A stretch of 64,000 nucleotides of DNA from Xanthobacter flavus (GTDB taxonomy: Bacteria > Pseudomonadota > Alphaproteobacteria > Rhizobiales > Xanthobacteraceae): NCBI RefSeq assembly GCF_017875275.1, contig NZ_JAGGML010000001.1:2997001-3061000 (forward strand), given 5' to 3'. This document shows, in pieces, positions 1-64,000 of this stretch (its first letter is position 1; every line of letters starts with the position of its first letter). The notes below the pieces were generated by a model. It made no database searches. It was not told where the DNA came from and saw nothing but the letters and a program-made list of their open reading frames with translations. Both the position numbers and the translations under genes were made by a program.

Positions 1-218
1 ACCACCGGCATGTCGTGAGCCTTGCCGTCCACGCCCACCGGATGAGGGAAGAGCACGGCCTTGTCGCGCTCGGTGCGCTTCGCCACGGCGGCGAGATTGT
101 CGGCCAGCGGCAGGTTTTCCCGCGCGACCGCCAGACGGCCATGCGCGGCGAGGTCGGCGAGCCAGGTGCGCAAATCCGGCGGGGTCTGGGCGGTGGGACG
201 GGGGCGGGGTTCCAACAT
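1..218 (-). CDS. UbiD-family decarboxylase, N-terminal part (cut by window edge)
   Basis: The 72 visible residues begin with an acidic and basic stretch and 'LRTWLADLAAHGRL', followed by a segment ending 'KAVLFPHPVGVDGKAHDMPVV'-like (read in two parts). This is the usual opening of UbiD-type prenylated-FMN decarboxylases. The ATG at 218 lies 35 bp after the stop of the ubiX-type gene, so the two probably form one transcript. UbiX supplies prenyl-FMN to UbiD enzymes, which supports the call. The metal and cofactor sites lie outside the window. The substrate cannot be told; the neighbouring regulator and 2-hydroxyacid oxidases suggest a catabolic (aromatic or unsaturated acid) role rather than ubiquinone synthesis. 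Confidence 0.72.
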   Translation of the reverse strand, partial: MLEPRPRPTAQTPPDLRTWLADLAAHGRLAVARENLPLADNLAAVAKRTERDKAVLFPHPVGVDGKAHDMPV

Positions 219-253
219 GTTTTCAGGTTCCGCTGGTCGGGATATTCGGGAGG

Positions 254-874
254 TCAGCTGGCGGGCGTGATCTGGCGCAGCGGGGCCTTGCGGCGGCGCG
301 GGCCACTCTCCTCGCCCCAGCGGCGCACGGCGCCCACCTCGATGTCGAACAGATCGAGCACCCGGCCCACCGTGTGATCGATCATTTCTTCGAGGTTGGC
401 GGGGCGCGAATAGAAGGCCGGCATGGGCGGGGAGATGATGGCGCCCATCTCGGACACCTCAGTCATGGTGCGCAGGTGGCCGGTGTGCAGCGGCGTCTCG
501 CGCGCCATCAGCACCAGGCGGCGGCGCTCCTTCAGCACCACGTCGGCGGCGCGGCTGAGCAGGCTCGAAGTGACGCCGGACGCGATCTCCGACATGGAGC
601 GCATGGAGCAGGGCGCGACCACCATGCCCATGGTGCGGAACGAGCCGGAGGAGATGGCGGCCGCCATGTCGTCGTTGGAATGGCAGACGCTGGCGAGGGC
701 CTTCACGTCCGCCACCTTGCGGTCGGTCTCGTGGGCGAGCGTGATCTCGGCGGTGCGGGACATGACGAGGTGCGTCTCGATGCCGGCCGCGCGCAGAAGC
801 TCCAGCATCCGCACGCCATAGATCACGCCGGAGGCGCCGGAGATGCCGACGACGAGACGCTTGTGATCCTGCAT
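254..874 (-). CDS. ubiX: UbiX/Pad1-type flavin prenyltransferase
   Basis: This 206-residue protein has the family signatures: an N-terminal 'VVGISGASGVIYG' flavin-binding segment, a central 'APCSMRSMSEIASG' and 'LVLMARETPLHTGHL' near residue 140. Such enzymes make prenylated FMN from FMN and dimethylallyl phosphate for a partner UbiD decarboxylase. The ATG at 874 is chosen because GGAGGAG stands just upstream; the frame stays open further out but the extension has no family similarity. The UbiD-type gene follows directly. The C-terminus carries a short basic extension rich in Arg. A dedicated copy beside UbiD and a LysR gene suggests a substrate-induced pathway. Confidence 0.9.
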   Translation of the reverse strand: MQDHKRLVVGISGASGVIYGVRMLELLRAAGIETHLVMSRTAEITLAHETDRKVADVKALASVCHSNDDMAAAISSGSFRTMGMVVAPCSMRSMSEIASGVTSSLLSRAADVVLKERRRLVLMARETPLHTGHLRTMTEVSEMGAIISPPMPAFYSRPANLEEMIDHTVGRVLDLFDIEVGAVRRWGEESGPRRRKAPLRQITPAS

Positions 875-1060
875 GGCATCTCCTCCGCGTGCTGCCGCAC
901 GTGTGGCCGAGGCCGGACGGGAGATGTGGGGAAAGGCAAGGCGCATCATTCGGGCGCCATGCGCCCGGCCTTGCCGACGATCCCTCCCCGCCACGGGCCG
1001 TTTCGGCCTTCTGGGCGACGGCTCCATGAGCCGGTGATCGAGTCATAGACAAAGGTCGTA

Positions 1061-1075
1061 ATCACTGCAAATAAT
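1061..1075. promoter_or_regulatory. Putative LysR operator, copy 1
   Basis: The 15-mer ATCACTGCAAATAAT lies in the divergent region between ubiX and lysR. Its exact reverse complement recurs at 2127-2141, just past lysR. The sequence fits the LysR-type T-N11-A pattern (T1062, A1074) and is an imperfect dyad. The location upstream of both ubiX and lysR suits an activator site with autoregulation. No binding data are available; the call rests on the repeat and its placement. Confidence 0.6.
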
Positions 1076-1137
1076 GAATGATTATCGGCGCCATCATTAC
1101 GACTGATTTCAGGCGTGGCCGCGAAGGACAATCCGCG

Positions 1138-2127
1138 ATGGATCTCAGGCAGATGCAGTATTTCCTGTGCCTCGCGGAGACCGGCAACGTCACCCGGGCG
1201 GCCCGCCAGCTCAACATCGTGCAGCCGGCGCTCAGCATGCAGATCGCCAAGCTCGAGGCGGAGTTCGGCAAGAAGCTCTTTGACCGCACCGCCCACGGCG
1301 TTTCCACCACGCCGGCGGGGGAGGCGCTGGCGCGGCTCATCTCGCCCATTGTGCGGGACGTGGAGCACGCCATGCAGGAGATGGCCCGGCTCGACGGGCG
1401 GGTGTCCGGCCGGGTGGTGGTGGGGCTCATCACCTCGGTGGCGCAGAGCACGCTGGCAAACTCTTCGGCCACGGTCGCCGCGCGTTACCCGGACGTGGAA
1501 TTCTCCGCCTGCGAGGGCTACACCGAGACCATGATGGACTGGGTGACGACCGGCCAGCTCGACCTCGCCATCATCAATGTTCCACGGCAGAAAAGGGGGC
1601 TCGCGTCCCAGCACATTCTCGACGAAGAGATGGTGTTCGCCACGCGCACCGATTCCCCCATCAATGTGCCGGAAGGCCTCGGCTTTGCCGATCTTGGCGG
1701 GCTCGATCTGGTGCTGCCGTCCAAGCGCCACGGCCTGCGGGCGATCCTTGAGGCGCAGGCGGCGGAGGCCGGCATCGAGCTGAAGCCGCGCATCGAGATC
1801 GACACGCTCTCCGCCATCTGCGAGGTGGTGGCGACGACGGACCTCGCCACCGTGCTGCCCACCATCGCCTTGCATCAGATGCTTGCGGCCGGACGGGTGC
1901 GCGGGCATCGCTTCGCCGCCCCGCTCACGCGGTCCATCGCCGTGGTGCACCACCCGCGCCGGGCCATCTCGGCGGCGGCCCATGCGGTGGTGGAGGTGAT
2001 CCGGCAGGATCTGGTGGATGCCGCCACCTCCGCCGCCACCTTCGTGCGCGCGGCGGCGCCGGTGCCGCCCGCGCGGCGGCGCGGACGGGGCAAGATCAGT
2101 CGCGCTGATCTGGCCGATAACCCGTAA
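1138..2127 (+). CDS. LysR-family transcriptional regulator
   Basis: The 329-residue protein opens with a classic LysR winged helix-turn-helix ('MQYFLCLAETGNVTRAARQL', then 'QPALSMQIAKLEAEFGKKLF'), followed by a periplasmic-binding-protein-like effector domain from about residue 90 ('RVVVGLITSV'). The C-terminus is basic. The ATG at 1138 is preferred over the in-frame ATG at 1078 because the HTH then starts at residue 2, as is normal, and GAAGGA precedes it. The gene is divergent from ubiX/ubiD and co-directional with the two oxidase genes. Paired 15-bp repeats at 1061 and 2127 suggest that it controls both sides. The effector is unknown, possibly an aromatic or hydroxy acid. Confidence 0.9.
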   Translation: MDLRQMQYFLCLAETGNVTRAARQLNIVQPALSMQIAKLEAEFGKKLFDRTAHGVSTTPAGEALARLISPIVRDVEHAMQEMARLDGRVSGRVVVGLITSVAQSTLANSSATVAARYPDVEFSACEGYTETMMDWVTTGQLDLAIINVPRQKRGLASQHILDEEMVFATRTDSPINVPEGLGFADLGGLDLVLPSKRHGLRAILEAQAAEAGIELKPRIEIDTLSAICEVVATTDLATVLPTIALHQMLAAGRVRGHRFAAPLTRSIAVVHHPRRAISAAAHAVVEVIRQDLVDAATSAATFVRAAAPVPPARRRGRGKISRADLADNP

Positions 2128-2141
2128 TTATTTGCAGTGAT
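2127..2141. promoter_or_regulatory. Putative LysR operator, copy 2 (inverted)
   Basis: ATTATTTGCAGTGAT here is the exact reverse complement of the 15-mer at 1061-1075. It begins at the last base of the lysR stop codon and lies about 50 bp before the 2-hydroxyacid oxidase start, where an activator site would be expected. The paired copies imply that the oxidase operon has its own promoter and shares the regulator with ubiX/ubiD. Confidence 0.6.
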
Positions 2142-2191
2142 GGCCCCCCGCGCTTAACCACAGCGCTAACGAGACAAGACGAGGAAACGCC

Positions 2192-3487
2192 ATGGCAAAC
2201 GTGGCAAGAGAACGTGGCGAGAGCGCCGGGACCGTTCCACCCGCCGCCGCCTCGCCGGCCGCAGCTTCACCGCCTGCGGCCGCCTGGGGCGCCGGCTCCG
2301 GCACCAGCGCCGCCGCGCGGCTGAAGCAGCGGATGCCGACGCTGGACTATCTGGAACGCGCCGCCCGCCGCCGCATCCCCCGCTTCGCCTGGGATTTCCT
2401 CGAAGGCGGAACCGGCGCCGATGTGGGCATCACCGAGAACCGCGCTGCGCTGGACGCCGTGAAGCTGGTGCCGCACTATGGCGCGCCCGGCCCGGTGGAT
2501 TGCGGCGTCGATCTCTTCGGCACCCGCTACAGCGCGCCCATCGGCATCTCGCCGGTGGGCGTGGACGGCCTGGTCTGGCCCGGCGCCACAAAGCTCCTCG
2601 CCAAGGCGGCGGCGAAGGCGCGCATTCCCTATGTGGTCGGCACCCTCGCCAGCGCCTCCATCGAGGAGGTGGCGGCGCTCGCCGGTGACTGCACCTGGTT
2701 CCAGCTCTATGGTCTGCCGGGCCGCGATCATCTCGTCACGATCGATCTGGTGCGCCGGGCCGAGGCTGCGGGCGCCCGCGCCCTCGTCGCGACCCTCGAC
2801 GCCCCCGTGCGCTCCAAGCGCCCGCGTGATCTGAACAACGGCCTCGTCGTCCCCTTCCGCACCACGGTCCGCACCGTGCGCGACGTGGCCCTGGCCCTGC
2901 CATGGGCGCTCGCGCTGGCGAAGGCGGGCACGCCGCAATTCGCCAACATGGCACCCTATGTGGAAGCGCCCGCGACGCTGCCCAGGACCGCCGGCTTCGT
3001 GCAGAGCGAGATCAAGGGCACCTTTTCGTGGGAGGCCGTGAAGCGCCTGCGCGATGCCTGGCCGCGGGCGCTGGTGATGAAGGGCATCCTGCATCCCGCC
3101 GATGCGGAGATGGCGATCTCCATCGGCGTGGACGGCATCCTCGTCTCCAACCATGGCGGCCGCCAGCTCGATGCCGCGCCCGCAGCCATCGACGTGCTGC
3201 CGGCCATTGCCGCCTCTGTCGGGAACCGGGCGACCATCCTCTATGACAGCGGCATCCGCTCCGGCCTCGATGTGGCCCGCGCGCTGGCGTTGGGGGCGGC
3301 GGGCACCTTCTGCGGCCGCGCCTTCCTCATCGGCCTCGCCGGCATCGGCGACGGCGGCGCGGACTATGTGGCGGAGATGCTCACCGAGGAAGTGCAGGTC
3401 GCCATGGGCCAGCTCGGCGTGCGCGACCTCCCTTCGCTCAAGGGCGTGGAGCGTCGCCACGAACAAGCCTTCGTGTTCCGGCCGTGA
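2192..3487 (+). CDS. FMN-dependent alpha-hydroxy-acid oxidase/dehydrogenase (LldD/GOX/MdlB family)
   Basis: The 431-residue TIM-barrel flavoprotein should oxidise an L-2-hydroxy acid to the 2-oxo acid. Catalytic and FMN motifs are visible: Q171-L-Y173, the FMN Lys in 'VMKG' (K297), and the catalytic 'SNHGGRQLD' with H321 and R324. Residues 10-40 are a low-complexity Ala/Pro stretch absent from typical relatives, so the protein is slightly long. GAGGAAA precedes the ATG. The stop overlaps the GTG start of the FAD oxidase by 4 bp, so the two are translationally coupled. Lactate, glycolate and mandelate are all possible substrates; the sequence does not separate them. Confidence 0.88.
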   Translation: MANVARERGESAGTVPPAAASPAAASPPAAAWGAGSGTSAAARLKQRMPTLDYLERAARRRIPRFAWDFLEGGTGADVGITENRAALDAVKLVPHYGAPGPVDCGVDLFGTRYSAPIGISPVGVDGLVWPGATKLLAKAAAKARIPYVVGTLASASIEEVAALAGDCTWFQLYGLPGRDHLVTIDLVRRAEAAGARALVATLDAPVRSKRPRDLNNGLVVPFRTTVRTVRDVALALPWALALAKAGTPQFANMAPYVEAPATLPRTAGFVQSEIKGTFSWEAVKRLRDAWPRALVMKGILHPADAEMAISIGVDGILVSNHGGRQLDAAPAAIDVLPAIAASVGNRATILYDSGIRSGLDVARALALGAAGTFCGRAFLIGLAGIGDGGADYVAEMLTEEVQVAMGQLGVRDLPSLKGVERRHEQAFVFRP

Positions 3488-4914
3488 CGGCCCATCCCGA
3501 CGCCGCCGTCCTCGATCGCCTCCGGCAGGCGGTCGGCCCGGCGGGCGTGCTGGAAAGCCCCGCCGACACCGAGCCCTTCCGCACGTCCGTCGGCGCGACC
3601 TTCCGGGGCGCGGCGGCCCTCGTGCTGCGCCCGGCCTCCGCGCTGGAGGTGGCGGAGGTCGTGCGCCTGTGCGCCGAGGCGCGTATTCCCATCGTGCCGC
3701 AGGCGGGCAATACCGGCCTTGCCGGCGGCGCCCAGCCGGACGGATCGGGCGCCGCCGTCATCCTCAGCGTCGATCGCATGCGCAAGGTGCGGGCGGTGGA
3801 CGTGGCCAACGACACCCTCACCGTGGAGGCCGGCGTGACCCTGGCCGAGGTGCAGGCGGAGGCGGAGCGGGTGGACCGGCTGTTCCCGCTCACCCTCGCC
3901 TCGGAAGGCTCCTGCCGCATCGGCGGCAATCTCGCCACCAATGCCGGCGGCACGCAGGTTCTGCGCTATGGCAACATGCGCGCGCTCGCCCTCGGGCTGG
4001 AAGTGGTGCTGCCGGACGGGCGCATCTGGGACGGCCTGCGCGGCCTCCGCAAGGACAATGCGGGCTACGATTTGAAGCAGCTCTTCATCGGCTCGGAAGG
4101 CACGCTCGGCATCATCACCGCGGCGGTGCTGCGCCTGTTCCCGCGCCCCCGCGCCATCGCGACTGCCTTCGCCGCCATCCCCGATCCGGCGGCGGCCATC
4201 GCGCTGCTAGGGCAGGCGAAGGCGCGGCTCGGCGACAGCCTCTCCGCCTTCGAGCTGATGCGCGCGCCGAGCCTCACCCACGCCATCGCCGCCGTACCGG
4301 GCCTCGTTTCTCCTTTCGTTGAGGCGTATCCGTGGGTTCTGCTCATCGAAGCGAGCGCGCAGGAGGGCGGCGAAAGCCTCGCCGCAGGTCTGGAGACGCT
4401 GCTTGGCGAGGGACTCGAGGATGGCCTGATCCTCGATGCCGTCATCGCCGCATCCGGCGCGCAGCGGCGCAATCTCTGGGCGCTGCGCGAGGCGCAGGCG
4501 GAAGCGCAGGCCCATGCCGGCAAGGGCGTGAAGCACGACATCAGCGTGCCCGTCTCCGCCATCCCCGCCTTCGTCGAACGGGCCGACGCGGCGCTCGCCA
4601 CGCGCTTTCCCGGCATCCTGCCCTTCACCTTCGGCCATGTGGGCGACGGCAATCTCCACTACAATCCGGTGATGCCGGCCGACTGGACCGAGGAGCAGCG
4701 CCGGGCGCGCGCCGGCGAGATCAACCGCATTGTCCATGACGTGGTGGCTGATTTCGGCGGCTCCATCAGCGCGGAGCACGGCCTCGGCCAGCTGCGCGTC
4801 GCGGAAGCCGAGCACTACAAATCCGCGGTCGAGCTGGACCTGATGCGTGCCGTGAAGGCGGCGATTGACCCGCAATGCCTCATGAACCCCGGCAAGGTGC
4901 TCCGGGCGCGCTGA
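3484..4914 (+). CDS. FAD-linked oxidase, GlcD/D-2-hydroxyacid dehydrogenase type
   Basis: This 476-residue protein starts at a GTG in a GTGA overlap with the preceding oxidase gene. The N-terminal half is a PCMH/FAD_binding_4 domain ('PQAGNTGLAGGAQPDGSG', then 'ASEGSCRIGGNLATNAGG'). The C-terminal half carries the oxidase hallmarks 'FTFGHVGDGNLHYNP' and 'SISAEHGLGQ'. Length and motifs match D-lactate, D-2-hydroxyglutarate or glycolate (GlcD) dehydrogenases. No GlcE or GlcF partner is present, which favours a stand-alone D-2-hydroxyacid dehydrogenase. Paired with an L-specific FMN oxidase, it would let the cell oxidise both enantiomers of one hydroxy acid. That pairing is an inference. Confidence 0.88.
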   Translation: MTAHPDAAVLDRLRQAVGPAGVLESPADTEPFRTSVGATFRGAAALVLRPASALEVAEVVRLCAEARIPIVPQAGNTGLAGGAQPDGSGAAVILSVDRMRKVRAVDVANDTLTVEAGVTLAEVQAEAERVDRLFPLTLASEGSCRIGGNLATNAGGTQVLRYGNMRALALGLEVVLPDGRIWDGLRGLRKDNAGYDLKQLFIGSEGTLGIITAAVLRLFPRPRAIATAFAAIPDPAAAIALLGQAKARLGDSLSAFELMRAPSLTHAIAAVPGLVSPFVEAYPWVLLIEASAQEGGESLAAGLETLLGEGLEDGLILDAVIAASGAQRRNLWALREAQAEAQAHAGKGVKHDISVPVSAIPAFVERADAALATRFPGILPFTFGHVGDGNLHYNPVMPADWTEEQRRARAGEINRIVHDVVADFGGSISAEHGLGQLRVAEAEHYKSAVELDLMRAVKAAIDPQCLMNPGKVLRAR

Positions 4915-4917
4915 GGC

Positions 4918-5424
4918 TCAGATCGCGGCCGCGATGGCGCGAACGGCAGCCTCTTCCTCCGGCGTGGGCGGCCGGCGGGCGAACGACGACACCACCTGCG
5001 CCATGGCGGCAAAGGCGAGGGCGGCGCCATCGGCACCGGCGGGCTCAGGCGCTCCCGCGGAGAGGGCGCCAAGTTCCTCCAGCTCGATGATCTCGGCAGC
5101 GATTTCGGCGGCCTGCACCTGCGCGCGCAGTTTCGTGGTGCGCGCGTCCGGCGCCGGGGCAGGGCCACTCTTGAGGCGGCGGCGCACGGCGCGCAGGGCC
5201 TTCACCACGTCCGTGTGCCACTCCGCCACGCGCGCCCGCGCGGCGGCGATGTCGGCGGCCCCCACCTCGCGCCGCAGCACCGCCCCGCGCCAGGCGGCGA
5301 AGAGGAGGATGTTGACGTCGATGCCGGCGCTTTCCTGCAAGGCGAGGCAGGCGGGCGGCACGCCCTCCCGGCCATAGAGGGCGAGGGCGAAGTCCTTCAG
5401 GGTGGTGGTCTCGTCCGCCATCAT
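4918..5424 (-). CDS. TIGR02444 family protein
   Basis: The 168-residue, Ala-rich helical protein matches the TIGR02444 family of unknown function ('FALALYGREGVPPACLALQE', 'DVNILLFAAWRG'). It is cytoplasmic, with no signal or membrane segment. An ATGATG start at 5424 follows AAAGGG. The gene converges on the FAD oxidase gene, with only 3 bp between the stops. Relatives are common in Alpha- and Gammaproteobacteria; no reaction is known. The C-terminal 60 residues are a variable Ala/Glu-rich helix. Confidence 0.8.
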   Translation of the reverse strand: MMADETTTLKDFALALYGREGVPPACLALQESAGIDVNILLFAAWRGAVLRREVGAADIAAARARVAEWHTDVVKALRAVRRRLKSGPAPAPDARTTKLRAQVQAAEIAAEIIELEELGALSAGAPEPAGADGAALAFAAMAQVVSSFARRPPTPEEEAAVRAIAAAI

Positions 5425-5543
5425 CGCGCCCTTTCTCGTCGGTTCCGCAGGCTTAAGGGACAGGGGCGGCAGGTGCAAACCATCCGGATTGCGGGGCGTG
5501 GGGAAGGCTGCTTCACTCGCCGCAAGATCACGGAGGCGCGCCC

Positions 5544-6281
5544 ATGCCCGACGCTGCGGACCCCCTGACACCCAAGACCTACGTCCTCGTCCATGGCGCA
5601 TGGCATGGCGGCTGGTGCTGGCGCGACGTGGCGGCCCTCCTGCGGGCGCGCGGCCATCGCGTGTTCGCGCCGACCCTGACTGGCCTCGGCGAACGGCGCC
5701 ATCACCTGAGCCGCGACATCAGCCTTTCAACCTTCGTCGCCGACATGATGGGCGTGATGGAGGCGGAGGAGCTTGAGGACATCGTCCTCGTCGGCCACAG
5801 CCATGGCGGGGCGGTCATCAGCGGCGTGGCAGACCTGATGCCGGAGCGCATCCGCGCCCTCGTCTATCTCGATGCCACAATCCTCCAGAACGGCGAGAGC
5901 GCCTTCGGTGTTTTGCCGGCGCAAGTGGTGGAAGAGCGGCGCCACAAGGTGGCGGAGACGGGGGGCCTCGCCATGCCGGTGCCCGATGTGACCGCCTTCG
6001 GCATTCCTGCCGACCATCCCCGCGCGGGCTGGGTGCGCCGCCGCCTCACGCCCCATCCGGTCGGTTCCTACGAAAGCCCGCTGGCGCTCGCGCATCCGGT
6101 CGGCAACGGGCGGGCGTGCACCTACATTTCCTGCACCGATCCGCTCTATCTGCCGCTCCAGCCGGCCCGAGACTGGGCGCGAGCGCAGCCGGGATGGTCA
6201 TGGCGCGAGATCGCCACCGGCCACGACGCCATGGTGCTGGCGCCGGAGGCGCTGGTCGGGCTGCTGGAAGAGGCGGGGTGA
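5544..6281 (+). CDS. Alpha/beta hydrolase, salicylate-esterase/EstC-like
   Basis: The 245-residue single-domain hydrolase has the oxyanion segment 'VLVHGAWHGGWCW', the nucleophile elbow 'GHSHGG' (Ser near residue 84) and a late 'ATGHDAM' supplying the catalytic His. This pattern is shared by plant methylesterase/hydroxynitrile-lyase-like and bacterial EstC-type esterases of the same length. It is cytoplasmic. The gene stands alone, 119 bp from its divergent neighbour and followed by an inverted repeat. The substrate is unknown, probably a small ester. Confidence 0.8.
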   Translation: MPDAADPLTPKTYVLVHGAWHGGWCWRDVAALLRARGHRVFAPTLTGLGERRHHLSRDISLSTFVADMMGVMEAEELEDIVLVGHSHGGAVISGVADLMPERIRALVYLDATILQNGESAFGVLPAQVVEERRHKVAETGGLAMPVPDVTAFGIPADHPRAGWVRRRLTPHPVGSYESPLALAHPVGNGRACTYISCTDPLYLPLQPARDWARAQPGWSWREIATGHDAMVLAPEALVGLLEEAG

Positions 6282-6298
6282 GAAGTGGAACAACCGCC

Positions 6299-6408
6299 GT
6301 CATGCCCCGGCTCGTCCGGGGCATCCACTTTGCCGCTCGTCCGGTCCTGGGACCTCCGGGCGTACCTCTGGCCGGAAGGTGGATCGCCCGGACGAGCCGA
6401 GCGATGAC
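6299..6408. repeat. Intergenic 30-bp inverted repeat (REP/mosaic-like)
   Basis: Arms at 6299-6328 and 6379-6408 are imperfect reverse complements sharing the core 'GGCTCGTCCGGG'. Together they fold into a roughly 110-base hairpin between two convergent genes. Palindromic elements with a 'CTCGTCCGGGGCATCCAC'-like core are common between genes in Rhizobiales. It may act as a transcription stop, but it has no T run. No second copy was noticed in this window. Confidence 0.7.
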
Positions 6409-6431
6409 CGTCCCTTGAAACCAGTTTACCC

Positions 6432-8606
6432 TCAATATTTCAGCTTCGCATAATAGGATGTCGCCGCCGCCGCCCGCGCCTCGCCCAGCGTGCGGATGCC
6501 GCGCGCGCGCAGCAATGGCAGCAGTTTCAGGAAGATTTCCGCCGTCACCAGCGCATCGCCCAGCGCCGTATGGCGGCCGGCGACGGTGACGCCGAGGCGG
6601 CCGGCGATGGCCTCCATGCTGTGGCTCTCCTCGCCCGGATGGGCAAGGCCGGCGAGGAGCAAGGTGTCCAGCACCGGCTGGTCGAAGGCGACGCCGCTCG
6701 CTTCCTCTTTCAGAGCGAGGAAGCGCATGTCGAAGGCGACGTTGTGGCCCACCAGCACCGTCTCCGCCGCGAAGGCATGGAAGGCCGGCAGAACTGCGCC
6801 GATGCGGGGCTTGCCGCGCACCATCTCCGGCCGGATGCCGTGCACCGCGATGCCCGCCTCCGGGATGGTGCGGCCGGGGTCCACCAATTGGTCGAAGCAT
6901 TCGCTCCCGAGGATGCGGCCGTTGACGATGCGGGTGGCGCCGATCTGGATGATCTCGTCCCCGCCCGCCGGGTCGAGGCCCGTAGTCTCGGTATCGAACA
7001 CCGTATAGGCGAGCTCGCTCAGAAGGCGCTCGTCGCTGGCATGGCTGCCGGCGCTGGCGGCGAACAGATCGAAATCGAAGAAGGCAGGCCGGCTTTCCGC
7101 CGGGGCGGTCGTTTCGGCACGGCCCTCGGAGGCGGCCGGCAGCAGGAGGCGGAAACAGGCGCCGATGCCGGTGCGCGGGCGTTCCAGCCAGAGTTCTCCG
7201 CCATGGCGCTCCACCACATCGCGCACGGAAAGCTGCGCGGCGCCGCCTATGGGCGCGCTCTGCCAGCCGGCGCCGCCCGCCGCTGCATGGGCATCGGCGA
7301 AGGCGAGGTCGAGATGCACCCGCCCGCCGGCCCGCGCGAGGCGCAGCGCGAAGCCCGGATCGGCTCCGCCCTCCGCCTCGGCCACTCGGGCCGCGAGGAA
7401 GGCGAGTGCGCTGATGAGGGCGAAACTGTCCACGCTCAGCCAAATGTCCGCATCCAAGTCGTCCGTCGTCACCGGGTGGCCGGTGTCGGCGGCGATGCGG
7501 CGGGCGGCGGCGGCGGCAAGGTCGGCGCCCAGCATGTCCTGAAGGGGCCAGCGGGCGCCCGTGAAGCTGGTGGATTCCGCGGCGAGCGACAGGCGCGTAC
7601 CGAGGCCCGTCACCTCGTCGCGCACCACGGCCTGAAAACGCTCGCGGTCGGGTGCGTCGAGGTCGGGATAGTCCAGCATGTCGAGCGCCGCCTGCATGGC
7701 GGCGAGCGAGGCGCGGGCGGATTCGGAGAGGTCGATGAGGGTGCGGTCCTGCCGGGCGCGGGCCTCGTACTCGTCGGTGATGTCGTCGAGCAGAAGCACG
7801 AAACCGGTGATCTGCTGGCCCGTCACCGCGCCCCCGGCCTCGGCCCGCACGGGGGCGAGGAGCACCCGCACCAGATGGCCGAGCGGCGTGGTGGTGACGA
7901 AACGGGCGGAGGGCCGCGCCTCGCCCCGCCCCATCAGCCGCTCAACGCGCTCGCGGGCATGGTCGATCAGCGCGCGGTCGATGACGGTGTGGATGGAGCG
8001 GCCGAGGCCGATGGGATCGGCGCTCACGCTTTCGCCCGTTCCCGGCGTGCGGAACAGGCGGCGGAAGAGGGTGCGAGCCCGGGCGTTGTAGAGGAGGATG
8101 CGGCCTTCGAGGTTCAGCACCACCACGGACTGCTCCAGTTCCGCCATCAAGGCGGCGAGCTGGTCGCGCTGGAAGGCGACGTCGCGGCTCGCCTCGGCGA
8201 CGAGTCGGGCCATGTCGTCCTGAAGCGCGCGGCGCTGGGCGGCGAGATCGTTCACCACCTCGCCCAAGGCATTCAGCCCCGCCGGGCCGGTGGCGGGAAC
8301 CGGAGGAGCTGAGGGGTCGCCCGCCAGCACCCGCGCCGCATCGGCGAGGCGCCCGGGTCCCTCCACATGGGCCGTGTAGAACCGCCGTGCGAGCAGGCCG
8401 GAGGCGGCGGAAAACAGCACCCACCACAGCACCAGAACCATGCCGTGGCTGTCGGCCACCGGGGCGAGGGCGCCCAGAAGCGTGGAGCGTGCCGCGCCGT
8501 CCAGCGCCATCAGCAGGAAGACGGCGCCCAGCCCCAGCCACACAGCGAGGGCGAGCCCCGGCAGCAGCATGGCCAGAACGGCACCCGTCCCCCGCGGCAA
8601 TCTCAT
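6432..8606 (-). CDS. Membrane PAS/degenerate histidine-kinase protein fused to a DEDDh 3'-5' exonuclease
   Basis: The 724-residue protein has two N-terminal membrane segments (about 8-32 and 48-68), a PAS-like region ('LEQSVVVLNLEGRILLYNAR', near 155) and a kinase-like middle. The expected H-box lacks His ('LSESARASLAAMQAALDML'), and the ATP-lid region survives only as 'RTGIGACFRLLLP'. From about 532 comes a complete DnaQ-type nuclease: ExoI 'FDTETTGL', ExoII 'GHNVAFDMRF' and ExoIII 'HTALGDA'. The start at 8606 overlaps the receiver gene (ATGA). It probably cannot phosphorylate but could cut or trim nucleic acid in response to an input. DnaQ-like genes are known beside actP/DUF294 genes elsewhere; the fusion is the unusual part. 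Confidence 0.82.
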   Translation of the reverse strand: MRLPRGTGAVLAMLLPGLALAVWLGLGAVFLLMALDGAARSTLLGALAPVADSHGMVLVLWWVLFSAASGLLARRFYTAHVEGPGRLADAARVLAGDPSAPPVPATGPAGLNALGEVVNDLAAQRRALQDDMARLVAEASRDVAFQRDQLAALMAELEQSVVVLNLEGRILLYNARARTLFRRLFRTPGTGESVSADPIGLGRSIHTVIDRALIDHARERVERLMGRGEARPSARFVTTTPLGHLVRVLLAPVRAEAGGAVTGQQITGFVLLLDDITDEYEARARQDRTLIDLSESARASLAAMQAALDMLDYPDLDAPDRERFQAVVRDEVTGLGTRLSLAAESTSFTGARWPLQDMLGADLAAAAARRIAADTGHPVTTDDLDADIWLSVDSFALISALAFLAARVAEAEGGADPGFALRLARAGGRVHLDLAFADAHAAAGGAGWQSAPIGGAAQLSVRDVVERHGGELWLERPRTGIGACFRLLLPAASEGRAETTAPAESRPAFFDFDLFAASAGSHASDERLLSELAYTVFDTETTGLDPAGGDEIIQIGATRIVNGRILGSECFDQLVDPGRTIPEAGIAVHGIRPEMVRGKPRIGAVLPAFHAFAAETVLVGHNVAFDMRFLALKEEASGVAFDQPVLDTLLLAGLAHPGEESHSMEAIAGRLGVTVAGRHTALGDALVTAEIFLKLLPLLRARGIRTLGEARAAAATSYYAKLKY

Positions 8607-9046
8607 GCGGGCAGGCTCCCGGCGGGCGGCTCGGCCAGCATGTCCTTCACCTTCTGCATCAGCTCGCGGGTGGAGAAGGGCTTGGTGACATAGGCATCCG
8701 CCCCCGCCCCCACGCCGCGGGCCATGTCGGTCTCGCGGCCCTTGGCGGTGAGCATGACGATGCGGGTGGAGCGCACCTCGGCATCCGCCCGCACCGCCTC
8801 GCACACGTCGAAGCCGCTCATGCCGGGCATGGTGGCGTCCAGCAGCACGAGGCGGGGATGCTCGCGGCGGATCGTCTCCAGCGCCTCGCGCCCGTCGCGC
8901 GCCACCAGCACGGCGAAGCCCTCGCGCTTCATCATGAATTCCAGCGAGACGACGATGTTCGGCTCGTCATCGGCAATGAGCACCTTGGCCCCCTGAGGGC
9001 AGGGCGCGGGCGTCGGTCCCGTCTCCACTGCGATCTCCCTGTCCAT
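8603..9046 (-). CDS. Single-domain response regulator (CheY-like receiver)
   Basis: The 147-residue protein is a receiver domain alone: acidic pair in 'IADDEP', phospho-acceptor Asp in 'LLDATMPG', Thr in 'MLTAKG' and Lys in 'TKPF'. There is no DNA-binding output domain. A strong GAGGAGGAAA ribosome site precedes the ATG. It lies 12 bp after the symporter-kinase gene and overlaps the exonuclease gene by 4 bp, so its likely donor is that kinase. In the CrbS/CrbR acetate system the regulator carries a LuxR-type output. Here the output must be another protein, possibly the exonuclease protein or a regulator encoded elsewhere. Confidence 0.92.
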   Translation of the reverse strand: MDREIAVETGPTPAPCPQGAKVLIADDEPNIVVSLEFMMKREGFAVLVARDGREALETIRREHPRLVLLDATMPGMSGFDVCEAVRADAEVRSTRIVMLTAKGRETDMARGVGAGADAYVTKPFSTRELMQKVKDMLAEPPAGSLPA

Positions 9047-9058
9047 GGCGTTTCCTCC

Positions 9059-11845
9059 TCATGTGGTCTCTTCGGCTTCTGCCGAATTTGTTTGTTTCGG
9101 GGCGTTCGCCCCGTCTCGCCGGAGCGGCAGCCGGAAGGCGAAGCATGCGCCTTTCCCCTCCCGTTGATCCAGCCAGATCTTGCCGCCGAAATGATCCACG
9201 ATCCGGCGGCTGATCGGAAGCCCGAGCCCGGTGCCGGGCGGGCGGTTCAGGGCGTCGCCGCCCTGGCGGAACTTCTCGAAGATGGTGTCCCGATCGGCGG
9301 GCGGTACGCCGGGGCCGTTGTCCTCCACCTGCACCTCCAGCCCATCGGCATCGGCGATGAGCCGCACGTCGATGCGTCCGCCTTGCGCGGGCACGAATTT
9401 CGCGGCGTTGGAGATGAGGTTCAGCATCACCTGGGTGAGGCGATCGGGATCGGCCTTGATGGCCGGCACGGTATCGGGCGCGGTGAGCACGATCTCCGCG
9501 CCCTTGGCGCGGGCGAGTTCCGCCGTTGCCTTCACCGCGTCGGCGACGAGGGTACGCAAGTCGACGTCGGTGCTGTGCCACTCGGCATGGCCCGATTCGA
9601 TCTTGGCCATGTCCAGCACCTGGTTGACCAGCCGGCCCAGCCGCTCGCTCTCGGCAACGATGATGCGCAGGAAATCCTGCCGCTGCGCCTCCTCCATGTC
9701 CGGCGTGTCCAGCATCAGCTCGGACAAGGCGCGGATGGCCGTGAGCGGGGTGCGCAATTCGTGGGTCACGGACGACATGAAGTCGTCTTTCAGCTCGTCG
9801 AGCGTGCGCAACTGGGCATTGGCGGCGGAAAGCTCGGCGGAGGCGATCTCCAGCGAGCGGGATTTTTCCTCCAGCGCACGGGCATAGACGCGCAATTGGG
9901 ACGCCTCGTTGAGGATGTCCATCACGTCGCCGGCATCGAGCGGCTCCTCGTCCGCCACCGCCGCGACCAGCACGCGGGCCGAGGCGGAGCCGACGGCGCC
10001 GGCGATGCGGCGTTCCACGATGTCGACGAGGCGGGCGTCGGCGGTGAGGTCGGTCACGTCTCCGGTGCCGCTATCGCGGGCGTGCGCCTCGAAGATCTGG
10101 CGGGCGGCCTCCGCGCCGAGCAGGCGGCGGGCGAGGGCTTCCAGGTCGGCGCGCCGTGCCCGTCCGCGCCAGAAGACGGGATCGGCGGCGCTGCGGCCGC
10201 GGGCGAACACATCCACGAACAGCAGCGCCTGGCTCGCCTCCCGCCCGGACGGCGCGCGCCAGAGCGAGAGCCCCACATAGAGCACGCCGTTGACGAGCAG
10301 GCTCCAGAACAAGGCGTGGGAGAGATTGTCGAGGCCGGACAGGCCGAACAGCCGTTCGGGCGCCAAAGCAGCGATGCCGAACGGACCGTGGGTGAGGAAG
10401 GCGCCGTCCATCCAGCCGGATTTCGCCACCGAGGGGAGCATCAGCGTATAGGCCCACACCGCGAATCCGCCGAGGAGCCCGCCCAGCGCGCCGAGGCGCG
10501 TGGCGCCGCGCCAGTACATGCCGCCGAGCAGCGCCGGGGAGAACTGCGCCACCGCCGCGAAGCTGATGAGGCCGATGGAGACCAGCGCATAGGCCTCCCC
10601 CGCCACCACGAAATAGAGATAGCCCAGCAGCAGCACGCCGAGGATGGCGGCGCGGCGGATGTTGAGCAGCAGGCGGGTGAGGTCGCCCCCGTCCGCGCGG
10701 ATGAGCTTGAGGCGCAGCAGCGCCGGCATCACCAGGTCGTTGCAGACCATGGTGGAGACGGCGATGGTCTCGACGATCAGCATCCCCGTCGCCGCCGAGA
10801 GCCCGCCCACATAGGCGATGAGCGCCAGTCCGCCGGCCCCGTGCGCAAGCGGCAGGGTGAGGACGAAGGTCTCCGGGTCCGCGCCCTTGCCGAGCAGCAC
10901 GAGCCCGCCGAGGGCGAGGGGCAGGACGAAGATGTTGATGGCGAGGAGATAGGCCGGGAAGACCCAGGCGGCGCGCTTGAGGTGCCGCTCATCCACGCAC
11001 TCCACCACCATCATCTGGAACTGGCGGGGCAGCAGCAGCACGGACAGGCCGGAGAGCAAAGTGAGGCTGAACCATTGGGCCCAGGCGAAATTGCCCGCGC
11101 CGGAAAGCGTGAGCAGCCCCTTTACCCCCGGCAGCGCCGAGGCGCGCGCCCACACGTCCGCGAAGCCGCCGAACAGGCCGTAGGTGACGAACGCGCCGAC
11201 CGCGAGGAAGGCCACGAGCTTGACGAGGGATTCTGCCGCCACCGCCGCCACCATGCCCTCGTGGCGCTCGGCGCTGTCCAGGTGGCGGGTGCCGAACAAT
11301 ATGGTGAACAGCGCGAGGGCGAGCGCCACCAGCAGCGTCCCGTCCTGCCACCAGCTCGGCGCCGGCGCCTGTGCGCCTGTGGCGGTTAGCACCGTGTAGC
11401 CGGCCGAGACGGCCTTCAACTGCAGCGCGATGTAAGGGACGATGCCGACCACCGTAATCAGCGTCACCACCGCCGCCACCAGCGGGCTTTTGCCATAGCG
11501 GGAGGCGATAAAATCGGCGATGGAGGTGATGCGGTAGGTCTGGGCGATGCGGATCATCTTGCGCACCACCACCCAGGCCACCAGCATCACCAGCGTGGGG
11601 CCGAGATAGATGGGCAGGAACCACACGCCCGTGGTCGCCGCCCGGCCGACGCTGCCGAAATAGGTCCAGGCGGTGCAATAGACCGCCAGCGACAGGCCAT
11701 AGACCCACGCATTGCCAATCAGCGAGCGGCCCTCCCGCGCGCGCCGGTCGGCGAAGGCGGCGATGGCGAACAGGGCCGCGAGATAGAGCGCGGCGGCGCC
11801 GATGACCAGGGCGGGTGAGAGAGCGGGGAAGGAAGCGGGTGCCAT
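9059..11845 (-). CDS. Sodium/solute symporter-histidine kinase fusion (CrbS/CbrA-like)
   Basis: This is a 928-residue protein. The first ~510 residues form an SSS-type transporter with about 12-13 membrane segments. A linker follows, then a full histidine kinase: H-box 'FMSSVTHELRTPLTAI' near 692, N-box 'NLISNAAKF', G-boxes 'EDNGPGVPP' and 'GTGLGLPISRRIVDHFGG'. The architecture is that of CrbS (acetate-related) and CbrA (histidine and carbon/nitrogen) sensors. Its place in one directional run with actP and yjcH favours acetate or another short carboxylate as the signal or substrate. A small two-helix membrane protein gene precedes it by 9 bp. The adjacent lone receiver is the likely phosphorylation target. 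Confidence 0.9.
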   Translation of the reverse strand: MAPASFPALSPALVIGAAALYLAALFAIAAFADRRAREGRSLIGNAWVYGLSLAVYCTAWTYFGSVGRAATTGVWFLPIYLGPTLVMLVAWVVVRKMIRIAQTYRITSIADFIASRYGKSPLVAAVVTLITVVGIVPYIALQLKAVSAGYTVLTATGAQAPAPSWWQDGTLLVALALALFTILFGTRHLDSAERHEGMVAAVAAESLVKLVAFLAVGAFVTYGLFGGFADVWARASALPGVKGLLTLSGAGNFAWAQWFSLTLLSGLSVLLLPRQFQMMVVECVDERHLKRAAWVFPAYLLAINIFVLPLALGGLVLLGKGADPETFVLTLPLAHGAGGLALIAYVGGLSAATGMLIVETIAVSTMVCNDLVMPALLRLKLIRADGGDLTRLLLNIRRAAILGVLLLGYLYFVVAGEAYALVSIGLISFAAVAQFSPALLGGMYWRGATRLGALGGLLGGFAVWAYTLMLPSVAKSGWMDGAFLTHGPFGIAALAPERLFGLSGLDNLSHALFWSLLVNGVLYVGLSLWRAPSGREASQALLFVDVFARGRSAADPVFWRGRARRADLEALARRLLGAEAARQIFEAHARDSGTGDVTDLTADARLVDIVERRIAGAVGSASARVLVAAVADEEPLDAGDVMDILNEASQLRVYARALEEKSRSLEIASAELSAANAQLRTLDELKDDFMSSVTHELRTPLTAIRALSELMLDTPDMEEAQRQDFLRIIVAESERLGRLVNQVLDMAKIESGHAEWHSTDVDLRTLVADAVKATAELARAKGAEIVLTAPDTVPAIKADPDRLTQVMLNLISNAAKFVPAQGGRIDVRLIADADGLEVQVEDNGPGVPPADRDTIFEKFRQGGDALNRPPGTGLGLPISRRIVDHFGGKIWLDQREGKGACFAFRLPLRRDGANAPKQTNSAEAEETT

Positions 11846-11854
11846 CGCGCCGCC

Positions 11855-12121
11855 TCAGGGCTCGTCCGGTTCGGCGGGGAGGAAGGGTCCAGCCGCGCCA
11901 TGCCCCCGGCGTTCGCTGGCGACGGCCAGGGCTGCGATCAGCGCCCCCCAGATGGCGAACAGCGCCACCGGCAGCAACGGCAGGCCGAAGACGGTCGCCT
12001 CGCTATCCCACACCGCCAGCAGCGGAAAATTGAAGGCGAGCATTCCCAATGCCGCCAGCGCGATCAGCACCTGGCGGTCCGGCCCGCGCCCTCCCGGCGG
12101 CTCGGCGCTCCGGGGGCTCAT
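11855..12121 (-). CDS. Small two-helix membrane protein (DUF3311-like)
   Basis: The 88-residue protein has two hydrophobic helices (about 17-35 and 44-68) joined by a loop with 'TVFGLPLLPVALF', reminiscent of the small DUF3311 subunit often found with SSS-family symporters. The start at 12121 overlaps the stop of the DUF294 gene (ATGA), and the gene ends 9 bp before the symporter-kinase gene. That arrangement suggests a helper subunit of the transporter part. The family assignment is tentative; the operon position is clear. Confidence 0.7.
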   Translation of the reverse strand: MSPRSAEPPGGRGPDRQVLIALAALGMLAFNFPLLAVWDSEATVFGLPLLPVALFAIWGALIAALAVASERRGHGAAGPFLPAEPDEP

Positions 12122-13710
12122 AAGGCGTCGAACCGGTAGTGGCGGGAGAGCCATTGCTTGAAGCCGCGCACGATGGCGAGGGCCTCCTTCAGCGCCTGCC
12201 GGTCCAGCGTGCCGAGATCGGCGAGGCGGAGCGCGTTGCTGGGCGGGCGGCCGCCGGCGATCTGCCGGAGGTTGCTGGCGAGCTTCATGCCCATGAACAG
12301 ACGCAGCGCATCGGCGAGATCGCGGGCGAAGCCCTCCTCCATGTGCCCTTCCGCCACCAGCGCGGCAAGCCGGTCGGCAGTACCAAGCGCGGTGATGCGA
12401 TACTCCAGCGCCAGCGCCCGCACGCCGTGGACGAGCGGGAAGATGCCGAGCTTCTTCAGATCCACCTCCGCCGCGCCGCGACCTGAGAGGCCGGGCAGGC
12501 GGCTCCACCAGCTTCCGCCGTCGCCGAAGCGCTCCACCGCCTGGGCGAAGCGGGCGAAATAGCCGTGGTCGCCCATCATCAGGAAGTCCACATGCGCCCG
12601 CGCCGCCGCGAGCAGGGAGGCGTCGCCCGCCACCGCCACGGCATCGAGGAAGATGGCGAGATTCATGGGGCCATCCTGCACGCCGCCGTGGATCCAGTCC
12701 TTCAGCGTCTCCTTGAAAGCGGAGAGCGGCTGGCACCAGGTGGGCCGGCTGAGCATGACGCCGCCGGGGCAGGGGGGATAGCCGAAATCGATCAGCGCCG
12801 CGGTAAAGCGCGCGGTGATGTCATCGAGCCCCTCGAAAACGAAGCCGTCGGCGAGGATCAGGCCGTTGTCCTGGTCGGTCTTGATGATCTGCTCGCCGCG
12901 CCCCTCGCTGCCCATCACCACGAGGCAGGAATTGGCGCGCAAGTCCTCCGGCGCCAGAAGCTCCCACAGCCGGCGGAAGATCTGGGCGTTCAGCTCGCCC
13001 ACCAGCGCGGCGATCACCTCCACCCGCACCCCGTCGGCGCTGAGCACCGCCACCATGCTGTCGATCTGCCGCGCGGCGGCCTTCAGCTCGTCGAGGCTCG
13101 ACGCGTGGGCGGCCTCAAGGGCGATCAGGTGGGAATGGTTGGCGACGAAGGCCATCAGGTCCAGCTGGCCAAGCACGCCGACGATGCCATCCGCTCCCGT
13201 CGCCCGCCCGCCGCCCTCGCGCACGAGCAGACGGTGGATGCGGTGGCGGAGCATCAGGATGAGCGCCTCGAACAGCTCCGCGTCGGGGGCGATGCACCAG
13301 GGCTCGAAGGTCGCGACCTCGCGCACCGTGAGGGCTGAGGGGGGCGTGTCGCGGGTGAGCGCGTCGCGCAGGTCGGTGGTGGTGAAGATGCCGATGCGGC
13401 CGCCATCGCGCACCACGGCCTCGCTGAGGCGGCGGGCGGAGAGGTCGCGGCAGAGGGTGACGAGGTCGGTCGCCCCGTCCACGAAGAAAGGCTTGCGCAG
13501 ATAGACGTCCCGCACCCGCGAGGTCATGAGGGAGACCAGCTCGCGCCGGTCCCGCTCAGACGGCGAGGCCCGCCCGGGGGCGGGCGGGCCGGACGCTGCG
13601 GGGGCGTCCTCGGGACCGTGGGGCACCGCTCCCCGGGCCGTGTAGGCCCGGAGATCGTCGTCCCGGCGGTCCCCGTTCGGGGGGCCGGTCATGTCGTCCG
13701 GCCGTGGCAT
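12118..13710 (-). CDS. DUF294 nucleotidyltransferase-like protein with CBS pair
   Basis: The 530-residue cytoplasmic protein has a CBS-domain pair (about 60-190), then a DUF294 nucleotidyltransferase-like domain with 'MGSEGRGEQ' and 'TDQDNGLI' (266-284, acidic pair D279/D281), and a helical DUF294_C domain to the end. The fold is related to GlnD-type nucleotidyltransferases, and many members sit beside actP/acs genes. CBS pairs usually bind adenine nucleotides, so the protein could read energy charge and modify a partner. The partner is unknown. The first 50 residues are Pro/Gly-rich and poorly conserved, so an internal start is possible. It follows actP by 20 bp. Confidence 0.88.
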   Translation of the reverse strand: MPRPDDMTGPPNGDRRDDDLRAYTARGAVPHGPEDAPAASGPPAPGRASPSERDRRELVSLMTSRVRDVYLRKPFFVDGATDLVTLCRDLSARRLSEAVVRDGGRIGIFTTTDLRDALTRDTPPSALTVREVATFEPWCIAPDAELFEALILMLRHRIHRLLVREGGGRATGADGIVGVLGQLDLMAFVANHSHLIALEAAHASSLDELKAAARQIDSMVAVLSADGVRVEVIAALVGELNAQIFRRLWELLAPEDLRANSCLVVMGSEGRGEQIIKTDQDNGLILADGFVFEGLDDITARFTAALIDFGYPPCPGGVMLSRPTWCQPLSAFKETLKDWIHGGVQDGPMNLAIFLDAVAVAGDASLLAAARAHVDFLMMGDHGYFARFAQAVERFGDGGSWWSRLPGLSGRGAAEVDLKKLGIFPLVHGVRALALEYRITALGTADRLAALVAEGHMEEGFARDLADALRLFMGMKLASNLRQIAGGRPPSNALRLADLGTLDRQALKEALAIVRGFKQWLSRHYRFDAL

Positions 13711-13730
13711 GGTTTCAGCCTAGCACGGGG

Positions 13731-15476
13731 TCAGTGCCCGGAAGCTTCCGCCGCGCCGATGCCGGTCTCGGAGCGCACTTCCTGCGCCGGATAGCCGGCC
13801 CGGTCGATCTTCGCCCGCTGGCTGTTGTCCAGGATGGAGAACAGCCAGATGCCGACGAAGCCGAGGGTCATGGAGAACAGCGCCGGCGAGGTGTAGGGGA
13901 ACGGCGCGGAGCCGGCCGGGTTGCCGAGGGTGGCCTCCCAGACCGAGGGCGACAGCACGGTCAGAAGCACCGAGGACAGGAGTCCCAGGAAGCCGCCGAT
14001 CACCGCGCCCTTGGTGGTGCAGTCCTTCCACAGAACCGACATGAACAGCACCGGGAAGTTGGCCGAGGCGGCAACCGCGAAGGCCAGCGACACCATGAAG
14101 GCGATGTTCTGCTTCTCGAAGGCGATGCCGAGCAGCACCGCGAGGATGCCGAGGCACAGCGTGGTGATGCGCGAGACCTTCAGCTCGGAGGCGCTGTCCG
14201 CCTTGCCCTTCTTGATGACCGTCGAATAGAGGTCATGGGACACCGCCGAGGCGCCCGAGAGCGTGAGGCCGGCCACCACCGCGAGGATGGTCGCGAACGC
14301 CACCGCCGAGATGAAGCCGAGGAACACGTTGCCGCCCACGGCCGAGGCCAGATGCACGGCGGCCATGTTGTTGCCGCCCACGAGCGCGCCCTTGGCGTCG
14401 AGGAACGCCGGGTTGGTCAGCACGAAGGTGATGGCGCCGAAGCCGATGATGAAGGTGAGCAGGTAGAAGTAGCCGATCCACCCGGTCGCCCACATCACGG
14501 ACTTGCGGGCTTCCTTCGCGCTGGGCACCGTGAAGAAGCGCATCAGGATGTGCGGCAGGCCGGCGGTGCCGAACATCAGCGCCATGCCGAAGGAGATGGC
14601 CGAGATCGGGTCCTTGATGAAGGTGCCCGGGCCCATGATGGCCTGGCCGGCGGCGGCCGCGGCCTGGGGCGTGGTGCCGGGCTTGGCGGCTGCGAGGTTG
14701 GTCTTGATCTCGACCGCCGCGGCGAACATCTTCTCCGGCGAGAAGCCGAAGCGCCAGAGCACCATCACGGCCATGAAGGTGGCGCCGCCGAGCAGCAGGC
14801 AGGCCTTGATGATCTGCACCCAGGTGGTGGCGGTCATGCCGCCGAACAGCACGTAGACCATCATCAGCGCGCCGACGATCACCACCGCGATCCAGTAATC
14901 GAGGCCGAACAACAGCTTGATGAGCTGGCCGGCGCCCACCATCTGGGCGATGAGGTAGAAGGCGACCACCACCAGCGTGCCGGAGGCGGCGAACACGCGC
15001 ACCGGGGTCTGGGCGAAGCGGAAGGCGGCGACGTCGGCGAAGGTGAACTTGCCGAGGTTCCGGAGGCGCTCGGCCATCAGGAAGGTCAGGATCGGCCAGC
15101 CCACGAGGAAGCCGATGGAATAGATGAGGCCGTCATAGCCGGAGGTCATCACCGCGGCGGAGATGCCGAGGAAGGAGGCGGCCGACATGTAGTCGCCGGC
15201 GATGGCGAGGCCGTTCTGGAAGCCGGTGATGCCGCCGCCCGCGGTGTAGAAGTCGGCGGCCGACTTGGTCTTCGCCGCGGCCCATTTGGTGATGTAGAGC
15301 GTGCCCATCACGAACACGGCGAACATGGTGATCGCGGTCCAGTTGGTGGACTGCTTCTCGGCCGCGCCAAGATCGCCGCCCGCGGCGAGCGCCAGCGTGG
15401 GGGCGAGGACGAGCGCGGCGGCGGCGGCGATGGCGAGCGCGCGGCCGGCAAGAGAGGTCTGGAGCGTCGCGGTCAC
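13731..15476 (-). CDS. actP: Cation/acetate symporter ActP
   Basis: The 581-residue SSS-family permease begins with a signal-like first helix ('[19 protein letters not shown]'), as in other ActP proteins, followed by about 13 membrane segments. Conserved symporter motifs include '[30 protein letters not shown]' (in two parts) and '[15 protein letters not shown]'. It imports acetate and similar monocarboxylates with a cation. Translation starts at a GTG in a GTGA overlap with yjcH, the usual partner. A long region after residue 285 rich in Ala, Thr and Gly is a loop insertion typical of alphaproteobacterial forms. Expression probably depends on the downstream symporter-kinase system. Confidence 0.94.
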
Positions 15477-15781
15477 TTGAGCGCCTCCTGCTTGATCTTC
15501 TCGGAGAGTTCGTCGAACTCGCCATTGGCGCGGCGGACGTAGACGGCGGTGATGAGGATGGTGAACACGATCACGCCGAAGCCGATCGGAATGCCCCAGG
15601 TCATCACGCCGTCGCCGATGCGCGCGGCCAGCACATCCTTGCGGAAGGCGATGAGCAGGATGAAGCCGTAGTAGACGACCAGCATCGCCAGGGTGAGAAT
15701 CCACCCGAAGCGCGAACGGCGCGACTTTAGCGCCTGGTAATTGGGATCGGCCGCAATGCGTGCGGCCACGGAAGTGTCCAT
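15473..15781 (-). CDS. yjcH: DUF485 membrane protein YjcH
   Basis: The 102-residue protein has two membrane helices ('[20 protein letters not shown]' and the '[20 protein letters not shown]' stretch) and a C-terminal charged tail, as in the DUF485 partner of ActP. The ATG at 15781 is preceded by GGAGGGCGGGA. It is the first gene of the acetate run and overlaps actP by 4 bp. A short conserved N-terminus, '[17 protein letters not shown]', confirms the family. Confidence 0.93.
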
Positions 15782-16165
15782 GGGTCCCGCCCTCCCTGAA
15801 AGCCCGCGGTACCCGTGGGCCCCGGTTGTTATCTTCGTGATCGACCTGGCCTCAGCCGGCCTTGTCATCTCGCACTCTGTACCAGAGCCGAGGCCGCGCG
15901 CTAGTTGAGGAAACCCCGTACTTTCGGCCATACGCCGAATGTATTGTGCAGCGCGTCGCGGGCTTGCAGGAAGCGCGCGAGAATCGATGATCTGCAAATA
16001 CTTGCCACCGATTTCGACCGCTGATTACGTCGCTTGCGCGAGGATTTTCCGGGCGGGAAACGATCGTGTCGGGCGGGAGGGGTGCCTAATACTTTCGGGT
16101 GAGGGGTGCAGTGTCCTCGCCTTTGGTCGTAATGCTCACGTCGGGGAATGGAGCGGCGCTGGCGA
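15782..16165. other. Non-coding region upstream of yjcH-actP
   Basis: This 384-bp gap holds no convincing gene. It contains a 6+6 palindrome (15923-15939) about 140 bp before yjcH and two direct copies of TACTTTCGG (15919-15927 and 16090-16098). It also has an incomplete hairpin near the PBP1A stop. It should hold the promoter and activator sites of the acetate operon; no clear -35/-10 pair stood out. Confidence 0.55.
15923..15939. promoter_or_regulatory. Palindrome in actP upstream region
   Basis: TTCGGC and GCCGAA flank a 5-bp spacer. The distance to the yjcH start (about 140 bp) would suit an activator site. It overlaps one of two TACTTTCGG repeats in the same gap. Function is inferred only from symmetry and position. 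Confidence 0.35.
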
Positions 16166-18388
16166 TCAGCGCCGGCCCTGTCCGAGGAAAGTCTCCGCGA
16201 ACCAGCGGTCAAGCGTCATGGGCGGTTCCTGCTGGGGCGGGCGCGGCGGCATCTGGCCAACCACTGCGGCCGGCCGGTCGTCCGGCAGGTCGGCGGGCGG
16301 CAGGTAGCTGCCGCCGGGCTGGCCATAGCCGTTACCGCCGAAGCCGTAGGATCTGAGGCCGCCGGGCAGCTCCGCCACCGGCACGCCCTGGTGCGCCGCC
16401 TTCATGACGCGGCTCCAGACCTCCACCGGAAGATTGGCGCCGGAGGCCTTCTTGGTGGGCGAAGAATCGTCGTTGCCGAGCCACACCGCCGTGACGTACT
16501 TCGCCGTGTATCCGACGAACCAGGCGTCGCGGTAGTCCTGCGAGGTGCCGGTCTTGCCGGCGGCCTCCCAGCCCGGAAGATCGGCGCGGCGGGCGGTACC
16601 GGCGGCCAGTGTCTGGGTCATCATGTGGTTCATCATCGCCACATATTCGGAGGCGACAACGCGGCCCATGCCGGTGATGTTGCGTTCGTAGAGCGGCTTG
16701 CCGTCCGGCCCGATCACGCTGTCGATGACGTGCGGCATGACGCCGAGGCCGCCGTTGGCGAACGGGGTGTAGGCGCCCGCCAGCTCCAGGACCGACACTT
16801 CGGATGTGCCCAGCGCGATGGACGGGTTGGGATCGAGATTGGAACTGATGCCCATGCGGTGCGCGGTCTGCACCACGGCCTTGGGGCCGAACTCCAGAGC
16901 GAGGCGCACGGACACGGTGTTGAGCGACAACGCGAGCGCTGTGGTGAGCGTCACCGGTCCGCGATATTCGCGGGTGGAGTTCTCGGGCCGCCATCCCTTG
17001 AGCTGGATGGGCGCGTCGTCGCGCACGCTCTCCGGCGTCAGGCCGTGCTCGACGGCGGTGAGGTAGATGAAGGGCTTGAAGGCCGAGCCGGGCTGCCGGC
17101 GGGCGGTGACCGCGCGGTTGTACTGGCTATCGGCATAGGAGCGCCCGCCGATGAGCGCCTTCACCCCACCATCCGGATCGAGCACCACCACCGCGCCCTG
17201 CCCGACGCCGTATTTGGCACCGGATTTCGCCAGCGTATCCTCCAGCGCCGCCTCGCCTGCCTTCTGCAGCGCGGGATCGATGGTGGTGCGCACCACCACG
17301 TCGCCGGGCAGCTCGCCGTCGCCGAGGACGGAATCAAGCTGGTCCATCACCCAGTCGGCCACATAGCCGGACGAATCGGGCATGCCGGCGCGGGCGAGCT
17401 GCGCCGGGCGCGCCTGTGCGGCGCTCGCCACGTCGGCGGTGATCATCTTCTGGTCGCGCATGGCGGCGAGCACGAGATTGGCGCGGGCCTGCGCGCCTTT
17501 GAGATTGCGCGTCGGCGCAAGGCGGGAGGGGGAATTGACGAGACCGGCCAGCATGGCCGCCTCGGCGACCGTCACCTGCCGGGCCGACTTGCCGAAATAG
17601 CGCTGCGACGCCGCCTCGACGCCATAGGCACCGGCGCCGAAATAGACACGGTTCAGGTAGAGGTCGAGCAACTGGTCCTTGGTGAACTTGTGCTCCAGCC
17701 ACAGGGCCAGCACCAGCTCCTGCATCTTGCGGGATGCCGTGCGCTCCTGGGTGAGAAACAGGTTCTTGGCGAGCTGCTGCGTCAGCGTCGAGCCGCCCTG
17801 CCGCAGGCGGCGGGAGGTGAGGTTGGTGACGAGGGCGCGCGCGAGGCCCTCCGGATCGAGACCGAAGTGGCTGTAGAAGCGCTGGTCCTCGATGGCGACG
17901 AAGGCCTTGGGCAGGTAGGGCGGCAGCTCGCCGATGGGCACGGCGACTCCGCCCATGTCGCCCCGGGTGGCGATGGTCTTGCCGTTGGCTCCCTGGACGG
18001 TGACGGTGGGCGGACGCTTGGGGATCATCAGCGTCTGCATGGGCGGCAGCTTCGACGCCTCGTAGGCGATGACGCCCGCGAGGGCGAGCAGCGCCCACAC
18101 GCCCAGGATGAGGCCCCACTTCACCAGCCGGAACAGGACGCGTCCGCCACCGCGACGGGGCGGGCGGGGCGGCGGATCGGAGCGGCCACGGCGCGGGGCG
18201 GGGGCGGAACGCACGTCGGGCTCAGCCTTGGCCTTGGGGCGCGGGGTCGGCTTGCGGGAAGGAGCCGGCGGCTCGGGCGGCGGGGCGGCGGAACGGTCGC
18301 GGGGATCGAGGCGGATGTCGAACAGGGATTCGGGCCGCTCCATGAGCGGCTCGCGCCTCATGCCGTCCCCCCGTCCACGCACTGCCAT
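16166..18388 (-). CDS. Bifunctional penicillin-binding protein 1A
   Basis: The protein is about 740 residues. After a proline-rich cytoplasmic tail comes one membrane helix ('WGLILGVWALLALAGVIAY'). Next is a GT51 glycosyltransferase domain with catalytic Glu in 'AIEDQRFYSHFGLD' and 'GGSTLTQQLAKNLF'. A transpeptidase domain follows with 'GSAFKPF' (SxxK), 'SLNT' (SxN) and 'KTGTS'. It polymerises and cross-links peptidoglycan in the periplasm. The start is uncertain: ATGs at 18388 (GGAAG upstream) and 18361 (GGGGGGA upstream) both look usable. The C-terminal tail is Pro/Gly-rich. No operon partner is evident. Confidence 0.92.
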   Translation of the reverse strand: MAVRGRGDGMRREPLMERPESLFDIRLDPRDRSAAPPPEPPAPSRKPTPRPKAKAEPDVRSAPAPRRGRSDPPPRPPRRGGGRVLFRLVKWGLILGVWALLALAGVIAYEASKLPPMQTLMIPKRPPTVTVQGANGKTIATRGDMGGVAVPIGELPPYLPKAFVAIEDQRFYSHFGLDPEGLARALVTNLTSRRLRQGGSTLTQQLAKNLFLTQERTASRKMQELVLALWLEHKFTKDQLLDLYLNRVYFGAGAYGVEAASQRYFGKSARQVTVAEAAMLAGLVNSPSRLAPTRNLKGAQARANLVLAAMRDQKMITADVASAAQARPAQLARAGMPDSSGYVADWVMDQLDSVLGDGELPGDVVVRTTIDPALQKAGEAALEDTLAKSGAKYGVGQGAVVVLDPDGGVKALIGGRSYADSQYNRAVTARRQPGSAFKPFIYLTAVEHGLTPESVRDDAPIQLKGWRPENSTREYRGPVTLTTALALSLNTVSVRLALEFGPKAVVQTAHRMGISSNLDPNPSIALGTSEVSVLELAGAYTPFANGGLGVMPHVIDSVIGPDGKPLYERNITGMGRVVASEYVAMMNHMMTQTLAAGTARRADLPGWEAAGKTGTSQDYRDAWFVGYTAKYVTAVWLGNDDSSPTKKASGANLPVEVWSRVMKAAHQGVPVAELPGGLRSYGFGGNGYGQPGGSYLPPADLPDDRPAAVVGQMPPRPPQQEPPMTLDRWFAETFLGQGRR

Positions 18389-18511
18389 CTGCTGCTTCCG
18401 TAGTCTGCTCCGGTCCCCCGTTTCCGACCACACAAATTGGGCGGAAATGAACCAGGGCGACATAACGCGCTCAGACTGAAAGTGGCGTTAAGGAAGCCGA
18501 CGTGTTGACGG

Positions 18512-18534
18512 AAATACAATTTAGAATTGTATTT
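18512..18534 (+). promoter_or_regulatory. AT-rich perfect palindrome in promoter of DUF2272 gene
   Basis: AAATACAATT and AATTGTATTT flank the spacer TAG, giving a perfect 10+10 inverted repeat. It lies between TTGACG (18505-18510) and the AGGAGG ribosome site before 18564, within a stretch much richer in A and T than its surroundings. It is placed where a repressor would block a promoter. TATGAT at 18534 could be a -10, but its spacing from TTGACG is too long. Confidence 0.6.
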
Positions 18535-18563
18535 ATGATTATAAACAATTTTAGGAGGCAAAG

Positions 18564-19172
18564 ATGGCGACCATCATTCCCGCGCTGGTGCAGGTGGCAT
18601 TGGCGGAATGGACGTTTTTCGGCGGCGGGCAGATCAACCTCGACGGCACCGTCAAGGACGGGAAGAAGGAGTATCAGGACGGCGCGTGGCAGCGTGTCGG
18701 CGACTATTGGCGCTTCCTCGGCGGCGCCTATCGAAACCTCACCGGCAAGGACCGCGGCTATCCATGGTCTGCGGCGTTCGTCTCCTTCTGCTTCCACGAG
18801 GCTGGGGCGAAGGATCGCTTTCCCTATGCCGCAGCCCACGCCACTTACATCAACGCCGCCATCCGCAACGCCGACGAGGGCAGGTCCACGGCGCCCATCG
18901 TGGCGCACCGGCTGGGCGATTATCAGCTCAAGGTCGGTGACCTGATCGGCTATTGGCGCGGCGATACCAAAGTGAGTTTCGATACCGCCCGGCGGATCGG
19001 CTACTACGAGAGCCATACGGACATCGTCGTCGAGGTCGACGACAGCTATGCCTACAGTATTGGCGGCAACGTCAGCCAGTCGGTGACACGCCGTCAGGTC
19101 AAGCTCAATGCTCGCGGGCAGCTCGCGGACAAATCCGCCAATTGGTTCGTGGTGATCGAGAACCGGATGTGA
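18564..19172 (+). CDS. DUF2272 protein, NlpC/P60-like fold
   Basis: The 202-residue protein matches the DUF2272 family. 'GYPWSAAFVSFCFHEAG' corresponds to the 'PWCAAF' helix of cell-wall amidase-like families, with Ser69 where the catalytic Cys would be; C76 follows seven residues later, and H151 in 'SHTDIVVEVD' matches the expected His. No signal peptide is seen. A perfect AGGAGG site and an AT-rich palindromic promoter precede the ATG. It has no operon partner. A role in murein handling or as an effector is possible but not shown; the Ser substitution leaves activity uncertain. Confidence 0.78.
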   Translation: MATIIPALVQVALAEWTFFGGGQINLDGTVKDGKKEYQDGAWQRVGDYWRFLGGAYRNLTGKDRGYPWSAAFVSFCFHEAGAKDRFPYAAAHATYINAAIRNADEGRSTAPIVAHRLGDYQLKVGDLIGYWRGDTKVSFDTARRIGYYESHTDIVVEVDDSYAYSIGGNVSQSVTRRQVKLNARGQLADKSANWFVVIENRM

Positions 19173-19181
19173 ACTCCGCCC

Positions 19182-19667
19182 TCAGGGGCACCTGCTCCAG
19201 TAGCCCACGGTCTTCGCCGGCGTCGTGTAGAACCAGCAGGTGTTCGGCGCCGGGGCTGGGCCGACGAGGGGCGTCGCGAGTCCGCCCGGCAGCACGCCGA
19301 GCGGTGCGCCGGAGCCCGGCTGGGCGCCGATGGGCGTGTTGGCGCGGAAAGGCGGCGACTGGATGAGGGGGGTGGGGTCCGCCGGCACCACCGGCTTCGG
19401 CGCCGGCAGCTTCGGGCGCGGCGTCACCACGGTGGGCGCGCGCGGGACGACCGGCGCGGGCCGTACCACGGGACGGGCCGCCGGCCGCTGGATCGGCGGG
19501 ATCACCGCCGCTCCCCCGACGATGGGCGTGCCGATTCCCGTCCCGGCCAAGGCTCCGGCGGGCGCAAGGGCAATCACCAGCGCCGCGACGCCGCGCATGA
19601 CGTTACGGAATGTCAGGGCACCTCTCGTAGGGTGCTGTCCGGCCGGCATGTGGTCCATGACCGACAT
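19182..19667 (-). CDS. Secreted proline-rich hypothetical protein
   Basis: The product is about 161 residues. A signal peptide is visible after an internal Met ('MRGVAALVIALAPAGALAG'). It is followed by a Pro/Val/Arg-rich chain and a C-terminal 'CWFYTTPAKTVGYWSRCP' with two Cys that could form a disulfide. The start may be at 19667 or at 19598. It converges on the DUF2272 gene, 9 bp apart, and is divergent from glnD. The family is not recognised. A bacterial origin as a real gene is supported by the signal peptide and the ordered C-terminus. Confidence 0.6.
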   Translation of the reverse strand: MSVMDHMPAGQHPTRGALTFRNVMRGVAALVIALAPAGALAGTGIGTPIVGGAAVIPPIQRPAARPVVRPAPVVPRAPTVVTPRPKLPAPKPVVPADPTPLIQSPPFRANTPIGAQPGSGAPLGVLPGGLATPLVGPAPAPNTCWFYTTPAKTVGYWSRCP

Positions 19668-19780
19668 ATAGGTTTCGCACCGGCGGTTTCGAGGGGCAGC
19701 CCTCAACGACGCTCGCGGCCGGGCGCCGATTGCGGTACAGATACAGGCTCCTGTCCTTCGTGCCTCCAGATCGCCGAGCA

Positions 19781-22585
19781 ATGCCCACCGTCCGTTCCTC
19801 CAAGGTCAACCGCGTCATCGGCGAACCCTTCGAAGGCCAGGCCCTCAAGGCCGAGATCAGGGAAATCGCTTCCGCTCACAAGGGGCGCGACCTCGATCTG
19901 CGCAATGCAGTCGTCGCCCGGCTCAAGAAGGGCATGCAGGAGGGCCGCGCGGAAGCCGAGCGCCTGCTTCTGGAAGATGGCTGCGGCCGCTGCTGCGCCA
20001 TGCGCCTTTCCGCGCTTCAGGACGCAATCATCACCAGTGCCTATGAGGTGGCCACCACCTTCCTCTACCCGGTGGACAACCCCTCCCGCTCCGAGCGCAT
20101 GGCCGTGGCGGCGGTGGGCGGGTACGGCCGGGGCATGATGGCGCCGGGCTCCGACACCGACATCCTGTTCGTGCTGCCCTACAAGCAGACGGCCTGGGGC
20201 GAGAGCGTCGCCGAGGCCATGCTCTACATTCTGTGGGATCTCGGCCTGAAGGTGGGCCATGCCACCCGCTCGGTGGAGGAATGCCTGCGCCAAGCGCGGG
20301 CCGACTTCACCATCCGCACCTCCATCCTCGAAGCCCGCTACCTCGTTGGCGACAAGGCGCTGTTCGAAGATCTGGAGACGCGCTTCGACAAGGAAGTGGT
20401 CGAGGGCACCGGCGCCGAATTCGTCGCCGCCAAGATGGCCGAGCGGGAGGACCGCCTTCGCCGCTCCGGCCAGTCGCGCTATCTCGTCGAACCGAATGTC
20501 AAGGAGAGCAAGGGCGGCCTTCGCGACCTCCACACCCTCTTCTGGATCGCCAAATACGTCTACCGGGTGCAGACCGCGAGCCAATTGGTCGCCAAGGGCG
20601 TGTTCACGAGGGAGGAAGCGCGCCTCTTCAAGAGGTGCGAGGACTTCCTCTGGTCGGTGCGCTGCCACCTGCATTTCCTCACCGGTCGCGCCGAGGACCG
20701 CCTGTCCTTCGACCTGCAGCGGGAGATGGCGCTGCGCCTCGGCTATACGGAGCATCCCGGCCAGAAGGACGTGGAACGCTTCATGAAGCACTATTTCCTC
20801 GTGGCGAAGGATGTGGGCGATCTCACCGCCATCCTCTCCGCCGCGCTGGAAGAGCGCCACGAGAAGCCGGTGCCGGGCCTCAAGGGCATGGTGGAGCGTT
20901 TCCGCGCCGGCTCGCGGCGCATCACGCTGAAGGACACGCCGGATTTCATCCTGGATCATGACCGCCTCAATGTGGCGGACCCCGAGGCATTCAACCGCGA
21001 CCCGGTGAACCTCATCCGCATCTTCCACGTGGCCGACAAGCGCAACCTCGCGCTGCATCCCGACGCCAGCCAGCTCGCCGCCCGTTCCCTCGGCCTCATC
21101 GATGCGAGCGTGCGCGAGAATCCGGAGGCGAACCGCCTGTTCCTGGAGATCGTCACCTCGAAGGACGCGCCCGAGACGGTGCTCAGGCGGATGAACGAGG
21201 TGGGCGTGCTGGGGCGGTTCCTGCCGGAGTTCGGCAAGGTCGTCGCCATGATGCAGTTCAACATGTACCACCACTACACGGTGGACGAGCACCTGCTGCG
21301 CTGCATCGGCATCCTGTCGGAGATCGAGCGCAAGGTGAACCCGGACAACGGGCTCGCCAACGAGCTGATGGGCACGGTGAAGAACCGCAACCTGCTCTAT
21401 GTGGCGCTCCTGCTCCACGATATCGCCAAGGGCCGGCCGGAGGATCATTCGGTGGCGGGCGCCCGCATCGCCCGCAAGCTCTGCCCGCGCTTCGGCCTCT
21501 CCCCGGTCGAGACCGAGACGGTGGCCTGGCTGGTGGAGCAGCACCTCGTCATGTCCACGGTCGCCCAGTCCCGCGACCTCTCCGATCGCAAGACCATCGA
21601 GAATTTCGCCGCCGTGGTGCAGAACCTCGAGCGGATGAAGCTGCTCACCATCCTCACCACCGCCGACATCAAGGCGGTGGGGCCGGGCACCTGGAACGGC
21701 TGGAAGGCGCAGCTCCTGCGCACGCTCTATTACGAGACCGAGCCGGTGCTCACCGGCGGCTTCTCCGAGGTGGACCGGGGCAAGCGCGTCACCGCCGCCC
21801 AGTCCCAGTTCCGCTCGGCCCTCTCCGACTGGGACGACGAGAAGGTGGCGACCTACGTGGCGCGCCATTATCCGCCCTACTGGCTGCGCGTGGACCTCGA
21901 GACCAAGCTGCGGCATGCCCGCTTCGTGGACGAGGCGGAGACGGCGGGCTGCTCCATCGCCACCCACGCGTCGCTGGAGCCGGGCCGCGGCATCACCACG
22001 CTCACCGTGCTGGCGCCGGACCATCCCAAGCTCTTGTCCATCATCGCCGGCGCTTGCGCCGCGGCGGGTGCCAACATCGTGGACGCACAGATTTCCACCA
22101 CCACGGACGGGCTGGCGCTCGATACCATCGCCATCCGCCGCGCCTTCGACCATGACGAGGACGAGCTGCGCCGCGCCAACCGCATCCGCGAGGCGGTGGA
22201 GCAGGCGCTGACCGGCGAGGTGCGCCTGCCGGAAGTCATGGCCAAGAAGCTGCCCAAGGGCCGCCGCACCTTCACGGTGGAGCCCGAGGTGACGGTGAAC
22301 AACTCCTGGTCCAACCGGCACACGGTCATGGAGGTCTCCGGCCTCGACCGTCCGGGCCTGCTGTTCGCGCTCACAAACACGCTGTCCCGGCTCAATTTGA
22401 ACATCGCCTCGGCCCATGTCGCCACCTTCGGCGAGCGAGCGGTGGACGTGTTCTACGTCACCGACCTGATGGGCGCGAAGATCACCGGCGCCGCCCGCCA
22501 ATCCACCATCCGCCGCGCCCTCGTCTCGGTGTTCGAGGGGCCGGTGGAGGACGAGGAGCCGGCCCGCCGGGTGGCGCGGGGGTGA
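19781..22585 (+). CDS. glnD: Bifunctional PII uridylyltransferase/uridylyl-removing enzyme
   Basis: The 934-residue GlnD senses glutamine and adds or removes UMP on PII proteins. The nucleotidyltransferase domain shows 'GGYGRGMMAPGSDTDILF' near residue 115. A helical linker and an HD hydrolase domain follow ('LLLHDIAKGRPEDHS', about 545-560). Two C-terminal ACT domains come last ('TVLAPDHPKLLSIIAGACAA' and 'EVSGLDRPGLLFALTNTLS'). Length and domain order are normal. The ATG at 19781 is chosen because it starts the conserved N-terminus; ribosome-site match is weak. The PII gene is not in this window. Confidence 0.95.
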   Translation: MPTVRSSKVNRVIGEPFEGQALKAEIREIASAHKGRDLDLRNAVVARLKKGMQEGRAEAERLLLEDGCGRCCAMRLSALQDAIITSAYEVATTFLYPVDNPSRSERMAVAAVGGYGRGMMAPGSDTDILFVLPYKQTAWGESVAEAMLYILWDLGLKVGHATRSVEECLRQARADFTIRTSILEARYLVGDKALFEDLETRFDKEVVEGTGAEFVAAKMAEREDRLRRSGQSRYLVEPNVKESKGGLRDLHTLFWIAKYVYRVQTASQLVAKGVFTREEARLFKRCEDFLWSVRCHLHFLTGRAEDRLSFDLQREMALRLGYTEHPGQKDVERFMKHYFLVAKDVGDLTAILSAALEERHEKPVPGLKGMVERFRAGSRRITLKDTPDFILDHDRLNVADPEAFNRDPVNLIRIFHVADKRNLALHPDASQLAARSLGLIDASVRENPEANRLFLEIVTSKDAPETVLRRMNEVGVLGRFLPEFGKVVAMMQFNMYHHYTVDEHLLRCIGILSEIERKVNPDNGLANELMGTVKNRNLLYVALLLHDIAKGRPEDHSVAGARIARKLCPRFGLSPVETETVAWLVEQHLVMSTVAQSRDLSDRKTIENFAAVVQNLERMKLLTILTTADIKAVGPGTWNGWKAQLLRTLYYETEPVLTGGFSEVDRGKRVTAAQSQFRSALSDWDDEKVATYVARHYPPYWLRVDLETKLRHARFVDEAETAGCSIATHASLEPGRGITTLTVLAPDHPKLLSIIAGACAAAGANIVDAQISTTTDGLALDTIAIRRAFDHDEDELRRANRIREAVEQALTGEVRLPEVMAKKLPKGRRTFTVEPEVTVNNSWSNRHTVMEVSGLDRPGLLFALTNTLSRLNLNIASAHVATFGERAVDVFYVTDLMGAKITGAARQSTIRRALVSVFEGPVEDEEPARRVARG

Positions 22586-22715
22586 CGGGGCGTCGCGGCG
22601 CGGGCGGGAAGGCCGTTTTTTCGCCGCGCTCGCATGGCTCAGATGCCAATCGTTTGCATGAGGCGACGGTGCGGCATACGTTCTGCCGCGCTCCCTTCCG
22701 GCCCCGCGATCCAAG

Positions 22716-23897
22716 ATGACCGACGACCTCCATCTCGATGCTTCCGATGCGACCCGTGCCGAGCGGGCGGCGACCCGCGTCGTCGTGGCCATGTCGGGCG
22801 GGGTGGATTCGTCCGTGGTCGCGGCGCTGCTCGCCCGCGCGGGCTATGACGTGGTGGGCGTCACCCTCCAGCTCTACGACCACGGCGAGGCGGCGCATCG
22901 CGCCGGCTCCTGCTGCGCGGGACAGGACATCTACGACGCCAGCGAGGTCGCCCGCACGCTCGGCATCCCGCACTACGTGCTCGATTATGAAAGCCGCTTC
23001 CGCGAGGAGGTGATCGACCGCTTCGCCGCGAGCTACGCGGCCGGCGTCACGCCTATCCCCTGCGTGGACTGCAACCGCACCGTCAAGTTCCGCGACCTGC
23101 TCGCCACCGCAGAGGAGTTGGGCGCGCGCTATCTCGCGACCGGCCATTATGTGGCGAGCCGCGCCCTGCCGGGGGGCGGGCGCGGCCTGTTCCGCGCGGC
23201 GGAAGAGGCGCGGGACCAGTCCTATTTCCTTTACGCCACCACGGCCGCCCAGCTCGACAAGCTGCGCTTTCCCCTCGGCGAGATGCAGAAGGCGGATGTT
23301 CGGGCGCTGGCCGCCGAATTCGGACTTCCGGTCGCCGAGAAGCCGGACAGCCAGGACATCTGCTTTGTGCCGGGCGGCGATTATGCCGAGGTGGTCCAGC
23401 GCCTGCGGCCCGAGGCCGGCGAGGCCGGCGACATCGTGCATCTGGACGGCCGGGTGCTCGGCCGCCACAAGGGCGTGCTCCATTACACCATCGGCCAGCG
23501 CAAGGGCCTCGGCATCGCCACGCCCGAGCCGCTCTATGTGATCTCCATCGACGCGAGCCGTCGCGAGGTGCGCGTCGGCCCGCGCGAGGCATTGGCGGTG
23601 CGGGCCATTTCGATGGCCGATGTGAATTGGCTGGGCGACCTCCCCTTCGACGCGGCGCTCGATGCCGAGACCGAGGTCTATGTGAAGGTGCGGTCCACCC
23701 GTTCCCCGGTACCGGCGCGCCTGGGTCGGACGGCGGACGGCGCCCCGGCGGTGCATCTCGCGCTCGGCGAGGAAGGCGTTGCGCCGGGGCAGGCCTGCGT
23801 GCTCTACGATGCCCCCGGCGCCGGTGCCCGCCTTCTCGGTGGCGGCACCATCGTGAAGGCGGAGCGGGTGGCGAAGGCGGTCGCAGAGGTCGCCTGA
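22716..23897 (+). CDS. mnmA: tRNA-specific 2-thiouridylase MnmA
   Basis: The 393-residue enzyme adds sulfur to U34 of Lys, Glu and Gln tRNAs. It shows the PP-loop '[13 protein letters not shown]' (S27-S33), the catalytic Cys in 'IPCVDCN' (C119 by alignment to the LCN motif), 'TGHYV', and the second Cys in '[13 protein letters not shown]'. '[12 protein letters not shown]' near 260 is also typical. The C-terminal beta-barrel is present. It lies 130 bp after glnD, in the same direction, and 40 bp before a methyltransferase gene. Confidence 0.95.
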
Positions 23898-23937
23898 GGC
23901 GCGGGTTGCCCTCGGGACTTGGGGCGGGAGAGACGGA

Positions 23938-24582
23938 ATGGCGGTTCAGTACGATCTCGAAGGCCAGAAGAAGGCCTATGCCAAATGGGCGCCCATCTAT
24001 GACAAGGTCTATGTGAAGCTGCTGGCGGACGCGCAGCGCAAGACCTCCTCCGCCGCCGCCGCGTGCGGCCCCGACATTCTGGAAGTGGGCGTCGGCACCG
24101 GGCTGGTGCTGCCCTATTACCCCGCGCACTGCCGCGTCACCGGCATCGACCTCTCCTTCCACATGCTGCAGAAGGCGGTGGAGAAAAAGGTCGAGCGCGG
24201 ACTGAAGCAGGTGGGCCTGCTCTGCGCCATGGACGCCTGCAAGCTCGGCTTCGCCGACCACAGCTTCGACGCCGTGACCGTGCCCTTCGTCATCACGCTG
24301 GTGCCCGATCCGGAAGGTGCGCTGGACGAGATGTACCGCGTGCTGCGCCCCGGCGGCGAGATCGTCGTCGCCTCCAAGCTCGGCGCGGACGAGGGCGCGA
24401 CCATGCATGTGGAGGCAGCCCTCGCCCCGCTGGTGAAGAAGATCGGCTGGAGCATCGCTTTCAAGGCGAGCCGCCTTCGGAACTGGGCGGCCAAGTATCC
24501 CGACATGGAAGTGGTGAGCATCGCTCCCGTCTTCCCGGTGGGCTTCTTCAAGATGGTCCGTATCAAGAAGAAGGCGGCCTGA
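23938..24582 (+). CDS. Class I methyltransferase, PmtA-like (phospholipid N-methyltransferase)
   Basis: The 214-residue protein has a Rossmann methyltransferase fold: motif I 'ILEVGVGTGLVLPYYP', the acidic residue in 'VTGIDLSFHML', motif III 'FDAVTVPFVITLVPDPEGAL' and 'LRPGGEIVVASKL'. Its N-terminus ('YAKWAPIYDKVYVKLL') and C-terminal Lys-rich tail resemble alphaproteobacterial PmtA, which methylates phosphatidylethanolamine to phosphatidylcholine. A ubiquinone/menaquinone methyltransferase is the main alternative. The preceding GGGCGGGAGA provides a ribosome site. Confidence 0.75.
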   Translation: MAVQYDLEGQKKAYAKWAPIYDKVYVKLLADAQRKTSSAAAACGPDILEVGVGTGLVLPYYPAHCRVTGIDLSFHMLQKAVEKKVERGLKQVGLLCAMDACKLGFADHSFDAVTVPFVITLVPDPEGALDEMYRVLRPGGEIVVASKLGADEGATMHVEAALAPLVKKIGWSIAFKASRLRNWAAKYPDMEVVSIAPVFPVGFFKMVRIKKKAA

Positions 24583-24627
24583 GCCTTTCGGCCGCAAGCC
24601 TTCTGTTCACAGGGCGCGCGGGGATTC

Positions 24628-24656
24628 TTGACACCCGCGTGGCCCCGCCTCTATAT
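24628..24656 (+). promoter_or_regulatory. Sigma70-type promoter of tRNA-Met
   Basis: TTGACA (24628-24633) and CTATAT (24651-24656) are separated by 17 bp, about 40 bp before the tRNA 5' end. A short hairpin (arms CGACGCA and TGCGTCG at 24667-24683) lies between promoter and tRNA. This is one of the best -35/-10 matches in the window. Confidence 0.75.
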
Positions 24657-24695
24657 GCGCGTCTCCCGACGCAACTTGCGTCGGATGTGTGTTGT

Positions 24696-24772
24696 GGCAG
24701 CGTAGCTCAGTCGGTGAGAGCGCCGGATTCATAACCCGGAGGTCGGTGGTTCAAATCCACCCGCTGCTACCA
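24696..24772 (+). tRNA. tRNA-Met (CAU anticodon), elongator type
   Basis: The 77-base gene folds into a full cloverleaf with an encoded CCA end: 7-bp acceptor (G1-U72 wobble), D arm, anticodon loop TTCATAA, 5-base variable loop and a GGTGG/CCACC T stem with TTCAAAT. The anticodon is CAU. The initiator is excluded because it lacks the three GC pairs in the anticodon stem. tRNA-Ile2 (lysidine) cannot be fully excluded. The last anticodon-stem pair is an A31-C39 mismatch. No repeat at its 3' end suggests an integrated element. Confidence 0.93.
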
Positions 24773-24797
24773 TCCATCCCCCGCCTTCCCATCCTCT

Positions 24798-25787
24798 TCA
24801 CGGCGCGACTTCATCGAGAAATGCGCGCACCGCCGCGCGCGTCTGCGCGGCCCGCCCCACGAGCAGGTGTCCGCCGGTATCATAGGCGATGAGCCGGGCG
24901 CCGGGGATGCGCGCCGCCGCCACCTCCGCCGCCGGCAGGGTGTTGAACAGGTCGTCCCGGGCGGAAACGATGAGGGTCGGCGCCGTGATGCGCTCCAGCG
25001 GCAGCACCGGATGCGGGCAGGCGCTGTCGAGCCGGATGCCGGCGGCGCGCTCCGACACCGGCGCGATGGCGGCGGCGATCTTCAGCACCCGCTCTCGCTC
25101 CTGCGCTCCCGCCTGATCGAGCAACGCCGGCCGCACGCCGACGAAACGGATCACCATATTCGGGCCAAGCGCGCCGATGAGCCACCAGAAGAAATCGCCC
25201 CCGGCCTTCACGATGGCGAAGGCGAGCCGGCTTCCGCCGGTGGGGTCGGTGGCCACCGGGCTGTGCGGGGCGTCGAGCGCCGGCACCAGCAGCACCAGCG
25301 CGCGCACCTTGTCGGGGTGGCGGATGGCCAGCGCCGCCGCCGATCGCGCGCCGGCCGAAAGCCCCATCACGATGACCTTGTCGAGGCCGAGATGGTCGAG
25401 CAGCGCCGCGTGGGCATCCGCCTGCGCGGCGACGCCCCCGTCCGGCGCATCCACCGCTGCGGCAGGCGTGCCGGTGCGCAGATAGCCGAAGCGCGAGGGC
25501 GAGATGAGGCGGAAGCCGCCGCCCATCAGTTCGTCGGCGAAGAACAGGCCATGGTCGAAGCCGCCGCCCGCGCCGTGGATGGTGAGCAGCACCGGGCCGA
25601 CACCGCGGTCGGCATATTCCACCGCGCCGCCGGCCAGCGGCGCGATCTCGCTGCCGGAGGCAACGCGCGCGATAGCCCGCTCGCGCGCCGCCTTGAACCT
25701 GCGGGCGACCACCACCGCCACTGCAAGGCTGACCAGGGTGGCGAGAAGGGCGAGGGTCAGTCCCATGGCGTCGGCGCTCCGCGGCAT
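24798..25787 (-). CDS. Membrane-anchored alpha/beta hydrolase
   Basis: The 329-residue protein has an N-terminal membrane helix ('LTLALLATLVSLAVAVVVA') and then a hydrolase fold: 'LLTIHGAGGGFDHGLFFADE', nucleophile elbow 'GLSAGA' (Ser in G-L-S-A-G), a late Asp in 'SARDDLFN' and His in 'DTGGHLLVG'. It probably sits in the inner membrane with the enzyme domain outside or inside. The substrate is unknown. The start may be at 25787 or at Met8 (25766). It faces the tRNA gene, ends 25 bp from it, and is divergent from the DUF805 gene. Confidence 0.82.
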   Translation of the reverse strand: MPRSADAMGLTLALLATLVSLAVAVVVARRFKAARERAIARVASGSEIAPLAGGAVEYADRGVGPVLLTIHGAGGGFDHGLFFADELMGGGFRLISPSRFGYLRTGTPAAAVDAPDGGVAAQADAHAALLDHLGLDKVIVMGLSAGARSAAALAIRHPDKVRALVLLVPALDAPHSPVATDPTGGSRLAFAIVKAGGDFFWWLIGALGPNMVIRFVGVRPALLDQAGAQERERVLKIAAAIAPVSERAAGIRLDSACPHPVLPLERITAPTLIVSARDDLFNTLPAAEVAAARIPGARLIAYDTGGHLLVGRAAQTRAAVRAFLDEVAP

Positions 25788-25877
25788 TGGCTTGGCGCGC
25801 CGGTTGGCCGCGCCCGAACGCTTCCGCTATAGGTACCCCGGCGCAGCCACGGGGTCACGGCGCGCGAGGAGGGGCCA

Positions 25878-26297
25878 ATGACATTCACCGAAGCTGTCCG
25901 CAGCTGCCTCAGCCAATATGCCGGCTTTCAGGGCCGGGCGCCGCGCAGCGAGTTCTGGTGGTTCTGGGTGTTCACGCTGCTGGTGGAAGTCGCGGCCTTT
26001 GTCATCGGCACCATGCTGCTCGCGGGGTCCATCACCGCGACGCAGGTCAGCGGTGGCCAGTTCGACGCGCTGTATTTCTTCGCCGGACCCAACTGGCTTT
26101 CGGCGGCTGTCCACCTCGCCCTCATCCTGCCCTCGCTGGCGGTTGCGGTGCGGCGGCTGCATGACGTTGGGCGGAGCGGCTGGTGGTTCCTGATCCTGTT
26201 CATCCCGTTCGGCTTCTTCGTGCTCCTGTTCTGGTGGGTGCAGCCCTCCCAGCGGGAGCCGAACGCCTACGGGCCGCCGCTGCTGCCGGCCCGCTGA
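25878..26297 (+). CDS. DUF805 membrane protein
   Basis: The 139-residue protein has the family opening 'FQGRAPRSEFWWFWVF' and closing 'RRLHDVGRSGWWFLI...' motifs and four predicted membrane helices. DUF805 (YhaH-like) proteins are inner-membrane proteins of unknown function, frequent in proteobacteria. GAGGAGGGG stands before the ATG. A clear terminator follows 18 bp after the stop. It is monocistronic. Confidence 0.9.
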   Translation: MTFTEAVRSCLSQYAGFQGRAPRSEFWWFWVFTLLVEVAAFVIGTMLLAGSITATQVSGGQFDALYFFAGPNWLSAAVHLALILPSLAVAVRRLHDVGRSGWWFLILFIPFGFFVLLFWWVQPSQREPNAYGPPLLPAR

Positions 26298-26315
26298 GCC
26301 TCCGGCCCAATGAGA

Positions 26316-26349
26316 AAGGCCCGCGCGCATCCTGCGGCGGGCCTTTTTC
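26316..26349 (+). terminator. Rho-independent terminator after DUF805 gene
   Basis: A 10-bp perfect stem (AAAGGCCCGC / GCGGGCCTTT, 26316-26325 and 26338-26347) with a 12-base loop that can itself pair is followed by TT. Counting the stem's own T's there are five in a row. On the other strand the A-run gives T's too, so it may also stop transcription of mmsB. Confidence 0.88.
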
Positions 26350-26376
26350 ACGTCCGGGCTTCGGAGCGCTCCGGGA

Positions 26377-27276
26377 TCAGGTCTCGTCCGCCCGCGTGCG
26401 GATCCACTCGATGATGCCGGAGAAGTCCTTGCCCTCGTTCCCCTCCGCCGCGAAGGCGGTGTAGAGCGCGGTCGCGGCCGCGCCGAGCGCGGTGGCGGCG
26501 CCGGCCGTCTCGGCGGCTTCCTGGGAGAGCTTGAGATCCTTGAGCATCAAAGCCGCCGCAAAGCCCGGCTGGTAGCCGCGATTGGCGGGGCTGGTGGGCA
26601 CGGGGCCAGGCACCGGGCAATAGGCGTTGATGGACCAGCACTGGCCCGAGGAGGTGGAGGCGACATCGAACAGCGCCTGGTGCGAGAGGCCGAGCTTTTC
26701 CGCCAGCACGAAGGCTTCCGAGGCGGCGATCATCGAAATGCCGAGGATCATGTTGTTGCAGATCTTCGCCGCCTGTCCCGCGCCGGCGCCGCCGCAATGG
26801 ACGATCTTCTTGCCCATCAGCTCCAGGATGGGCTTTGCCGCCGCGAACGCCTCGTCCGTGCCGCCGACCATGAAGGTGAGCGTGCCCGCTTCCGCCCCGC
26901 CGACGCCGCCGGAGACCGGCGCATCCACGCTCGCGTGACCCGCCGCCTTGGCGGCCTCGTGGAAGGCGCGGGCGGAGGCGACGTCGATGGTGGACGAATC
27001 GATGAACAGCGTGCCGGGCTTCGCCGCCGCGAACAGACCGTCCGCGCCGGTGGTCGCGCCCACCACATGCTTGCCGGAGGGCAGCATGGTGACGACCGCA
27101 TCGGCGGCCGCCACCGCCGCCTTGGCGCTGTCGGCGATGGCGATGCCCTTCACCTTCGCCGCCTCCAGCGCGGCGGGCACGAGGTCGAAGCCGGTGACGG
27201 TGTGCCCCGCCTTCACGAGATTGGCGGCCATGGGCCCGCCCATGTTTCCGAGGCCGATGAATGCGATGGTGGCCAT
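26377..27276 (-). CDS. mmsB: 3-hydroxyisobutyrate dehydrogenase
   Basis: The 299-residue enzyme oxidises 3-hydroxyisobutyrate to methylmalonate semialdehyde with NAD in valine breakdown. It has the Rossmann start 'IAFIGLGNMGGPMAANLVKAG', the substrate-binding 'DAPVSGGVGGAEAGTL', and the catalytic Lys region 'GAGQAAKICNNMILG'. Beta-hydroxyacid dehydrogenases are similar, but the isobutyryl-CoA dehydrogenase-like gene upstream and mmsA in the same direction make the valine role likely. A GGGAGGAAA site precedes the ATG. It is the last gene of the run. Confidence 0.93.
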   Translation of the reverse strand: MATIAFIGLGNMGGPMAANLVKAGHTVTGFDLVPAALEAAKVKGIAIADSAKAAVAAADAVVTMLPSGKHVVGATTGADGLFAAAKPGTLFIDSSTIDVASARAFHEAAKAAGHASVDAPVSGGVGGAEAGTLTFMVGGTDEAFAAAKPILELMGKKIVHCGGAGAGQAAKICNNMILGISMIAASEAFVLAEKLGLSHQALFDVASTSSGQCWSINAYCPVPGPVPTSPANRGYQPGFAAALMLKDLKLSQEAAETAGAATALGAAATALYTAFAAEGNEGKDFSGIIEWIRTRADET

Positions 27277-27301
27277 GATGGTTTCCTCCCTGCCGGATGC
27301 T

Positions 27302-27419
27302 CCCCTCTCCCCTTGCGGGAGAGGGGCCGGGGGTGAGGGGCCGGCCGTATCCGCATAACTGGCTGCGGGACGGCGCAGACATACCCCTCACCCCGTCCCT
27401 CTCCCGCAAGGGGAGAGGG
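27302..27419. repeat. Large intergenic inverted repeat, CCCCTCTCCC-type
   Basis: Arms at 27302-27340 and 27384-27419 are near-perfect reverse complements sharing 'CTCTCCCGCAAGGGGAGAGG'. The first arm also contains a smaller hairpin around TTGCGGG. The 118-bp element lies between the acyl-CoA dehydrogenase gene and mmsB. Similar pyrimidine-rich palindromes are common between genes in Rhizobiales. It could form a stable mRNA hairpin that separates mmsB from upstream genes or protects the transcript. Confidence 0.75.
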
Positions 27420-27428
27420 AGGTTTTCG

Positions 27429-28571
27429 CTAGTTCCCCTGCGCTATCAGCGCGCGGGCGACGATGAGGCGCATGATCTCGTTGGTGCCTTCGAGGATCTG
27501 GTGGACCCTGAGGTCGCGCACGATCTTCTCGATGCCGTAGTCGGCGAGATAGCCGTAGCCCCCGTGCATCTGCAGCGCGTCGTTGGCCACCTCGAAGCCG
27601 CGATCGGTGGCGATGCGCTTGGCCATGGCGCAGAGCTGGGTGGCATCCGGCGCCTTGGCATCCAGAGCGGCGGCTGCGCGCCAGAGGAAGGTGCGCGCGG
27701 CCTCCAGCTCGGTCGCCATGTCGGCGAGGCGGAACTGCAGCGCCTGGAACTCATCAAGGCGCTTTCCGAAGGCCTTGCGCTCGCGCATGTAGGACAGCGC
27801 CTTCTCCAGCGCCGCCTGCGCCCCGCCCAGCGAGCAGGCGCCGATGTTCAGCCGGCCGCCGTCGAGCCCGGCCATGGCGATCCTGAAGCCCTCGCCCTCC
27901 TCGCCCAGCCGGTTCTCCACCGGCACCTTGACGCCCTCGAAGGTGACGGTGCGGGTGGGCTGCACGTTCCAGCCCATCTTGCGCTCGTTGGCGCCGAAGG
28001 ACAGGCCCGGCGCGCCCGCTTCGATGACGAGAGTGGAGATGCCCTTCGGCCCGTCGCCGCCGGTGCGCACCATCACCACATAGATGTCGGAGGAGCCGGC
28101 ACCGGAGATGAACTGCTTCTGGCCATCGACGATGTAATGGTCGCCGTTGCGCACCGCCTTGGTCTTCAGCGCCGCCGCGTCCGATCCCGCGCCGGGCTCG
28201 GTGAGGCAGTAGGAGGCGAAATGCTCCATGCTGGCGAGGCGCGGCACCCACTTCCTGCGCTGGGTGTCGTCGCCGAAACGGTCGATCATCCAGGTCGACA
28301 TGTTGTGGATGGAGAGATAGGCCGAGGTGCCGGGGCAGCCGGTGGCGAGCTGCTCGAAGATGAGCGCCGCATCGAGGCGGGTGAGGCCCGAGCCGCCCAC
28401 ATCCTCCTTCACATAGATGCCACCCATGCCGAGCGCCGCGGCGGCGCGCAACTGCTCGACGGGGAAATGCTTCTTCTCGTCCCATTCCACGGCGTAGGGC
28501 GCGATCTGCTCATTGGCGAAATCGCGCGCCATGTCGCGGATGGCGATCTGGTCCTCGGAGAGCGTGAACAT
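27429..28571 (-). CDS. Isobutyryl-CoA dehydrogenase-like acyl-CoA dehydrogenase
   Basis: The 380-residue FAD enzyme shows acyl-CoA dehydrogenase signatures: 'YCLTEPGAGSDAAALKTKA' near 125, 'MRERKAFGKRLDEFQALQF' near 255, 'QMHGGYGYLADYGIEKIVRD' near 340 and the catalytic Glu in 'LEGTNEIMR'. Its neighbours mmsA and mmsB point to the isobutyryl-CoA step of valine catabolism (ACAD8 type). The start lies 1 bp after the toxin gene's stop. The upstream bases have no purine-rich ribosome site, so translation may be coupled to the toxin gene. Short-chain acyl-CoA dehydrogenase is the alternative. Confidence 0.9.
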   Translation of the reverse strand: MFTLSEDQIAIRDMARDFANEQIAPYAVEWDEKKHFPVEQLRAAAALGMGGIYVKEDVGGSGLTRLDAALIFEQLATGCPGTSAYLSIHNMSTWMIDRFGDDTQRRKWVPRLASMEHFASYCLTEPGAGSDAAALKTKAVRNGDHYIVDGQKQFISGAGSSDIYVVMVRTGGDGPKGISTLVIEAGAPGLSFGANERKMGWNVQPTRTVTFEGVKVPVENRLGEEGEGFRIAMAGLDGGRLNIGACSLGGAQAALEKALSYMRERKAFGKRLDEFQALQFRLADMATELEAARTFLWRAAAALDAKAPDATQLCAMAKRIATDRGFEVANDALQMHGGYGYLADYGIEKIVRDLRVHQILEGTNEIMRLIVARALIAQGN

Positions 28572-28572
28572 G

Positions 28573-28998
28573 TCAGGAGCGCCAGTCGGAGAGGGGGAGG
28601 ATCGGGGGAAGGTCCGTCTGGCCGGCCGTCTTGCGCGCGAGGCGTTCGTCGGCGGTCAGGAATGGACAGTCCATTTCGCGCGCGAGACTGAGGTAGACGC
28701 AATCATAGATAGGATGGTCAAGCCGGAAGGACAGCTCGATCGCGGGTGGAAGCAGAGGCTCGACCGGAAACAGCCGCTGGAAGAATGGCGGCAGCTGCGC
28801 GTTGATGTGGATGGCGTCTTCTACCGTCATGGCCCCTGCGCGCTTTTTCTTCCAAAGGGCATTGGCGACTTCCGACTGAACGAGCGTCGGCGCCAGAAGG
28901 CTCGCACCGGATATGAGGAGGGCGCGAGCCTCAGCGCGATCGCCTTCGTCGAAGAACCATTTCAGGGCGATGCTCGCATCGACCACAAAGCGGCTCAT
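28573..28998 (-). CDS. PIN-domain toxin (VapC/FitB type)
   Basis: The 141-residue PIN protein has the four acidic residues of an active ribonuclease: D7 ('FVVDASIALKWF'), E43 ('SEVANAL'), D99 ('YDCVYLSLA') and D117 ('TADERL'). It would cleave RNA, often tRNA, unless bound by its antitoxin. It overlaps the antitoxin gene by 4 bp and ends 1 bp before the acyl-CoA dehydrogenase gene. The intact site suggests that it is functional. Its position inside a catabolic operon is unusual. Confidence 0.9.
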   Translation of the reverse strand: MSRFVVDASIALKWFFDEGDRAEARALLISGASLLAPTLVQSEVANALWKKKRAGAMTVEDAIHINAQLPPFFQRLFPVEPLLPPAIELSFRLDHPIYDCVYLSLAREMDCPFLTADERLARKTAGQTDLPPILPLSDWRS

Positions 28999-29219
28999 TC
29001 AAGACCTTCGCGGATTTCATTGAGGGACAGAGCAGGGGAAGGCTTGGTTCTGGCCAGAAAATACTCGGACACTGCCACCCGCTCCGCCGGCGTATAGGGC
29101 CGGTTCTTCTCAAGGAGGTTGCGGATTTCCTGCTCCAGCGAGATCCCGTTCCGCTTCGCCCGCTCCCGGTAGACGTTGAGGGTCTCGTCGGGAATGTTGC
29201 GGATCAGCACCTGGGCCAT
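28995..29219 (-). CDS. Ribbon-helix-helix antitoxin (FitA-like)
   Basis: The 74-residue protein starts with a ribbon-helix-helix ('AQVLIRNIPDETLNVYRERA', 'GISLEQEIRNLLEKN') as in FitA/Arc-type antitoxins; the remaining 35 residues would wrap the PIN toxin. AGGAGGG precedes the ATG. A perfect 16+16 inverted repeat lies 16 bp upstream of the start, the expected operator for autorepression by the complex. The stop overlaps the toxin start (ATGA). Confidence 0.9.
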   Translation of the reverse strand: MAQVLIRNIPDETLNVYRERAKRNGISLEQEIRNLLEKNRPYTPAERVAVSEYFLARTKPSPALSLNEIREGLE

Positions 29220-29234
29220 GGCGCCCTCCTTTAC

Positions 29235-29270
29235 TCATTTCGTGCTATCAAAAATGATAGCACGAAATGA
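29235..29270 (-). promoter_or_regulatory. Toxin-antitoxin operator: perfect 16-bp inverted repeat
   Basis: TCATTTCGTGCTATCA and TGATAGCACGAAATGA flank an AAAA spacer, just before the antitoxin ribosome site. The inner octamers TGCTATCA and TGATAGCA are, as I recall, the same half-sites bound by gonococcal FitA, though there they are spaced more widely. TATCAT within the repeat on the coding strand could be part of a -10. The region also lies just downstream of mmsA, so it may control an internal promoter. Confidence 0.82.
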
Positions 29271-29293
29271 GGGCCGCAAGGAGAGGCGCAGCC

Positions 29294-30790
<1,497 letters not shown>

Positions 30791-30940
30791 GATGCGGTTC
30801 CTTCTTGGGAAATGCGTTTCCAGACGAGGGCCGCCGCTTCCCGGCAGCGTTCGTTGGCCGGCACACTGCCCTATCTTTTTGTGCACAGCTACGGCAATCT
30901 CCGCACCGTTGATGTGCGCCCTTTCACAGTCCCGAGAGCC

Positions 30941-31861
30941 ATGCCCGGTAGCGATTTCGAGTGGTCCGACCTCACCTTCTTCCTCGCGGTGGCGCGCGCC
31001 GGGCGGCTGACCGTGGCGGCGGCGCGGCTGAAGGTGGAGCATTCCACGGTGAGCCGGCGCATCGCCGCGCTGGAAGCGGCGCTGGGGGCCAAGCTGTTCG
31101 ACCGGCATCCCCACGGCTATGCGCTCACCGCGGCCGGGGATCGCCTGCTCGCCGCCGCCGAGGGCATGGAGACATTGGCCCTCTCCGCCCAGGGGGAGAT
31201 CGCCGGCGCGGACCTCGGCGTCTCGGGCACGGTGCGGATCGGCGCGCCGGACGGATTCGGCACCTTCTTCCTCGCCCCGCGCATCGGTGCGCTGTCGGAT
31301 CTTCATCCGGGGCTGGACATCCAGCTCCTCGCCATGCCCCGCCTGTTTTCCCTGTCCAAGCGCGAGGCGGACATCGCCATCTCGCTGTCGCGGCCGAAGG
31401 AGGGGCGGCTGCATGCGCGCAAGCTCACGGACTACCGGCTCGGCCTCTATGCGGCCCGCGCCTATCTGGAGAAACACGGCGCCATCGAGAGCCGCGCCGC
31501 TCTCCAGCGTCACCGCTTCATCGGCTATGTGGATGATCTGATCTACGCGCCGGAGCTGGACTATGTGCCGCTCGTGGCCAAGGACCTCAGGGTCCGCCTG
31601 AAAAGCTCCAGCCTCGTCGCCCAGATGACGGCGACCCGCGCGGGGGCCGGCGTGTGCGTGCTCCCGTGCTTCATGGCCGACCTGTTCGCGGGCGCGGGGC
31701 CGGACGCGCTGGTCCCCATCCTGCCCCAGGAGGTGGGCCTGACGCGCACCTTCTGGCTTCTCACCCACGCCGACACCCGCGACCTCGCCCGCATCCGCGT
31801 CGCCGCCGACTTTATCGCCGAGGCGGCACAGAAGGGGCGCGCGGTGCTGATGCCGGGGTGA
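30941..31861 (+). CDS. LysR-family regulator, probably of valine catabolism
   Basis: The 306-residue protein has a LysR winged helix ('[20 protein letters not shown]', '[19 protein letters not shown]') and an effector domain starting near '[19 protein letters not shown]'. The latter phrase is typical of the subgroup with short-chain acid or aldehyde dehydrogenase targets. Divergent placement from mmsA, with 150 bp between, suggests that it controls that operon. In pseudomonads the regulator here (MmsR) is AraC-type, so this would be a different solution. The ATG at 30941 is chosen by domain position. Confidence 0.88.
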
Positions 31862-31869
31862 GGACGGCG

Positions 31870-32400
31870 CTACTTCAGGCGCCAATACTGGTCGGACGGC
31901 CCTCCGGCCACCTCGCACGTCGCAAGCTGGAGCGGCGCGCCGTTGGCGGTGGCGGGGCCCCCGCGCACATCGAGACAGAGGCCGGACAACTTGTGGCGGA
32001 TCAGCCCTTCCTTCGTGAACTGCCACTGCTGGTCGGTGGTCGAGCCGTTGGGGTTCCGCCCCGACATCTCGCAATCATAAAGGATCAGCGCCGTTCCGGC
32101 CTTGATGCCGGGGGCGCCGGGCACGTCGATGCACTTGCCGGAGAGGGCGTTGCGGATGAAGCCCTGCGGCAGGACTTCCCACATCTGGTCGGTGGGCGTC
32201 CCGTTGGGGTTCAGCGCGCCGAACTCGCAGGTATAAAGGATCAGCGGCGCGCCATTCTTGACGCCGGGTGCGCCGGACACGTCGATGCACTTGCCGGACA
32301 GCTGGTTGACGATGAACCTTGTCTGAGCGCTCGCCTCGCCCGCGCAGAAGAGCCCCGCCATCGACAGCGCGGCGGCGAACAGCCATCCACCGAATTTCAT
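31870..32400 (-). CDS. Secreted ricin-type beta-trefoil protein
   Basis: The 176-residue protein has a signal peptide ('[21 protein letters not shown]', cleavage after 'ASA') and then three beta-trefoil repeats. Each has a 'LSGKCIDV'-type start and a QxW end ('DQMWEV', 'DQQWQF', 'DQYWRL'). The trefoil fills the protein: no enzyme domain is attached. It may bind carbohydrate in the periplasm or outside. GGGGGA precedes the ATG. It converges on the LysR gene and is divergent from rpmB. Confidence 0.9.
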
Positions 32401-32506
32401 GAAATCCCCCAATTCCACGCCACGCGGCCGATGCTGCCATGTTCCCCAGCTTCGCCGTGGCGCGCTTCCATACCAAGCTTCGCAGGGGGAGGATATGCCC
32501 CGCACC

Positions 32507-32535
32507 TTGACTGGCTTCCCCTCTCACCCTATACG
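32507..32535 (+). promoter_or_regulatory. Promoter of rpmB
   Basis: TTGACT (32507-32512) and TATACG (32530-32535) are 17 bp apart, giving an mRNA leader of about 85 bases before the rpmB start at 32626. No ribosomal-protein binding structure was recognised in the leader. Confidence 0.65.
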
Positions 32536-32625
32536 AGCCGCTTCCCGATAGAGCGGGTGAGTGCACGCGGGTCTGCTGGCCCCGACGCGTTCCCCGCGCC
32601 ATACGAAGAAAAAAGGACTTTCGCC

Positions 32626-32922
32626 ATGTCCCGGCGGTGTGACCTGACCGGCAAGGGGGTTCAGAGCGGCAACCTCGTGAGCCACTCGAACCGCAAGACC
32701 AAGCGCCGGTTCCTGCCGAACCTGTGCAACGTGACGCTGGAGAGCGAGACGCTGAAGCGTTCCGTGCGCCTGCGCATCAGCGCCAACGCGCTGAAGAGCG
32801 TGGACCATCGCGGTGGCCTCGACGCTTTCCTCGTCAAGGCGCGCGACGAGGAGCTGTCTCCCGTCGCCCTCGACCTCAAGCGCCAGATCGCCAAGGCCGT
32901 CGCCGCCGCTGCCGCGGCCTGA
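32626..32922 (+). CDS. rpmB: 50S ribosomal protein L28
   Basis: The 98-residue protein has the L28 signature '[20 protein letters not shown]' followed by '[15 protein letters not shown]'. It ends in an alphaproteobacterial helical extension and an Ala run. AAAAGGACTT precedes the ATG. It has its own promoter (32507) and a strong terminator (32950), so it is a single-gene unit. The 'CDLTGKG' Cys is kept, but the second pair of a zinc-binding version is not obvious. Confidence 0.97.
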
Positions 32923-32949
32923 GCTTTCGGTTTTCCGAGACGTTTTGAA

Positions 32950-32975
32950 CCGCGGACGGCAACGTCCGCGGTTTT
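32950..32975 (+). terminator. Rho-independent terminator of rpmB
   Basis: A perfect 9-bp stem CCGCGGACG / CGTCCGCGG (32950-32958, 32963-32971) closes a GCAA tetraloop and is followed by TTTTT. It also sits just past the stop of the membrane protein gene on the other strand. Confidence 0.93.
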
Positions 32976-32990
32976 TCGTCGTGGGTGCTT

Positions 32991-33461
32991 TCAGCGGAGG
33001 GGCGTGTCGCCGCCCGCGCTGCGCCCGGCAACGGCCCAGTAGGCCAGACCCCCGCCGACACCGGCGATGAGGAGGTCGGCCGTCACCCGGACCAGCAGCG
33101 GGTCGCCGAGGGAATCGGTGACGAGGGAGAAGCCCAGCCAGCCGGCCGCGGCCCAGATCGCGCCGGCCGCCCCATGGGCCAGCGGGTGACGCAGGCGTTT
33201 GCGTTCCGAAACGGCGATCCACACCAGCGCCGGCGGGAGCCCGCAGACGGCGGCGAGCAGATAGGCGAAGCCGGCGGAGGCGATCGCAACACCATAATAA
33301 AGCGCCAGCCCTTCGGGAGCGCCGGGCGCGGGCGCGATCCGATCCATGGCGGCGCCCACAAGCGGCAGAAGGCTCACCGTGACGAGGACGGACGCGAGAT
33401 AAGCCAGCACCAGACGAACCACGCGCCGCGGCGCACCGGGTTCGTCCGCGGCTGGGCTCAT
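32991..33461 (-). CDS. Four-helix membrane protein of unknown function
   Basis: The 156-residue protein has four hydrophobic segments and ends 'LIAGVGGGLAYWAVAGRSAGG'. The same ending is present in the preceding gene product, so the two look like tandem paralogs. The start ATGA overlaps that gene's stop. No known family is recognised. The region between the helices 3 and 4 ('TDSLGDPLLVRV') faces one side and might interact with the partner. Function is unknown; a two-protein membrane complex is an inference. Confidence 0.75.
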   Translation of the reverse strand: MSPAADEPGAPRRVVRLVLAYLASVLVTVSLLPLVGAAMDRIAPAPGAPEGLALYYGVAIASAGFAYLLAAVCGLPPALVWIAVSERKRLRHPLAHGAAGAIWAAAGWLGFSLVTDSLGDPLLVRVTADLLIAGVGGGLAYWAVAGRSAGGDTPLR

Positions 33462-33994
33462 CGGGATGGCGACTCAGGCGAGGGGGGAGGAAGCCGCGGC
33501 TGCTGCGGAGGCGGCGGCAGCGCGCCGGCCCGCTCGGCGGGGGAGCGCAGGATGGGCTTGAAGAAGCCCGCCGTGGAGCCCGCCACCAGCCAGTAGGCGA
33601 GGCCGCCCGCAAGGCCGGCCGCCACCACATAGAAGGGATCGCTCGCCACGAGAGCCGAGCCGTCGGACGGCGCGAAGAGCTGGGCACCGATCCAGGCCGA
33701 GACCACGCCATTGGCCGCGTGGAACATCCACGAGCGGATGGCGAAGGCCTCCGAGAACAGGATGCCCACGGCCGCCACCAGCCACATGAGCATCAGCAGC
33801 ATGAACAGCACCACCACTGTGGTGACGATGGCCACGATGAAGCCCAGCGCCCGGTCGCCGGGATCGGCGGCGGTGAACAGCGAGCCGATGCGCCACTCCC
33901 CGATGAGGATCACGCACGCCCCCGCGATGACCGAGGCGAAATAGCCGAGCGGCACGAGAACGAAGCGCAGCAGCAGGCGGACGAGGTTGTCCAT
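33458..33994 (-). CDS. Four-helix membrane protein, paralog of the next gene
   Basis: The 178-residue protein has four membrane segments, then a Pro-rich cytoplasmic tail ('PPPPQQPRLPPPSPESPS'). The fourth helix 'AAGLAGGLAYWLVAGSTAG' closely matches that of the downstream gene product. The ATG at 33994 starts directly with an amphipathic segment. It is 4 bp after the VOC gene on the same strand, so those three may be cotranscribed. The family is not recognised. Confidence 0.75.
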   Translation of the reverse strand: MDNLVRLLLRFVLVPLGYFASVIAGACVILIGEWRIGSLFTAADPGDRALGFIVAIVTTVVVLFMLLMLMWLVAAVGILFSEAFAIRSWMFHAANGVVSAWIGAQLFAPSDGSALVASDPFYVVAAGLAGGLAYWLVAGSTAGFFKPILRSPAERAGALPPPPQQPRLPPPSPESPSR

Positions 33995-33998
33995 GGGC

Positions 33999-34391
33999 TC
34001 AGGCAGCCTCGGGCAGGTGGCAGACGGCCTCCACGTTGAGCCCGTCCGGATCGAACACGAACGCCCCGTAATAATCGGGATGGTAATGCGGGCGCAGGCC
34101 CGGCGCGCCATTGTCCCGCGCGCCCGCGGCAAGGGCGGCGGCGTAGAAGGCATCCACCGCCGCCCGGTCCGTCGCGGCGAAGGCGAGATGCAGGTGCCCG
34201 GTGGCGACCGGCGCATCGCCGATCCAGAAGTCCGGCTTGCCGGAGCCGACCACGCCGAAGCCGATATAGGTATGGCCGCCCGGCGGGCTCACCTCCATCA
34301 GGATGCCGTAGCCGAGCGGGGCCAGCGCCGCGAGATAGAAGGCGCGGGAGCGCGCCACGTCGTGCACCGAAATCCCCACATGGTCGAGCAT
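33999..34391 (-). CDS. VOC-superfamily (glyoxalase-like) protein
   Basis: The 130-residue protein begins 'MLDHVGISVHDVARSRAFYLAALAPLG', the standard start of the VOC fold. It carries a second half with 'HLHLAFAATDRAAVDAFYAAAL' and ends 'FDPDGLNVEAVCH', where Glu and His are the usual metal ligands. H4, H68 and E122-type residues would form the site. It may be a dioxygenase, lyase or resistance protein; the substrate cannot be told. It follows rlmN on the same strand by 25 bp. Confidence 0.85.
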   Translation of the reverse strand: MLDHVGISVHDVARSRAFYLAALAPLGYGILMEVSPPGGHTYIGFGVVGSGKPDFWIGDAPVATGHLHLAFAATDRAAVDAFYAAALAAGARDNGAPGLRPHYHPDYYGAFVFDPDGLNVEAVCHLPEAA

Positions 34392-34416
34392 GGCAGCGTC
34401 TCCGAAGGGGCGGGGA

Positions 34417-35664
34417 CTACTCCTCCGCCTGGGCCATCATGGCGCGATAGGCGAGGCGCTCGCGGGCGGAGAGCTTCTCGCTCTCGCTCTTGAGCTGGCC
34501 GCAGGCGGCGAGGATGTCGCGCCCGCGCGGCGTGCGCACCGGGCTCGCGTAGCCGGCGCGGAACACGATGTCCGAGAAGCGCTCGATGGTTTCCCAGTCC
34601 GAGCACTCGTACTGCGTTCCGGGCCACGGGTTGAACGGAATGAGGTTGATCTTGGCTGGCACGCCTTCGAGCAGCTTCACCAATGCGCGCGCGTCGGCGG
34701 GCGAGTCGTTCACGCCCTTCAGCATGACGTATTCGAAGGTAATGCGCTTGGCGTTGGAGGCGGCCGGATAGGTGCGGCAGGCCTCCATCAGCTCCTTGAT
34801 GGGATACTTCTTGTTGATGGGCACCAGCACGTCGCGCAGATCGTCGCGCACGGCGTGCAGCGAGATGGCGAGCATGGGGCCGACTTCCGAGCCCAGGCGC
34901 TCGATCTCCGGCACCACGCCGGAGGTGGAGACGGTGATGCGCCTCTTGCCAAGGCCGAGGCCGTCGCCGTCCGAGAGGGTCTCGATGGCTTCCTTCACGC
35001 TGTCATAGGCATAGAGCGGCTCGCCCATGCCCATGAAGACGATGTTGGTGACCAGTCGGTCGCCCTCGGTGGGCAGGCCCGGACCCACCGCGCGGTCGCG
35101 GCCGGGATAATCGCCGAGCCGGTCGCGGGCCACCATCACCTGCGCCACGATCTCGGCGGCGGTGAGGTTGCGCACCAGGCGCTGGGTGCCGGTGTGGCAG
35201 AAGGAGCAGTTGAGGGTGCAGCCCACCTGCGAGGACACGCACAGCGTGCCGCGGTCGCTTTCGGGGATGTAGACCGTCTCGATGTCGTGGGGCCGCTCGC
35301 CCGGGTGATCGGCGGGGAAGCGCAGCAGCCATTTGCGGGTGCCGTCCTGCGAGACCTGCTCCGCCACGATCTCGGGACGGGCCAGCGTGTAGGCCTCCTC
35401 CAGCCGCGCGCGCAGGTGCTTGGAGACGTTGGTCATCTCCGAGAAGTCCTGGGCGCCGCGCAGGTAGATCCAGTGCCAGAGCTGGTTGACGCGCATGCGC
35501 CGGTCCGAGCCCTTCACGCCGATGGCATCGAGCGCGTCGCCCAGCTTGTCCCGGTCGAGGCCGATGAGGGAGGCGCGTGCGGGCGCGGCCTCGGACGCGA
35601 TGGGCGGCAGGGCGGTTTCAGGCGCGGGCGTGGCTTCAGGCATGGTTTCGAGCGTGGGCATCAT
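34417..35664 (-). CDS. rlmN: 23S rRNA/tRNA adenine C2-methyltransferase RlmN
   Basis: The roughly 415-residue radical-SAM enzyme methylates A2503 of 23S rRNA and A37 of some tRNAs. It has the cluster motif 'CTLNCSFC' (C149, C153, C156), the Cys in 'LCVSSQVG' (C142), '[17 protein letters not shown]' and the late resolving Cys in '[11 protein letters not shown]'. The first ~30 residues are Pro/Ala-rich. The start may be ATG 35664 or 35661, or the upstream GTG at 35673, which has GAGGG before it. It follows the ccm operon on the same strand. Confidence 0.95.
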
Positions 35665-35732
35665 CCGCCACACATAATCCCTCGCGGGCCGCGTTTCCAC
35701 GGGAAGAATGCGGGAGCCGCCCCGCGTCTGCC

Positions 35733-36236
35733 TCAGGGCTTGGTCGAGCCGGCCCCGTCGCCCTCGGCGAGCAGCGCCTTCAGCCGGGCCTCCTCGGCTG
35801 CCGAGAGCCGCGGTGCCGGGGGGGCGGCGCTGCGGCGACGCAAAGCGAGGACGGCGCCGAGGGCGCCCAGCACCAGCACGAGGATCGGCGCGCCCCAAAG
35901 GAGCGCATTGCGCCAGGACATGCGCGGGCGGAGCAGCACGAACTCGCCGTAGCGGGCCACCATGAAGTCCAGCACCTGGCTGTCGCTGTCGCCGGCCTTC
36001 AGCCGCTCGCGCACGATGAGGCGCAGGTCCTTCGCCAGCGGTGCGTCGGAATCGTCGATGGACTGGTTCTGGCAGACCATGCAGCGCAGCTCCGCCGAGA
36101 GCGTCCGCGCCCGGCTCTCCAGTGCCGGATCGCCCAGCACCTCGTCCGGCTGCACGGCGAAGGCCGGGGCGCCGAGGGTGAGGAGGATGAGGAGAGCGGC
36201 GAGGAGCGCGCGCAGGTTCGGTGCCATGGCGCTCAC
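35733..36236 (-). CDS. ccmH: Cytochrome c maturation protein CcmH
   Basis: The 167-residue periplasmic thiol reductase has a signal peptide ('[18 protein letters not shown]'), the redox motif '[11 protein letters not shown]' (C52, C55) and a membrane anchor near 110-130. It reduces apocytochrome c cysteines before heme attachment. The start overlaps ccmF (ATGA). It is the last gene of the ccmI-E-F-H (cycHJKL) operon. Confidence 0.95.
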
Positions 36237-38221
36237 TCCGCCGGCGCCACGGAATGCCGCTGCTTCTTCGCCGCCGGGCGGGGCGCGCCCACCCTGAGGC
36301 GCCGGTCGGCGAGGGAGAGGCCGCCACCCAGCGCCATCACCAGCGCGCCGAGCCAGATCAGCGTCACGAACGGCTTGAAGGTTGCTCGGACGGAGACGTG
36401 GCCGTCCGGGCTTTCCTCGGCCATGCTCACATAGAGCTGGCTGAAGCCGAAGGTGCGCAGGCCCGCCTCGGTGGTCGCCATCTGCCGCGCGGCGAAGGTG
36501 CGGCGCGAGGCCTCGATATTGCCCTCGGAGACCCCGCCGTCGCGGATGGAGAACACCGCCGTGCGGGCGCGGAAGTTTGGCCCGGTCCGGCTTTCCAGCC
36601 GGTCCAGGGTCAGGGTGCGCGAGCCGATGGTGATGGTATCGCCGAGCTTCACCGCGGCGATCTTCTCAAGGCTCCACGACGTCTCGCAGACGATGCCGAG
36701 CAGGCAGACGCCCACGCCGAAGTGGGCGATGGCCGTGCCATAGGCCGAGCGCGGCACGCCGGCGAGCCGGGCAAGCGCCACCTTCGCCCCCACGCGGCCG
36801 AGGCCGGCGCGCTCGGCGAGGTCGGTCAGGGCGCCCAGCATGATGAAGGCGGCAAGGCCCACCGCCAGCGGCGCCAGCACCGGGCCGCCGGTGGTCGCGG
36901 CCGCCGTCACCACCACCGCGACGATGGCGAGGCCGGCGGCGAGCATCAGCCGCTGCGCGGCGCCGAGGATGTCGCCGCGCTTCCAGGCGAGCAGCGGGCC
37001 GAACGGCATGGCGAAGACGAGGGGCAGCATCAGCCCGCCGAAGACAAGGTTGAAATAGGGTGGGCCGACCGTGATCTTCGCGCCTGTGAAGGCTTCCAGC
37101 GCCAGCGGATAGAGCGTGCCCACCAGCACCGCGGCGGTGGCGGCGGTGAGGAACAGGTTGTTGAACACCAGCGCCCCCTCCCGCGAGATCGGCGCGAACA
37201 GGCCGCCCTGCTTCAGCTCGGAGGCGCGGAAGGCGAACAGCGCCAGCCCTCCGGCGATGAAGAAGGTGAGGATGCCGAGGATGAACACGCCCCGCGCCGG
37301 ATCGGTGGCGAAGGCATGGACCGAGGTCAGCACGCCCGAGCGCACCAGGAAGGTGCCCACCAGCGACAGGGAGAAGGCGAGGATGGCGAGGAGGATGGTC
37401 CACACCTTCAGGGCGTCGCGCTTCTCCATCACCACGGCGGAGTGCAGCAGCGCGGTGGCGGCGAGCCAGGGCATGAGCGAGGCGTTCTCCACCGGGTCCC
37501 AGAACCACCAGCCACCCCAGCCCAGCTCGTAATAGGCCCAGTAGGAGCCCACCGCGATGCCCAGCGTGAGGAACACCCAGGCCGCCAGCGTCCACGGACG
37601 CACCCAGCGCGCCCAGGCGGCGTCGATCCGCCCCTCGATCAGCGCCGCGATGGCGAAGGAGAAGGAGATGGAGAGCCCCACATAGCCGAGGTAGAGCAGG
37701 GGCGGGTGGATGGCGAGGCCGGGATCCTGGAGGATGGGATTGAGGCTGCGCCCTTCCGCAGGGGCCGGCACGATGCGGGCGAACGGGTTGGACGTGAACA
37801 GGATGAAGGAGAGGAAGGCGGCCGCCACCGCCCCCTGCACCGACAGCACCAGCGCCCTGAGCCGGTCCGGCAGGTTCGAGCCGAACACCGCCACCAGCGC
37901 CCCGAAGAGGGCGAGCACGAAGACCCACAGCAGCATGGAGCCTTCGTGGTTCCCCCAGGTGGAGGTCACGCGGTAGACGAGCGGCATCTGGGAGTGGGAG
38001 TTCTCCACCACGTTCACCACCGTGAAGTCGGAGGTGACGTAGAGCTGCACCAAAGCGCCGAAGGCAAAGGCGACGAAGCCGAACACGGCGAGGGTGATCG
38101 GCCCGGCGGAACCCATCAGCACCGCGTCGCGCCGCTCCGCGCCCCAGGCCGGCAGGATCACCTGAGCCAGGGCCAGCGCGAAGGCGAGGGCGAGGGCGTA
38201 TTGTCCGATCTCGGCGATCAT
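36233..38221 (-). CDS. ccmF: Heme lyase subunit CcmF
   Basis: The 662-residue multi-helix membrane protein carries the WWD heme-handling domain ('[20 protein letters not shown]', near 240), and conserved His residues in the flanking periplasmic loops. About 14-15 membrane segments are visible. With CcmH and CcmI it attaches heme to apocytochrome c in the periplasm. It starts 3 bp after ccmE and overlaps ccmH by 4 bp. Length is normal. Confidence 0.96.
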
Positions 38222-38224
38222 GCC

Positions 38225-38704
38225 TCAGCTCCCCGGCTGGCGGGTTGAGGGCGAGGCGGCGCCGGGCGCGGGCGCGCCGTCCTTCCAGTGGCCCTGCTGC
38301 TTGAGGGCGTCGGCGACCTCGCGGGGCATGTATTTTTCGTCGTGCTTGGCGAGCACGCTGTCGGCCTTGAACGCGCCGTCCGGCTGGAGCGCGCCTTCGG
38401 CCACCACGCCCTGACCCTCGCGGAACAGGTCCGGCAGGATGCCCTGGTAGGCCACCTTCACCGTGGCATTGCCGTCGGTAATGGAGAAGGTGGTGAGCGT
38501 GCCGGCCTTGACGACGCTGCCGGTCTCCACCAGCCCGCCGAGCCGCAGGCGCGCGCCCGGCGTCACCTGCTTCTGTGCCACTTCGGTGGGCGTGCGGAAG
38601 AAAACGATGGTGTCGTTGAGCGCCGAGAGGATGAGGCCGGCGGCGAGCGCGAGCACGCCGAGCCCGGCGCCGATGAGGACCAGCCTGCGCTGCTTCCGCG
38701 TCAT
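38225..38704 (-). CDS. ccmE: Heme chaperone CcmE
   Basis: The 159-residue protein has an N-terminal membrane anchor ('[19 protein letters not shown]') and an OB-fold with the heme-binding '[10 protein letters not shown]' (H121 bound covalently to heme; Y125). It carries heme from CcmC/D to CcmF. The C-terminal tail is short and Pro/Ala-rich. The start overlaps ccmI by 4 bp. Confidence 0.96.
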
Positions 38705-39852
38705 CCTTTTCCTCCTGTCGGCAGGGCCTTCTCCGCCGCGTCGAGACGGGCGAGGGCCGCCGGATCGTCCTTGAAGGCGGCGCGCGCGGTCTTGAGCGCG
38801 GCATCCGCCTTGTCCTTGTCGCCGAGCACGCCATAGGCGCGGATCAGCCGTTCCCAGCCGTCGATGTCGTTCGGCTCCTGGTCGAGCCGGGCGGCGAGGC
38901 GCTCCACCATGCCGCGCACCATGGCGTTCCGGTCCTGCGGCGACATTTGGGCGGCCGCATTGACATCGGCGGCATTGGGACCGGGTGTCGCAGGGGAAGG
39001 AGCCGCGGGCGGCACCGTGCCGCCGACGCGGGCGAGCGCCTCCGCCACCATGGGACGATAAAGGGCAGAGGCCGGCGTCCTGGCGAGGAGATCGCCCCAG
39101 ATCCGCGCGGCATCCTGCGCGCGGCCATCCTGCTCGGCGGCGAGGCCGAGGAAATAGGCGGCGCGCGGCTCGTTCGGGTTCAGCGCGAGGGCGGCGGCGA
39201 AGGCCTTGGCGGCATCGGCGGTGACGAGGCCGTCCGCCGCCACCACCAGCGCGTCGCCCCTTGCGGACAGGCGCTCGGCGCTGGGGCCCAGGATGCGGAT
39301 GGCTTCGCCATAGGCGCGGGCGGAATCCTCCGGCCGCCCGAGGCGCAGATAGATGGGGGCGAGGATCTCGTAGCCCTGCCCGTCATTGGGATTTTTCTGG
39401 AGGTGTTCCTCCACGCGCCGGACGAGGATCGCCACGTCGCTGCGATCGGGCGCCGCGGCCATCCGCTCGGCCAGCGGCGCGCCGGGAAGGCTTGGCGAGC
39501 CCATCACGGCATAGAGCGCCGCCGCGCAGACCGGCACGAAGAGGAGCGCGAAAATGGCCGCCGCGCGCCGGCGCCGGCCGGCCACGGCGGGATCGGCGGA
39601 CGCAGCGTCGGCCGCCGCATCGGCGGCGAGCATGCGGCGGGCCACCTCGATGCGCGCGGCTTCCGCCTCGGCGGCGGGCAGGCGGCCGGATTTCGCGTCG
39701 CGGGCGATCTCGGCCAGCTGGTCGCGATAGACCGCAAGGTCCGCTTCCCGCGTCGCCTTCAAGGTGCGGGCGCGCGACAGCGGCCACAGCACGGCGAGGG
39801 CCGCGACGGCGGTCATGAGGGCGAGGGCCGTGAACAGAGGGAGTGAAATCAT
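38701..39852 (-). CDS. ccmI: Cytochrome c maturation protein CcmI
   Basis: The 383-residue protein has an N-terminal membrane helix, a leucine/Arg-rich cytoplasmic loop ('[19 protein letters not shown]'), a second helix ('[20 protein letters not shown]'), then a periplasmic TPR domain (from about 150: '[20 protein letters not shown]'). It presents the apocytochrome C-terminus to CcmF/CcmH. The ATG at 39852 is chosen because it begins the first helix; the ribosome site CAGGTG is modest. First gene of the operon. Confidence 0.93.
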
Positions 39853-40036
39853 CACCTGCGAGCCGTTAGCGGCTGACGATCCTCGTGCATAGGCCACACG
39901 CCGTCCCAGCGGCGCGGAGCCGCAGGCGATCAGGCGTTCGTGACCGATCCACGCCAGATCGACACCGCGAGGGTGATCCGGTACACCAACCCACGGCGCG
40001 CCGCATCGTGCAGCGCAGCAGCGGGAGGAGACGGGG

Positions 40037-40453
40037 ATGGGCCTGTTCGACCAGATGGCGGGCAGCATGCTCTCCAACATGCTCGGCCGTGCCGGCCCCG
40101 AGGGCGCCGGCGCCCTCATCGACACGCTGCTCAGCGGCCCCATGGCCTCGGCCCTGCCCGGCATCCTCGATGGCGCGCTGGCGAAGACGCCCTATGGCAG
40201 CATCGAGGGCGTGCTGGCGCAATTGCAGGAGGCTGGCCTCGCCCATGAGGTGGACAGCTGGCTTTCCAGCGGCCCCAACGTGCCGGTGAGCGCGGACGAG
40301 ATCGTCAACGCGCTCGGCGCCGAGCCCCTCACCGCCATCGCCAACGGGCTCGGCCTCCAGCCGGAGATGCTGCCCGAGCTTCTCGCCAAGCATCTGCCGG
40401 CCATCATTGATCGATTCAGCCCCAACGGCGTGCTGGATCTGCCCGGGCGGTGA
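40037..40453 (+). CDS. YidB-family DUF937 protein
   Basis: The 138-residue protein matches the YidB/DUF937 type: Gly/Leu-rich amphipathic helices with 'YGSIEGVLAQLQEAGLAHEVDSWLSSGPN' (two parts) and 'ALGAEPLTAIANGLGL'. No signal or membrane helix is present. The role is unknown. GGGAGGAGACGGGG gives a good ribosome site. It is divergent from ccmI and followed by a small hairpin. Confidence 0.88.
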   Translation: MGLFDQMAGSMLSNMLGRAGPEGAGALIDTLLSGPMASALPGILDGALAKTPYGSIEGVLAQLQEAGLAHEVDSWLSSGPNVPVSADEIVNALGAEPLTAIANGLGLQPEMLPELLAKHLPAIIDRFSPNGVLDLPGR

Positions 40454-40458
40454 TTGCC

Positions 40459-40479
40459 GGGACGGGCCGGGCCCGTCCC
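40459..40479 (+). terminator. Possible terminator hairpin after DUF937 gene
   Basis: GGGACGGG (40459-40466) pairs with CCCGTCCC (40472-40479) around a 5-base loop, 6 bp after the stop. Only TT follows, so termination is uncertain. Confidence 0.45.
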
Positions 40480-40504
40480 TTCAGCACCTTCAAAGCACGA
40501 CTTC

Positions 40505-40532
40505 GATCGCGCTCACTTGATCGCGCTCACTT
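40505..40532. repeat. Tandem 14-bp duplication at the ialB stop
   Basis: GATCGCGCTCACTT occurs twice head to tail, spanning the end of ialB. Because it contains TCA (the reverse of TGA), each copy carries a stop in the ialB frame. It looks like a recent slippage event with no effect on the protein. Confidence 0.85.
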
Positions 40533-41048
40533 GCATTCCTGCGCCACCCGGTCGAGCGCCTGCGCCAGGCCGACCAGCGAGTATTTGTCGGTGGTCACGT
40601 TGCCGCGCAGCGAGGTCGAGGCGACGGTGAGGTCCTTGCCGCGCTTCATGGCGTCCACCAGCTTGGACTCGTCGGCCACGTTGCGCACCCAGGCGCCCTG
40701 ATCCTTCGTGTAGAGCTGGAGCGTCGCGTTGCCGACCGTGAGGGTCGCATCCGAACCCTCCTTCAGCGGGAAGCCGACGGTGACGGTCACCTCGTTCTTC
40801 ACGTTCTCGCCGGGGCGCGTGGAGATGAAGAAATAGGCCGGATCGCGCTTCAGCCCTTCGGGCGCGCGAGTCTTCGGCTGGGAGATGGCGTAGCAGACCT
40901 TGGGACTGGAGGTGGAGACGTAGACGCTCCAGTCGCCGAACTGCGCCACCGCCTTCGACTGAGGCTGGCCCTGCGCGGCGGCCGGGGCGGCTGCGGCACA
41001 GGCGAGGAACATGCCCAGGAGAGCAGGATGGACACGAGGAAGCGTCAT
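40527..41048 (-). CDS. Invasion-associated locus B (IalB) family protein
   Basis: The 173-residue protein has a signal peptide ('LLGMFLACAAAAPAAA') and the IalB core 'FGDWSVYVSTSSPKVCYAISQP' (in two parts) with a Cys that may pair with the C-terminal 'ECK'. IalB proteins are periplasmic, widespread in Rhizobiales, and in Bartonella are tied to red-cell entry; here the role is unknown. The stop lies in a 14-bp duplicated segment. The gene is monocistronic. Confidence 0.92.
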   Translation of the reverse strand: MTLPRVHPALLGMFLACAAAAPAAAQGQPQSKAVAQFGDWSVYVSTSSPKVCYAISQPKTRAPEGLKRDPAYFFISTRPGENVKNEVTVTVGFPLKEGSDATLTVGNATLQLYTKDQGAWVRNVADESKLVDAMKRGKDLTVASTSLRGNVTTDKYSLVGLAQALDRVAQECK

Positions 41049-41388
41049 GGCTTCTCCTAAATCGCTGGGGCCCCGTAAGGCAATCGGACATCGTGCTTGG
41101 CCGCCGGCTGTCGGGTAGCGACGCAGGCGGTCAAAAAAATGGCGGGGTCGTCTTGCGTTTTCCTAAACCAAAGGCTCGGCTCCGCTCAATGCGCAGGATG
41201 GGTGAAATCGCCCGATTCGTTGCGCCGTGGGACTTCGCGAGACTGTCCGGCCGCCGTGCGTGGCGCAAGGCGTGGGTTCTTGATGGCGCCGGTGCCGTCG
41301 CGGAAGGGCGTGTTTACCCCGTGCTTCCGCCCTGTTGGGTTAATTTTTGGTAATCCGTTCCTGTCGTTCCAGTGAAGAAGGAGACCTC
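41049..41388. other. Non-coding region, mostly featureless
   Basis: The 340-bp gap between divergent ialB and the quinone oxidoreductase gene contains a run of seven A's (near 41132) and AT-rich 'TTAATTTTTGGTAAT' just before the latter. Short open frames here have no family features. It should hold both promoters; no clear pair of boxes was found. Confidence 0.5.
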
Positions 41389-42369
41389 ATGAAAGCGGTG
41401 GTGTGCGCGCGCCATGGCGCCCCCGAGACCCTTGAGATCCGCGATCTGCCCGTGCCTTCGCCCGGTCCCGGCGAGGTGCTGGTGAAGGTCGCGGCCATCG
41501 GCCTCAATTTCTTCGACACGCTCATCATCCGCGATCTCTACCAGGTGAAGCCCGAGCTGCCCTTCTCCCCCGGCGCCGAATATGCTGGCCATGTCGCCGC
41601 GCTGGGCGAGGGCGTCACCGGCTTTGCGGTCGGCGAGCGCGTGTGCGGCTACCAGACCCACGGCGCGGCGCGCGGGTATGTCGCGGCTCCGGCCCAGTTC
41701 CTGGCCAAGGTTCCGGACGACCTCGACCTCGTGAAGGCGGCCGGCCTCATCGTCACCTACGGCACGGCGCTCTATGCGCTGCGCGACCGCGGCGAGCTGA
41801 AGGCGGGCGAGCGGCTCGCCGTGCTCGGTGCCTCGGGCGGGGTGGGGCTCGCGGCGGTGGAGCTGGGCCGGGTGCTCGGCGCGCGGATCATCGCCTGCGC
41901 CTCCTCGCCGGAGAAGGTGCGCTTCGCGCTGGATCACGGAGCGGACGAAGGTTTCGACTATGCCTCCGGTGACCTCAAGGCCGCGCTGAAGGCGTTCGGT
42001 GGCGGGACGGGTCTTGATCTGGTCTACGATCCGGTGGGCGGCGACATGGCGGAGCAGGCACTGCGGGCGCTCGGCCCGCTCGGCCGCTTCCTGGTGGTGG
42101 GCTTCGCCGCCGGCGAGATCCCGAAGATCCCGCTCAACCTGCTGCTGGTGAAGAATTGCGATGCGCGCGGCGTCGCCTTCGGCTCCCATGCCCGGGCCAA
42201 TCCCGGCTGGCTGCGCGACGCGGTGGCAGAGCTGATGGGCTACGCGCGGGACGGCCGCATCTCGGCCCACGTGGACAAGACCTTCCCGCTGGAACACTGC
42301 GCCGAGGCCCTCGGCGAGATTTCCGGGCGTCGGGTGAAGGGCAAGGTGGTGCTCACCGTCGCCGACTGA
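41389..42369 (+). CDS. NADPH:quinone oxidoreductase (zinc-independent MDR family)
   Basis: The 326-residue medium-chain dehydrogenase has 'AIGLNFFDTLIIRDLYQ' near 40, 'SPGAEYAGHVAALGEGVTGF', and the NADP-binding 'VLGASGGVGLAAVELGRVLGA' near 148. The residues that bind catalytic zinc in alcohol dehydrogenases are missing, as in QOR-type enzymes. It would pass electrons from NADPH to quinones or reduce enoyl/carbonyl substrates. The ATG at 41389 has GAAGGAGA upstream. It converges on the DUF1232 gene (3 bp). Confidence 0.9.
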   Translation: MKAVVCARHGAPETLEIRDLPVPSPGPGEVLVKVAAIGLNFFDTLIIRDLYQVKPELPFSPGAEYAGHVAALGEGVTGFAVGERVCGYQTHGAARGYVAAPAQFLAKVPDDLDLVKAAGLIVTYGTALYALRDRGELKAGERLAVLGASGGVGLAAVELGRVLGARIIACASSPEKVRFALDHGADEGFDYASGDLKAALKAFGGGTGLDLVYDPVGGDMAEQALRALGPLGRFLVVGFAAGEIPKIPLNLLLVKNCDARGVAFGSHARANPGWLRDAVAELMGYARDGRISAHVDKTFPLEHCAEALGEISGRRVKGKVVLTVAD

Positions 42370-42372
42370 ACC

Positions 42373-42786
42373 TCAGGCCGGGCGGCCGTCCTCCCCGGTC
42401 GCCTGATGGTCGGGGTCGAAGGCGGCCTTGGCCGCTTCATAATGCTCGGGCTTCACATGGCCCGACAGCAGCTTGAGCGCGCCCATGAGCACCGCCGCAT
42501 CGTCTCCGAACCCGATCAGCGGCAGGAGGTCCGGCGTCAGGTCGAAGGGCAGGACGAAATAGGCGAGGGCACCGAGCAGGGTCGCGCGCACCCGCAGCGG
42601 CGTCTGGCGGTCGAACGCAGCATAATAGCTCGCCACCGCGTCTTCGGCGAAGGGGACGTGGCGGGCGGCGCCGCGCAACTTCCGCCAGAAGCCCTTGCGC
42701 ACGCTGGCCTCATCTTGCGCGGCCTTGTCGCGCTCGGCGCCGGAGAGGCGGTCGAATTCGTCGGGGTTCAGCGTGTGCGTAGTCAT
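42373..42786 (-). CDS. YkvA-type DUF1232 membrane protein
   Basis: The 137-residue protein has the DUF1232 core 'LLGALAYFVLPFDLTPDLLPLIGFGDDAAVL' (in two parts), a short hydrophobic hairpin with the family's 'P.DL.PD..P..G..DD' pattern, and a charged N-terminus. Members are small membrane-associated proteins of unknown role. It is convergent with the oxidoreductase gene and 48 bp upstream in direction from thpR. Confidence 0.9.
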   Translation of the reverse strand: MTTHTLNPDEFDRLSGAERDKAAQDEASVRKGFWRKLRGAARHVPFAEDAVASYYAAFDRQTPLRVRATLLGALAYFVLPFDLTPDLLPLIGFGDDAAVLMGALKLLSGHVKPEHYEAAKAAFDPDHQATGEDGRPA

Positions 42787-42834
42787 GCACCATGAGATGG
42801 GGACCCCGCTGAGCGCCGCAAGAGGCCGGGCGCC

Positions 42835-43365
42835 CTACAGGAGCGGGTAGGCCGCTTCCACGAGATAGGGTCCGCCGCCCACCGAATCCCGCGAGGAGAA
42901 CAGCACGAAGCGCGGCACGCGGAACGCCGGGGTGCGGAAGGAGCCGCGCGCAGCCAGATAGTCCGCCACCTGCCGCGAGGATGCGTCGCGCAGCCGGGCG
43001 AGGGTGACGTGGGGCTTGTAGTTGCGCTCCGCGCCGAGGCCGAGCCGCTGCATGATGCGCTCCTGCTCGGCCTGCAGCTCCATCAGCGCCGCATTGGCCT
43101 TCACCGCCGCGAACACCGCGCGCGGCTTGTGACCGCCGAACTGGTCCAGCCCGTCCAGCGCGATGTCGAAGGCGGGTCGTCGCACCTGCCCCAGCATCAG
43201 CATGATGTCGCGGCCAGTGGCGTCGTCCACGTCGCCGATGAAGCGCAGGGTGACGTGATAGTTCTCGGAATCGATCCAGCGGGCGCCGGACAGACCGCCC
43301 CGCAGCATGGACAGGTCGAGCCCGACCTCCGGGGGGATCTCGATGGCGGTGAACAGTCGCGGCAT
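42835..43365 (-). CDS. thpR: RNA 2',3'-cyclic phosphodiesterase ThpR
   Basis: The 176-residue 2H phosphoesterase has two His-x-Thr motifs: H37-V-T39 in 'ENYHVTLRFIG' and H119-V-T121 in 'YKPHVTLARL'. Their spacing fits the LigT/ThpR fold. It opens 2',3'-cyclic phosphates on RNA and can join 2'-5' ends in vitro. GGAGGG precedes the ATG at 43365. The frame stays open far upstream through the collagen-like gene on the same strand, but that extension is a shadow. Confidence 0.93.
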   Translation of the reverse strand: MPRLFTAIEIPPEVGLDLSMLRGGLSGARWIDSENYHVTLRFIGDVDDATGRDIMLMLGQVRRPAFDIALDGLDQFGGHKPRAVFAAVKANAALMELQAEQERIMQRLGLGAERNYKPHVTLARLRDASSRQVADYLAARGSFRTPAFRVPRFVLFSSRDSVGGGPYLVEAAYPLL

Positions 43366-43506
43366 TGAACCCTCCGCGATGGCCGGCGGGATAGTGCCGG
43401 TCTCACGAGCGACCGCGGCGCTACCGCAGGCCCAGCCCGTGCAGTGAAGGAGATTCGCGCCCCGAAGGAAAGGGCTCTGCAGGGCCTTCGGCGGTTCGGA
43501 AACAAA

Positions 43507-43528
43507 CCGCCCGGCCGAAGCCGGGCGG
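43507..43528 (-). terminator. Rho-independent terminator of DUF3300 gene
   Basis: CCGCCCGGC (43507-43515) and GCCGGGCGG (43520-43528) form a 9-bp stem with a 4-base loop. On the minus strand it is followed by TTTGTTT, 16 bp past the gene's stop. Confidence 0.88.
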
Positions 43529-43544
43529 ATGGGTCTGTCGGGCC

Positions 43545-45557
43545 TCAGCGCTGGCCGGGCCGAGGCCGGTTCTGCGGCGCCGCCCGTTGCTGCGGCATGG
43601 CCCTCGGCTGCTGTCGCATCTGCTGCGGCCGCATCTGCTGGGGGCGTTGCTGCGGCCTCATCTGCTGCGGGCGCTGCTGCTGCGGACGCATCTGTTGCGG
43701 CCGCTGCTGGGGCCTTTGCTGCGGTCGCACCTGCTGCGGCCGGTTCTGCGGCCGCACGTTGGCGGGCCGATTGGCCGGCCGGTTCGGCTGGACCGCGGGC
43801 CGGTTGGGCCGGTTGGGACCCGCGTTCGGATAACCGGGCCGGTTGGGACCGGCATTCGGATATCCGGGCCGGCCAGGTCCGCCGGGCCGGCCGGGGCCGG
43901 CGCCGGGATAACCGGGACGGTTCGGACCTGCCCCCGGAACACCGGGCTGGCCGGGCCGGCCGGGGCGACCGGGGCCGACGCCGGGGGTGCCGGGATATCC
44001 GGGACGGCCGGGACCCGCGCCGGGCTGGCCGGGGACGTTGCCGGGCACGCCGGGGCGACCGGGCCGGCCGGGGCCGACGCCGGGCGTGCCGGGATAGCCG
44101 GGGCGACCCGGTCCCATGCCCGGACCACCGGGATATCCGGGCCGGCCGGGCGCACCGGGAACAACGGGCATTCCGGGACGACCGGGACCGACGCCGGGTC
44201 CACCGGGATAGCCGGGCGTGCCGGGACGACCCGGACCACCGGGATAACCCGGACGGCCGGGGGCACCGGGAACGAGAGGCATTCCGGGACGGCCGGGACC
44301 GACGGCCGGTCCCCCCGGATATCCGGGCATTCCGGGACGGCCGGGTCCACCGGGTCCACCGGGTCCACCCGGTCCACCGGGCCAGCCGGGACGGCCGGGC
44401 CCTCCAGGACCTCCAGGACCACCGGGACCACCGGGACCACCGGGACCACCGGGACCACCGGGGTAGCCGGGGCCGCCCGGCCAGCCGGGACGTCCCGGAC
44501 CGCCAGGTCCACCCGGTCCACCCGGCCACCCGGGACCGCCGGGCCAACCCGGACGACCGGGACCACCCGGCCAGCCGGGACGCGGCGGGGGCCGAACGCC
44601 GGGACGGCCGGGCACCCACGGTCCCGGTCCCCAGACGGGCGGGCGGCCACCCCAGCCGGGACCCCAATAGGGCGGGCGCACCCAGCGCGGCGGCACCACC
44701 CACACAGAGTTCCACGGCCGGTTGTTCCAGCCCCAGTTGTTGTTCCAGTAGGAGCCGACGAGCACGCCGGCGCCGAACGCCAGGGCGCCGGTGGCGAAGG
44801 TGGTGAAGACCTCCGAGCTGTCATAGGCCGGCACATAGATGCGCTCGGGATCGGCCGGCTGGATATAGATGGTGCGCGCGGGGCCGCCGCTGCCGCTGCT
44901 CGCGGGCGCGTCCTGCGTCGTCACCACCTGCTGCGGCGTGGACTGCAGATTGCCGACCGCCTGCGCCTTGGCACGCAGTAACTGGATGGTGTTGGACACA
45001 TCCTGCGGCTGGGTCGAGAAGGCGAGGCCGAGGGATTCCGACCACTCCATGTGCTCATGGAGCAGGGTGATCACCTCCGGAAAGCGCACCAGCGCCTTCA
45101 CCGAGGAATCCCAGTTGAAGGCATCCACCGCGGTGAAGTTGCGTTCCTGCACCGGATTGGGATTGGCGACGATCCAGTTGTAGGCCTCCACCAGCTGTTC
45201 CGGGAACAGCGTCGCCGGGAACAGGATGGCGAGCAGCGGGTCCGGATAGAGCGCCACCGGCCCGAGCAGGTATTCGAGCTCAGACAGGGAATAGGCGGGC
45301 TGGACCCGATCGCCCGGCTGGGGCGGCGGCAGGGATTGCCCCTGCGGGCCTTGCTGCCCCTGAGGCGCCTGCGGCAGCGGCTGGCCCTGAGGATAGCCTT
45401 GGTCGCCCTGCGGCGCGGGTTGGCCCTGCGGCGCAGGCGGCGGGGTCTGGGCGAGAGCCGGGTAGATGGTGGACCAGCCGAACACCGCCGCGACGGCGAT
45501 GCGCGACAGGTTTCCCGTCCTCCCCTTGACGCAGTTTCTTATGGATATGCCACCCAT
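43545..45557 (-). CDS. Secreted DUF3300 protein with collagen-like tail
   Basis: The 670-residue protein has four parts. (1) A signal peptide ('[17 protein letters not shown]'). (2) A Q/P-rich stretch (38-85), then a DUF3300 domain (about 90-245: '[19 protein letters not shown]', '[18 protein letters not shown]', '[16 protein letters not shown]') and a Trp-rich membrane-like segment. (3) From about 310 to 575, a nearly continuous Gly-x-y collagen-like array dominated by 'GPGRPGYPG' and '[10 protein letters not shown]'. (4) A Gln/Arg/Pro tail of about 90 residues ('RPQQ' repeats, net positive). It may form a triple-helical surface filament; function is unknown. Confidence 0.88.
43835..44630 (-). 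repeat. DNA encoding the collagen-like Gly-x-y array
   Basis: About 800 bp of GC-rich repeats encode triplets such as GPG, GRP and GYP. Head-to-tail 'GGACCACCG' units at about 44410-44470 are identical, while outer units differ at many silent sites. Period-9 and longer 27-36-bp units are visible. Such arrays change length readily by slippage or recombination. Confidence 0.85.
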
Positions 45558-45647
45558 GCGGCCCTCCTTATGGCGGCGTTCTGACCTCAGGCTAGACTGG
45601 TCGACGCCGCCGTGTCCTTGATGTTTCTCTATTTTTTCAGGGCCTGC

Positions 45648-46286
45648 TCAGGGCAGGGGGACGAGGATCTCGATCTCCAGCGCCTCGGGCGAGGCGGTCA
45701 GAAGGTCTGTCCGATAGCGCTCGATGTAGAGGTCGTTCTGCTCGACGTTCTTCTCGTCGAGATAATTGGCGATCTGCTCGTAGGTATTGTCCATGTCGCC
45801 GAAAGAGCCGGTATGCACGAACCGCAAGACCTTGCCGGCGAAGGAGCCGCCGAGCTTCATCGGCTCGGCCGGCTTCTGGGTGGTGGTGCCGGAGAACGGC
45901 ATCTGCACCTCATAGTCGAAGCCGCGGTCGTCGCTGGTATTGTACATGACGAACACGTCGCCGGCCCGCACTAGGCCCAGCCGCTTCACCTCGCCATCCG
46001 CCTTGCGGACGGCCTCCACCAATTTGTCATAGGCGTCTTCCCAGGACGACGAGCCGGAAATCGTGAGCACCGGCACGGGCGTCAGCGTCACCTCGTCCGC
46101 CGAGAAGGTGGCGGGAGCGGGCGTGACGGGGGTCGTCTCCACCGTCTTCGGGTCCACCACCGGCGGAGGCGTCAGCGAGTCCTGTGACTTTTGCGGCGCC
46201 TGCGCGGCCGCGGGCGCCACCAGCGCCATCATCAGCCCGAAAACCGCCGCCGCCCGCCCGAGCCTCGTCCCCCAAACGCCCGTCAT
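45648..46286 (-). CDS. Secreted GyrI-like (effector-binding domain) protein
   Basis: The 212-residue protein has a signal peptide ('AAVFGLMMALVAPAAAQA'), a Pro/Thr-rich spacer, and from about 75 a GyrI-like/SOUL-type domain ('YDKLVEAVRKADGEVKRLGLVRAGDVFVMYN', read in parts, then 'LYIERYRTDLL'). Such domains bind small hydrophobic molecules; export to the periplasm is uncommon but known. It lies 90 bp upstream, in direction, of the DUF3300 gene. The last residues, 'EALEIEILVPL', are the standard domain end. Confidence 0.83.
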   Translation of the reverse strand: MTGVWGTRLGRAAAVFGLMMALVAPAAAQAPQKSQDSLTPPPVVDPKTVETTPVTPAPATFSADEVTLTPVPVLTISGSSSWEDAYDKLVEAVRKADGEVKRLGLVRAGDVFVMYNTSDDRGFDYEVQMPFSGTTTQKPAEPMKLGGSFAGKVLRFVHTGSFGDMDNTYEQIANYLDEKNVEQNDLYIERYRTDLLTASPEALEIEILVPLP

Positions 46287-46451
46287 CGTCCATCCTCCCG
46301 CGGGCCGAAGGGCCGCGACGCACTCTGTCTAGCATGTTCTCCTGCCGCAGTTCGGCGCGATTGCGGCGCCTTGCGGGCGGCGCGGGGGTGGTGTGATGGA
46401 CGGAACGACGCCATATAAGGCAAAGATCCTTCAGGACCAGCCCGGACGCCC

Positions 46452-47309
46452 GTGAACCCGCTCAGCCACCGCCCCTTTGTGAAGATGAACGGTCTCGGCA
46501 ACGAGATCCTCGTCCTCGACCTGCGCACCGATCCGGTGGAGGTGCCGCCCGCCGCCGCGCGGGCGCTGGCGCGGCCCTCGGTGCTGCCGTTCGACCAGGC
46601 CATGGTGCTCTATCCGCCGCGCCGCGCGGACACCGCCGCCTTCGTCCGCATCCTCAACAATGACGGCTCCCTCTCCGCCGCCTGCGGCAACGGCACCCGC
46701 TGCATCGCCGCGCTGGAGGCCGAGCGCACCGGCACGCCCCATGTGCTGTTCGAGAGCGAGGCAGGGCTGCTCGATTGCACCGTGCGGCTGGACGGTCAGG
46801 TGAAGGTGGACATGGGCGCCCCCCGCCTCGGCTGGCAGGACATCCCGCTGGCGCAGGATGTGGGCGACACGGCGTCGGTCCTCGTGCCCGGCTTCGAGAG
46901 CCTGGGGCCGGCGGTGATGGTGAGCATGGGCAATCCGCACGCCATCTTCTTCGTCGATGATGCCGACGCCATGGACGTGGAAGGCCTCGGCGCCGCGCTG
47001 GAGCACCATCCGCTCTTTCCGGAGCGCGCCAACATCTCGTTCGCAAGCCTCACCGCGCCGGACCGCATCCTGCTCCATGTTTGGGAACGCGGCGCCGGTC
47101 GCACGCAGGCCTGCGGCACCGCCGCCTGCGCCACCGGTGTCGCCGCCGTCCGCACGGGCCGCACGGGCCGCGCCGTCACGGTGACGCTGCCGGGTGGGCC
47201 GCTGGAGATCGAATGGCGCGAGAGCGATGGCCACGTTCTGATGACCGGGCCGGTGGAGCACGAATTCGCCGGCACCCTCACACCCGCCATGCTGGATGAG
47301 GCCGCCTGA
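46452..47309 (+). CDS. dapF: Diaminopimelate epimerase
   Basis: The 285-residue enzyme interconverts LL- and meso-diaminopimelate for lysine and peptidoglycan. The two catalytic Cys are C78 in 'SAACGNGTRC' and C221 in 'QACGTAACATG'. The N-terminal 'FVKMNGLGNEIL' is also diagnostic. A GTG start is used (no ATG precedes the conserved N-terminus). The stop overlaps the mtaB start (TGATG), so the two are coupled. Confidence 0.96.
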   Translation: MNPLSHRPFVKMNGLGNEILVLDLRTDPVEVPPAAARALARPSVLPFDQAMVLYPPRRADTAAFVRILNNDGSLSAACGNGTRCIAALEAERTGTPHVLFESEAGLLDCTVRLDGQVKVDMGAPRLGWQDIPLAQDVGDTASVLVPGFESLGPAVMVSMGNPHAIFFVDDADAMDVEGLGAALEHHPLFPERANISFASLTAPDRILLHVWERGAGRTQACGTAACATGVAAVRTGRTGRAVTVTLPGGPLEIEWRESDGHVLMTGPVEHEFAGTLTPAMLDEAA

Positions 47310-48583
47310 TGGCGGATGCAGCGGGCGTCGAGGTGGTCAATTTCGGCTGCCGCCTGAACGCGCTGGAAGGCGACGGCATCGCCCGCGCCGCCACGGCTGC
47401 CGGGCTGGAGCGTGCCTTCATCGTGAATACCTGCGCTGTGACGGCGGAAGCCGTGCGGCAGGCGCGCCAGGCCATCCGCCGCGCCCGCCGCCGCGATCCC
47501 GCGCTCCGCGTGGTGGTCACCGGATGCGCCGCCCAGACCGAGCCCGCCACCTTCGCCGCCATGGAGGAGGTGGACCTCGTGCTCGGCAATGCCGAGAAGA
47601 TTTCCGCCGCGAGCTGGGCCCACGCCCGCCGAGACTTTGATTTCGGCATTGGCGCCGAGCAGAAGGTGCGGGTGCAGGACATCGCCGCCGTGCGCGCGGC
47701 GACACCCCATCTCGCCGACCGCTTCGAGGGGCACACCCGCGCCTTCGTGGAGGTGCAGAACGGCTGCGATCATCGCTGCACCTTCTGCATCATCCCGTTC
47801 GGCCGCGGCCCCTCGCGCAGCGTGCCCATGGGCGCGGTGGTGGCGCAGGTGGCGCGGCTCGTTGAAAGCGGCCATGGCGAGGTGGTGCTGACCGGCGTTG
47901 ATCTCACCGCCTATGGTGCCGACCTTCCGGGCGCGCCGACCCTCGGGCGGCTGGTGCGGGCGGTGCTCGCGCGTGTGCCGGAGCTGAAGCGGCTGCGTCT
48001 CTCCTCCATCGACGCGGTGGAGGCGGATGCGGAACTGATGCGTGCCCTCGCCGAGGAAGAGCGGCTGATGCCGCATCTGCACCTCTCCCTCCAGTCCGGC
48101 GACGACCTCATCCTGAAGCGCATGAAGCGCCGCCACAGCCGGGCCGAGGCGCTCGCCTTCATCGCCGCGCTGCGGCAGGCGCGGCCTGACGTGGTGCTGG
48201 GCGCGGACATCATTGCCGGCTTTCCGACCGAGACCGAGGCGCAGGCGCGCGCCACGCGTGACTTCGCGGAGGAGGCGGGCCTCGCCTTCCTCCACGCCTT
48301 CCCCTATTCCGCCCGGCCGGGCACGGCGGCGGCCCGCATGCCGCAGCTTCCCCCGGCGCTGGTTGCCGAGCGGGCGGCGCGCCTCCGGGAGACCGGGGCG
48401 GGCCTGCTGCGCCGGCATCTGTCGGCGGAAATCGGCCGCCGCCGCACGGTGCTGGTGGAAGCCGGCGGGCGCGGACACACCGAACATTTCACCCCGGTGC
48501 GCCTCTCCGGCGCGGCGGTGCGCGGCAGCCTCGCCGATCTCAGGATCGCAGGGCACGACGGCGCGCGGCTCATCGCGGCGTGA
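47309..48583 (+). CDS. mtaB: tRNA t6A37 methylthiotransferase MtaB
   Basis: The 424-residue radical-SAM enzyme adds a methylthio group to t6A37 in tRNA. N-terminal cluster Cys are C14, C42 and C73; the radical-SAM motif 'GCDHRCTFC' gives C153, C157 and C160. 'LHLSLQSGDDLILKRMKRRHS' is a typical later motif. It starts inside the dapF stop codon. ftsY follows after 22 bp, so dapF-mtaB-ftsY form one operon, an arrangement common in Rhizobiales. Confidence 0.95.
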   Translation: MADAAGVEVVNFGCRLNALEGDGIARAATAAGLERAFIVNTCAVTAEAVRQARQAIRRARRRDPALRVVVTGCAAQTEPATFAAMEEVDLVLGNAEKISAASWAHARRDFDFGIGAEQKVRVQDIAAVRAATPHLADRFEGHTRAFVEVQNGCDHRCTFCIIPFGRGPSRSVPMGAVVAQVARLVESGHGEVVLTGVDLTAYGADLPGAPTLGRLVRAVLARVPELKRLRLSSIDAVEADAELMRALAEEERLMPHLHLSLQSGDDLILKRMKRRHSRAEALAFIAALRQARPDVVLGADIIAGFPTETEAQARATRDFAEEAGLAFLHAFPYSARPGTAAARMPQLPPALVAERAARLRETGAGLLRRHLSAEIGRRRTVLVEAGGRGHTEHFTPVRLSGAAVRGSLADLRIAGHDGARLIAA

Positions 48584-48605
48584 CGCATTTTCAGGGATCT
48601 TCGGC

Positions 48606-49955
48606 ATGAGCCAGCAGGACGGCGGAAACGACAAGAAGAAGCGCGGCTTCTGGGGATGGCTGACCGGCGAGCCGGCGGCTGAGACGCCGGTGACGCCTCC
48701 GGATGCGCCTGTCCCCGCTGCGGCGGACACCGCGCCCCCGCTGGTCGCGCCAGAGAGGCCGCTAACGACCCCGGTGGAGAGCGCGGCGGCGGAGCCTGCC
48801 GCGCCGCCCGAACCGGTCGCGCCCGAGCTGGTTGCGCCCGAGACTTTGGAAGCACCTGCGCCCGAGCCCGTCGAACCCGAGCCGCCTGTTGCCTTCGCGC
48901 CGGAGCCGAATACGGACCCCGAGCCGGTCGAGACCGCCGCGCCTGAGCCCGCTCCGGTCGTGGTGCCCGAAGCTCCGGCGCCGGAGCTTCCCCCGCCGCC
49001 GCCCGAACCCGTCGCCGTTGCGCCGGTCCCGGAGCCGCGCAAGGGCTTCTGGAGCCGGCTCGCCTCCGGCCTCGCGCGCACCGCGTCCAGCCTCGGGCAG
49101 GGCATCACCGATCTCGTGTCCAAGCGCAAGCTCGATGCGGCGACGCTTGAGGAACTGGAGGAAGTGCTGATCCGCGCCGACCTCGGCGTCGAGACCTCCA
49201 TGCGCATCGTCGAGGAGGTGGGGCGCGGCCGGCACGACAAGATGATCTCGGCCGAGGAGGTCAAAAGCCTGATTGCGGCCGAGGTCGAGCGCATCCTCGC
49301 CCCTGTGGCCGTGCCGCTGGTGGTGGACAGGGCGCACAAGCCCTTCATCCTGCTGATGGTGGGCGTCAACGGTTCCGGCAAGACCACCACCATCGGCAAG
49401 CTCGCCGCCCAGTGGCGGGCGGAGGGCCGCAAGGTGGTGCTCGCCGCCGGCGACACCTTCCGCGCCGCCGCCATCGAGCAGCTGAAGGTGTGGGGCGAGC
49501 GCACCGGCGCCACCGTCATCGCCCGCGAGCAGGGGGCGGATGCGGCGGGCGTCGCCCACGATGCCATCACCGAGGCGCGCGCCCAGAACGCCGACATCCT
49601 CATGATCGACACCGCCGGCCGCCTGCAGAACCGCGCCGAGCTGATGGCGGAGCTGGAAAAGGTGGTGCGGGTCATCAAGAAGCAGGAGCCCACCGCGCCC
49701 CACGCGGTGCTCCTCGTGCTCGACGCCACCGTGGGCCAGAACGCGCTCTCGCAGGTGGAAGCGTTTGCCCGCACCGCCGGCGTCACCGGCCTCGTCATGA
49801 CCAAGCTCGACGGCACGGCGCGGGGCGGCATCCTCGTGGCCATCGCGGCGAAGCACAAACTGCCCATCCATCTGATCGGGGTGGGCGAGGGGCAGGATGA
49901 CCTCCAGCCTTTCGCAGCGCGCGATTTCGCACGGGCCATTGCCGGGTTGGAGTGA
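48606..49955 (+). CDS. ftsY: Signal recognition particle receptor FtsY
   Basis: The 449-residue protein has a short basic start, a long Pro/Glu/Ala-rich acidic segment (about 20-145), then the SRP54-like N domain and GTPase G domain: 'GVNGSGKTTTIGKLAA' (P-loop near 258), 'DTFRAAAIEQLKVW', 'IDTAGRLQN' and 'TKLDGTARGG'. It docks ribosome-SRP complexes at the membrane. The frame is open upstream, but ATG 48606 begins the conserved start. It ends 'ARDFARAIAGL', as expected. Confidence 0.96.
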   Translation: MSQQDGGNDKKKRGFWGWLTGEPAAETPVTPPDAPVPAAADTAPPLVAPERPLTTPVESAAAEPAAPPEPVAPELVAPETLEAPAPEPVEPEPPVAFAPEPNTDPEPVETAAPEPAPVVVPEAPAPELPPPPPEPVAVAPVPEPRKGFWSRLASGLARTASSLGQGITDLVSKRKLDAATLEELEEVLIRADLGVETSMRIVEEVGRGRHDKMISAEEVKSLIAAEVERILAPVAVPLVVDRAHKPFILLMVGVNGSGKTTTIGKLAAQWRAEGRKVVLAAGDTFRAAAIEQLKVWGERTGATVIAREQGADAAGVAHDAITEARAQNADILMIDTAGRLQNRAELMAELEKVVRVIKKQEPTAPHAVLLVLDATVGQNALSQVEAFARTAGVTGLVMTKLDGTARGGILVAIAAKHKLPIHLIGVGEGQDDLQPFAARDFARAIAGLE

Positions 49956-50085
49956 GGCTGGACGGGCTTTGGCGGTAGCTATCTGCCGCCTCGCTGCCAT
50001 TCGGCACGCGGCGGTTGAAAATCCGTGCAACCTCGGGGAATCTCGGTCTTGAGCGCCGCCGTGCGCCGTCCCGAGGATCGCCGCA

Positions 50086-50445
50086 ATGACCCCTCCCACC
50101 CGCCGCCTGTTCTCCCTGTCGCTGGTTGCCGGCAGCCTTCTGGCTCTCGCCGGATCGGCCTCGGCGGCGGAGACGACGCCGCTGTTCAAGATCGTCACGG
50201 TGAAGGACGAGATCGTCGTCGGCCTCTCGCCGCAGGACGCGGCGGCGATCGGCGGCAGCGATGTCACCGCCATCGGCCGGGCACTCAAGGCGAAGGGCGA
50301 GGTGACGCTCTGGCGCTACGCCGTGCGCAAGGGCGCCGACGGGGCGCTGGAGCAGGCGCCGGTGGCGCGCGTGAGCATCCTCAGCAACGACAGCCTGCGG
50401 GTCGAGCCCTACTCGACGCCGCTGAAGATCATCGCCCCGCAATGA
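50086..50445 (+). CDS. Secreted hypothetical protein
   Basis: The 119-residue protein has a signal peptide ('LSLVAGSLLALAGSASA') and a mature domain of about 90 residues of beta-rich character ('LFKIVTVKDEIVVGLSPQDAAAIGG'). It overlaps the following SH3-like gene by 4 bp (ATGA), so the two should be cotranscribed and perhaps interact in the periplasm. The family is not recognised. It starts 130 bp after ftsY. Confidence 0.75.
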   Translation: MTPPTRRLFSLSLVAGSLLALAGSASAAETTPLFKIVTVKDEIVVGLSPQDAAAIGGSDVTAIGRALKAKGEVTLWRYAVRKGADGALEQAPVARVSILSNDSLRVEPYSTPLKIIAPQ

Positions 50446-51365
50446 GGCGCCTCGCCGCCCTCACCCTCGTTGTGCTTTTGCTGGCGGCCGAGGCGCGCGC
50501 GGAAGACCCGGCGTGGCTTGCCGCCGCCACGGCGCAACTGCCGAAGACGCTGGTCGCCGGCCGCGTGCTGCGCACGGGCGAACTCGGGCAGACGGCGCTG
50601 ATCGCCGTCTTTCCCGCCGGGGCGGATGATCCGAGGACGCCGGGCAGCGCCTTCACGTCCGGGCAGGTACTGGAGGTGACGCTGGCGCCGGAGGGCGATG
50701 CCCGCCGCGTCGTCTCCGCCGTAGTGCGCCCCCGCACGGCGCAGGATCCGGCGGGGGATGACCCGTTCGCCGAGGATCAGGCGGAAATTCTCGCAAGCCT
50801 CGCGAAGCAAAAGCCGGAGCCGGGTGTGGAGCCTTGCCGGCTCAGGGCGTGGTCCATGGACACGAGCCGCAAGGGCCTGCCCGTGCGCGCCGCGCCTTCG
50901 GCGACGGCGAAGGTGGTGGGCACCCTCGCTCCACCGCGCCACACACCCGAGTCCGGGCAGGGCGAGGACGACAGCTGGCACGTGGAGTTCGAGATCACCG
51001 GCTACAAGGACGGCTGGTTCCGCATCCGCAATGCCAGCCCGCCCGGCGCGCCCTATGACGATCCGCCGCCCCGCTCCTACCCCAAGACCTACAGGGGCGC
51101 GGGCTGGATTCCGGCGGACAAGGCCGGCGGCGCCTATGCCAACACGCAGATGCCGGTGATGCGCCTGCATCAGGCGCCCAACGTCGATGCCCGGGACATC
51201 CCGCCCGGCGATGATGCGGCCGATCCCTCCGGCAATCTGCCCATCGACGGGACGCTGGAGCGCCTTTACGCCTGCTCCGCCAATTGGGCGCTGACGAAGA
51301 GCCGGGATGGCAAGCGCGGCTGGTGGCGCGGCATCTGCTCCAATCAGGTCACGAACTGCAGCTGA
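50442..51365 (+). CDS. Secreted protein with SH3-like domain
   Basis: The 307-residue protein has a signal peptide ('LAALTLVVLLLAAEARA'). The middle region contains a bacterial SH3-like segment ('KGLPVRAAPSATAKVVGTL' near 145, 'DGWFRIRNASPP', 'GAGWIPADKAG') and the C-terminus has a Cys pair ('ICSNQVTNC'). SH3-like domains often bind murein. The start ATGA overlaps the preceding secreted protein gene. It converges on the methyltransferase gene (3 bp). Confidence 0.8.
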   Translation: MRRLAALTLVVLLLAAEARAEDPAWLAAATAQLPKTLVAGRVLRTGELGQTALIAVFPAGADDPRTPGSAFTSGQVLEVTLAPEGDARRVVSAVVRPRTAQDPAGDDPFAEDQAEILASLAKQKPEPGVEPCRLRAWSMDTSRKGLPVRAAPSATAKVVGTLAPPRHTPESGQGEDDSWHVEFEITGYKDGWFRIRNASPPGAPYDDPPPRSYPKTYRGAGWIPADKAGGAYANTQMPVMRLHQAPNVDARDIPPGDDAADPSGNLPIDGTLERLYACSANWALTKSRDGKRGWWRGICSNQVTNCS

Positions 51366-51368
51366 GTT

Positions 51369-52235
51369 TCAGCCGCGCGGCACCGCCAGCAGGTCCACAT
51401 GGCCGATGACGCAGGTGTGCGCCATCGCCCGCGCCTGATGCCAGTCGGCGGCGACCTCGGCCGGCACGCGGCCACTGTCCACCGCCGCCTGCGCCGTGCC
51501 CTTGGCGAGCTCGACGATCAGCTGCCGGTCTCCGGCATCGAGCCGCCACGGGCTGTCCGCCGTCTCGACGGCGTAGCCGGCCGCCGCCAGCGCCGCGCCC
51601 AGGATCGCGCCGGCCTCCGCCCCGGCGGCGGGGCCGAAGCCCTTGTCTGTGCCCTGATGGATGCGGAACGCGTTCGCGATGGCGTCGTCCGCCGGATGCG
51701 GCGGAGACCACACGTCCTTTCCGTCGCAGGTCAGCGCCGCATGGAGCATCGCGCCGCTGCCAGTGAAGGCTGCCGCGAAGCGGCGGCACCAGTCCGCCGA
51801 AACGAGGTCGTAGAAGGCCGAGGCGGTCACGAGATGGGGCCGGAAGGCGAGCGGCGCGGCCGGATCGGCGGCGATGTCGCGCAGGGCGAATTCCACCGTC
51901 ACCTCTTTGCCCGCGAGATCGAGCACCAGCGTTGCGCCATCCTCCCGCCAGCCGTCCGCGAAGGCGCGGAAGGCGGCGCGGGCGGCCTCGGCCAATGCGT
52001 CGTCGTGATCCACCAGCACCCAGTGCTGGCGCGGACCGAGCTTCGGCGCGAGCGCCCGCAGATTGGAGCCGGAGCCGGCGCCGAGATCGACGATGCGCTG
52101 CTCGGCGAAGGACGACAGTCGGTCGGCCAGCTTCGCCTCGATCGCCGCCGAGCGGGCGGCATGGTCGGCGACCTCGCGCAGGGCGAGCCAGTCGGCGGAG
52201 AAGGTGGCGGCGGGGAGGGGCGCAAGCTCGGTCAT
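51369..52235 (-). CDS. Class I SAM methyltransferase of the PTPS cluster
   Basis: The 288-residue protein has motif I 'IVDLGAGSGSNLRALAP' near 50, an acidic loop 'WVLVDHDDALAEAA', and a conserved 'HPADDAIANAFRIHQGTDKGFGP' (two parts) in the second half. It is a small-molecule-type methyltransferase with no protein- or RNA-binding extension. The start overlaps the glycosyltransferase gene (ATGA). It is last in the operon dehydrogenase-PTPS-glycosyltransferase-methyltransferase. The acceptor is unknown; a pterin or its glycoside is an inference. Confidence 0.83.
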   Translation of the reverse strand: MTELAPLPAATFSADWLALREVADHAARSAAIEAKLADRLSSFAEQRIVDLGAGSGSNLRALAPKLGPRQHWVLVDHDDALAEAARAAFRAFADGWREDGATLVLDLAGKEVTVEFALRDIAADPAAPLAFRPHLVTASAFYDLVSADWCRRFAAAFTGSGAMLHAALTCDGKDVWSPPHPADDAIANAFRIHQGTDKGFGPAAGAEAGAILGAALAAAGYAVETADSPWRLDAGDRQLIVELAKGTAQAAVDSGRVPAEVAADWHQARAMAHTCVIGHVDLLAVPRG

Positions 52236-53290
52236 CGGTGGGCGACCTCCATCAGCACCCGGCCGATGACAGCTGCGGTATCGGACCAGTCGGGCAGGGC
52301 AGTTCCGGCGGCGAAGGCGGCATCGGCCATTTTCTGCCGCCACGCGGGATCGGTGAGAAGGGCACGGAGCGCGCCGGCGAGGGCATCCGCATCGCCGGGC
52401 GGCACCTTGAGGCCGGCCCCGTCCGGGACCGTCTCGCCCGCCGCGCCGCCAGTGGTGCAGATCACGGGCAGGCCGCGCCGCAGCGCCTCGGCCAGCACCA
52501 TGCCGTAGCCCTCATAAAAGGAGGGATGGACGAAGATGTCGGCGGTGGCATAGGCCGCATCCAGCGCCGCCGCATCGAGCGCGCCCGCGAGCTGGATGCG
52601 AGAGCCGAAGCCGGCCGCGCGCGCGGCGATCGCGAGGGCCGTCTCAGGCTCGAACTCCGGGCTGCCGACGATGGTCAGCGTCCAGTCGAGATCGGCGAGC
52701 TGGTCGAGGGCGTCGAGCAGCACGCCATAGCCCTTGCGGGGCGTCAGCGATCCCACCGCGATGAGGCGCGGCGGATCGCCGTCCGCCGGCACGCGGTCGG
52801 CCGGGGCGGTGCCGGGCAGCGCAAGGGTGACCTTCTGCGGCGGCACGCCATAGCGCTCCACCAGCATCCGCCGCGTTTCGGGACTGACGGCGATGACGGC
52901 GGATGCGGCCGCGAGCGCGCCTGCCTCGCTCTCCAGCAGGCGGGCGGCCACGTCTTCGGAAAGGCCGGTTTCCAGCGCGAGGGGGTGGTGCACCAGCCCG
53001 ACCAAAGGCCGGCCGATCCGCCGCAATCCCTCCTCCGGCAAGGCGCCGAGGGCGAGGCCATCGGCCAGCAGCACGGTTCCGGCCGGCGTCGCGGCGAGGG
53101 CGGCCAGCGCCGCCTCAATCTCGCCCTGCGAGGGACAGGGGAAGCCGCCCTTCAGCGAGAGAGCCATCGCCGCGAAGCCCTGCGCCTTCAGGCCGGCGAG
53201 GATGCGCCGGTCATAGGCATAGCCGCCGCTGGGCGTATTAATGTCGCCGGGATGGACCAGCGCCACCGCCGGCCGCGCGGAACCGCTCAC
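52232..53290 (-). CDS. GT4-family glycosyltransferase of the PTPS cluster
   Basis: The 352-residue protein is a two-domain GT-B enzyme: N-terminal 'VALVHPGDINTPSGGYAYDRRIL', the hinge sequence 'IAVGSLTPRKGYGVLLDALDQ' near 175, and 'FVHPSFYEGYGMVLAEALRRGLPVI' (two parts) with the EX7E pair that binds the nucleotide sugar. No membrane helix is seen, so it may act on a soluble acceptor. It overlaps both neighbours by 4 bp (ATGA), which ties it closely to the PTPS-like gene. Confidence 0.88.
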   Translation of the reverse strand: MSGSARPAVALVHPGDINTPSGGYAYDRRILAGLKAQGFAAMALSLKGGFPCPSQGEIEAALAALAATPAGTVLLADGLALGALPEEGLRRIGRPLVGLVHHPLALETGLSEDVAARLLESEAGALAAASAVIAVSPETRRMLVERYGVPPQKVTLALPGTAPADRVPADGDPPRLIAVGSLTPRKGYGVLLDALDQLADLDWTLTIVGSPEFEPETALAIAARAAGFGSRIQLAGALDAAALDAAYATADIFVHPSFYEGYGMVLAEALRRGLPVICTTGGAAGETVPDGAGLKVPPGDADALAGALRALLTDPAWRQKMADAAFAAGTALPDWSDTAAVIGRVLMEVAHR

Positions 53291-53697
53291 GCTGCGGGGC
53301 CGATGTCGGCCTCGTACCAGGCGCGGGCGACGTGGGATTCGTGCAGCGACACGCGGATGCGCACGATGCCGTCGCCCCCGGCGCCGAGTTCGCCGGAGCG
53401 GGCGGCGGCGGCCATGTGGTCGAACACGTGGCGGGCCAGCACCTCGGTGGTGGTGTTGCGGCCGGCGAAGGCGGGCACCTCGTCAAGGTTCTTGTAGTTG
53501 AGCGGGCCGAGCACGCCCTTCAGCGCGTCATGGGCGCGGGCGATGTCCACCACCACGCCCTCCTCGGTCAGGTCCTCGCGATAGAAGGCCACATCCACGA
53601 CGAAGGTCGCCCCGTGCAGCGCCTGCGCCGGGCCGAACAGGTCGCCCCGGAAGGAGTGGGCGATCATGATGTGGTCCCGCACCTCTACCGCGTACAT
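53287..53697 (-). CDS. PTPS/QueD-fold protein with altered metal site
   Basis: The 136-residue T-fold protein belongs to the 6-pyruvoyl-tetrahydropterin synthase family. Its N-terminus 'MIAHSF' keeps H14, but the canonical 'C...HGH' is 'ALHGATF' here: H28 is present, the second His is A30, and no Cys lies in the 20 residues before it. 'GVVVDI' and 'SLHESH' (with Glu) match the rest of the site, and 'NTTTEVLARHVF' replaces the 'PT.EN.A' helix. Zinc may be bound differently, or the enzyme may do a related reaction. It overlaps the glycosyltransferase gene. Confidence 0.82.
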   Translation of the reverse strand: MYAVEVRDHIMIAHSFRGDLFGPAQALHGATFVVDVAFYREDLTEEGVVVDIARAHDALKGVLGPLNYKNLDEVPAFAGRNTTTEVLARHVFDHMAAAARSGELGAGGDGIVRIRVSLHESHVARAWYEADIGPAA

Positions 53698-53727
53698 TGA
53701 ATGTCCTTTCTGTCCCGTGGTCCGGCC

Positions 53728-54738
53728 TCAGCCGTAGCGCACGACGGTGACGATTCCTTCCGCACCGGCGCCGAGGATACGCGGCATCCGGGCCGGCAGA
53801 TCATCGAAGGCGACCTCCTGCGTGATGAGCGCGTCCAGCCGGTCGTCGGCGAGGAGGTCCAGCGCCTTCAGGAGGCGACGGCGGCGGCTCCAGCGCGGGC
53901 GGCGGGCGGGGCTCACCGCGCCCACCTGCGAGGAGAGGATGGCGAGGCGTTTGTGGTGGAAGCCGCCGCCAAGCGCCACGTCCACCGGGCGGTCGCCGTA
54001 CCAGCTCATTTCGATCACCCGGCCTTCGTCGCCGCAGCAGGCGAGGCAGACGTTGAGGCCGGCCGAGGAGCCCGAGGTGTGGAAGACGAGATCGGCATCG
54101 AGATCGGCCGGGCCCGGCTCGGCGGGGAGAAACCTCGCGCCGAAGGTCGCGGCGACGGCGGCGCGGGCGGGATCGGTGTCCACCACCGTCACCTCGGCGC
54201 CGGGCAGCCGGCCGCAGAGATAGGCGACCAGAAGCCCGACGAGCCCTGCGCCCACCACCACGATGCGGTCGCCGGGGCCGGCGCCGCCGTCCCATACCGC
54301 GTTGAGGGCGGTCTCCATGTTGGCCGCGAGCGTCGCGCGCCGCGCCGGCACGGCATCCGGCACCGGCGCCAGCATCTCGCTCAGCGCGACGAACCGTTCC
54401 TGGTGGGGCGCGAGGGAGAAGACGCGGCGGCCGATCAGCTCGGGCGGGCCGGCCTCCACCTCGCCAACGGCGCAATAGCCGTATTTCACCGGAAAGGGGA
54501 ATTCGCCCTCCTGCATCGGGGCGCGCATCCGCGCGCGATGGGCGGGATCGTTGAGGCCCGCCGCCACCAGACGCTCCGTGCCGCGGCTGACCGCGCTGTA
54601 GAGGGTTCGGACCTGCGCGGTGCCTTCGTCCATGGCCGGAAGCACGCCCGGCCGCAGCTCGCAGGCCCCCGGCGCCACGTACCAGAGGGCGCGGGTGAAA
54701 ACGGAGCCGTGGCAAGTTGACGCAGGTTGAACGGCCAT
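53728..54738 (-). CDS. Medium-chain (MDR) dehydrogenase of the PTPS cluster
   Basis: The 336-residue protein is of the MDR/zinc-alcohol-dehydrogenase superfamily: 'TLYSAVSRGTERLVAAGL' near 50, 'KYGYCAVGEVE', and the cofactor site 'RIVVVGAGLVGLLVAYLCGRLPG' near 160 followed by 'VVDTDPARAAVAATFGA'. The usual structural zinc Cys cluster is absent. The layout is like BchC-type dehydrogenases. It is the first gene of the run, 30 bp before the PTPS-like gene, and is divergent from opgH (65 bp). It could reduce or oxidise a pterin side chain; this is an inference. Confidence 0.83.
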   Translation of the reverse strand: MAVQPASTCHGSVFTRALWYVAPGACELRPGVLPAMDEGTAQVRTLYSAVSRGTERLVAAGLNDPAHRARMRAPMQEGEFPFPVKYGYCAVGEVEAGPPELIGRRVFSLAPHQERFVALSEMLAPVPDAVPARRATLAANMETALNAVWDGGAGPGDRIVVVGAGLVGLLVAYLCGRLPGAEVTVVDTDPARAAVAATFGARFLPAEPGPADLDADLVFHTSGSSAGLNVCLACCGDEGRVIEMSWYGDRPVDVALGGGFHHKRLAILSSQVGAVSPARRPRWSRRRRLLKALDLLADDRLDALITQEVAFDDLPARMPRILGAGAEGIVTVVRYG

Positions 54739-54803
54739 GTCTCGGCTCTCGTATAGGCTTGGGGTTTCATCGCCGCGGGCCGCCGGCACCCAGGGAGCTA
54801 TGC

Positions 54804-56654
54804 ATGTCTTCAAGGTCCGGTCCACTGTCCTCGCTTCCGGAAAAGCCCGCGCCCGCCTCGGCCACGCTGACGCCGGCGCTGATCCAGCCGCTCTCAACGC
54901 TTCGGCGGCGCCGTCTGTTCATGCTGGTCGCGAATTTGGCGACGGTGGCCCTCGTCCTCGCCGGGATGGTGGCGCTGGGCGCGCATGACGGTTTCTCTCT
55001 GGTGGATGGCCTCCTGCTGGTCTGCGCGCTCGCCATCACACCGTGGAATGCCATCGGCTTCTGGAATGCGGCTGTGGGTCTCTACCTCCTGCACGGCCGG
55101 CGCAGGGGCATAGAGGCGGCAGCGCCTTTCCTCGCGCCGCCGCTGCCCGAAGGCCCGATCACCTCCCGCACCGCCATCCTCCTGACCGTGCGTAACGAGG
55201 ACCCCGCCCGCGCGCTCAACCGGCTCAAGGCGGTGAAGGCGGACCTCGACCTCACCGGCCATGGCTCCGCCTTCGATTTCCACGTCCTCAGCGACACTTC
55301 GCGGCCCGACATCGCAATCGCCGAGGAAGCGCTGGTGGCGGCGTGGCGGGCGCAGGAGGGCTCTGCCCGCATCTTCTACCGCCGCCGAACGGACAATGCC
55401 GGCTTCAAGGCCGGCAACGTGCGCGCCTTCTGCGTCGACGCGGGCGAGCGTTACGACTTCATGCTGCCGCTCGACGCCGACAGCCTGATGGGCGCGGACA
55501 CCATCCTCTCCATGGTGCGGCTGATGATGGCCTATCCGCGCCTCGGCATCCTGCAGAGCCTCGTGGTGGGCCTGCCCTCGCAGAGCGCGTTCGGCCGCAT
55601 CTTCCAGTTCGGCATGCGCCACGGCATGCGCAGCTACACTTTGGGTGCGAGCTGGTGGGCGGGGGATTGCGGCCCGTTCTGGGGGCACAATGCGGTGATC
55701 CGCGTCGCCCCCTTCCGCGATGCCTGCCACCTGCCCGCGCTGCCCGGCGGCCCGCCCTTCGGCGGACCCGTGCTTTCGCACGATCAGGTGGAAGCGGTGC
55801 TCATGCGCCGCGCCGGATATGAGGTGCGCGTGCTGCCGGTGGAGAGCGAGAGCTATGAAGAGAACCCGCCGGCCGCCACCGATTTCGTCGGGCGCGACCT
55901 GCGCTGGTGCCTCGGCAATCTCCAGTATCTGCGCCTTCTCTCGGTGCCGGGTCTGGCGGCGAGCCTCCAGCCCATGAGCCGCTTCCAGCTGGTCTGGGCC
56001 ATCCTGATGTTCGTGACGGTGCCGGCCCATCCGGCGCTGCTGGCGCTCCTGCCTCTGGCGGCGGCGGAGGCGGGGCCGGCCTATCCGGTCGGCCTCGCGC
56101 TGGCGCTGTATGGGGGCATGATGGCGATGGCGCTCCTGCCCAAGCTCGCCGGCGTCGCGGATGTCCTGCTGACCACGGGCGGCGTCGCCCGCTATGGCGG
56201 CGCGCTGCGCTTTGCGGCGTCGGTCGCCGTGGAGCTGGTGTTCTCCTTCCTGCTCAGCGCCATCACCGCCATGGCGGTGACGCTGGAGATGCTCCGGCTG
56301 CTGCTCGGCCGGGTGCGGGCGTCGTGGGGGAAGAGGGTTATTTGGCGGGCGCAGGCGCGCGATGGCCACGGGGTGGACTTCGCCCATGCGGCGCTGGCCT
56401 TCTGGCCGCAGGCGCTGTTCGGTCTCGCGGTGCTCATCGCGCTCCTGGCGGTGCAGCCGGTGCTGGCGCTGTGGGCGGCGCCGGTTCTGGCGGGCTATGT
56501 GCTCGCCATTCCCTTCACCATGGCCACCGCTGACCCGCGTCTCGGCCAATTGTGCGTGCGTCTCGGCCTGTGCGCGGTGCCGGAGGAGTTCGCGCCGAGC
56601 CGGGTGCAGCTTCTGCTGGTGGGTGAGCGCTTTGAGGCCCGCCGGGCGGCCTGA
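54804..56654 (+). CDS. opgH: Osmoregulated periplasmic glucan glucosyltransferase OpgH
   Basis: The 616-residue membrane GT2 enzyme builds beta-1,2-linked glucan backbones from UDP-glucose. It has two N-terminal helices, a cytoplasmic domain with 'LLTVRNEDPARALNRL', the DxD in 'PLDADSLMGAD' (near 230), 'WWAGDCGPFWGHNAVIR', 'LSHDQVEAVLMRRAGYEVR' (in two parts) and the acceptor motif 'RDLRWCLGNLQYLR', then about five more helices. CAGGGAG precedes the ATG. OpgG, the usual partner, is not in this window. A terminator follows. Confidence 0.93.
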   Translation: MSSRSGPLSSLPEKPAPASATLTPALIQPLSTLRRRRLFMLVANLATVALVLAGMVALGAHDGFSLVDGLLLVCALAITPWNAIGFWNAAVGLYLLHGRRRGIEAAAPFLAPPLPEGPITSRTAILLTVRNEDPARALNRLKAVKADLDLTGHGSAFDFHVLSDTSRPDIAIAEEALVAAWRAQEGSARIFYRRRTDNAGFKAGNVRAFCVDAGERYDFMLPLDADSLMGADTILSMVRLMMAYPRLGILQSLVVGLPSQSAFGRIFQFGMRHGMRSYTLGASWWAGDCGPFWGHNAVIRVAPFRDACHLPALPGGPPFGGPVLSHDQVEAVLMRRAGYEVRVLPVESESYEENPPAATDFVGRDLRWCLGNLQYLRLLSVPGLAASLQPMSRFQLVWAILMFVTVPAHPALLALLPLAAAEAGPAYPVGLALALYGGMMAMALLPKLAGVADVLLTTGGVARYGGALRFAASVAVELVFSFLLSAITAMAVTLEMLRLLLGRVRASWGKRVIWRAQARDGHGVDFAHAALAFWPQALFGLAVLIALLAVQPVLALWAAPVLAGYVLAIPFTMATADPRLGQLCVRLGLCAVPEEFAPSRVQLLLVGERFEARRAA

Positions 56655-56670
56655 ACGGGCGCGCAAAAGA

Positions 56671-56698
56671 AAAGGCCGGGCGCGCGCGCCCGGCCTTT
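56671..56698. terminator. Bidirectional terminator between opgH and the glycine-rich gene
   Basis: AAAGGCCGGGCGC and GCGCCCGGCCTTT form a near-perfect 13-bp stem (56671-56698) with a tiny GC loop, flanked by A-rich and T-rich ends. It can serve both convergent genes. Confidence 0.88.
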
Positions 56699-56720
56699 CG
56701 TTCAAGTGCGATGGATGAGA

Positions 56721-59249
56721 TCAGCGCCGGCCGAAGCCGCCGCCAAATCCGCCACCAAATCCGCGACCGCCGCCACCCCAACCGCCGCCACCGCCGAAGC
56801 GGTCGCCGCCGCCGAAGCCGCCGAAGCCCCGGTCGAAGCCGCCGGAGCCGAAGCTGTCGCCGCGGCCATAGGCATCACCGCCGAAGCCGTCGCCGCCGTA
56901 GCTCGACACCCGCTGATTGCCATAGGAGCGGGCCTGTTCCTCGCGGTCGAGGCTCGATGTGTCGCGGCTGGTGTTCTGCCAGCCGGAGGTGGTGTGCTGG
57001 CTCCAGCTGCCATTGTCGTTGTGCTGGTAGACATTGCCGTCGTGGTCAACCGCCACGTGGCCATTGTCCCACGCCACCGCATTGCCGGTCTTGGCGTTGC
57101 CGGCGACGCCGCGGCTGTCGACGTTCACGTTGCCGTTCTTCTCCGTCACGCCGGTCTGGGAGGCGTGATAGGTGCCCGTGGTGGGATTGGCGCCGGCGGA
57201 TTCACGGCCGGCGGCGGCATTGCCCGTATAGGCGTTGCCCTCCACACCGGCGCGGCTTTCGCCACGCGCGCCGGTGGTGGGGTTGTAGCGGGCGTTCTCC
57301 CGGCCGGCGGCATAATTGCCGGAATAGGGATTGAACGCGGCGCCCGAGCGGCCGGCGAAATTGGTGCCGTTCGCCGTGGTGCCGCGCCAGTCGCGGCCCG
57401 ACCAGTCGGTGCCGTTCCAGGTGGTGCCCCACGCATGGTTCACCGTGGCCGCGCCGCCCCAGCGGCCGTAGAGGTTGGTCTGGTTCAGGTTGGTGTAGCC
57501 CCAGTGGCCGCCCCACGGTCCGTAAGGTCCATAGGGACCATAGGGATGCCAGTACGGCCCCCAATAGGGATACACCGCCGTGCCCCAGCCCCAGCCGGCG
57601 GCGAAGCCGAAGGCGAACCCGGTGTCGAGGCCCAGCGCGAAGCCGGCGCCGACGCCGTAGGTGACGGGGCACGAATACCAGTCCGTGAAGCCCACGTAGC
57701 CCACGCAATTGTAGCCGGTGCCGTAGACCACCGTGCCGCCCGGAGCGACCACGACGCCCATGTAGCCCGGGGTATAGCCCACCACCACGGCCTCCGGCGT
57801 GGCGCCGTAGATGCGCACGTAGGTGACATAGTGGACGGGCGAGGACACCGGGATGGTGTAGATCACGTCCGGCACCGCGTCGGCGACGCGCCAGGGGCCG
57901 GCGGGATCGACCGCCACGAACCACGCGCCGTTGTTCACCGCGTAGAAGCGGTCGGGCGCGAGGCGGATGACCGGCGTCGCGGTGTTCACGGCATAGGCGA
58001 GGGCGGTGCCGGAGATGGGCTCGAACTTCGGCGCGCCCTCATAGGCGACCTTGAGCTGCACATCCCGCTTCACCGTCGCCGTCTGCGGAATGGTCGCGGC
58101 GATGGCCGCTTCCTTGGCCTGCGGCGTGCCCGCCACCGAGACCAGCACGTTGGCCTTGGGATCGTTCGGAGAGATCTTGGAGAAGTCCTTGGGCAGCGCG
58201 TTGCTGGCCACGAAGGCCCACGGCCCCTTCAGGTCCGGCGCCTTGAACCAGCGGCCCGAGATGAGGACATAATAGGAATTGGAGGTGGTCTCCATGAACA
58301 CCGCGTGGTCGGCATTGTTCATGGTGAGCAGGTTGGTGCCCGCCACCGGGAGCATCTGCGGCTGGCCGTCGGTCTGGATCAGCTCGGAGGGCTTGGTGAC
58401 CGCGATGATGGCCGGGGCCGGGTTGATCGGCTTCTTGTCGTTGCTGAGCAGCGGATCGGCCGGGATCTCGGCGATGGCCGCCTTGCCCGCCGCCGCGAGG
58501 GCGTCGGAGACCTGGGGCGTGACGATCCAGGTGCCGCCGAGGTCCGGCGTCTCATACCAGTGGCCGGCGGCCTCCAGGTGATAGGTGCCGGCGTCATCCT
58601 TCAGCAGCAGGGGCTGGGTGTTGATGACCCGCTGGAAGCCGCTCACGCCCTTGATCGGCCGCAGCACCGGCTGGCCGGCGACGGGAACAAGCACGGTCGT
58701 GGTGGTGGCGAACAGGATTTGCGGCGGGGTGTTGTCCACCGGCTGGGCCTGAACCTTGGCCAGTTCCTGGTTCACCGCATAGCTCGCCTGGAGCTGGTCG
58801 AGCGGGATGGTCATGCCATCGGGCGGCAGGCGCGTCTGCAGGGCCGAGCGGATCTCGCTCGCCTTGGCCGGCTCGGTGGGCACCTGCACGTTATCGATGG
58901 TGAAGGTGGCGAAATGGACGAGGCCCGCCGGCTTGTCGATGGCGACGCGGGTCGAGAACTTCACCATGCCGTAGGTGGGCGCGCCGGTCTTGACGCCGAT
59001 GGCGACGGCGGCGCGGCCGGACATGGTGTCGCCGTTCCAGACGTCGATCTGCGGCTGATAGAGCTGGAGCACCTGGTTGTCGGGCAGATCGAAGACGCGC
59101 GGCCAGGTCGGCGGCGCGGTGGGCGTGGCCCCGGGCTGGGCCTGCGCCTGAGGTGTCGACTGGGGTTGCTGGGCGTCGGCCGTCGCGGGCCACAGCATCG
59201 CCGCTGCAACCAGCGCTGCAGCTGAGGCGCCGGTCCAAAGTCGCTTCAT
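56721..59249 (-). CDS. Large secreted protein with glycine-rich tail
   Basis: The 842-residue protein has a signal peptide ('MKRLWTGASAAALVAAAMLWPATADAQ', read in two parts). A conserved first 480 residues contains repeated 'HWYETPDLGGTW'/'RWFKAPDLKGPW' motifs. Next is an aromatic Gly/Tyr/Trp segment ('YPYWGPYWHPYGPYGPYGPW'), then Asn/Gly/Thr-rich 'NPTTG' repeats (640-720), and finally a Gly/Phe/Arg tail ('GGGWGGGGRGFGGGFGGGFGRR'). Related Bradyrhizobium proteins are often labelled carbohydrate-binding; that is not proven. It is probably an outer-surface protein. GGAGGGAGG precedes the ATG. Confidence 0.8.
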   Translation of the reverse strand: MKRLWTGASAAALVAAAMLWPATADAQQPQSTPQAQAQPGATPTAPPTWPRVFDLPDNQVLQLYQPQIDVWNGDTMSGRAAVAIGVKTGAPTYGMVKFSTRVAIDKPAGLVHFATFTIDNVQVPTEPAKASEIRSALQTRLPPDGMTIPLDQLQASYAVNQELAKVQAQPVDNTPPQILFATTTTVLVPVAGQPVLRPIKGVSGFQRVINTQPLLLKDDAGTYHLEAAGHWYETPDLGGTWIVTPQVSDALAAAGKAAIAEIPADPLLSNDKKPINPAPAIIAVTKPSELIQTDGQPQMLPVAGTNLLTMNNADHAVFMETTSNSYYVLISGRWFKAPDLKGPWAFVASNALPKDFSKISPNDPKANVLVSVAGTPQAKEAAIAATIPQTATVKRDVQLKVAYEGAPKFEPISGTALAYAVNTATPVIRLAPDRFYAVNNGAWFVAVDPAGPWRVADAVPDVIYTIPVSSPVHYVTYVRIYGATPEAVVVGYTPGYMGVVVAPGGTVVYGTGYNCVGYVGFTDWYSCPVTYGVGAGFALGLDTGFAFGFAAGWGWGTAVYPYWGPYWHPYGPYGPYGPWGGHWGYTNLNQTNLYGRWGGAATVNHAWGTTWNGTDWSGRDWRGTTANGTNFAGRSGAAFNPYSGNYAAGRENARYNPTTGARGESRAGVEGNAYTGNAAAGRESAGANPTTGTYHASQTGVTEKNGNVNVDSRGVAGNAKTGNAVAWDNGHVAVDHDGNVYQHNDNGSWSQHTTSGWQNTSRDTSSLDREEQARSYGNQRVSSYGGDGFGGDAYGRGDSFGSGGFDRGFGGFGGGDRFGGGGGWGGGGRGFGGGFGGGFGRR

Positions 59250-59380
59250 GAACTGCCTCCCTCCCCGAAACGCCGGGGCGGGGCACACCTAACATGTTCG
59301 CAGACCAACGTCAGCGTGACAGGCCAGCGCCATGCTCAAGACGCGTTGAACATGACGCAATGGAATGGCGCAGCTGGCGA

Positions 59381-59656
59381 TCAGCCCGCCCGGTCGCAGT
59401 TGCGCTGCCAGGAGAGGCGCGGTCCCTCCCAGGACAGGCTGACGCTCTTGCGCGCCGGGCAGGCGCGCGTCGCGGCTGACGTACCGTCGCGGTCCCAGTA
59501 GTCGCGCCACTGGTAGGCGGCCTTGGTCGCCGGCGCATCCGCATGCGCCATGGCCGGGGCATCGCCGGGGAAGGCGCGCACCAGATCCCCGCCGCCCCAG
59601 GCGGCGATGGCGATGAAGGTGGTGGCGGCAGCCGCGATCACGGAGGAGGTCTTCAT
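59381..59656 (-). CDS. Small secreted hypothetical protein
   Basis: The 91-residue protein has a signal peptide ('SSVIAAAATTFIAIAAWGG') and a mature part with 'AYQWRDYWDRDGTSAATRACPARKS' (two parts) and a second Cys at 'WQRNCDRAG'. The two Cys could pair. It lies 131 bp upstream, in direction, of the glycine-rich protein gene. No family is recognised. Confidence 0.6.
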   Translation of the reverse strand: MKTSSVIAAAATTFIAIAAWGGGDLVRAFPGDAPAMAHADAPATKAAYQWRDYWDRDGTSAATRACPARKSVSLSWEGPRLSWQRNCDRAG

Positions 59657-60055
59657 GGGTCAGGTCTCGGAGCAGGACGTCGCGTCGCCGGCTTAGAACG
59701 CCGGACGGCGGCGGGTCGTCCCCTCAATGGAGGATATTTCCTTCGCCTTGTACGACGCCGGGGCTGAACCCGTGCCGACAGGCGGGTTTACCCTTCGTTC
59801 ATCTTTTCGCGAGTGCGGTGGAAAATATTGCGATTGCGCACGCCAAAAAGGCGGTGGAGCATTTTTCCTATTGCTGATTGCAGACTTGATCTCCGCCTTG
59901 GGCAGGAGTTGGCTGAAGCTGCGCCGCGTTTGGGCGCTGGAGCCGGATCCGCCGGTTGCGATCGGACAGGCGGTGAATTCGGCCCTCGAACCTGAGACGG
60001 ATGCGTGCCGGTGCCCGGTCGCGACGGGCCGTGGCGCGCGGGGGGAGACCTTGGC
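59657..60055. other. Non-coding region upstream of aqpZ
   Basis: This 399-bp gap has more A and T than its surroundings (for example near 59818-59875) and a small CGCC-A5-GGCG hairpin around 59845. It must contain the aqpZ promoter. An open frame on the plus strand has no family features and crosses the AT-rich part. No riboswitch or sRNA was recognised. Confidence 0.5.
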
Positions 60056-60745
60056 ATGAACAAATATGTCGCCGAGTTCATCGGAACCGCGGTTCTTGTT
60101 CTCTTCGGCTGCGGCTCGGCCGTGCTCACCGGCTACGGCTCCGCGCCCATCGGGATGCTCGCCATCGCCTTTGCGTTCGGCCTGGCCGTGACCTCCATGG
60201 CCTACGGCATCGGCCATGTGTCCGGCTGCCACATCAATCCCGCCGTCACCATCGGCGTCTGGGCTGCGGGACGCATCCCCACCTCGGAAGTGCCCAAATA
60301 CTGGATCGCGCAGATCCTCGGCGGCATCGCCGGCGCCGCCATCCTGTTCATGATCGCCTCCGGCAAGCTCGCGGGCTTCGATGTCGCCACCGCCGGCCTC
60401 GGCCAGAACGGCTGGGGCGAGGGTTATATCGGCGGTTATGGTCTCGGCGCGGCGATCCTCGCCGAACTGGTGGGCACCTTCATCTTCCTCGTGGTGATCC
60501 TCGGCTCCACCTCCAAGGCGGGCATCACACAGGCGGCTGGCCTCGCCATCGGCCTGTCGCTGGTGATGATCCACATCGTCTTCATCCCCGTCACCGGCGT
60601 GTCGGTGAACCCGGCCCGCTCCATCGGTCCGGCGCTGTTCGCCGGCGGCAAGGCGATCTCCCAGCTGTGGCTGTTCATCGTGGTGCCGCTGGTGGGCGCC
60701 TATCTCGCTGGCCTTCTCTTCAAGCTGAAGGTGCTCGAGGACTGA
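60056..60745 (+). CDS. aqpZ: Aquaporin Z
   Basis: The 229-residue channel has six membrane helices and two half-helices with NPA motifs (61-63 in 'HINPAV' and 185-187 in 'VNPARS'). The ar/R filter is likely F41, H173, T180 and R188, a water-specific pattern. GGGGAGACC precedes the ATG. A strong terminator follows. It is convergent with katA. Confidence 0.96.
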   Translation: MNKYVAEFIGTAVLVLFGCGSAVLTGYGSAPIGMLAIAFAFGLAVTSMAYGIGHVSGCHINPAVTIGVWAAGRIPTSEVPKYWIAQILGGIAGAAILFMIASGKLAGFDVATAGLGQNGWGEGYIGGYGLGAAILAELVGTFIFLVVILGSTSKAGITQAAGLAIGLSLVMIHIVFIPVTGVSVNPARSIGPALFAGGKAISQLWLFIVVPLVGAYLAGLLFKLKVLED

Positions 60746-60765
60746 GCTCCCCATCTGGATGCATA

Positions 60766-60799
60766 AAAAGGGGGCGCGCCGGCAAGGCGCGCCCCCTTT
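60766..60799 (+). terminator. Terminator after aqpZ
   Basis: AAAGGGGGCGCGCC pairs with GGCGCGCCCCCTTT around a GGCAA loop (stem 14 bp), preceded by AAAA and followed by CC. It can also work in the katA direction. Confidence 0.9.
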
Positions 60800-60801
60800 C
60801 C

Positions 60802-60829
60802 GTTTGCCGGGTCAGGGCTCCCGGCAAAC
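60802..60829 (-). terminator. Hairpin after katA
   Basis: GTTTGCCGGG (60802-60811) and CCCGGCAAAC (60820-60829) form a perfect 10-bp stem with an 8-base loop, 17 bp past the katA stop. There is no T run, so it may act as a mRNA-stabilising hairpin while the adjacent structure terminates. Confidence 0.65.
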
Positions 60830-60846
60830 CCCCGCTCCGGGATGCC

Positions 60847-62352
60847 TCACTCGGCGGCGACGGGGCCGGACGGGTTCTTCTGCTGCTGCGCCGTTTCCGC
60901 CGCCTTGGCGCGGGTCTCGTGCTCCAGCGCCGCCTTCACGCCCGCCCCATACTCCGGGTGGACCTTGGTGAAGAGCGCGATCTGCCGGTCCGCGATCTCC
61001 TGCGGAATGCCGTACATGCCGGCCGCGAGGTTGCTGAAGAGCCGCTGGCGCTGGCCGGCGTCGAACAGCTCGAACAGTGCGCGCGGCTGGGAGAAGTCGT
61101 CATTGCCGATGCGGTGGCTGTAGCGCTCCGCGTCGCCGGAGATCGCCAGCGGCGGCTCGGCATACTTGGCATCCTCGGCGGCGCCGTTGAACGAATTGGG
61201 CTCGTAATAGGCGTCGGTGTTCCCGGTCATCTGCGGGAAGAACCGCATGGCGCCGTCCTTGTGATAGTGGTGCACCGGGCACTTGGCGGCGTTCACCGGC
61301 AGGTGCTCGTAATGCGTGCCCAGGCGATAGCGGTGGGCGTCGGCGTAGGAGAAGATGCGGGCCTGCAGCATCTTGTCCGGCGAGAAGGAAATGCCGGGCA
61401 CGATGTTGGACGGCGAGAAGGCCGCCTGCTCGATCTCGTTGAAATAATTCTCCGGATTGCGGTTCAGCTCCATCACGCCGATGTCGATGGGCGGATACTC
61501 GCCGTGCGGCCACACCTTGGTGAGGTCGAAGGGATTGTAGGAGGTCTTCTCCGCATCCAGCTCCGGCATCACCTGCACCTGCACCTTCCACTTGGGGAAT
61601 TCGCCGCGCTCGATGGCGCTGAACAGATCCTCCTGCGTGGATTCGCGGGTGCGGCCGACCACCTCGGTGGCCTCGCCATTGGTCCAGTGCTTGTGGCCCT
61701 GCAGGGTCTTGAAGTGGAACTTCACCCAGAAGCGCTCGCCGGCCTCGTTGAGGAAGGAATAGGTGTGCGAGCCGTAGCCGTTCATGTTGCGCACGCCCAC
61801 GGGCAGGCCGCGGTCGGAGAACAGGATCGTCACCTGATGCAGGCTCTCCGGCGAGAGGGACCAGAAGTCCCACATGGCGGTGGGCGAGCGCAGGTTGGTC
61901 TTGGGGTGGCGCTTCTGGGTGTGGATGAAGTCCGGGAACTTGTAGGGGTCGCGGACGAAGAACACCGGCGTGTTGTTGCCCACGAGGTCCCAGTTGCCCT
62001 CGGGTGTGTAGAACTTCAGCGCGAAGCCGCGCACGTCGCGCTCGGCGTCCGCCGCGCCGAGTTCGCCGGCCACCGTGGAGAAGCGGGCGATCATGGGCGT
62101 CTGCGCGCCGGGCTGGAGCGCCTTGGCCTTGGTGTATTTCGAGATGTCGCCGGTGATGGTGAGGGTGCCGTGGGCGCCCCAGCCCTTGGCGTGGACCACG
62201 CGCTCGGGAATGCGCTCGCGGTTCTGGTGCGCCAGCTTCTCGATGAGCTGGTAATCCTGCATCAGCACCGGGCCGCGCGGGCCGGCGGTGAGGGAATTCT
62301 GGTTGTCGGCGATGGGATTGCCGGCCGTGGTGGTGAGGGTGGGTCGCGTCAT
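60847..62352 (-). CDS. katA: Heme catalase (clade 3 small-subunit type)
   Basis: The 501-residue catalase breaks hydrogen peroxide to water and oxygen. The catalytic His is H54 in '[12 protein letters not shown]', the distal Asn is in '[11 protein letters not shown]' (about 127), and the proximal Tyr lies in '[14 protein letters not shown]' near 335. Length fits the small-subunit group. AGGGAG precedes the ATG. It is divergent from oxyR with a palindrome between, so peroxide induction by OxyR is likely. Confidence 0.96.
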
Positions 62353-62456
62353 GAAGGGCTCCCTGCTTGGACCTGCGCCGTGACGGCTGCGGATCAACCG
62401 GGGCGCAGCATGGCCGTCAGTTGGAATAAGGACAAATCAGATTGCATTGAATTTTT

Positions 62457-62473
62457 GATAAGATAAACTTATC
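62457..62473. promoter_or_regulatory. Putative OxyR box between katA and oxyR
   Basis: GATAAG and CTTATC flank ATAAA. The 15-mer inside fits the start and end of the OxyR half-site pattern (ATA...TAT). The box ends 3 bp before the oxyR GTG, so OxyR bound here would cover its own start, while katA begins about 105 bp away. Only one half-site is obvious. Confidence 0.65.
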
Positions 62474-62475
62474 GC

Positions 62476-63405
62476 GTGCTCTCCACCCGTCAGCTTCGCT
62501 ACTTCGATGCCCTTGCTCGCCACCGCCATTTCGGCCGTGCGGCGGAGGAGTGCGCCGTGACCCAGCCGGCCCTCTCCATGCAGATCCGCGAGATGGAGGA
62601 GGCCCTCGGCGTGCGCCTCGTGGAGCGGGGGCGGAGCGGGGTGCGCCTGACGCCGGTGGGGGAGGAGGCCGCCTCCCGCGCCCGGGGCGTGCTCGCGGCC
62701 CTCGCCGACATGGAGCGCACCATCCGCGACCGGGGGCGGCTGCTGGAAGGGCGGATGCGTCTCGGCGTCATCCCCTCCATCGCGCCCTATCTTCTGCCCC
62801 GCCTGCTGCCGGAAATGGCGGGGCGCTGGCCCGGCGTGGAGATCGCGCTGCGGGAGAGCCAGACCGAGCAACTGGTGAACGATCTCGCCCATGGCGATCT
62901 CGACCTCGTCATCCTCTCCTTGCCGGTGGAGCATCCGGCGCTGGAGACGATGGCGCTGTTCGACGACCCGTTTCTTCTCGCCGTTCCCGAGGCTTCGCCG
63001 GACTTCCCGGGCGAGACCGCGGTGCCCGAGGACATCCTCGCCGCCGATCTCCTGCTCCTGGAGGACGGCCACTGCTTCCGCGACCAGGCGCTGAACGTCT
63101 GCCGCAAGGTGGATGCCCGCCAGCTGCGGCGCTTCGGCGCCTCCAGCCTGTCGACGCTGGCCCAGCTGGTCGCCAACGGGCAGGGCGTGACGCTGCTGCC
63201 GCAGATGTTCGTCGCCTCCGAAGGCGGGAGCATCCCGCGCGTGCGGCTGCTGCGCTTTCCCCATCCCGCGCCGTCGCGCACCATCGGCCTCGTCTGGCGG
63301 CGGACTTTACCGTTCCGGGACGACGTGGCGCAGGTCGCCGCCATGGTTCGGGCCTGCCGTCCGGCTGTGCAAGACGGCGAAGACCGGCGCTCTGCCTTGC
63401 TTTGA
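62476..63405 (+). CDS. oxyR: Peroxide sensor OxyR
   Basis: The 309-residue LysR-type regulator starts with 'RQLRYFDALARHRHFGRAAE' and keeps the redox pair of OxyR: C200 and C209 in 'DGHCFRDQALNVC', with the spacing of E. coli C199/C208. Peroxide would form a disulfide and activate katA. A GTG start is used; there is no purine-rich ribosome site because a palindrome (62457-62473) ends 3 bp before. It is divergent from katA. Confidence 0.95.
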   Translation: MLSTRQLRYFDALARHRHFGRAAEECAVTQPALSMQIREMEEALGVRLVERGRSGVRLTPVGEEAASRARGVLAALADMERTIRDRGRLLEGRMRLGVIPSIAPYLLPRLLPEMAGRWPGVEIALRESQTEQLVNDLAHGDLDLVILSLPVEHPALETMALFDDPFLLAVPEASPDFPGETAVPEDILAADLLLLEDGHCFRDQALNVCRKVDARQLRRFGASSLSTLAQLVANGQGVTLLPQMFVASEGGSIPRVRLLRFPHPAPSRTIGLVWRRTLPFRDDVAQVAAMVRACRPAVQDGEDRRSALL

Positions 63406-63446
63406 CCCGCGTTCGCGGCTAAGCCCCGCCCAAAGACGGGGATCCT

Positions 63447-64000
63447 ATGGCTCAGGACGGACTTTCCTACCGCGACGCGGGCGTGGACATCGATGCGGGC
63501 AACCGGCTCGTCGATCTCATCAAGCCGCTGGTGAAGGCCACCGCCCGGCCCGGCGCCGATGCGGACATCGGCGGCTTCGGCGGCGTGTTCGACCTGAAGG
63601 CGGCGGGATTTGCCGATCCCCTCCTCATCGCGACCACCGACGGCGTGGGCACCAAGCTCAAGATCGCCATCGATACCGGCGTCCATGACACCATCGGCAT
63701 CGATCTTGTGGCCATGTGCGTGAACGATCTCGTGGTGCAGGGCGCCGAGCCGCTGCTGTTCCTCGATTATTTCGCCACAGGCCGCCTCGCGCCGGAGGTG
63801 GGCGCCCATATCGTCGCGGGCATCGCGCGGGCCTGCAAGGCGGCCGGCTGCGCCCTCATCGGCGGCGAGACGGCCGAGATGCCGGGCATGTACCGCGACG
63901 GCGATTATGACCTCGCCGGTTTCTCCCTCGGGGCCGTCGAGCGCACCGAGCTTTTGCCGAAGAAGGACGTGGGGCCGGGTGACGTGATCCTCGGCCTCGC
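63447..64000 (+). CDS. purM: Phosphoribosylformylglycinamidine cyclo-ligase PurM, N-terminal part
   Basis: The 184 visible residues match PurM (AIR synthetase): '[20 protein letters not shown]', '[13 protein letters not shown]', '[20 protein letters not shown]', '[15 protein letters not shown]' and '[14 protein letters not shown]'. It makes 5-aminoimidazole ribotide in purine synthesis. The gene runs off the window. The ATG at 63447 lies 41 bp after the oxyR stop. No ribosome site better than GGGGAT is present. Confidence 0.95.

Follow-up and report, generated by a model that had tools for sequence, protein, structure and literature searches.

We asked what might be made by four genes that lie in one run in the window, the 64,000-nucleotide stretch of Xanthobacter flavus DNA analysed here. 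A first-pass annotation had read an MDR dehydrogenase, a PTPS-fold protein, a GT4 glycosyltransferase and a methyltransferase as a path in which a pterin is altered in its redox state, glycosylated and methylated. All four genes are present as open frames on the minus strand between positions 51369 and 54738 (Table 1), with the MDR gene upstream and a gap of 30 bp between its 3' end and the PTPS start. The last three genes overlap by 4 bp at each junction, as annotated, but only the overlap of the GT4 and methyltransferase genes reads ATGA; that of the PTPS and GT4 genes reads GTGA. An OpgH-like gene diverges from the MDR gene, and the 65 bp that separate both starts presumably form a shared promoter region. 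A scan of window positions 50000-57000 against Rfam found no RNA family.

Table 1. Features of the quartet and its divergent neighbour, in window positions.
Feature	Positions	Strand	Remarks
MDR-family dehydrogenase (P0001), 336 aa	53728-54738	minus	operon's first gene
PTPS-fold protein (P0002, PTPS-IV), 136 aa	53287-53697	minus	T-fold family PF01242
GT4-type glycosyltransferase (P0003), 352 aa, GTG start	52232-53290	minus	PF00534
Class I SAM methyltransferase (P0004), 288 aa	51369-52235	minus	weak PF13649
Divergent intergenic region, 65 bp	54739-54803		MDR start to GT2 start
OpgH-like GT2 membrane-type glycosyltransferase (OpgH2, a name coined in this analysis)	54804-56654	plus	PF13632

The annotation had staked its reading on the quartet recurring in other genomes, which it does. 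Loci were found through the PTPS-like protein: at least 596 stretches matched, 591 were confirmed and the best 80 of these were taken, all of them actinomycete because the Streptomyces coelicolor protein SCO6650 led the query. Proteobacterial loci, 40 in number and mostly one or two per genus, were hand-picked from 94 positives. Gene order and strand were kept in 77 of the 80 actinomycete loci (the best 80 of 591) and in 37 of 41 proteobacterial ones. Within the family of the window genome, 79 of 149 genomes carry the PTPS-like gene (E <1e-40, seven genomes with only weak QueD-like matches being excluded) and 70 do not. The MDR gene (at least 240 bits) is present in all 79 carriers versus 1 of the 70 others, and the co-occurrence holds in genomes G053, G079, G100 and G133, where the MDR gene lies on a different contig. 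These family counts rest on the best E value of each genome with a match. Since its conservation spans two phyla, the quartet is more than a chance arrangement; it is a unit kept together by distantly related bacteria.

P0002 belongs to the T-fold family that includes PTPS and QueD (PF01242; E 3.3e-22, 79.2 bits against a cut-off of 22.4). Its residues 21-25 read FGPAQ, the signature of the PTPS-IV subfamily, and F21, G22, P23, A24 and Q25 are invariant in 22 aligned PTPS-IV sequences. It is 58% identical to SCO6650 (PDB 3d7j), which it matches over 130 residues at E 1e-43; in other Streptomyces, close relatives of SCO6650, up to 98% identical to it, are encoded within this quartet. The structure study of SCO6650 reportedly found no bound zinc, no triad and no PTPS activity, and gave no function; to our knowledge a structure is all that is known of this protein.

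We compared the active site in 121 PTPS-IV members, drawn from the actinomycete (best 80 of 591) and proteobacterial loci, setting residue correspondence to PTPS/QueD by BLASTP and profile comparison and assuming which PTPS/QueD residues bind zinc and which serve as catalytic Cys and Asp-His relay. The catalytic Cys is replaced by Ala24 in 121 of 121; two zinc His are kept (H14 and H28) and the third is Ala30 in every member (121/121). The relay Asp is kept in just 4 of 121, while the relay His position holds Tyr68 in 115, Met in four, Leu and Phe in one each, and His in none. The pterin-anchoring Glu is retained as E120 in 121/121, E85 is found in 121/121, and H14, S15, Q25, H28, D51, N70 and D72 are also invariant. 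The invariance of these residues indicates that PTPS-IV has an enzyme-like site. The prospect, raised by the annotation, that the protein would group with a non-pterin T-fold subfamily is thereby half borne out: the catalytic residues are absent, but the pterin anchor is kept. Membership of PF01242 would allow a backup supply of the pterins of folate, biopterin or queuosine. That role is extremely improbable, since all 121 members lack both the catalytic Cys and the third zinc His, and the genome has its own FolE (G000:C1:592250) and a QueD beside QueE. An identity of P0002 as the queuosine QueD was rejected; the genome's QueD adjoins a QueE-like gene at 3651722.

The FGPAQ signature is common to P0002 and to PTPS-IV as described in the available parts of two papers (PMC5445326, PMC5041015). 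According to those parts, PTPS-IV neighbours include the GCHII family PF00925, there labelled FolE2, and RibD_C, PF01872 (PMC5445326), and a remark citing unpublished work places PTPS-IV in archaeal F420 synthesis (PMC5041015); the same parts do not mention the MDR, GT4 and methyltransferase proteins, OpgH2, a formamidase or the switch residue discussed below. If the locus supplied F420, as that remark might imply, then CofD should accompany it, but a search of the window genome (one contig) found no CofD match, against matches in 10 of 14 control genomes. Riboflavin supply would suit GCHII and RibD_C, which are riboflavin-type genes, but the window genome has its own RibD at 5263396, and 70 of the 149 family genomes do without PTPS-IV. 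We therefore consider supply of either coenzyme F420 or riboflavin highly improbable, and readings through F420, folate or queuosine are, as a class, unlikely.

Where the annotation had looked to a linked GTP cyclohydrolase, a GTP-opening gene is indeed linked to the quartet in many genomes, but it encodes GCHII (PF00925) rather than GCHI. In the window genome GCHII lies unlinked, ~0.78 Mb from the quartet. This apparently sole active GCHII has Tyr at the switch residue and shares a block with a standalone RibD_C and a cytochrome b561, a block that comes after the quartet in locus L148. GCHII lies within only 20 of 41 proteobacterial loci, with Tyr in 20 of 20, and may there serve riboflavin alone. 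Among the best 80 of 591 actinomycete loci, all 72 with a GCHII carry a different switch residue (Met in 61, His in 10, Gln in one) and a creatininase-family neighbour (72/72), which likens them to the SCO6655-type GCHII, non-Tyr and cluster-linked, paired with BrbF/ArfB formamidases; the Tyr enzyme of the window genome is not of this type. The quartet, GCHII, creatininase, a CDP-alcohol phosphatidyltransferase and an LPG_synthase_TM protein, eight genes in all, occur together within 10 kb on each side in 72 of these best 80 loci. As a within-genome control, the cluster GCHII is non-Tyr in 11 of 11 cases, whereas other GCHIIs have Tyr in all 17 having the motif. A strict rule that creatininase stands only beside a non-Tyr GCHII was rejected, as four proteobacterial loci pair a Tyr-GCHII with a creatininase-family neighbour. 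The contrast is chiefly between two phyla and therefore represents few independent events. SCO6655 reportedly makes FAPy, and we know of no test of FAPy production by a His- or Gln-type GCHII. The altered switch residue and the creatininase neighbour point to DARoPP (2,5-diamino-6-ribosylamino-4(3H)-pyrimidinone 5'-phosphate) as precursor. The available part of PMC9478397 describes BrbF, a creatininase-family protein of Sinorhizobium, as a proven formamidase that converts FAPy to DARoPP but, unlike the neighbours proposed here, serves riboflavin. In the accessible part of an S. coelicolor expression table SCO6655 is anticorrelated with predicted flux, and so is SCO2687, another GCHII (PMC2853524); the table therefore does not single out SCO6655.

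Were DARoPP first reduced to the ribitylamine by an ArfC-like RibD_C, then the compound modified by PTPS-IV, MDR, glycosyltransferase and methyltransferase would be a ribityl pyrimidine or an 8-ribityl pterin, and the product would be of flavin type, not an ordinary 6-substituted pterin. RibD_C lies within 32 of 41 proteobacterial loci, and the standalone gene (E <1e-37, plus a copy split into two pieces in G030) occurs in 59 of 79 PTPS-IV carriers versus 3 of 70 other family genomes; its nearest solved relative, 6p8c (E 3.4e-27), is called a DARoPP reductase, followed by 2azn (E 1.3e-25). If the ribose were reduced first, however, RibD_C should be general, and it is missing in 20 of 79 carriers and gives a match above 100 bits in only 10 of the best 80 of 591 actinomycete loci. 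The riboflavin RibD 2o7p (E 1.4e-21) also scores little worse. On this balance we hold the ribityl route to be doubtful.

The remaining quartet proteins were assigned to families by Pfam. The MDR protein P0001 scores 28.4 bits against PF00107 (below the curated cut-off of 31.8), is weakly BchC-like (TIGR01202, E 2.9e-11, below that model's cut-off) and reads SRGTE at the place where the catalytic zinc-site motif would be expected. P0003 contains GT4-type domains only (PF00534, 5.4e-30), and P0004 scores 21.7 bits against PF13649, below the curated cut-off of 27. Sequence searches of the PDB returned only general MDR and glycosyltransferase relatives for P0001 and P0003, and none for P0004 at E <=1. 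Judged by sequence, the family membership of the GT4 protein and the methyltransferase is silent on their acceptors.

The annotation had allowed that the neighbouring opgH might be there by chance, but the gene tracks the quartet closely: the OpgH2 subfamily (at least 389 bits, plus a partial copy in G099) is found in 75 of 79 quartet-bearing versus 2 of 70 other family genomes. OpgH2 resembles the OpgH/MdoH glucan glucosyltransferase in its GT2-type domain (PF13632, 4.3e-14) but forms a separate subfamily, its identity being at least 44% to full-length quartet-associated members and 35-41% to an ordinary OpgH set. The window genome has a second, ordinary opgH at G000:C1:4081162, 39% identical to OpgH2. 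An OpgH gene adjoins the quartet in 28 of 41 proteobacterial loci; a looser count of 30 includes L182 and L183, with ~200-bit matches ~9 kb off. Locus L158 has an FkbM-domain methyltransferase downstream of OpgH2, with relatives in 17 other proteobacterial loci, while actinomycetes and proteobacteria of another class than the window family carry the CDP-alcohol phosphatidyltransferase and LPG_synthase_TM protein. Together with GT4, these are envelope-type genes, and the tracking of the quartet by OpgH2 would suit a surface glycan or glycolipid locus, with the PTPS-fold protein repurposed as a binder and with GCHII and RibD_C adjacent for historical reasons. We think such a locus unlikely, because the altered-switch GCHII and creatininase in 72 of the best 80 of 591 actinomycete loci point to a GTP-derived substrate and the active-site residues of PTPS-IV are invariant.

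We give roughly even odds that the quartet forms the heart of a dedicated pathway in which GCHII first opens GTP, with DARoPP the most likely entry compound and a further step at the membrane. A Tyr-type GCHII would yield DARoPP directly in Proteobacteria, including the window genome, whereas in actinomycetes GCHII would yield FAPy, which a creatininase-family formamidase would turn into DARoPP. We infer each reaction of the quartet and the membrane module. PTPS-IV would act on DARoPP or a derived pterin, our first choice being that it rearranges its substrate and closes the ring, as GCHI does in the latter half of its reaction; MDR would alter the redox state of a side chain, GT4 would attach a sugar, and the methyltransferase would transfer a methyl group. 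A further step would fall to the membrane module, which is OpgH2 in most carriers within the family of the window genome, and the CDP-alcohol phosphatidyltransferase with the LPG_synthase_TM protein in actinomycetes and in proteobacteria of another class. The product is probably a sugar-decorated, methylated pterin-like molecule made by a route not yet worked out; a pterin or a related pyrimidine that bears a sugar and a methyl group, built from the GCHII product with a membrane module, is plausible. Still more specific, and clearly less probable, is a GCHI-independent pterin route in which GCHII, with or without formamidase, gives DARoPP and PTPS-IV is confined to rearrangement and ring closure, so that two proteins share the GCHI reaction. 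The pterin would then undergo oxidation or reduction, receive a sugar and a methyl group, and be completed at the membrane by OpgH2, or by the CDP-alcohol transferase and flippase-like protein, yielding in both phyla a pterin glycoconjugate that is exported or anchored in the membrane. The annotation's reading gains from the conserved quartet and the linked GTP-opening genes and loses by the absent PTPS/QueD catalytic residues and by the cyclohydrolase being GCHII.

In its proposed action on a pterin, GT4 recalls the pteridine glycosyltransferases known from cyanobacteria and from Chlorobium (CtPGT), which, in the available part of PMC5683033, act on biopterin-type pterins; the likeness lies in the proposed role. 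A search of open-licence papers yielded no description of the quartet, so the annotation was nearly right in knowing of no such pathway, although the SCO6650 structure exists and linkage of PTPS-IV, GCHII and RibD_C stands in the part of PMC5445326 cited above. A 2026 review of bacterial pterins states, in its available part, that most biological pterins are made via FolE, and its main text contains neither "GTP cyclohydrolase II" nor "PTPS" (PMC13259868). What emerges is a putative pathway of conserved gene order across Actinomycetota and Pseudomonadota, carried by 79 of 149 family genomes, whose product does not appear in the literature searched. Read in this way, it assigns a testable role to SCO6650 and would account for the loss of the switch Tyr in the cluster GCHIIs. 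If the product is a pterin, the quartet would represent a second way from GTP to pterins.

The four-gene run proposed in the first-pass annotation (an MDR dehydrogenase, a PTPS-fold protein, a GT4 glycosyltransferase and a methyltransferase) recurs together in other genomes. Loci were collected through PTPS-IV, the subfamily of the PTPS-like protein, so gene-order counts hold for carriers only, and the quartet genes were sought by tblastn using the four window proteins as queries. All four were found in 78 of the best 80 of at least 591 confirmed actinomycete stretches, 77 of them sharing order and strand, and in 37 of 41 proteobacterial loci (window included), with the order kept in all 37. 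In the window genome, a single contig of 5.35 Mb on which the window spans G000:C1:2997001-3061000, the PTPS start lies 30 bp downstream of the MDR end. Both overlaps among the last three genes had been read as ATGA; this holds for the glycosyltransferase and methyltransferase, whereas the PTPS and glycosyltransferase genes share GTGA.

Features of the Xanthobacter flavus genome
Feature	Location	Strand and spacing	Basis
MDR dehydrogenase, PTPS-fold protein, GT4-type glycosyltransferase, class I methyltransferase	window, 51369..54738	minus	reading frames and Pfam
GT2 membrane-type glycosyltransferase (OpgH2, our name for the quartet-associated OpgH-like subfamily)	beside MDR	plus; 65 bp between OpgH2 and MDR starts	Pfam and intergenic reading
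Another opgH copy, of the ordinary type and 39% identical to OpgH2	G000:C1:4081162-4082808		sequence comparison
RibBA-like protein, the genome's only PF00925 match besides the GCHII at ~2.266 Mb	L004:1486-2793, minus strand (G000:C1 ~4.910 Mb)		PF00925

Exceptions to this arrangement were few. Among the actinomycete loci, the methyltransferase match was missing in L130 (a 7.4-kb contig) and the glycosyltransferase match in L135, while in L132 the MDR lay 3.7 kb downstream on the opposite strand. Three of the four proteobacterial exceptions (L151, L153 and L163, from G079, G100 and G037) carried the MDR elsewhere in the same genome; in the fourth, L160 of G122, the methyltransferase match was missing and the glycosyltransferase was placed ahead of the MDR. 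The MDR of this one-contig genome (G122:C1:3776803-3777733) may be broken or frameshifted, since its reading is divided between two frames that overlap and the 5' piece contains a TAA, while PTPS-IV there stays open. In G105, of the same genus, a different, UbiE-type methyltransferase lies directly ahead of GT4 (L192:4284-5153; PF08241 2.2e-22, PF01209 8.8e-13) and the usual match is absent nearby, a possible non-homologous replacement.

Of 149 genomes in the window's family, 79 carried PTPS-IV, as did 19 of 299 sampled from its phylum (both E < 1e-40). Among 396 genomes sampled from the actinomycete phylum, centre genome counted, 10 had it at E < 1e-29. Within the family, the MDR accompanied 79/79 carriers as against 1/70 non-carriers (the fragmented genome G117), and OpgH2 75/79 as against 2/70, comparisons for which Fisher p-values overstate independence because family carriers share ancestry. 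OpgH2 was called at 389 bits or more, ordinary OpgH scoring 250-324; the G093 match was broken into weaker pieces. Carriers without OpgH2 were G004, G015, G105 and G122, and non-carriers with it G048 and G117. OpgH2 adjoined the MDR in four genomes having MDR and PTPS-IV on different contigs (L186-L189); in G037 it was on a different contig from both. Such relocated MDR/OpgH2 pairs, together with the common order in two phyla, are stronger evidence than the co-occurrence statistics.

The closest solved structure to the PTPS-like protein by sequence is SCO6650 (PDB 3d7j). Active-site positions were mapped by BLASTP against one QueD-type protein and by profile alignment against nine. In these alignments, H14 and H28 align with two zinc-binding His and Ala30 with the third, Ala24 with the catalytic Cys, N67 and Y68 with the Asp-His pair, and E120 with the pterin-anchoring Glu. 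H14, H28, Ala24, Ala30, E85 and E120 were invariant over 121 PTPS-IV members. Given these residues, the protein cannot follow the PTPS or QueD mechanism, yet it resembles an enzyme whose pocket is of the pterin type. A separate QueD adjoins a QueE-like gene in the window genome. PMC5445326 gives the subfamily name, its FGPAQ signature and PF00925 and PF01872 in its neighbourhood. PMC5041015, citing unpublished work, assigns PTPS-IV a part in F420 synthesis in archaea. A quartet serving F420 is unlikely in X. flavus because CofD is missing from its genome. Were the quartet instead a supplier of folate pterins, it would duplicate a role for which this genome has FolE.

Further conserved neighbours were found by matching all reading frames between loci, with examples of each identified by Pfam. 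The best 80 actinomycete loci held GTP cyclohydrolase II (GCHII) in 72, a creatininase-family gene in 72, CDP-alcohol phosphatidyltransferase in 80 and LPG_synthase_TM in 76, and 72 held all eight genes, the quartet plus these four; of those falling short, L094, L109, L125 and L130 span only 5.9 to 12.8 kb and L123 spans 16 kb, while three (L126, L135 and L140) have their full length. Proteobacterial loci carried RibD_C (32/41), GCHII (20/41) and cytochrome b561 (20/41), the trio following the quartet in L148. None of these neighbours lies within 10 kb of the window's quartet; in its genome, GCHII shares one block at ~2.266 Mb with a b561-like gene and a divergent standalone RibD_C. That GCHII is apparently the genome's only active one and probably also serves riboflavin, since the GCHII half of the RibBA-like protein seems to lack the Cys zinc ligands.

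SCO6655, going by gene number a neighbour of SCO6650, is reported (Spoonamore 2006) to make FAPy since Met replaces a Tyr. Of the 72 actinomycete cluster GCHIIs (best 80 loci), 61 carried Met, 10 His and one Gln at this switch residue, and all 72 had a creatininase-family neighbour; the 20 proteobacterial cluster GCHIIs all had Tyr, four with such a neighbour. A within-genome control covered 11 of the 12 actinomycete genomes selected for it, giving 29 GCHII matches in which cluster copies were told by position. Cluster copies were non-Tyr in 11/11 (Met 5, His 5, Gln 1) and the others with the motif Tyr in 17/17; the L222 GCHII was without the motif. Four hits to the pattern lay in different frames and were set aside. 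We infer that His- and Gln-type GCHIIs also make FAPy. According to PMC9478397, creatininase-family BrbF turns FAPy into the ribosylamino-pyrimidinone phosphate DARoPP in Sinorhizobium, and a Brucella homologue does likewise. Switch residues, creatininase-family neighbours and this precedent together predict DARoPP as the common end point of GTP opening in both phyla.

OpgH2 was adjacent to the quartet in 28 of the 41 proteobacterial loci. Seven of the other 13 had CDP-alcohol phosphatidyltransferase with LPG_synthase_TM and six had neither; none of these proteobacterial loci had both modules. The two modules look like alternatives, and a step at the membrane therefore probably belongs to the quartet system. 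In a genome of the window's order, actinomycete-type LPG_TM and CDP-alcohol phosphatidyltransferase stand in OpgH2's place (L174:5939-8397). Directly downstream of OpgH2 in L158 (oriented -3644..-2901) is an FkbM-domain methyltransferase (PF05050 3.7e-17), and 17 further proteobacterial loci hold relatives. No such gene was seen in the window; there, the long frame that comes next after OpgH2 is on the opposite strand.

The RibD_C distribution bears on the PTPS-IV substrate. A ribosyl compound is favoured by the actinomycete loci, only 10 of the best 80 having a RibD_C match above 100 bits (13 with any match), but a ribityl compound is favoured by the window's family, in which 59/79 PTPS-IV carriers have RibD_C as against 3/70 other genomes. 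In the proposed pathway, GTP would be opened to DARoPP, PTPS-IV would act on DARoPP or a pterin derived from it, the MDR would make a redox change, and glycosylation and then methylation would follow, with a final step at the membrane.
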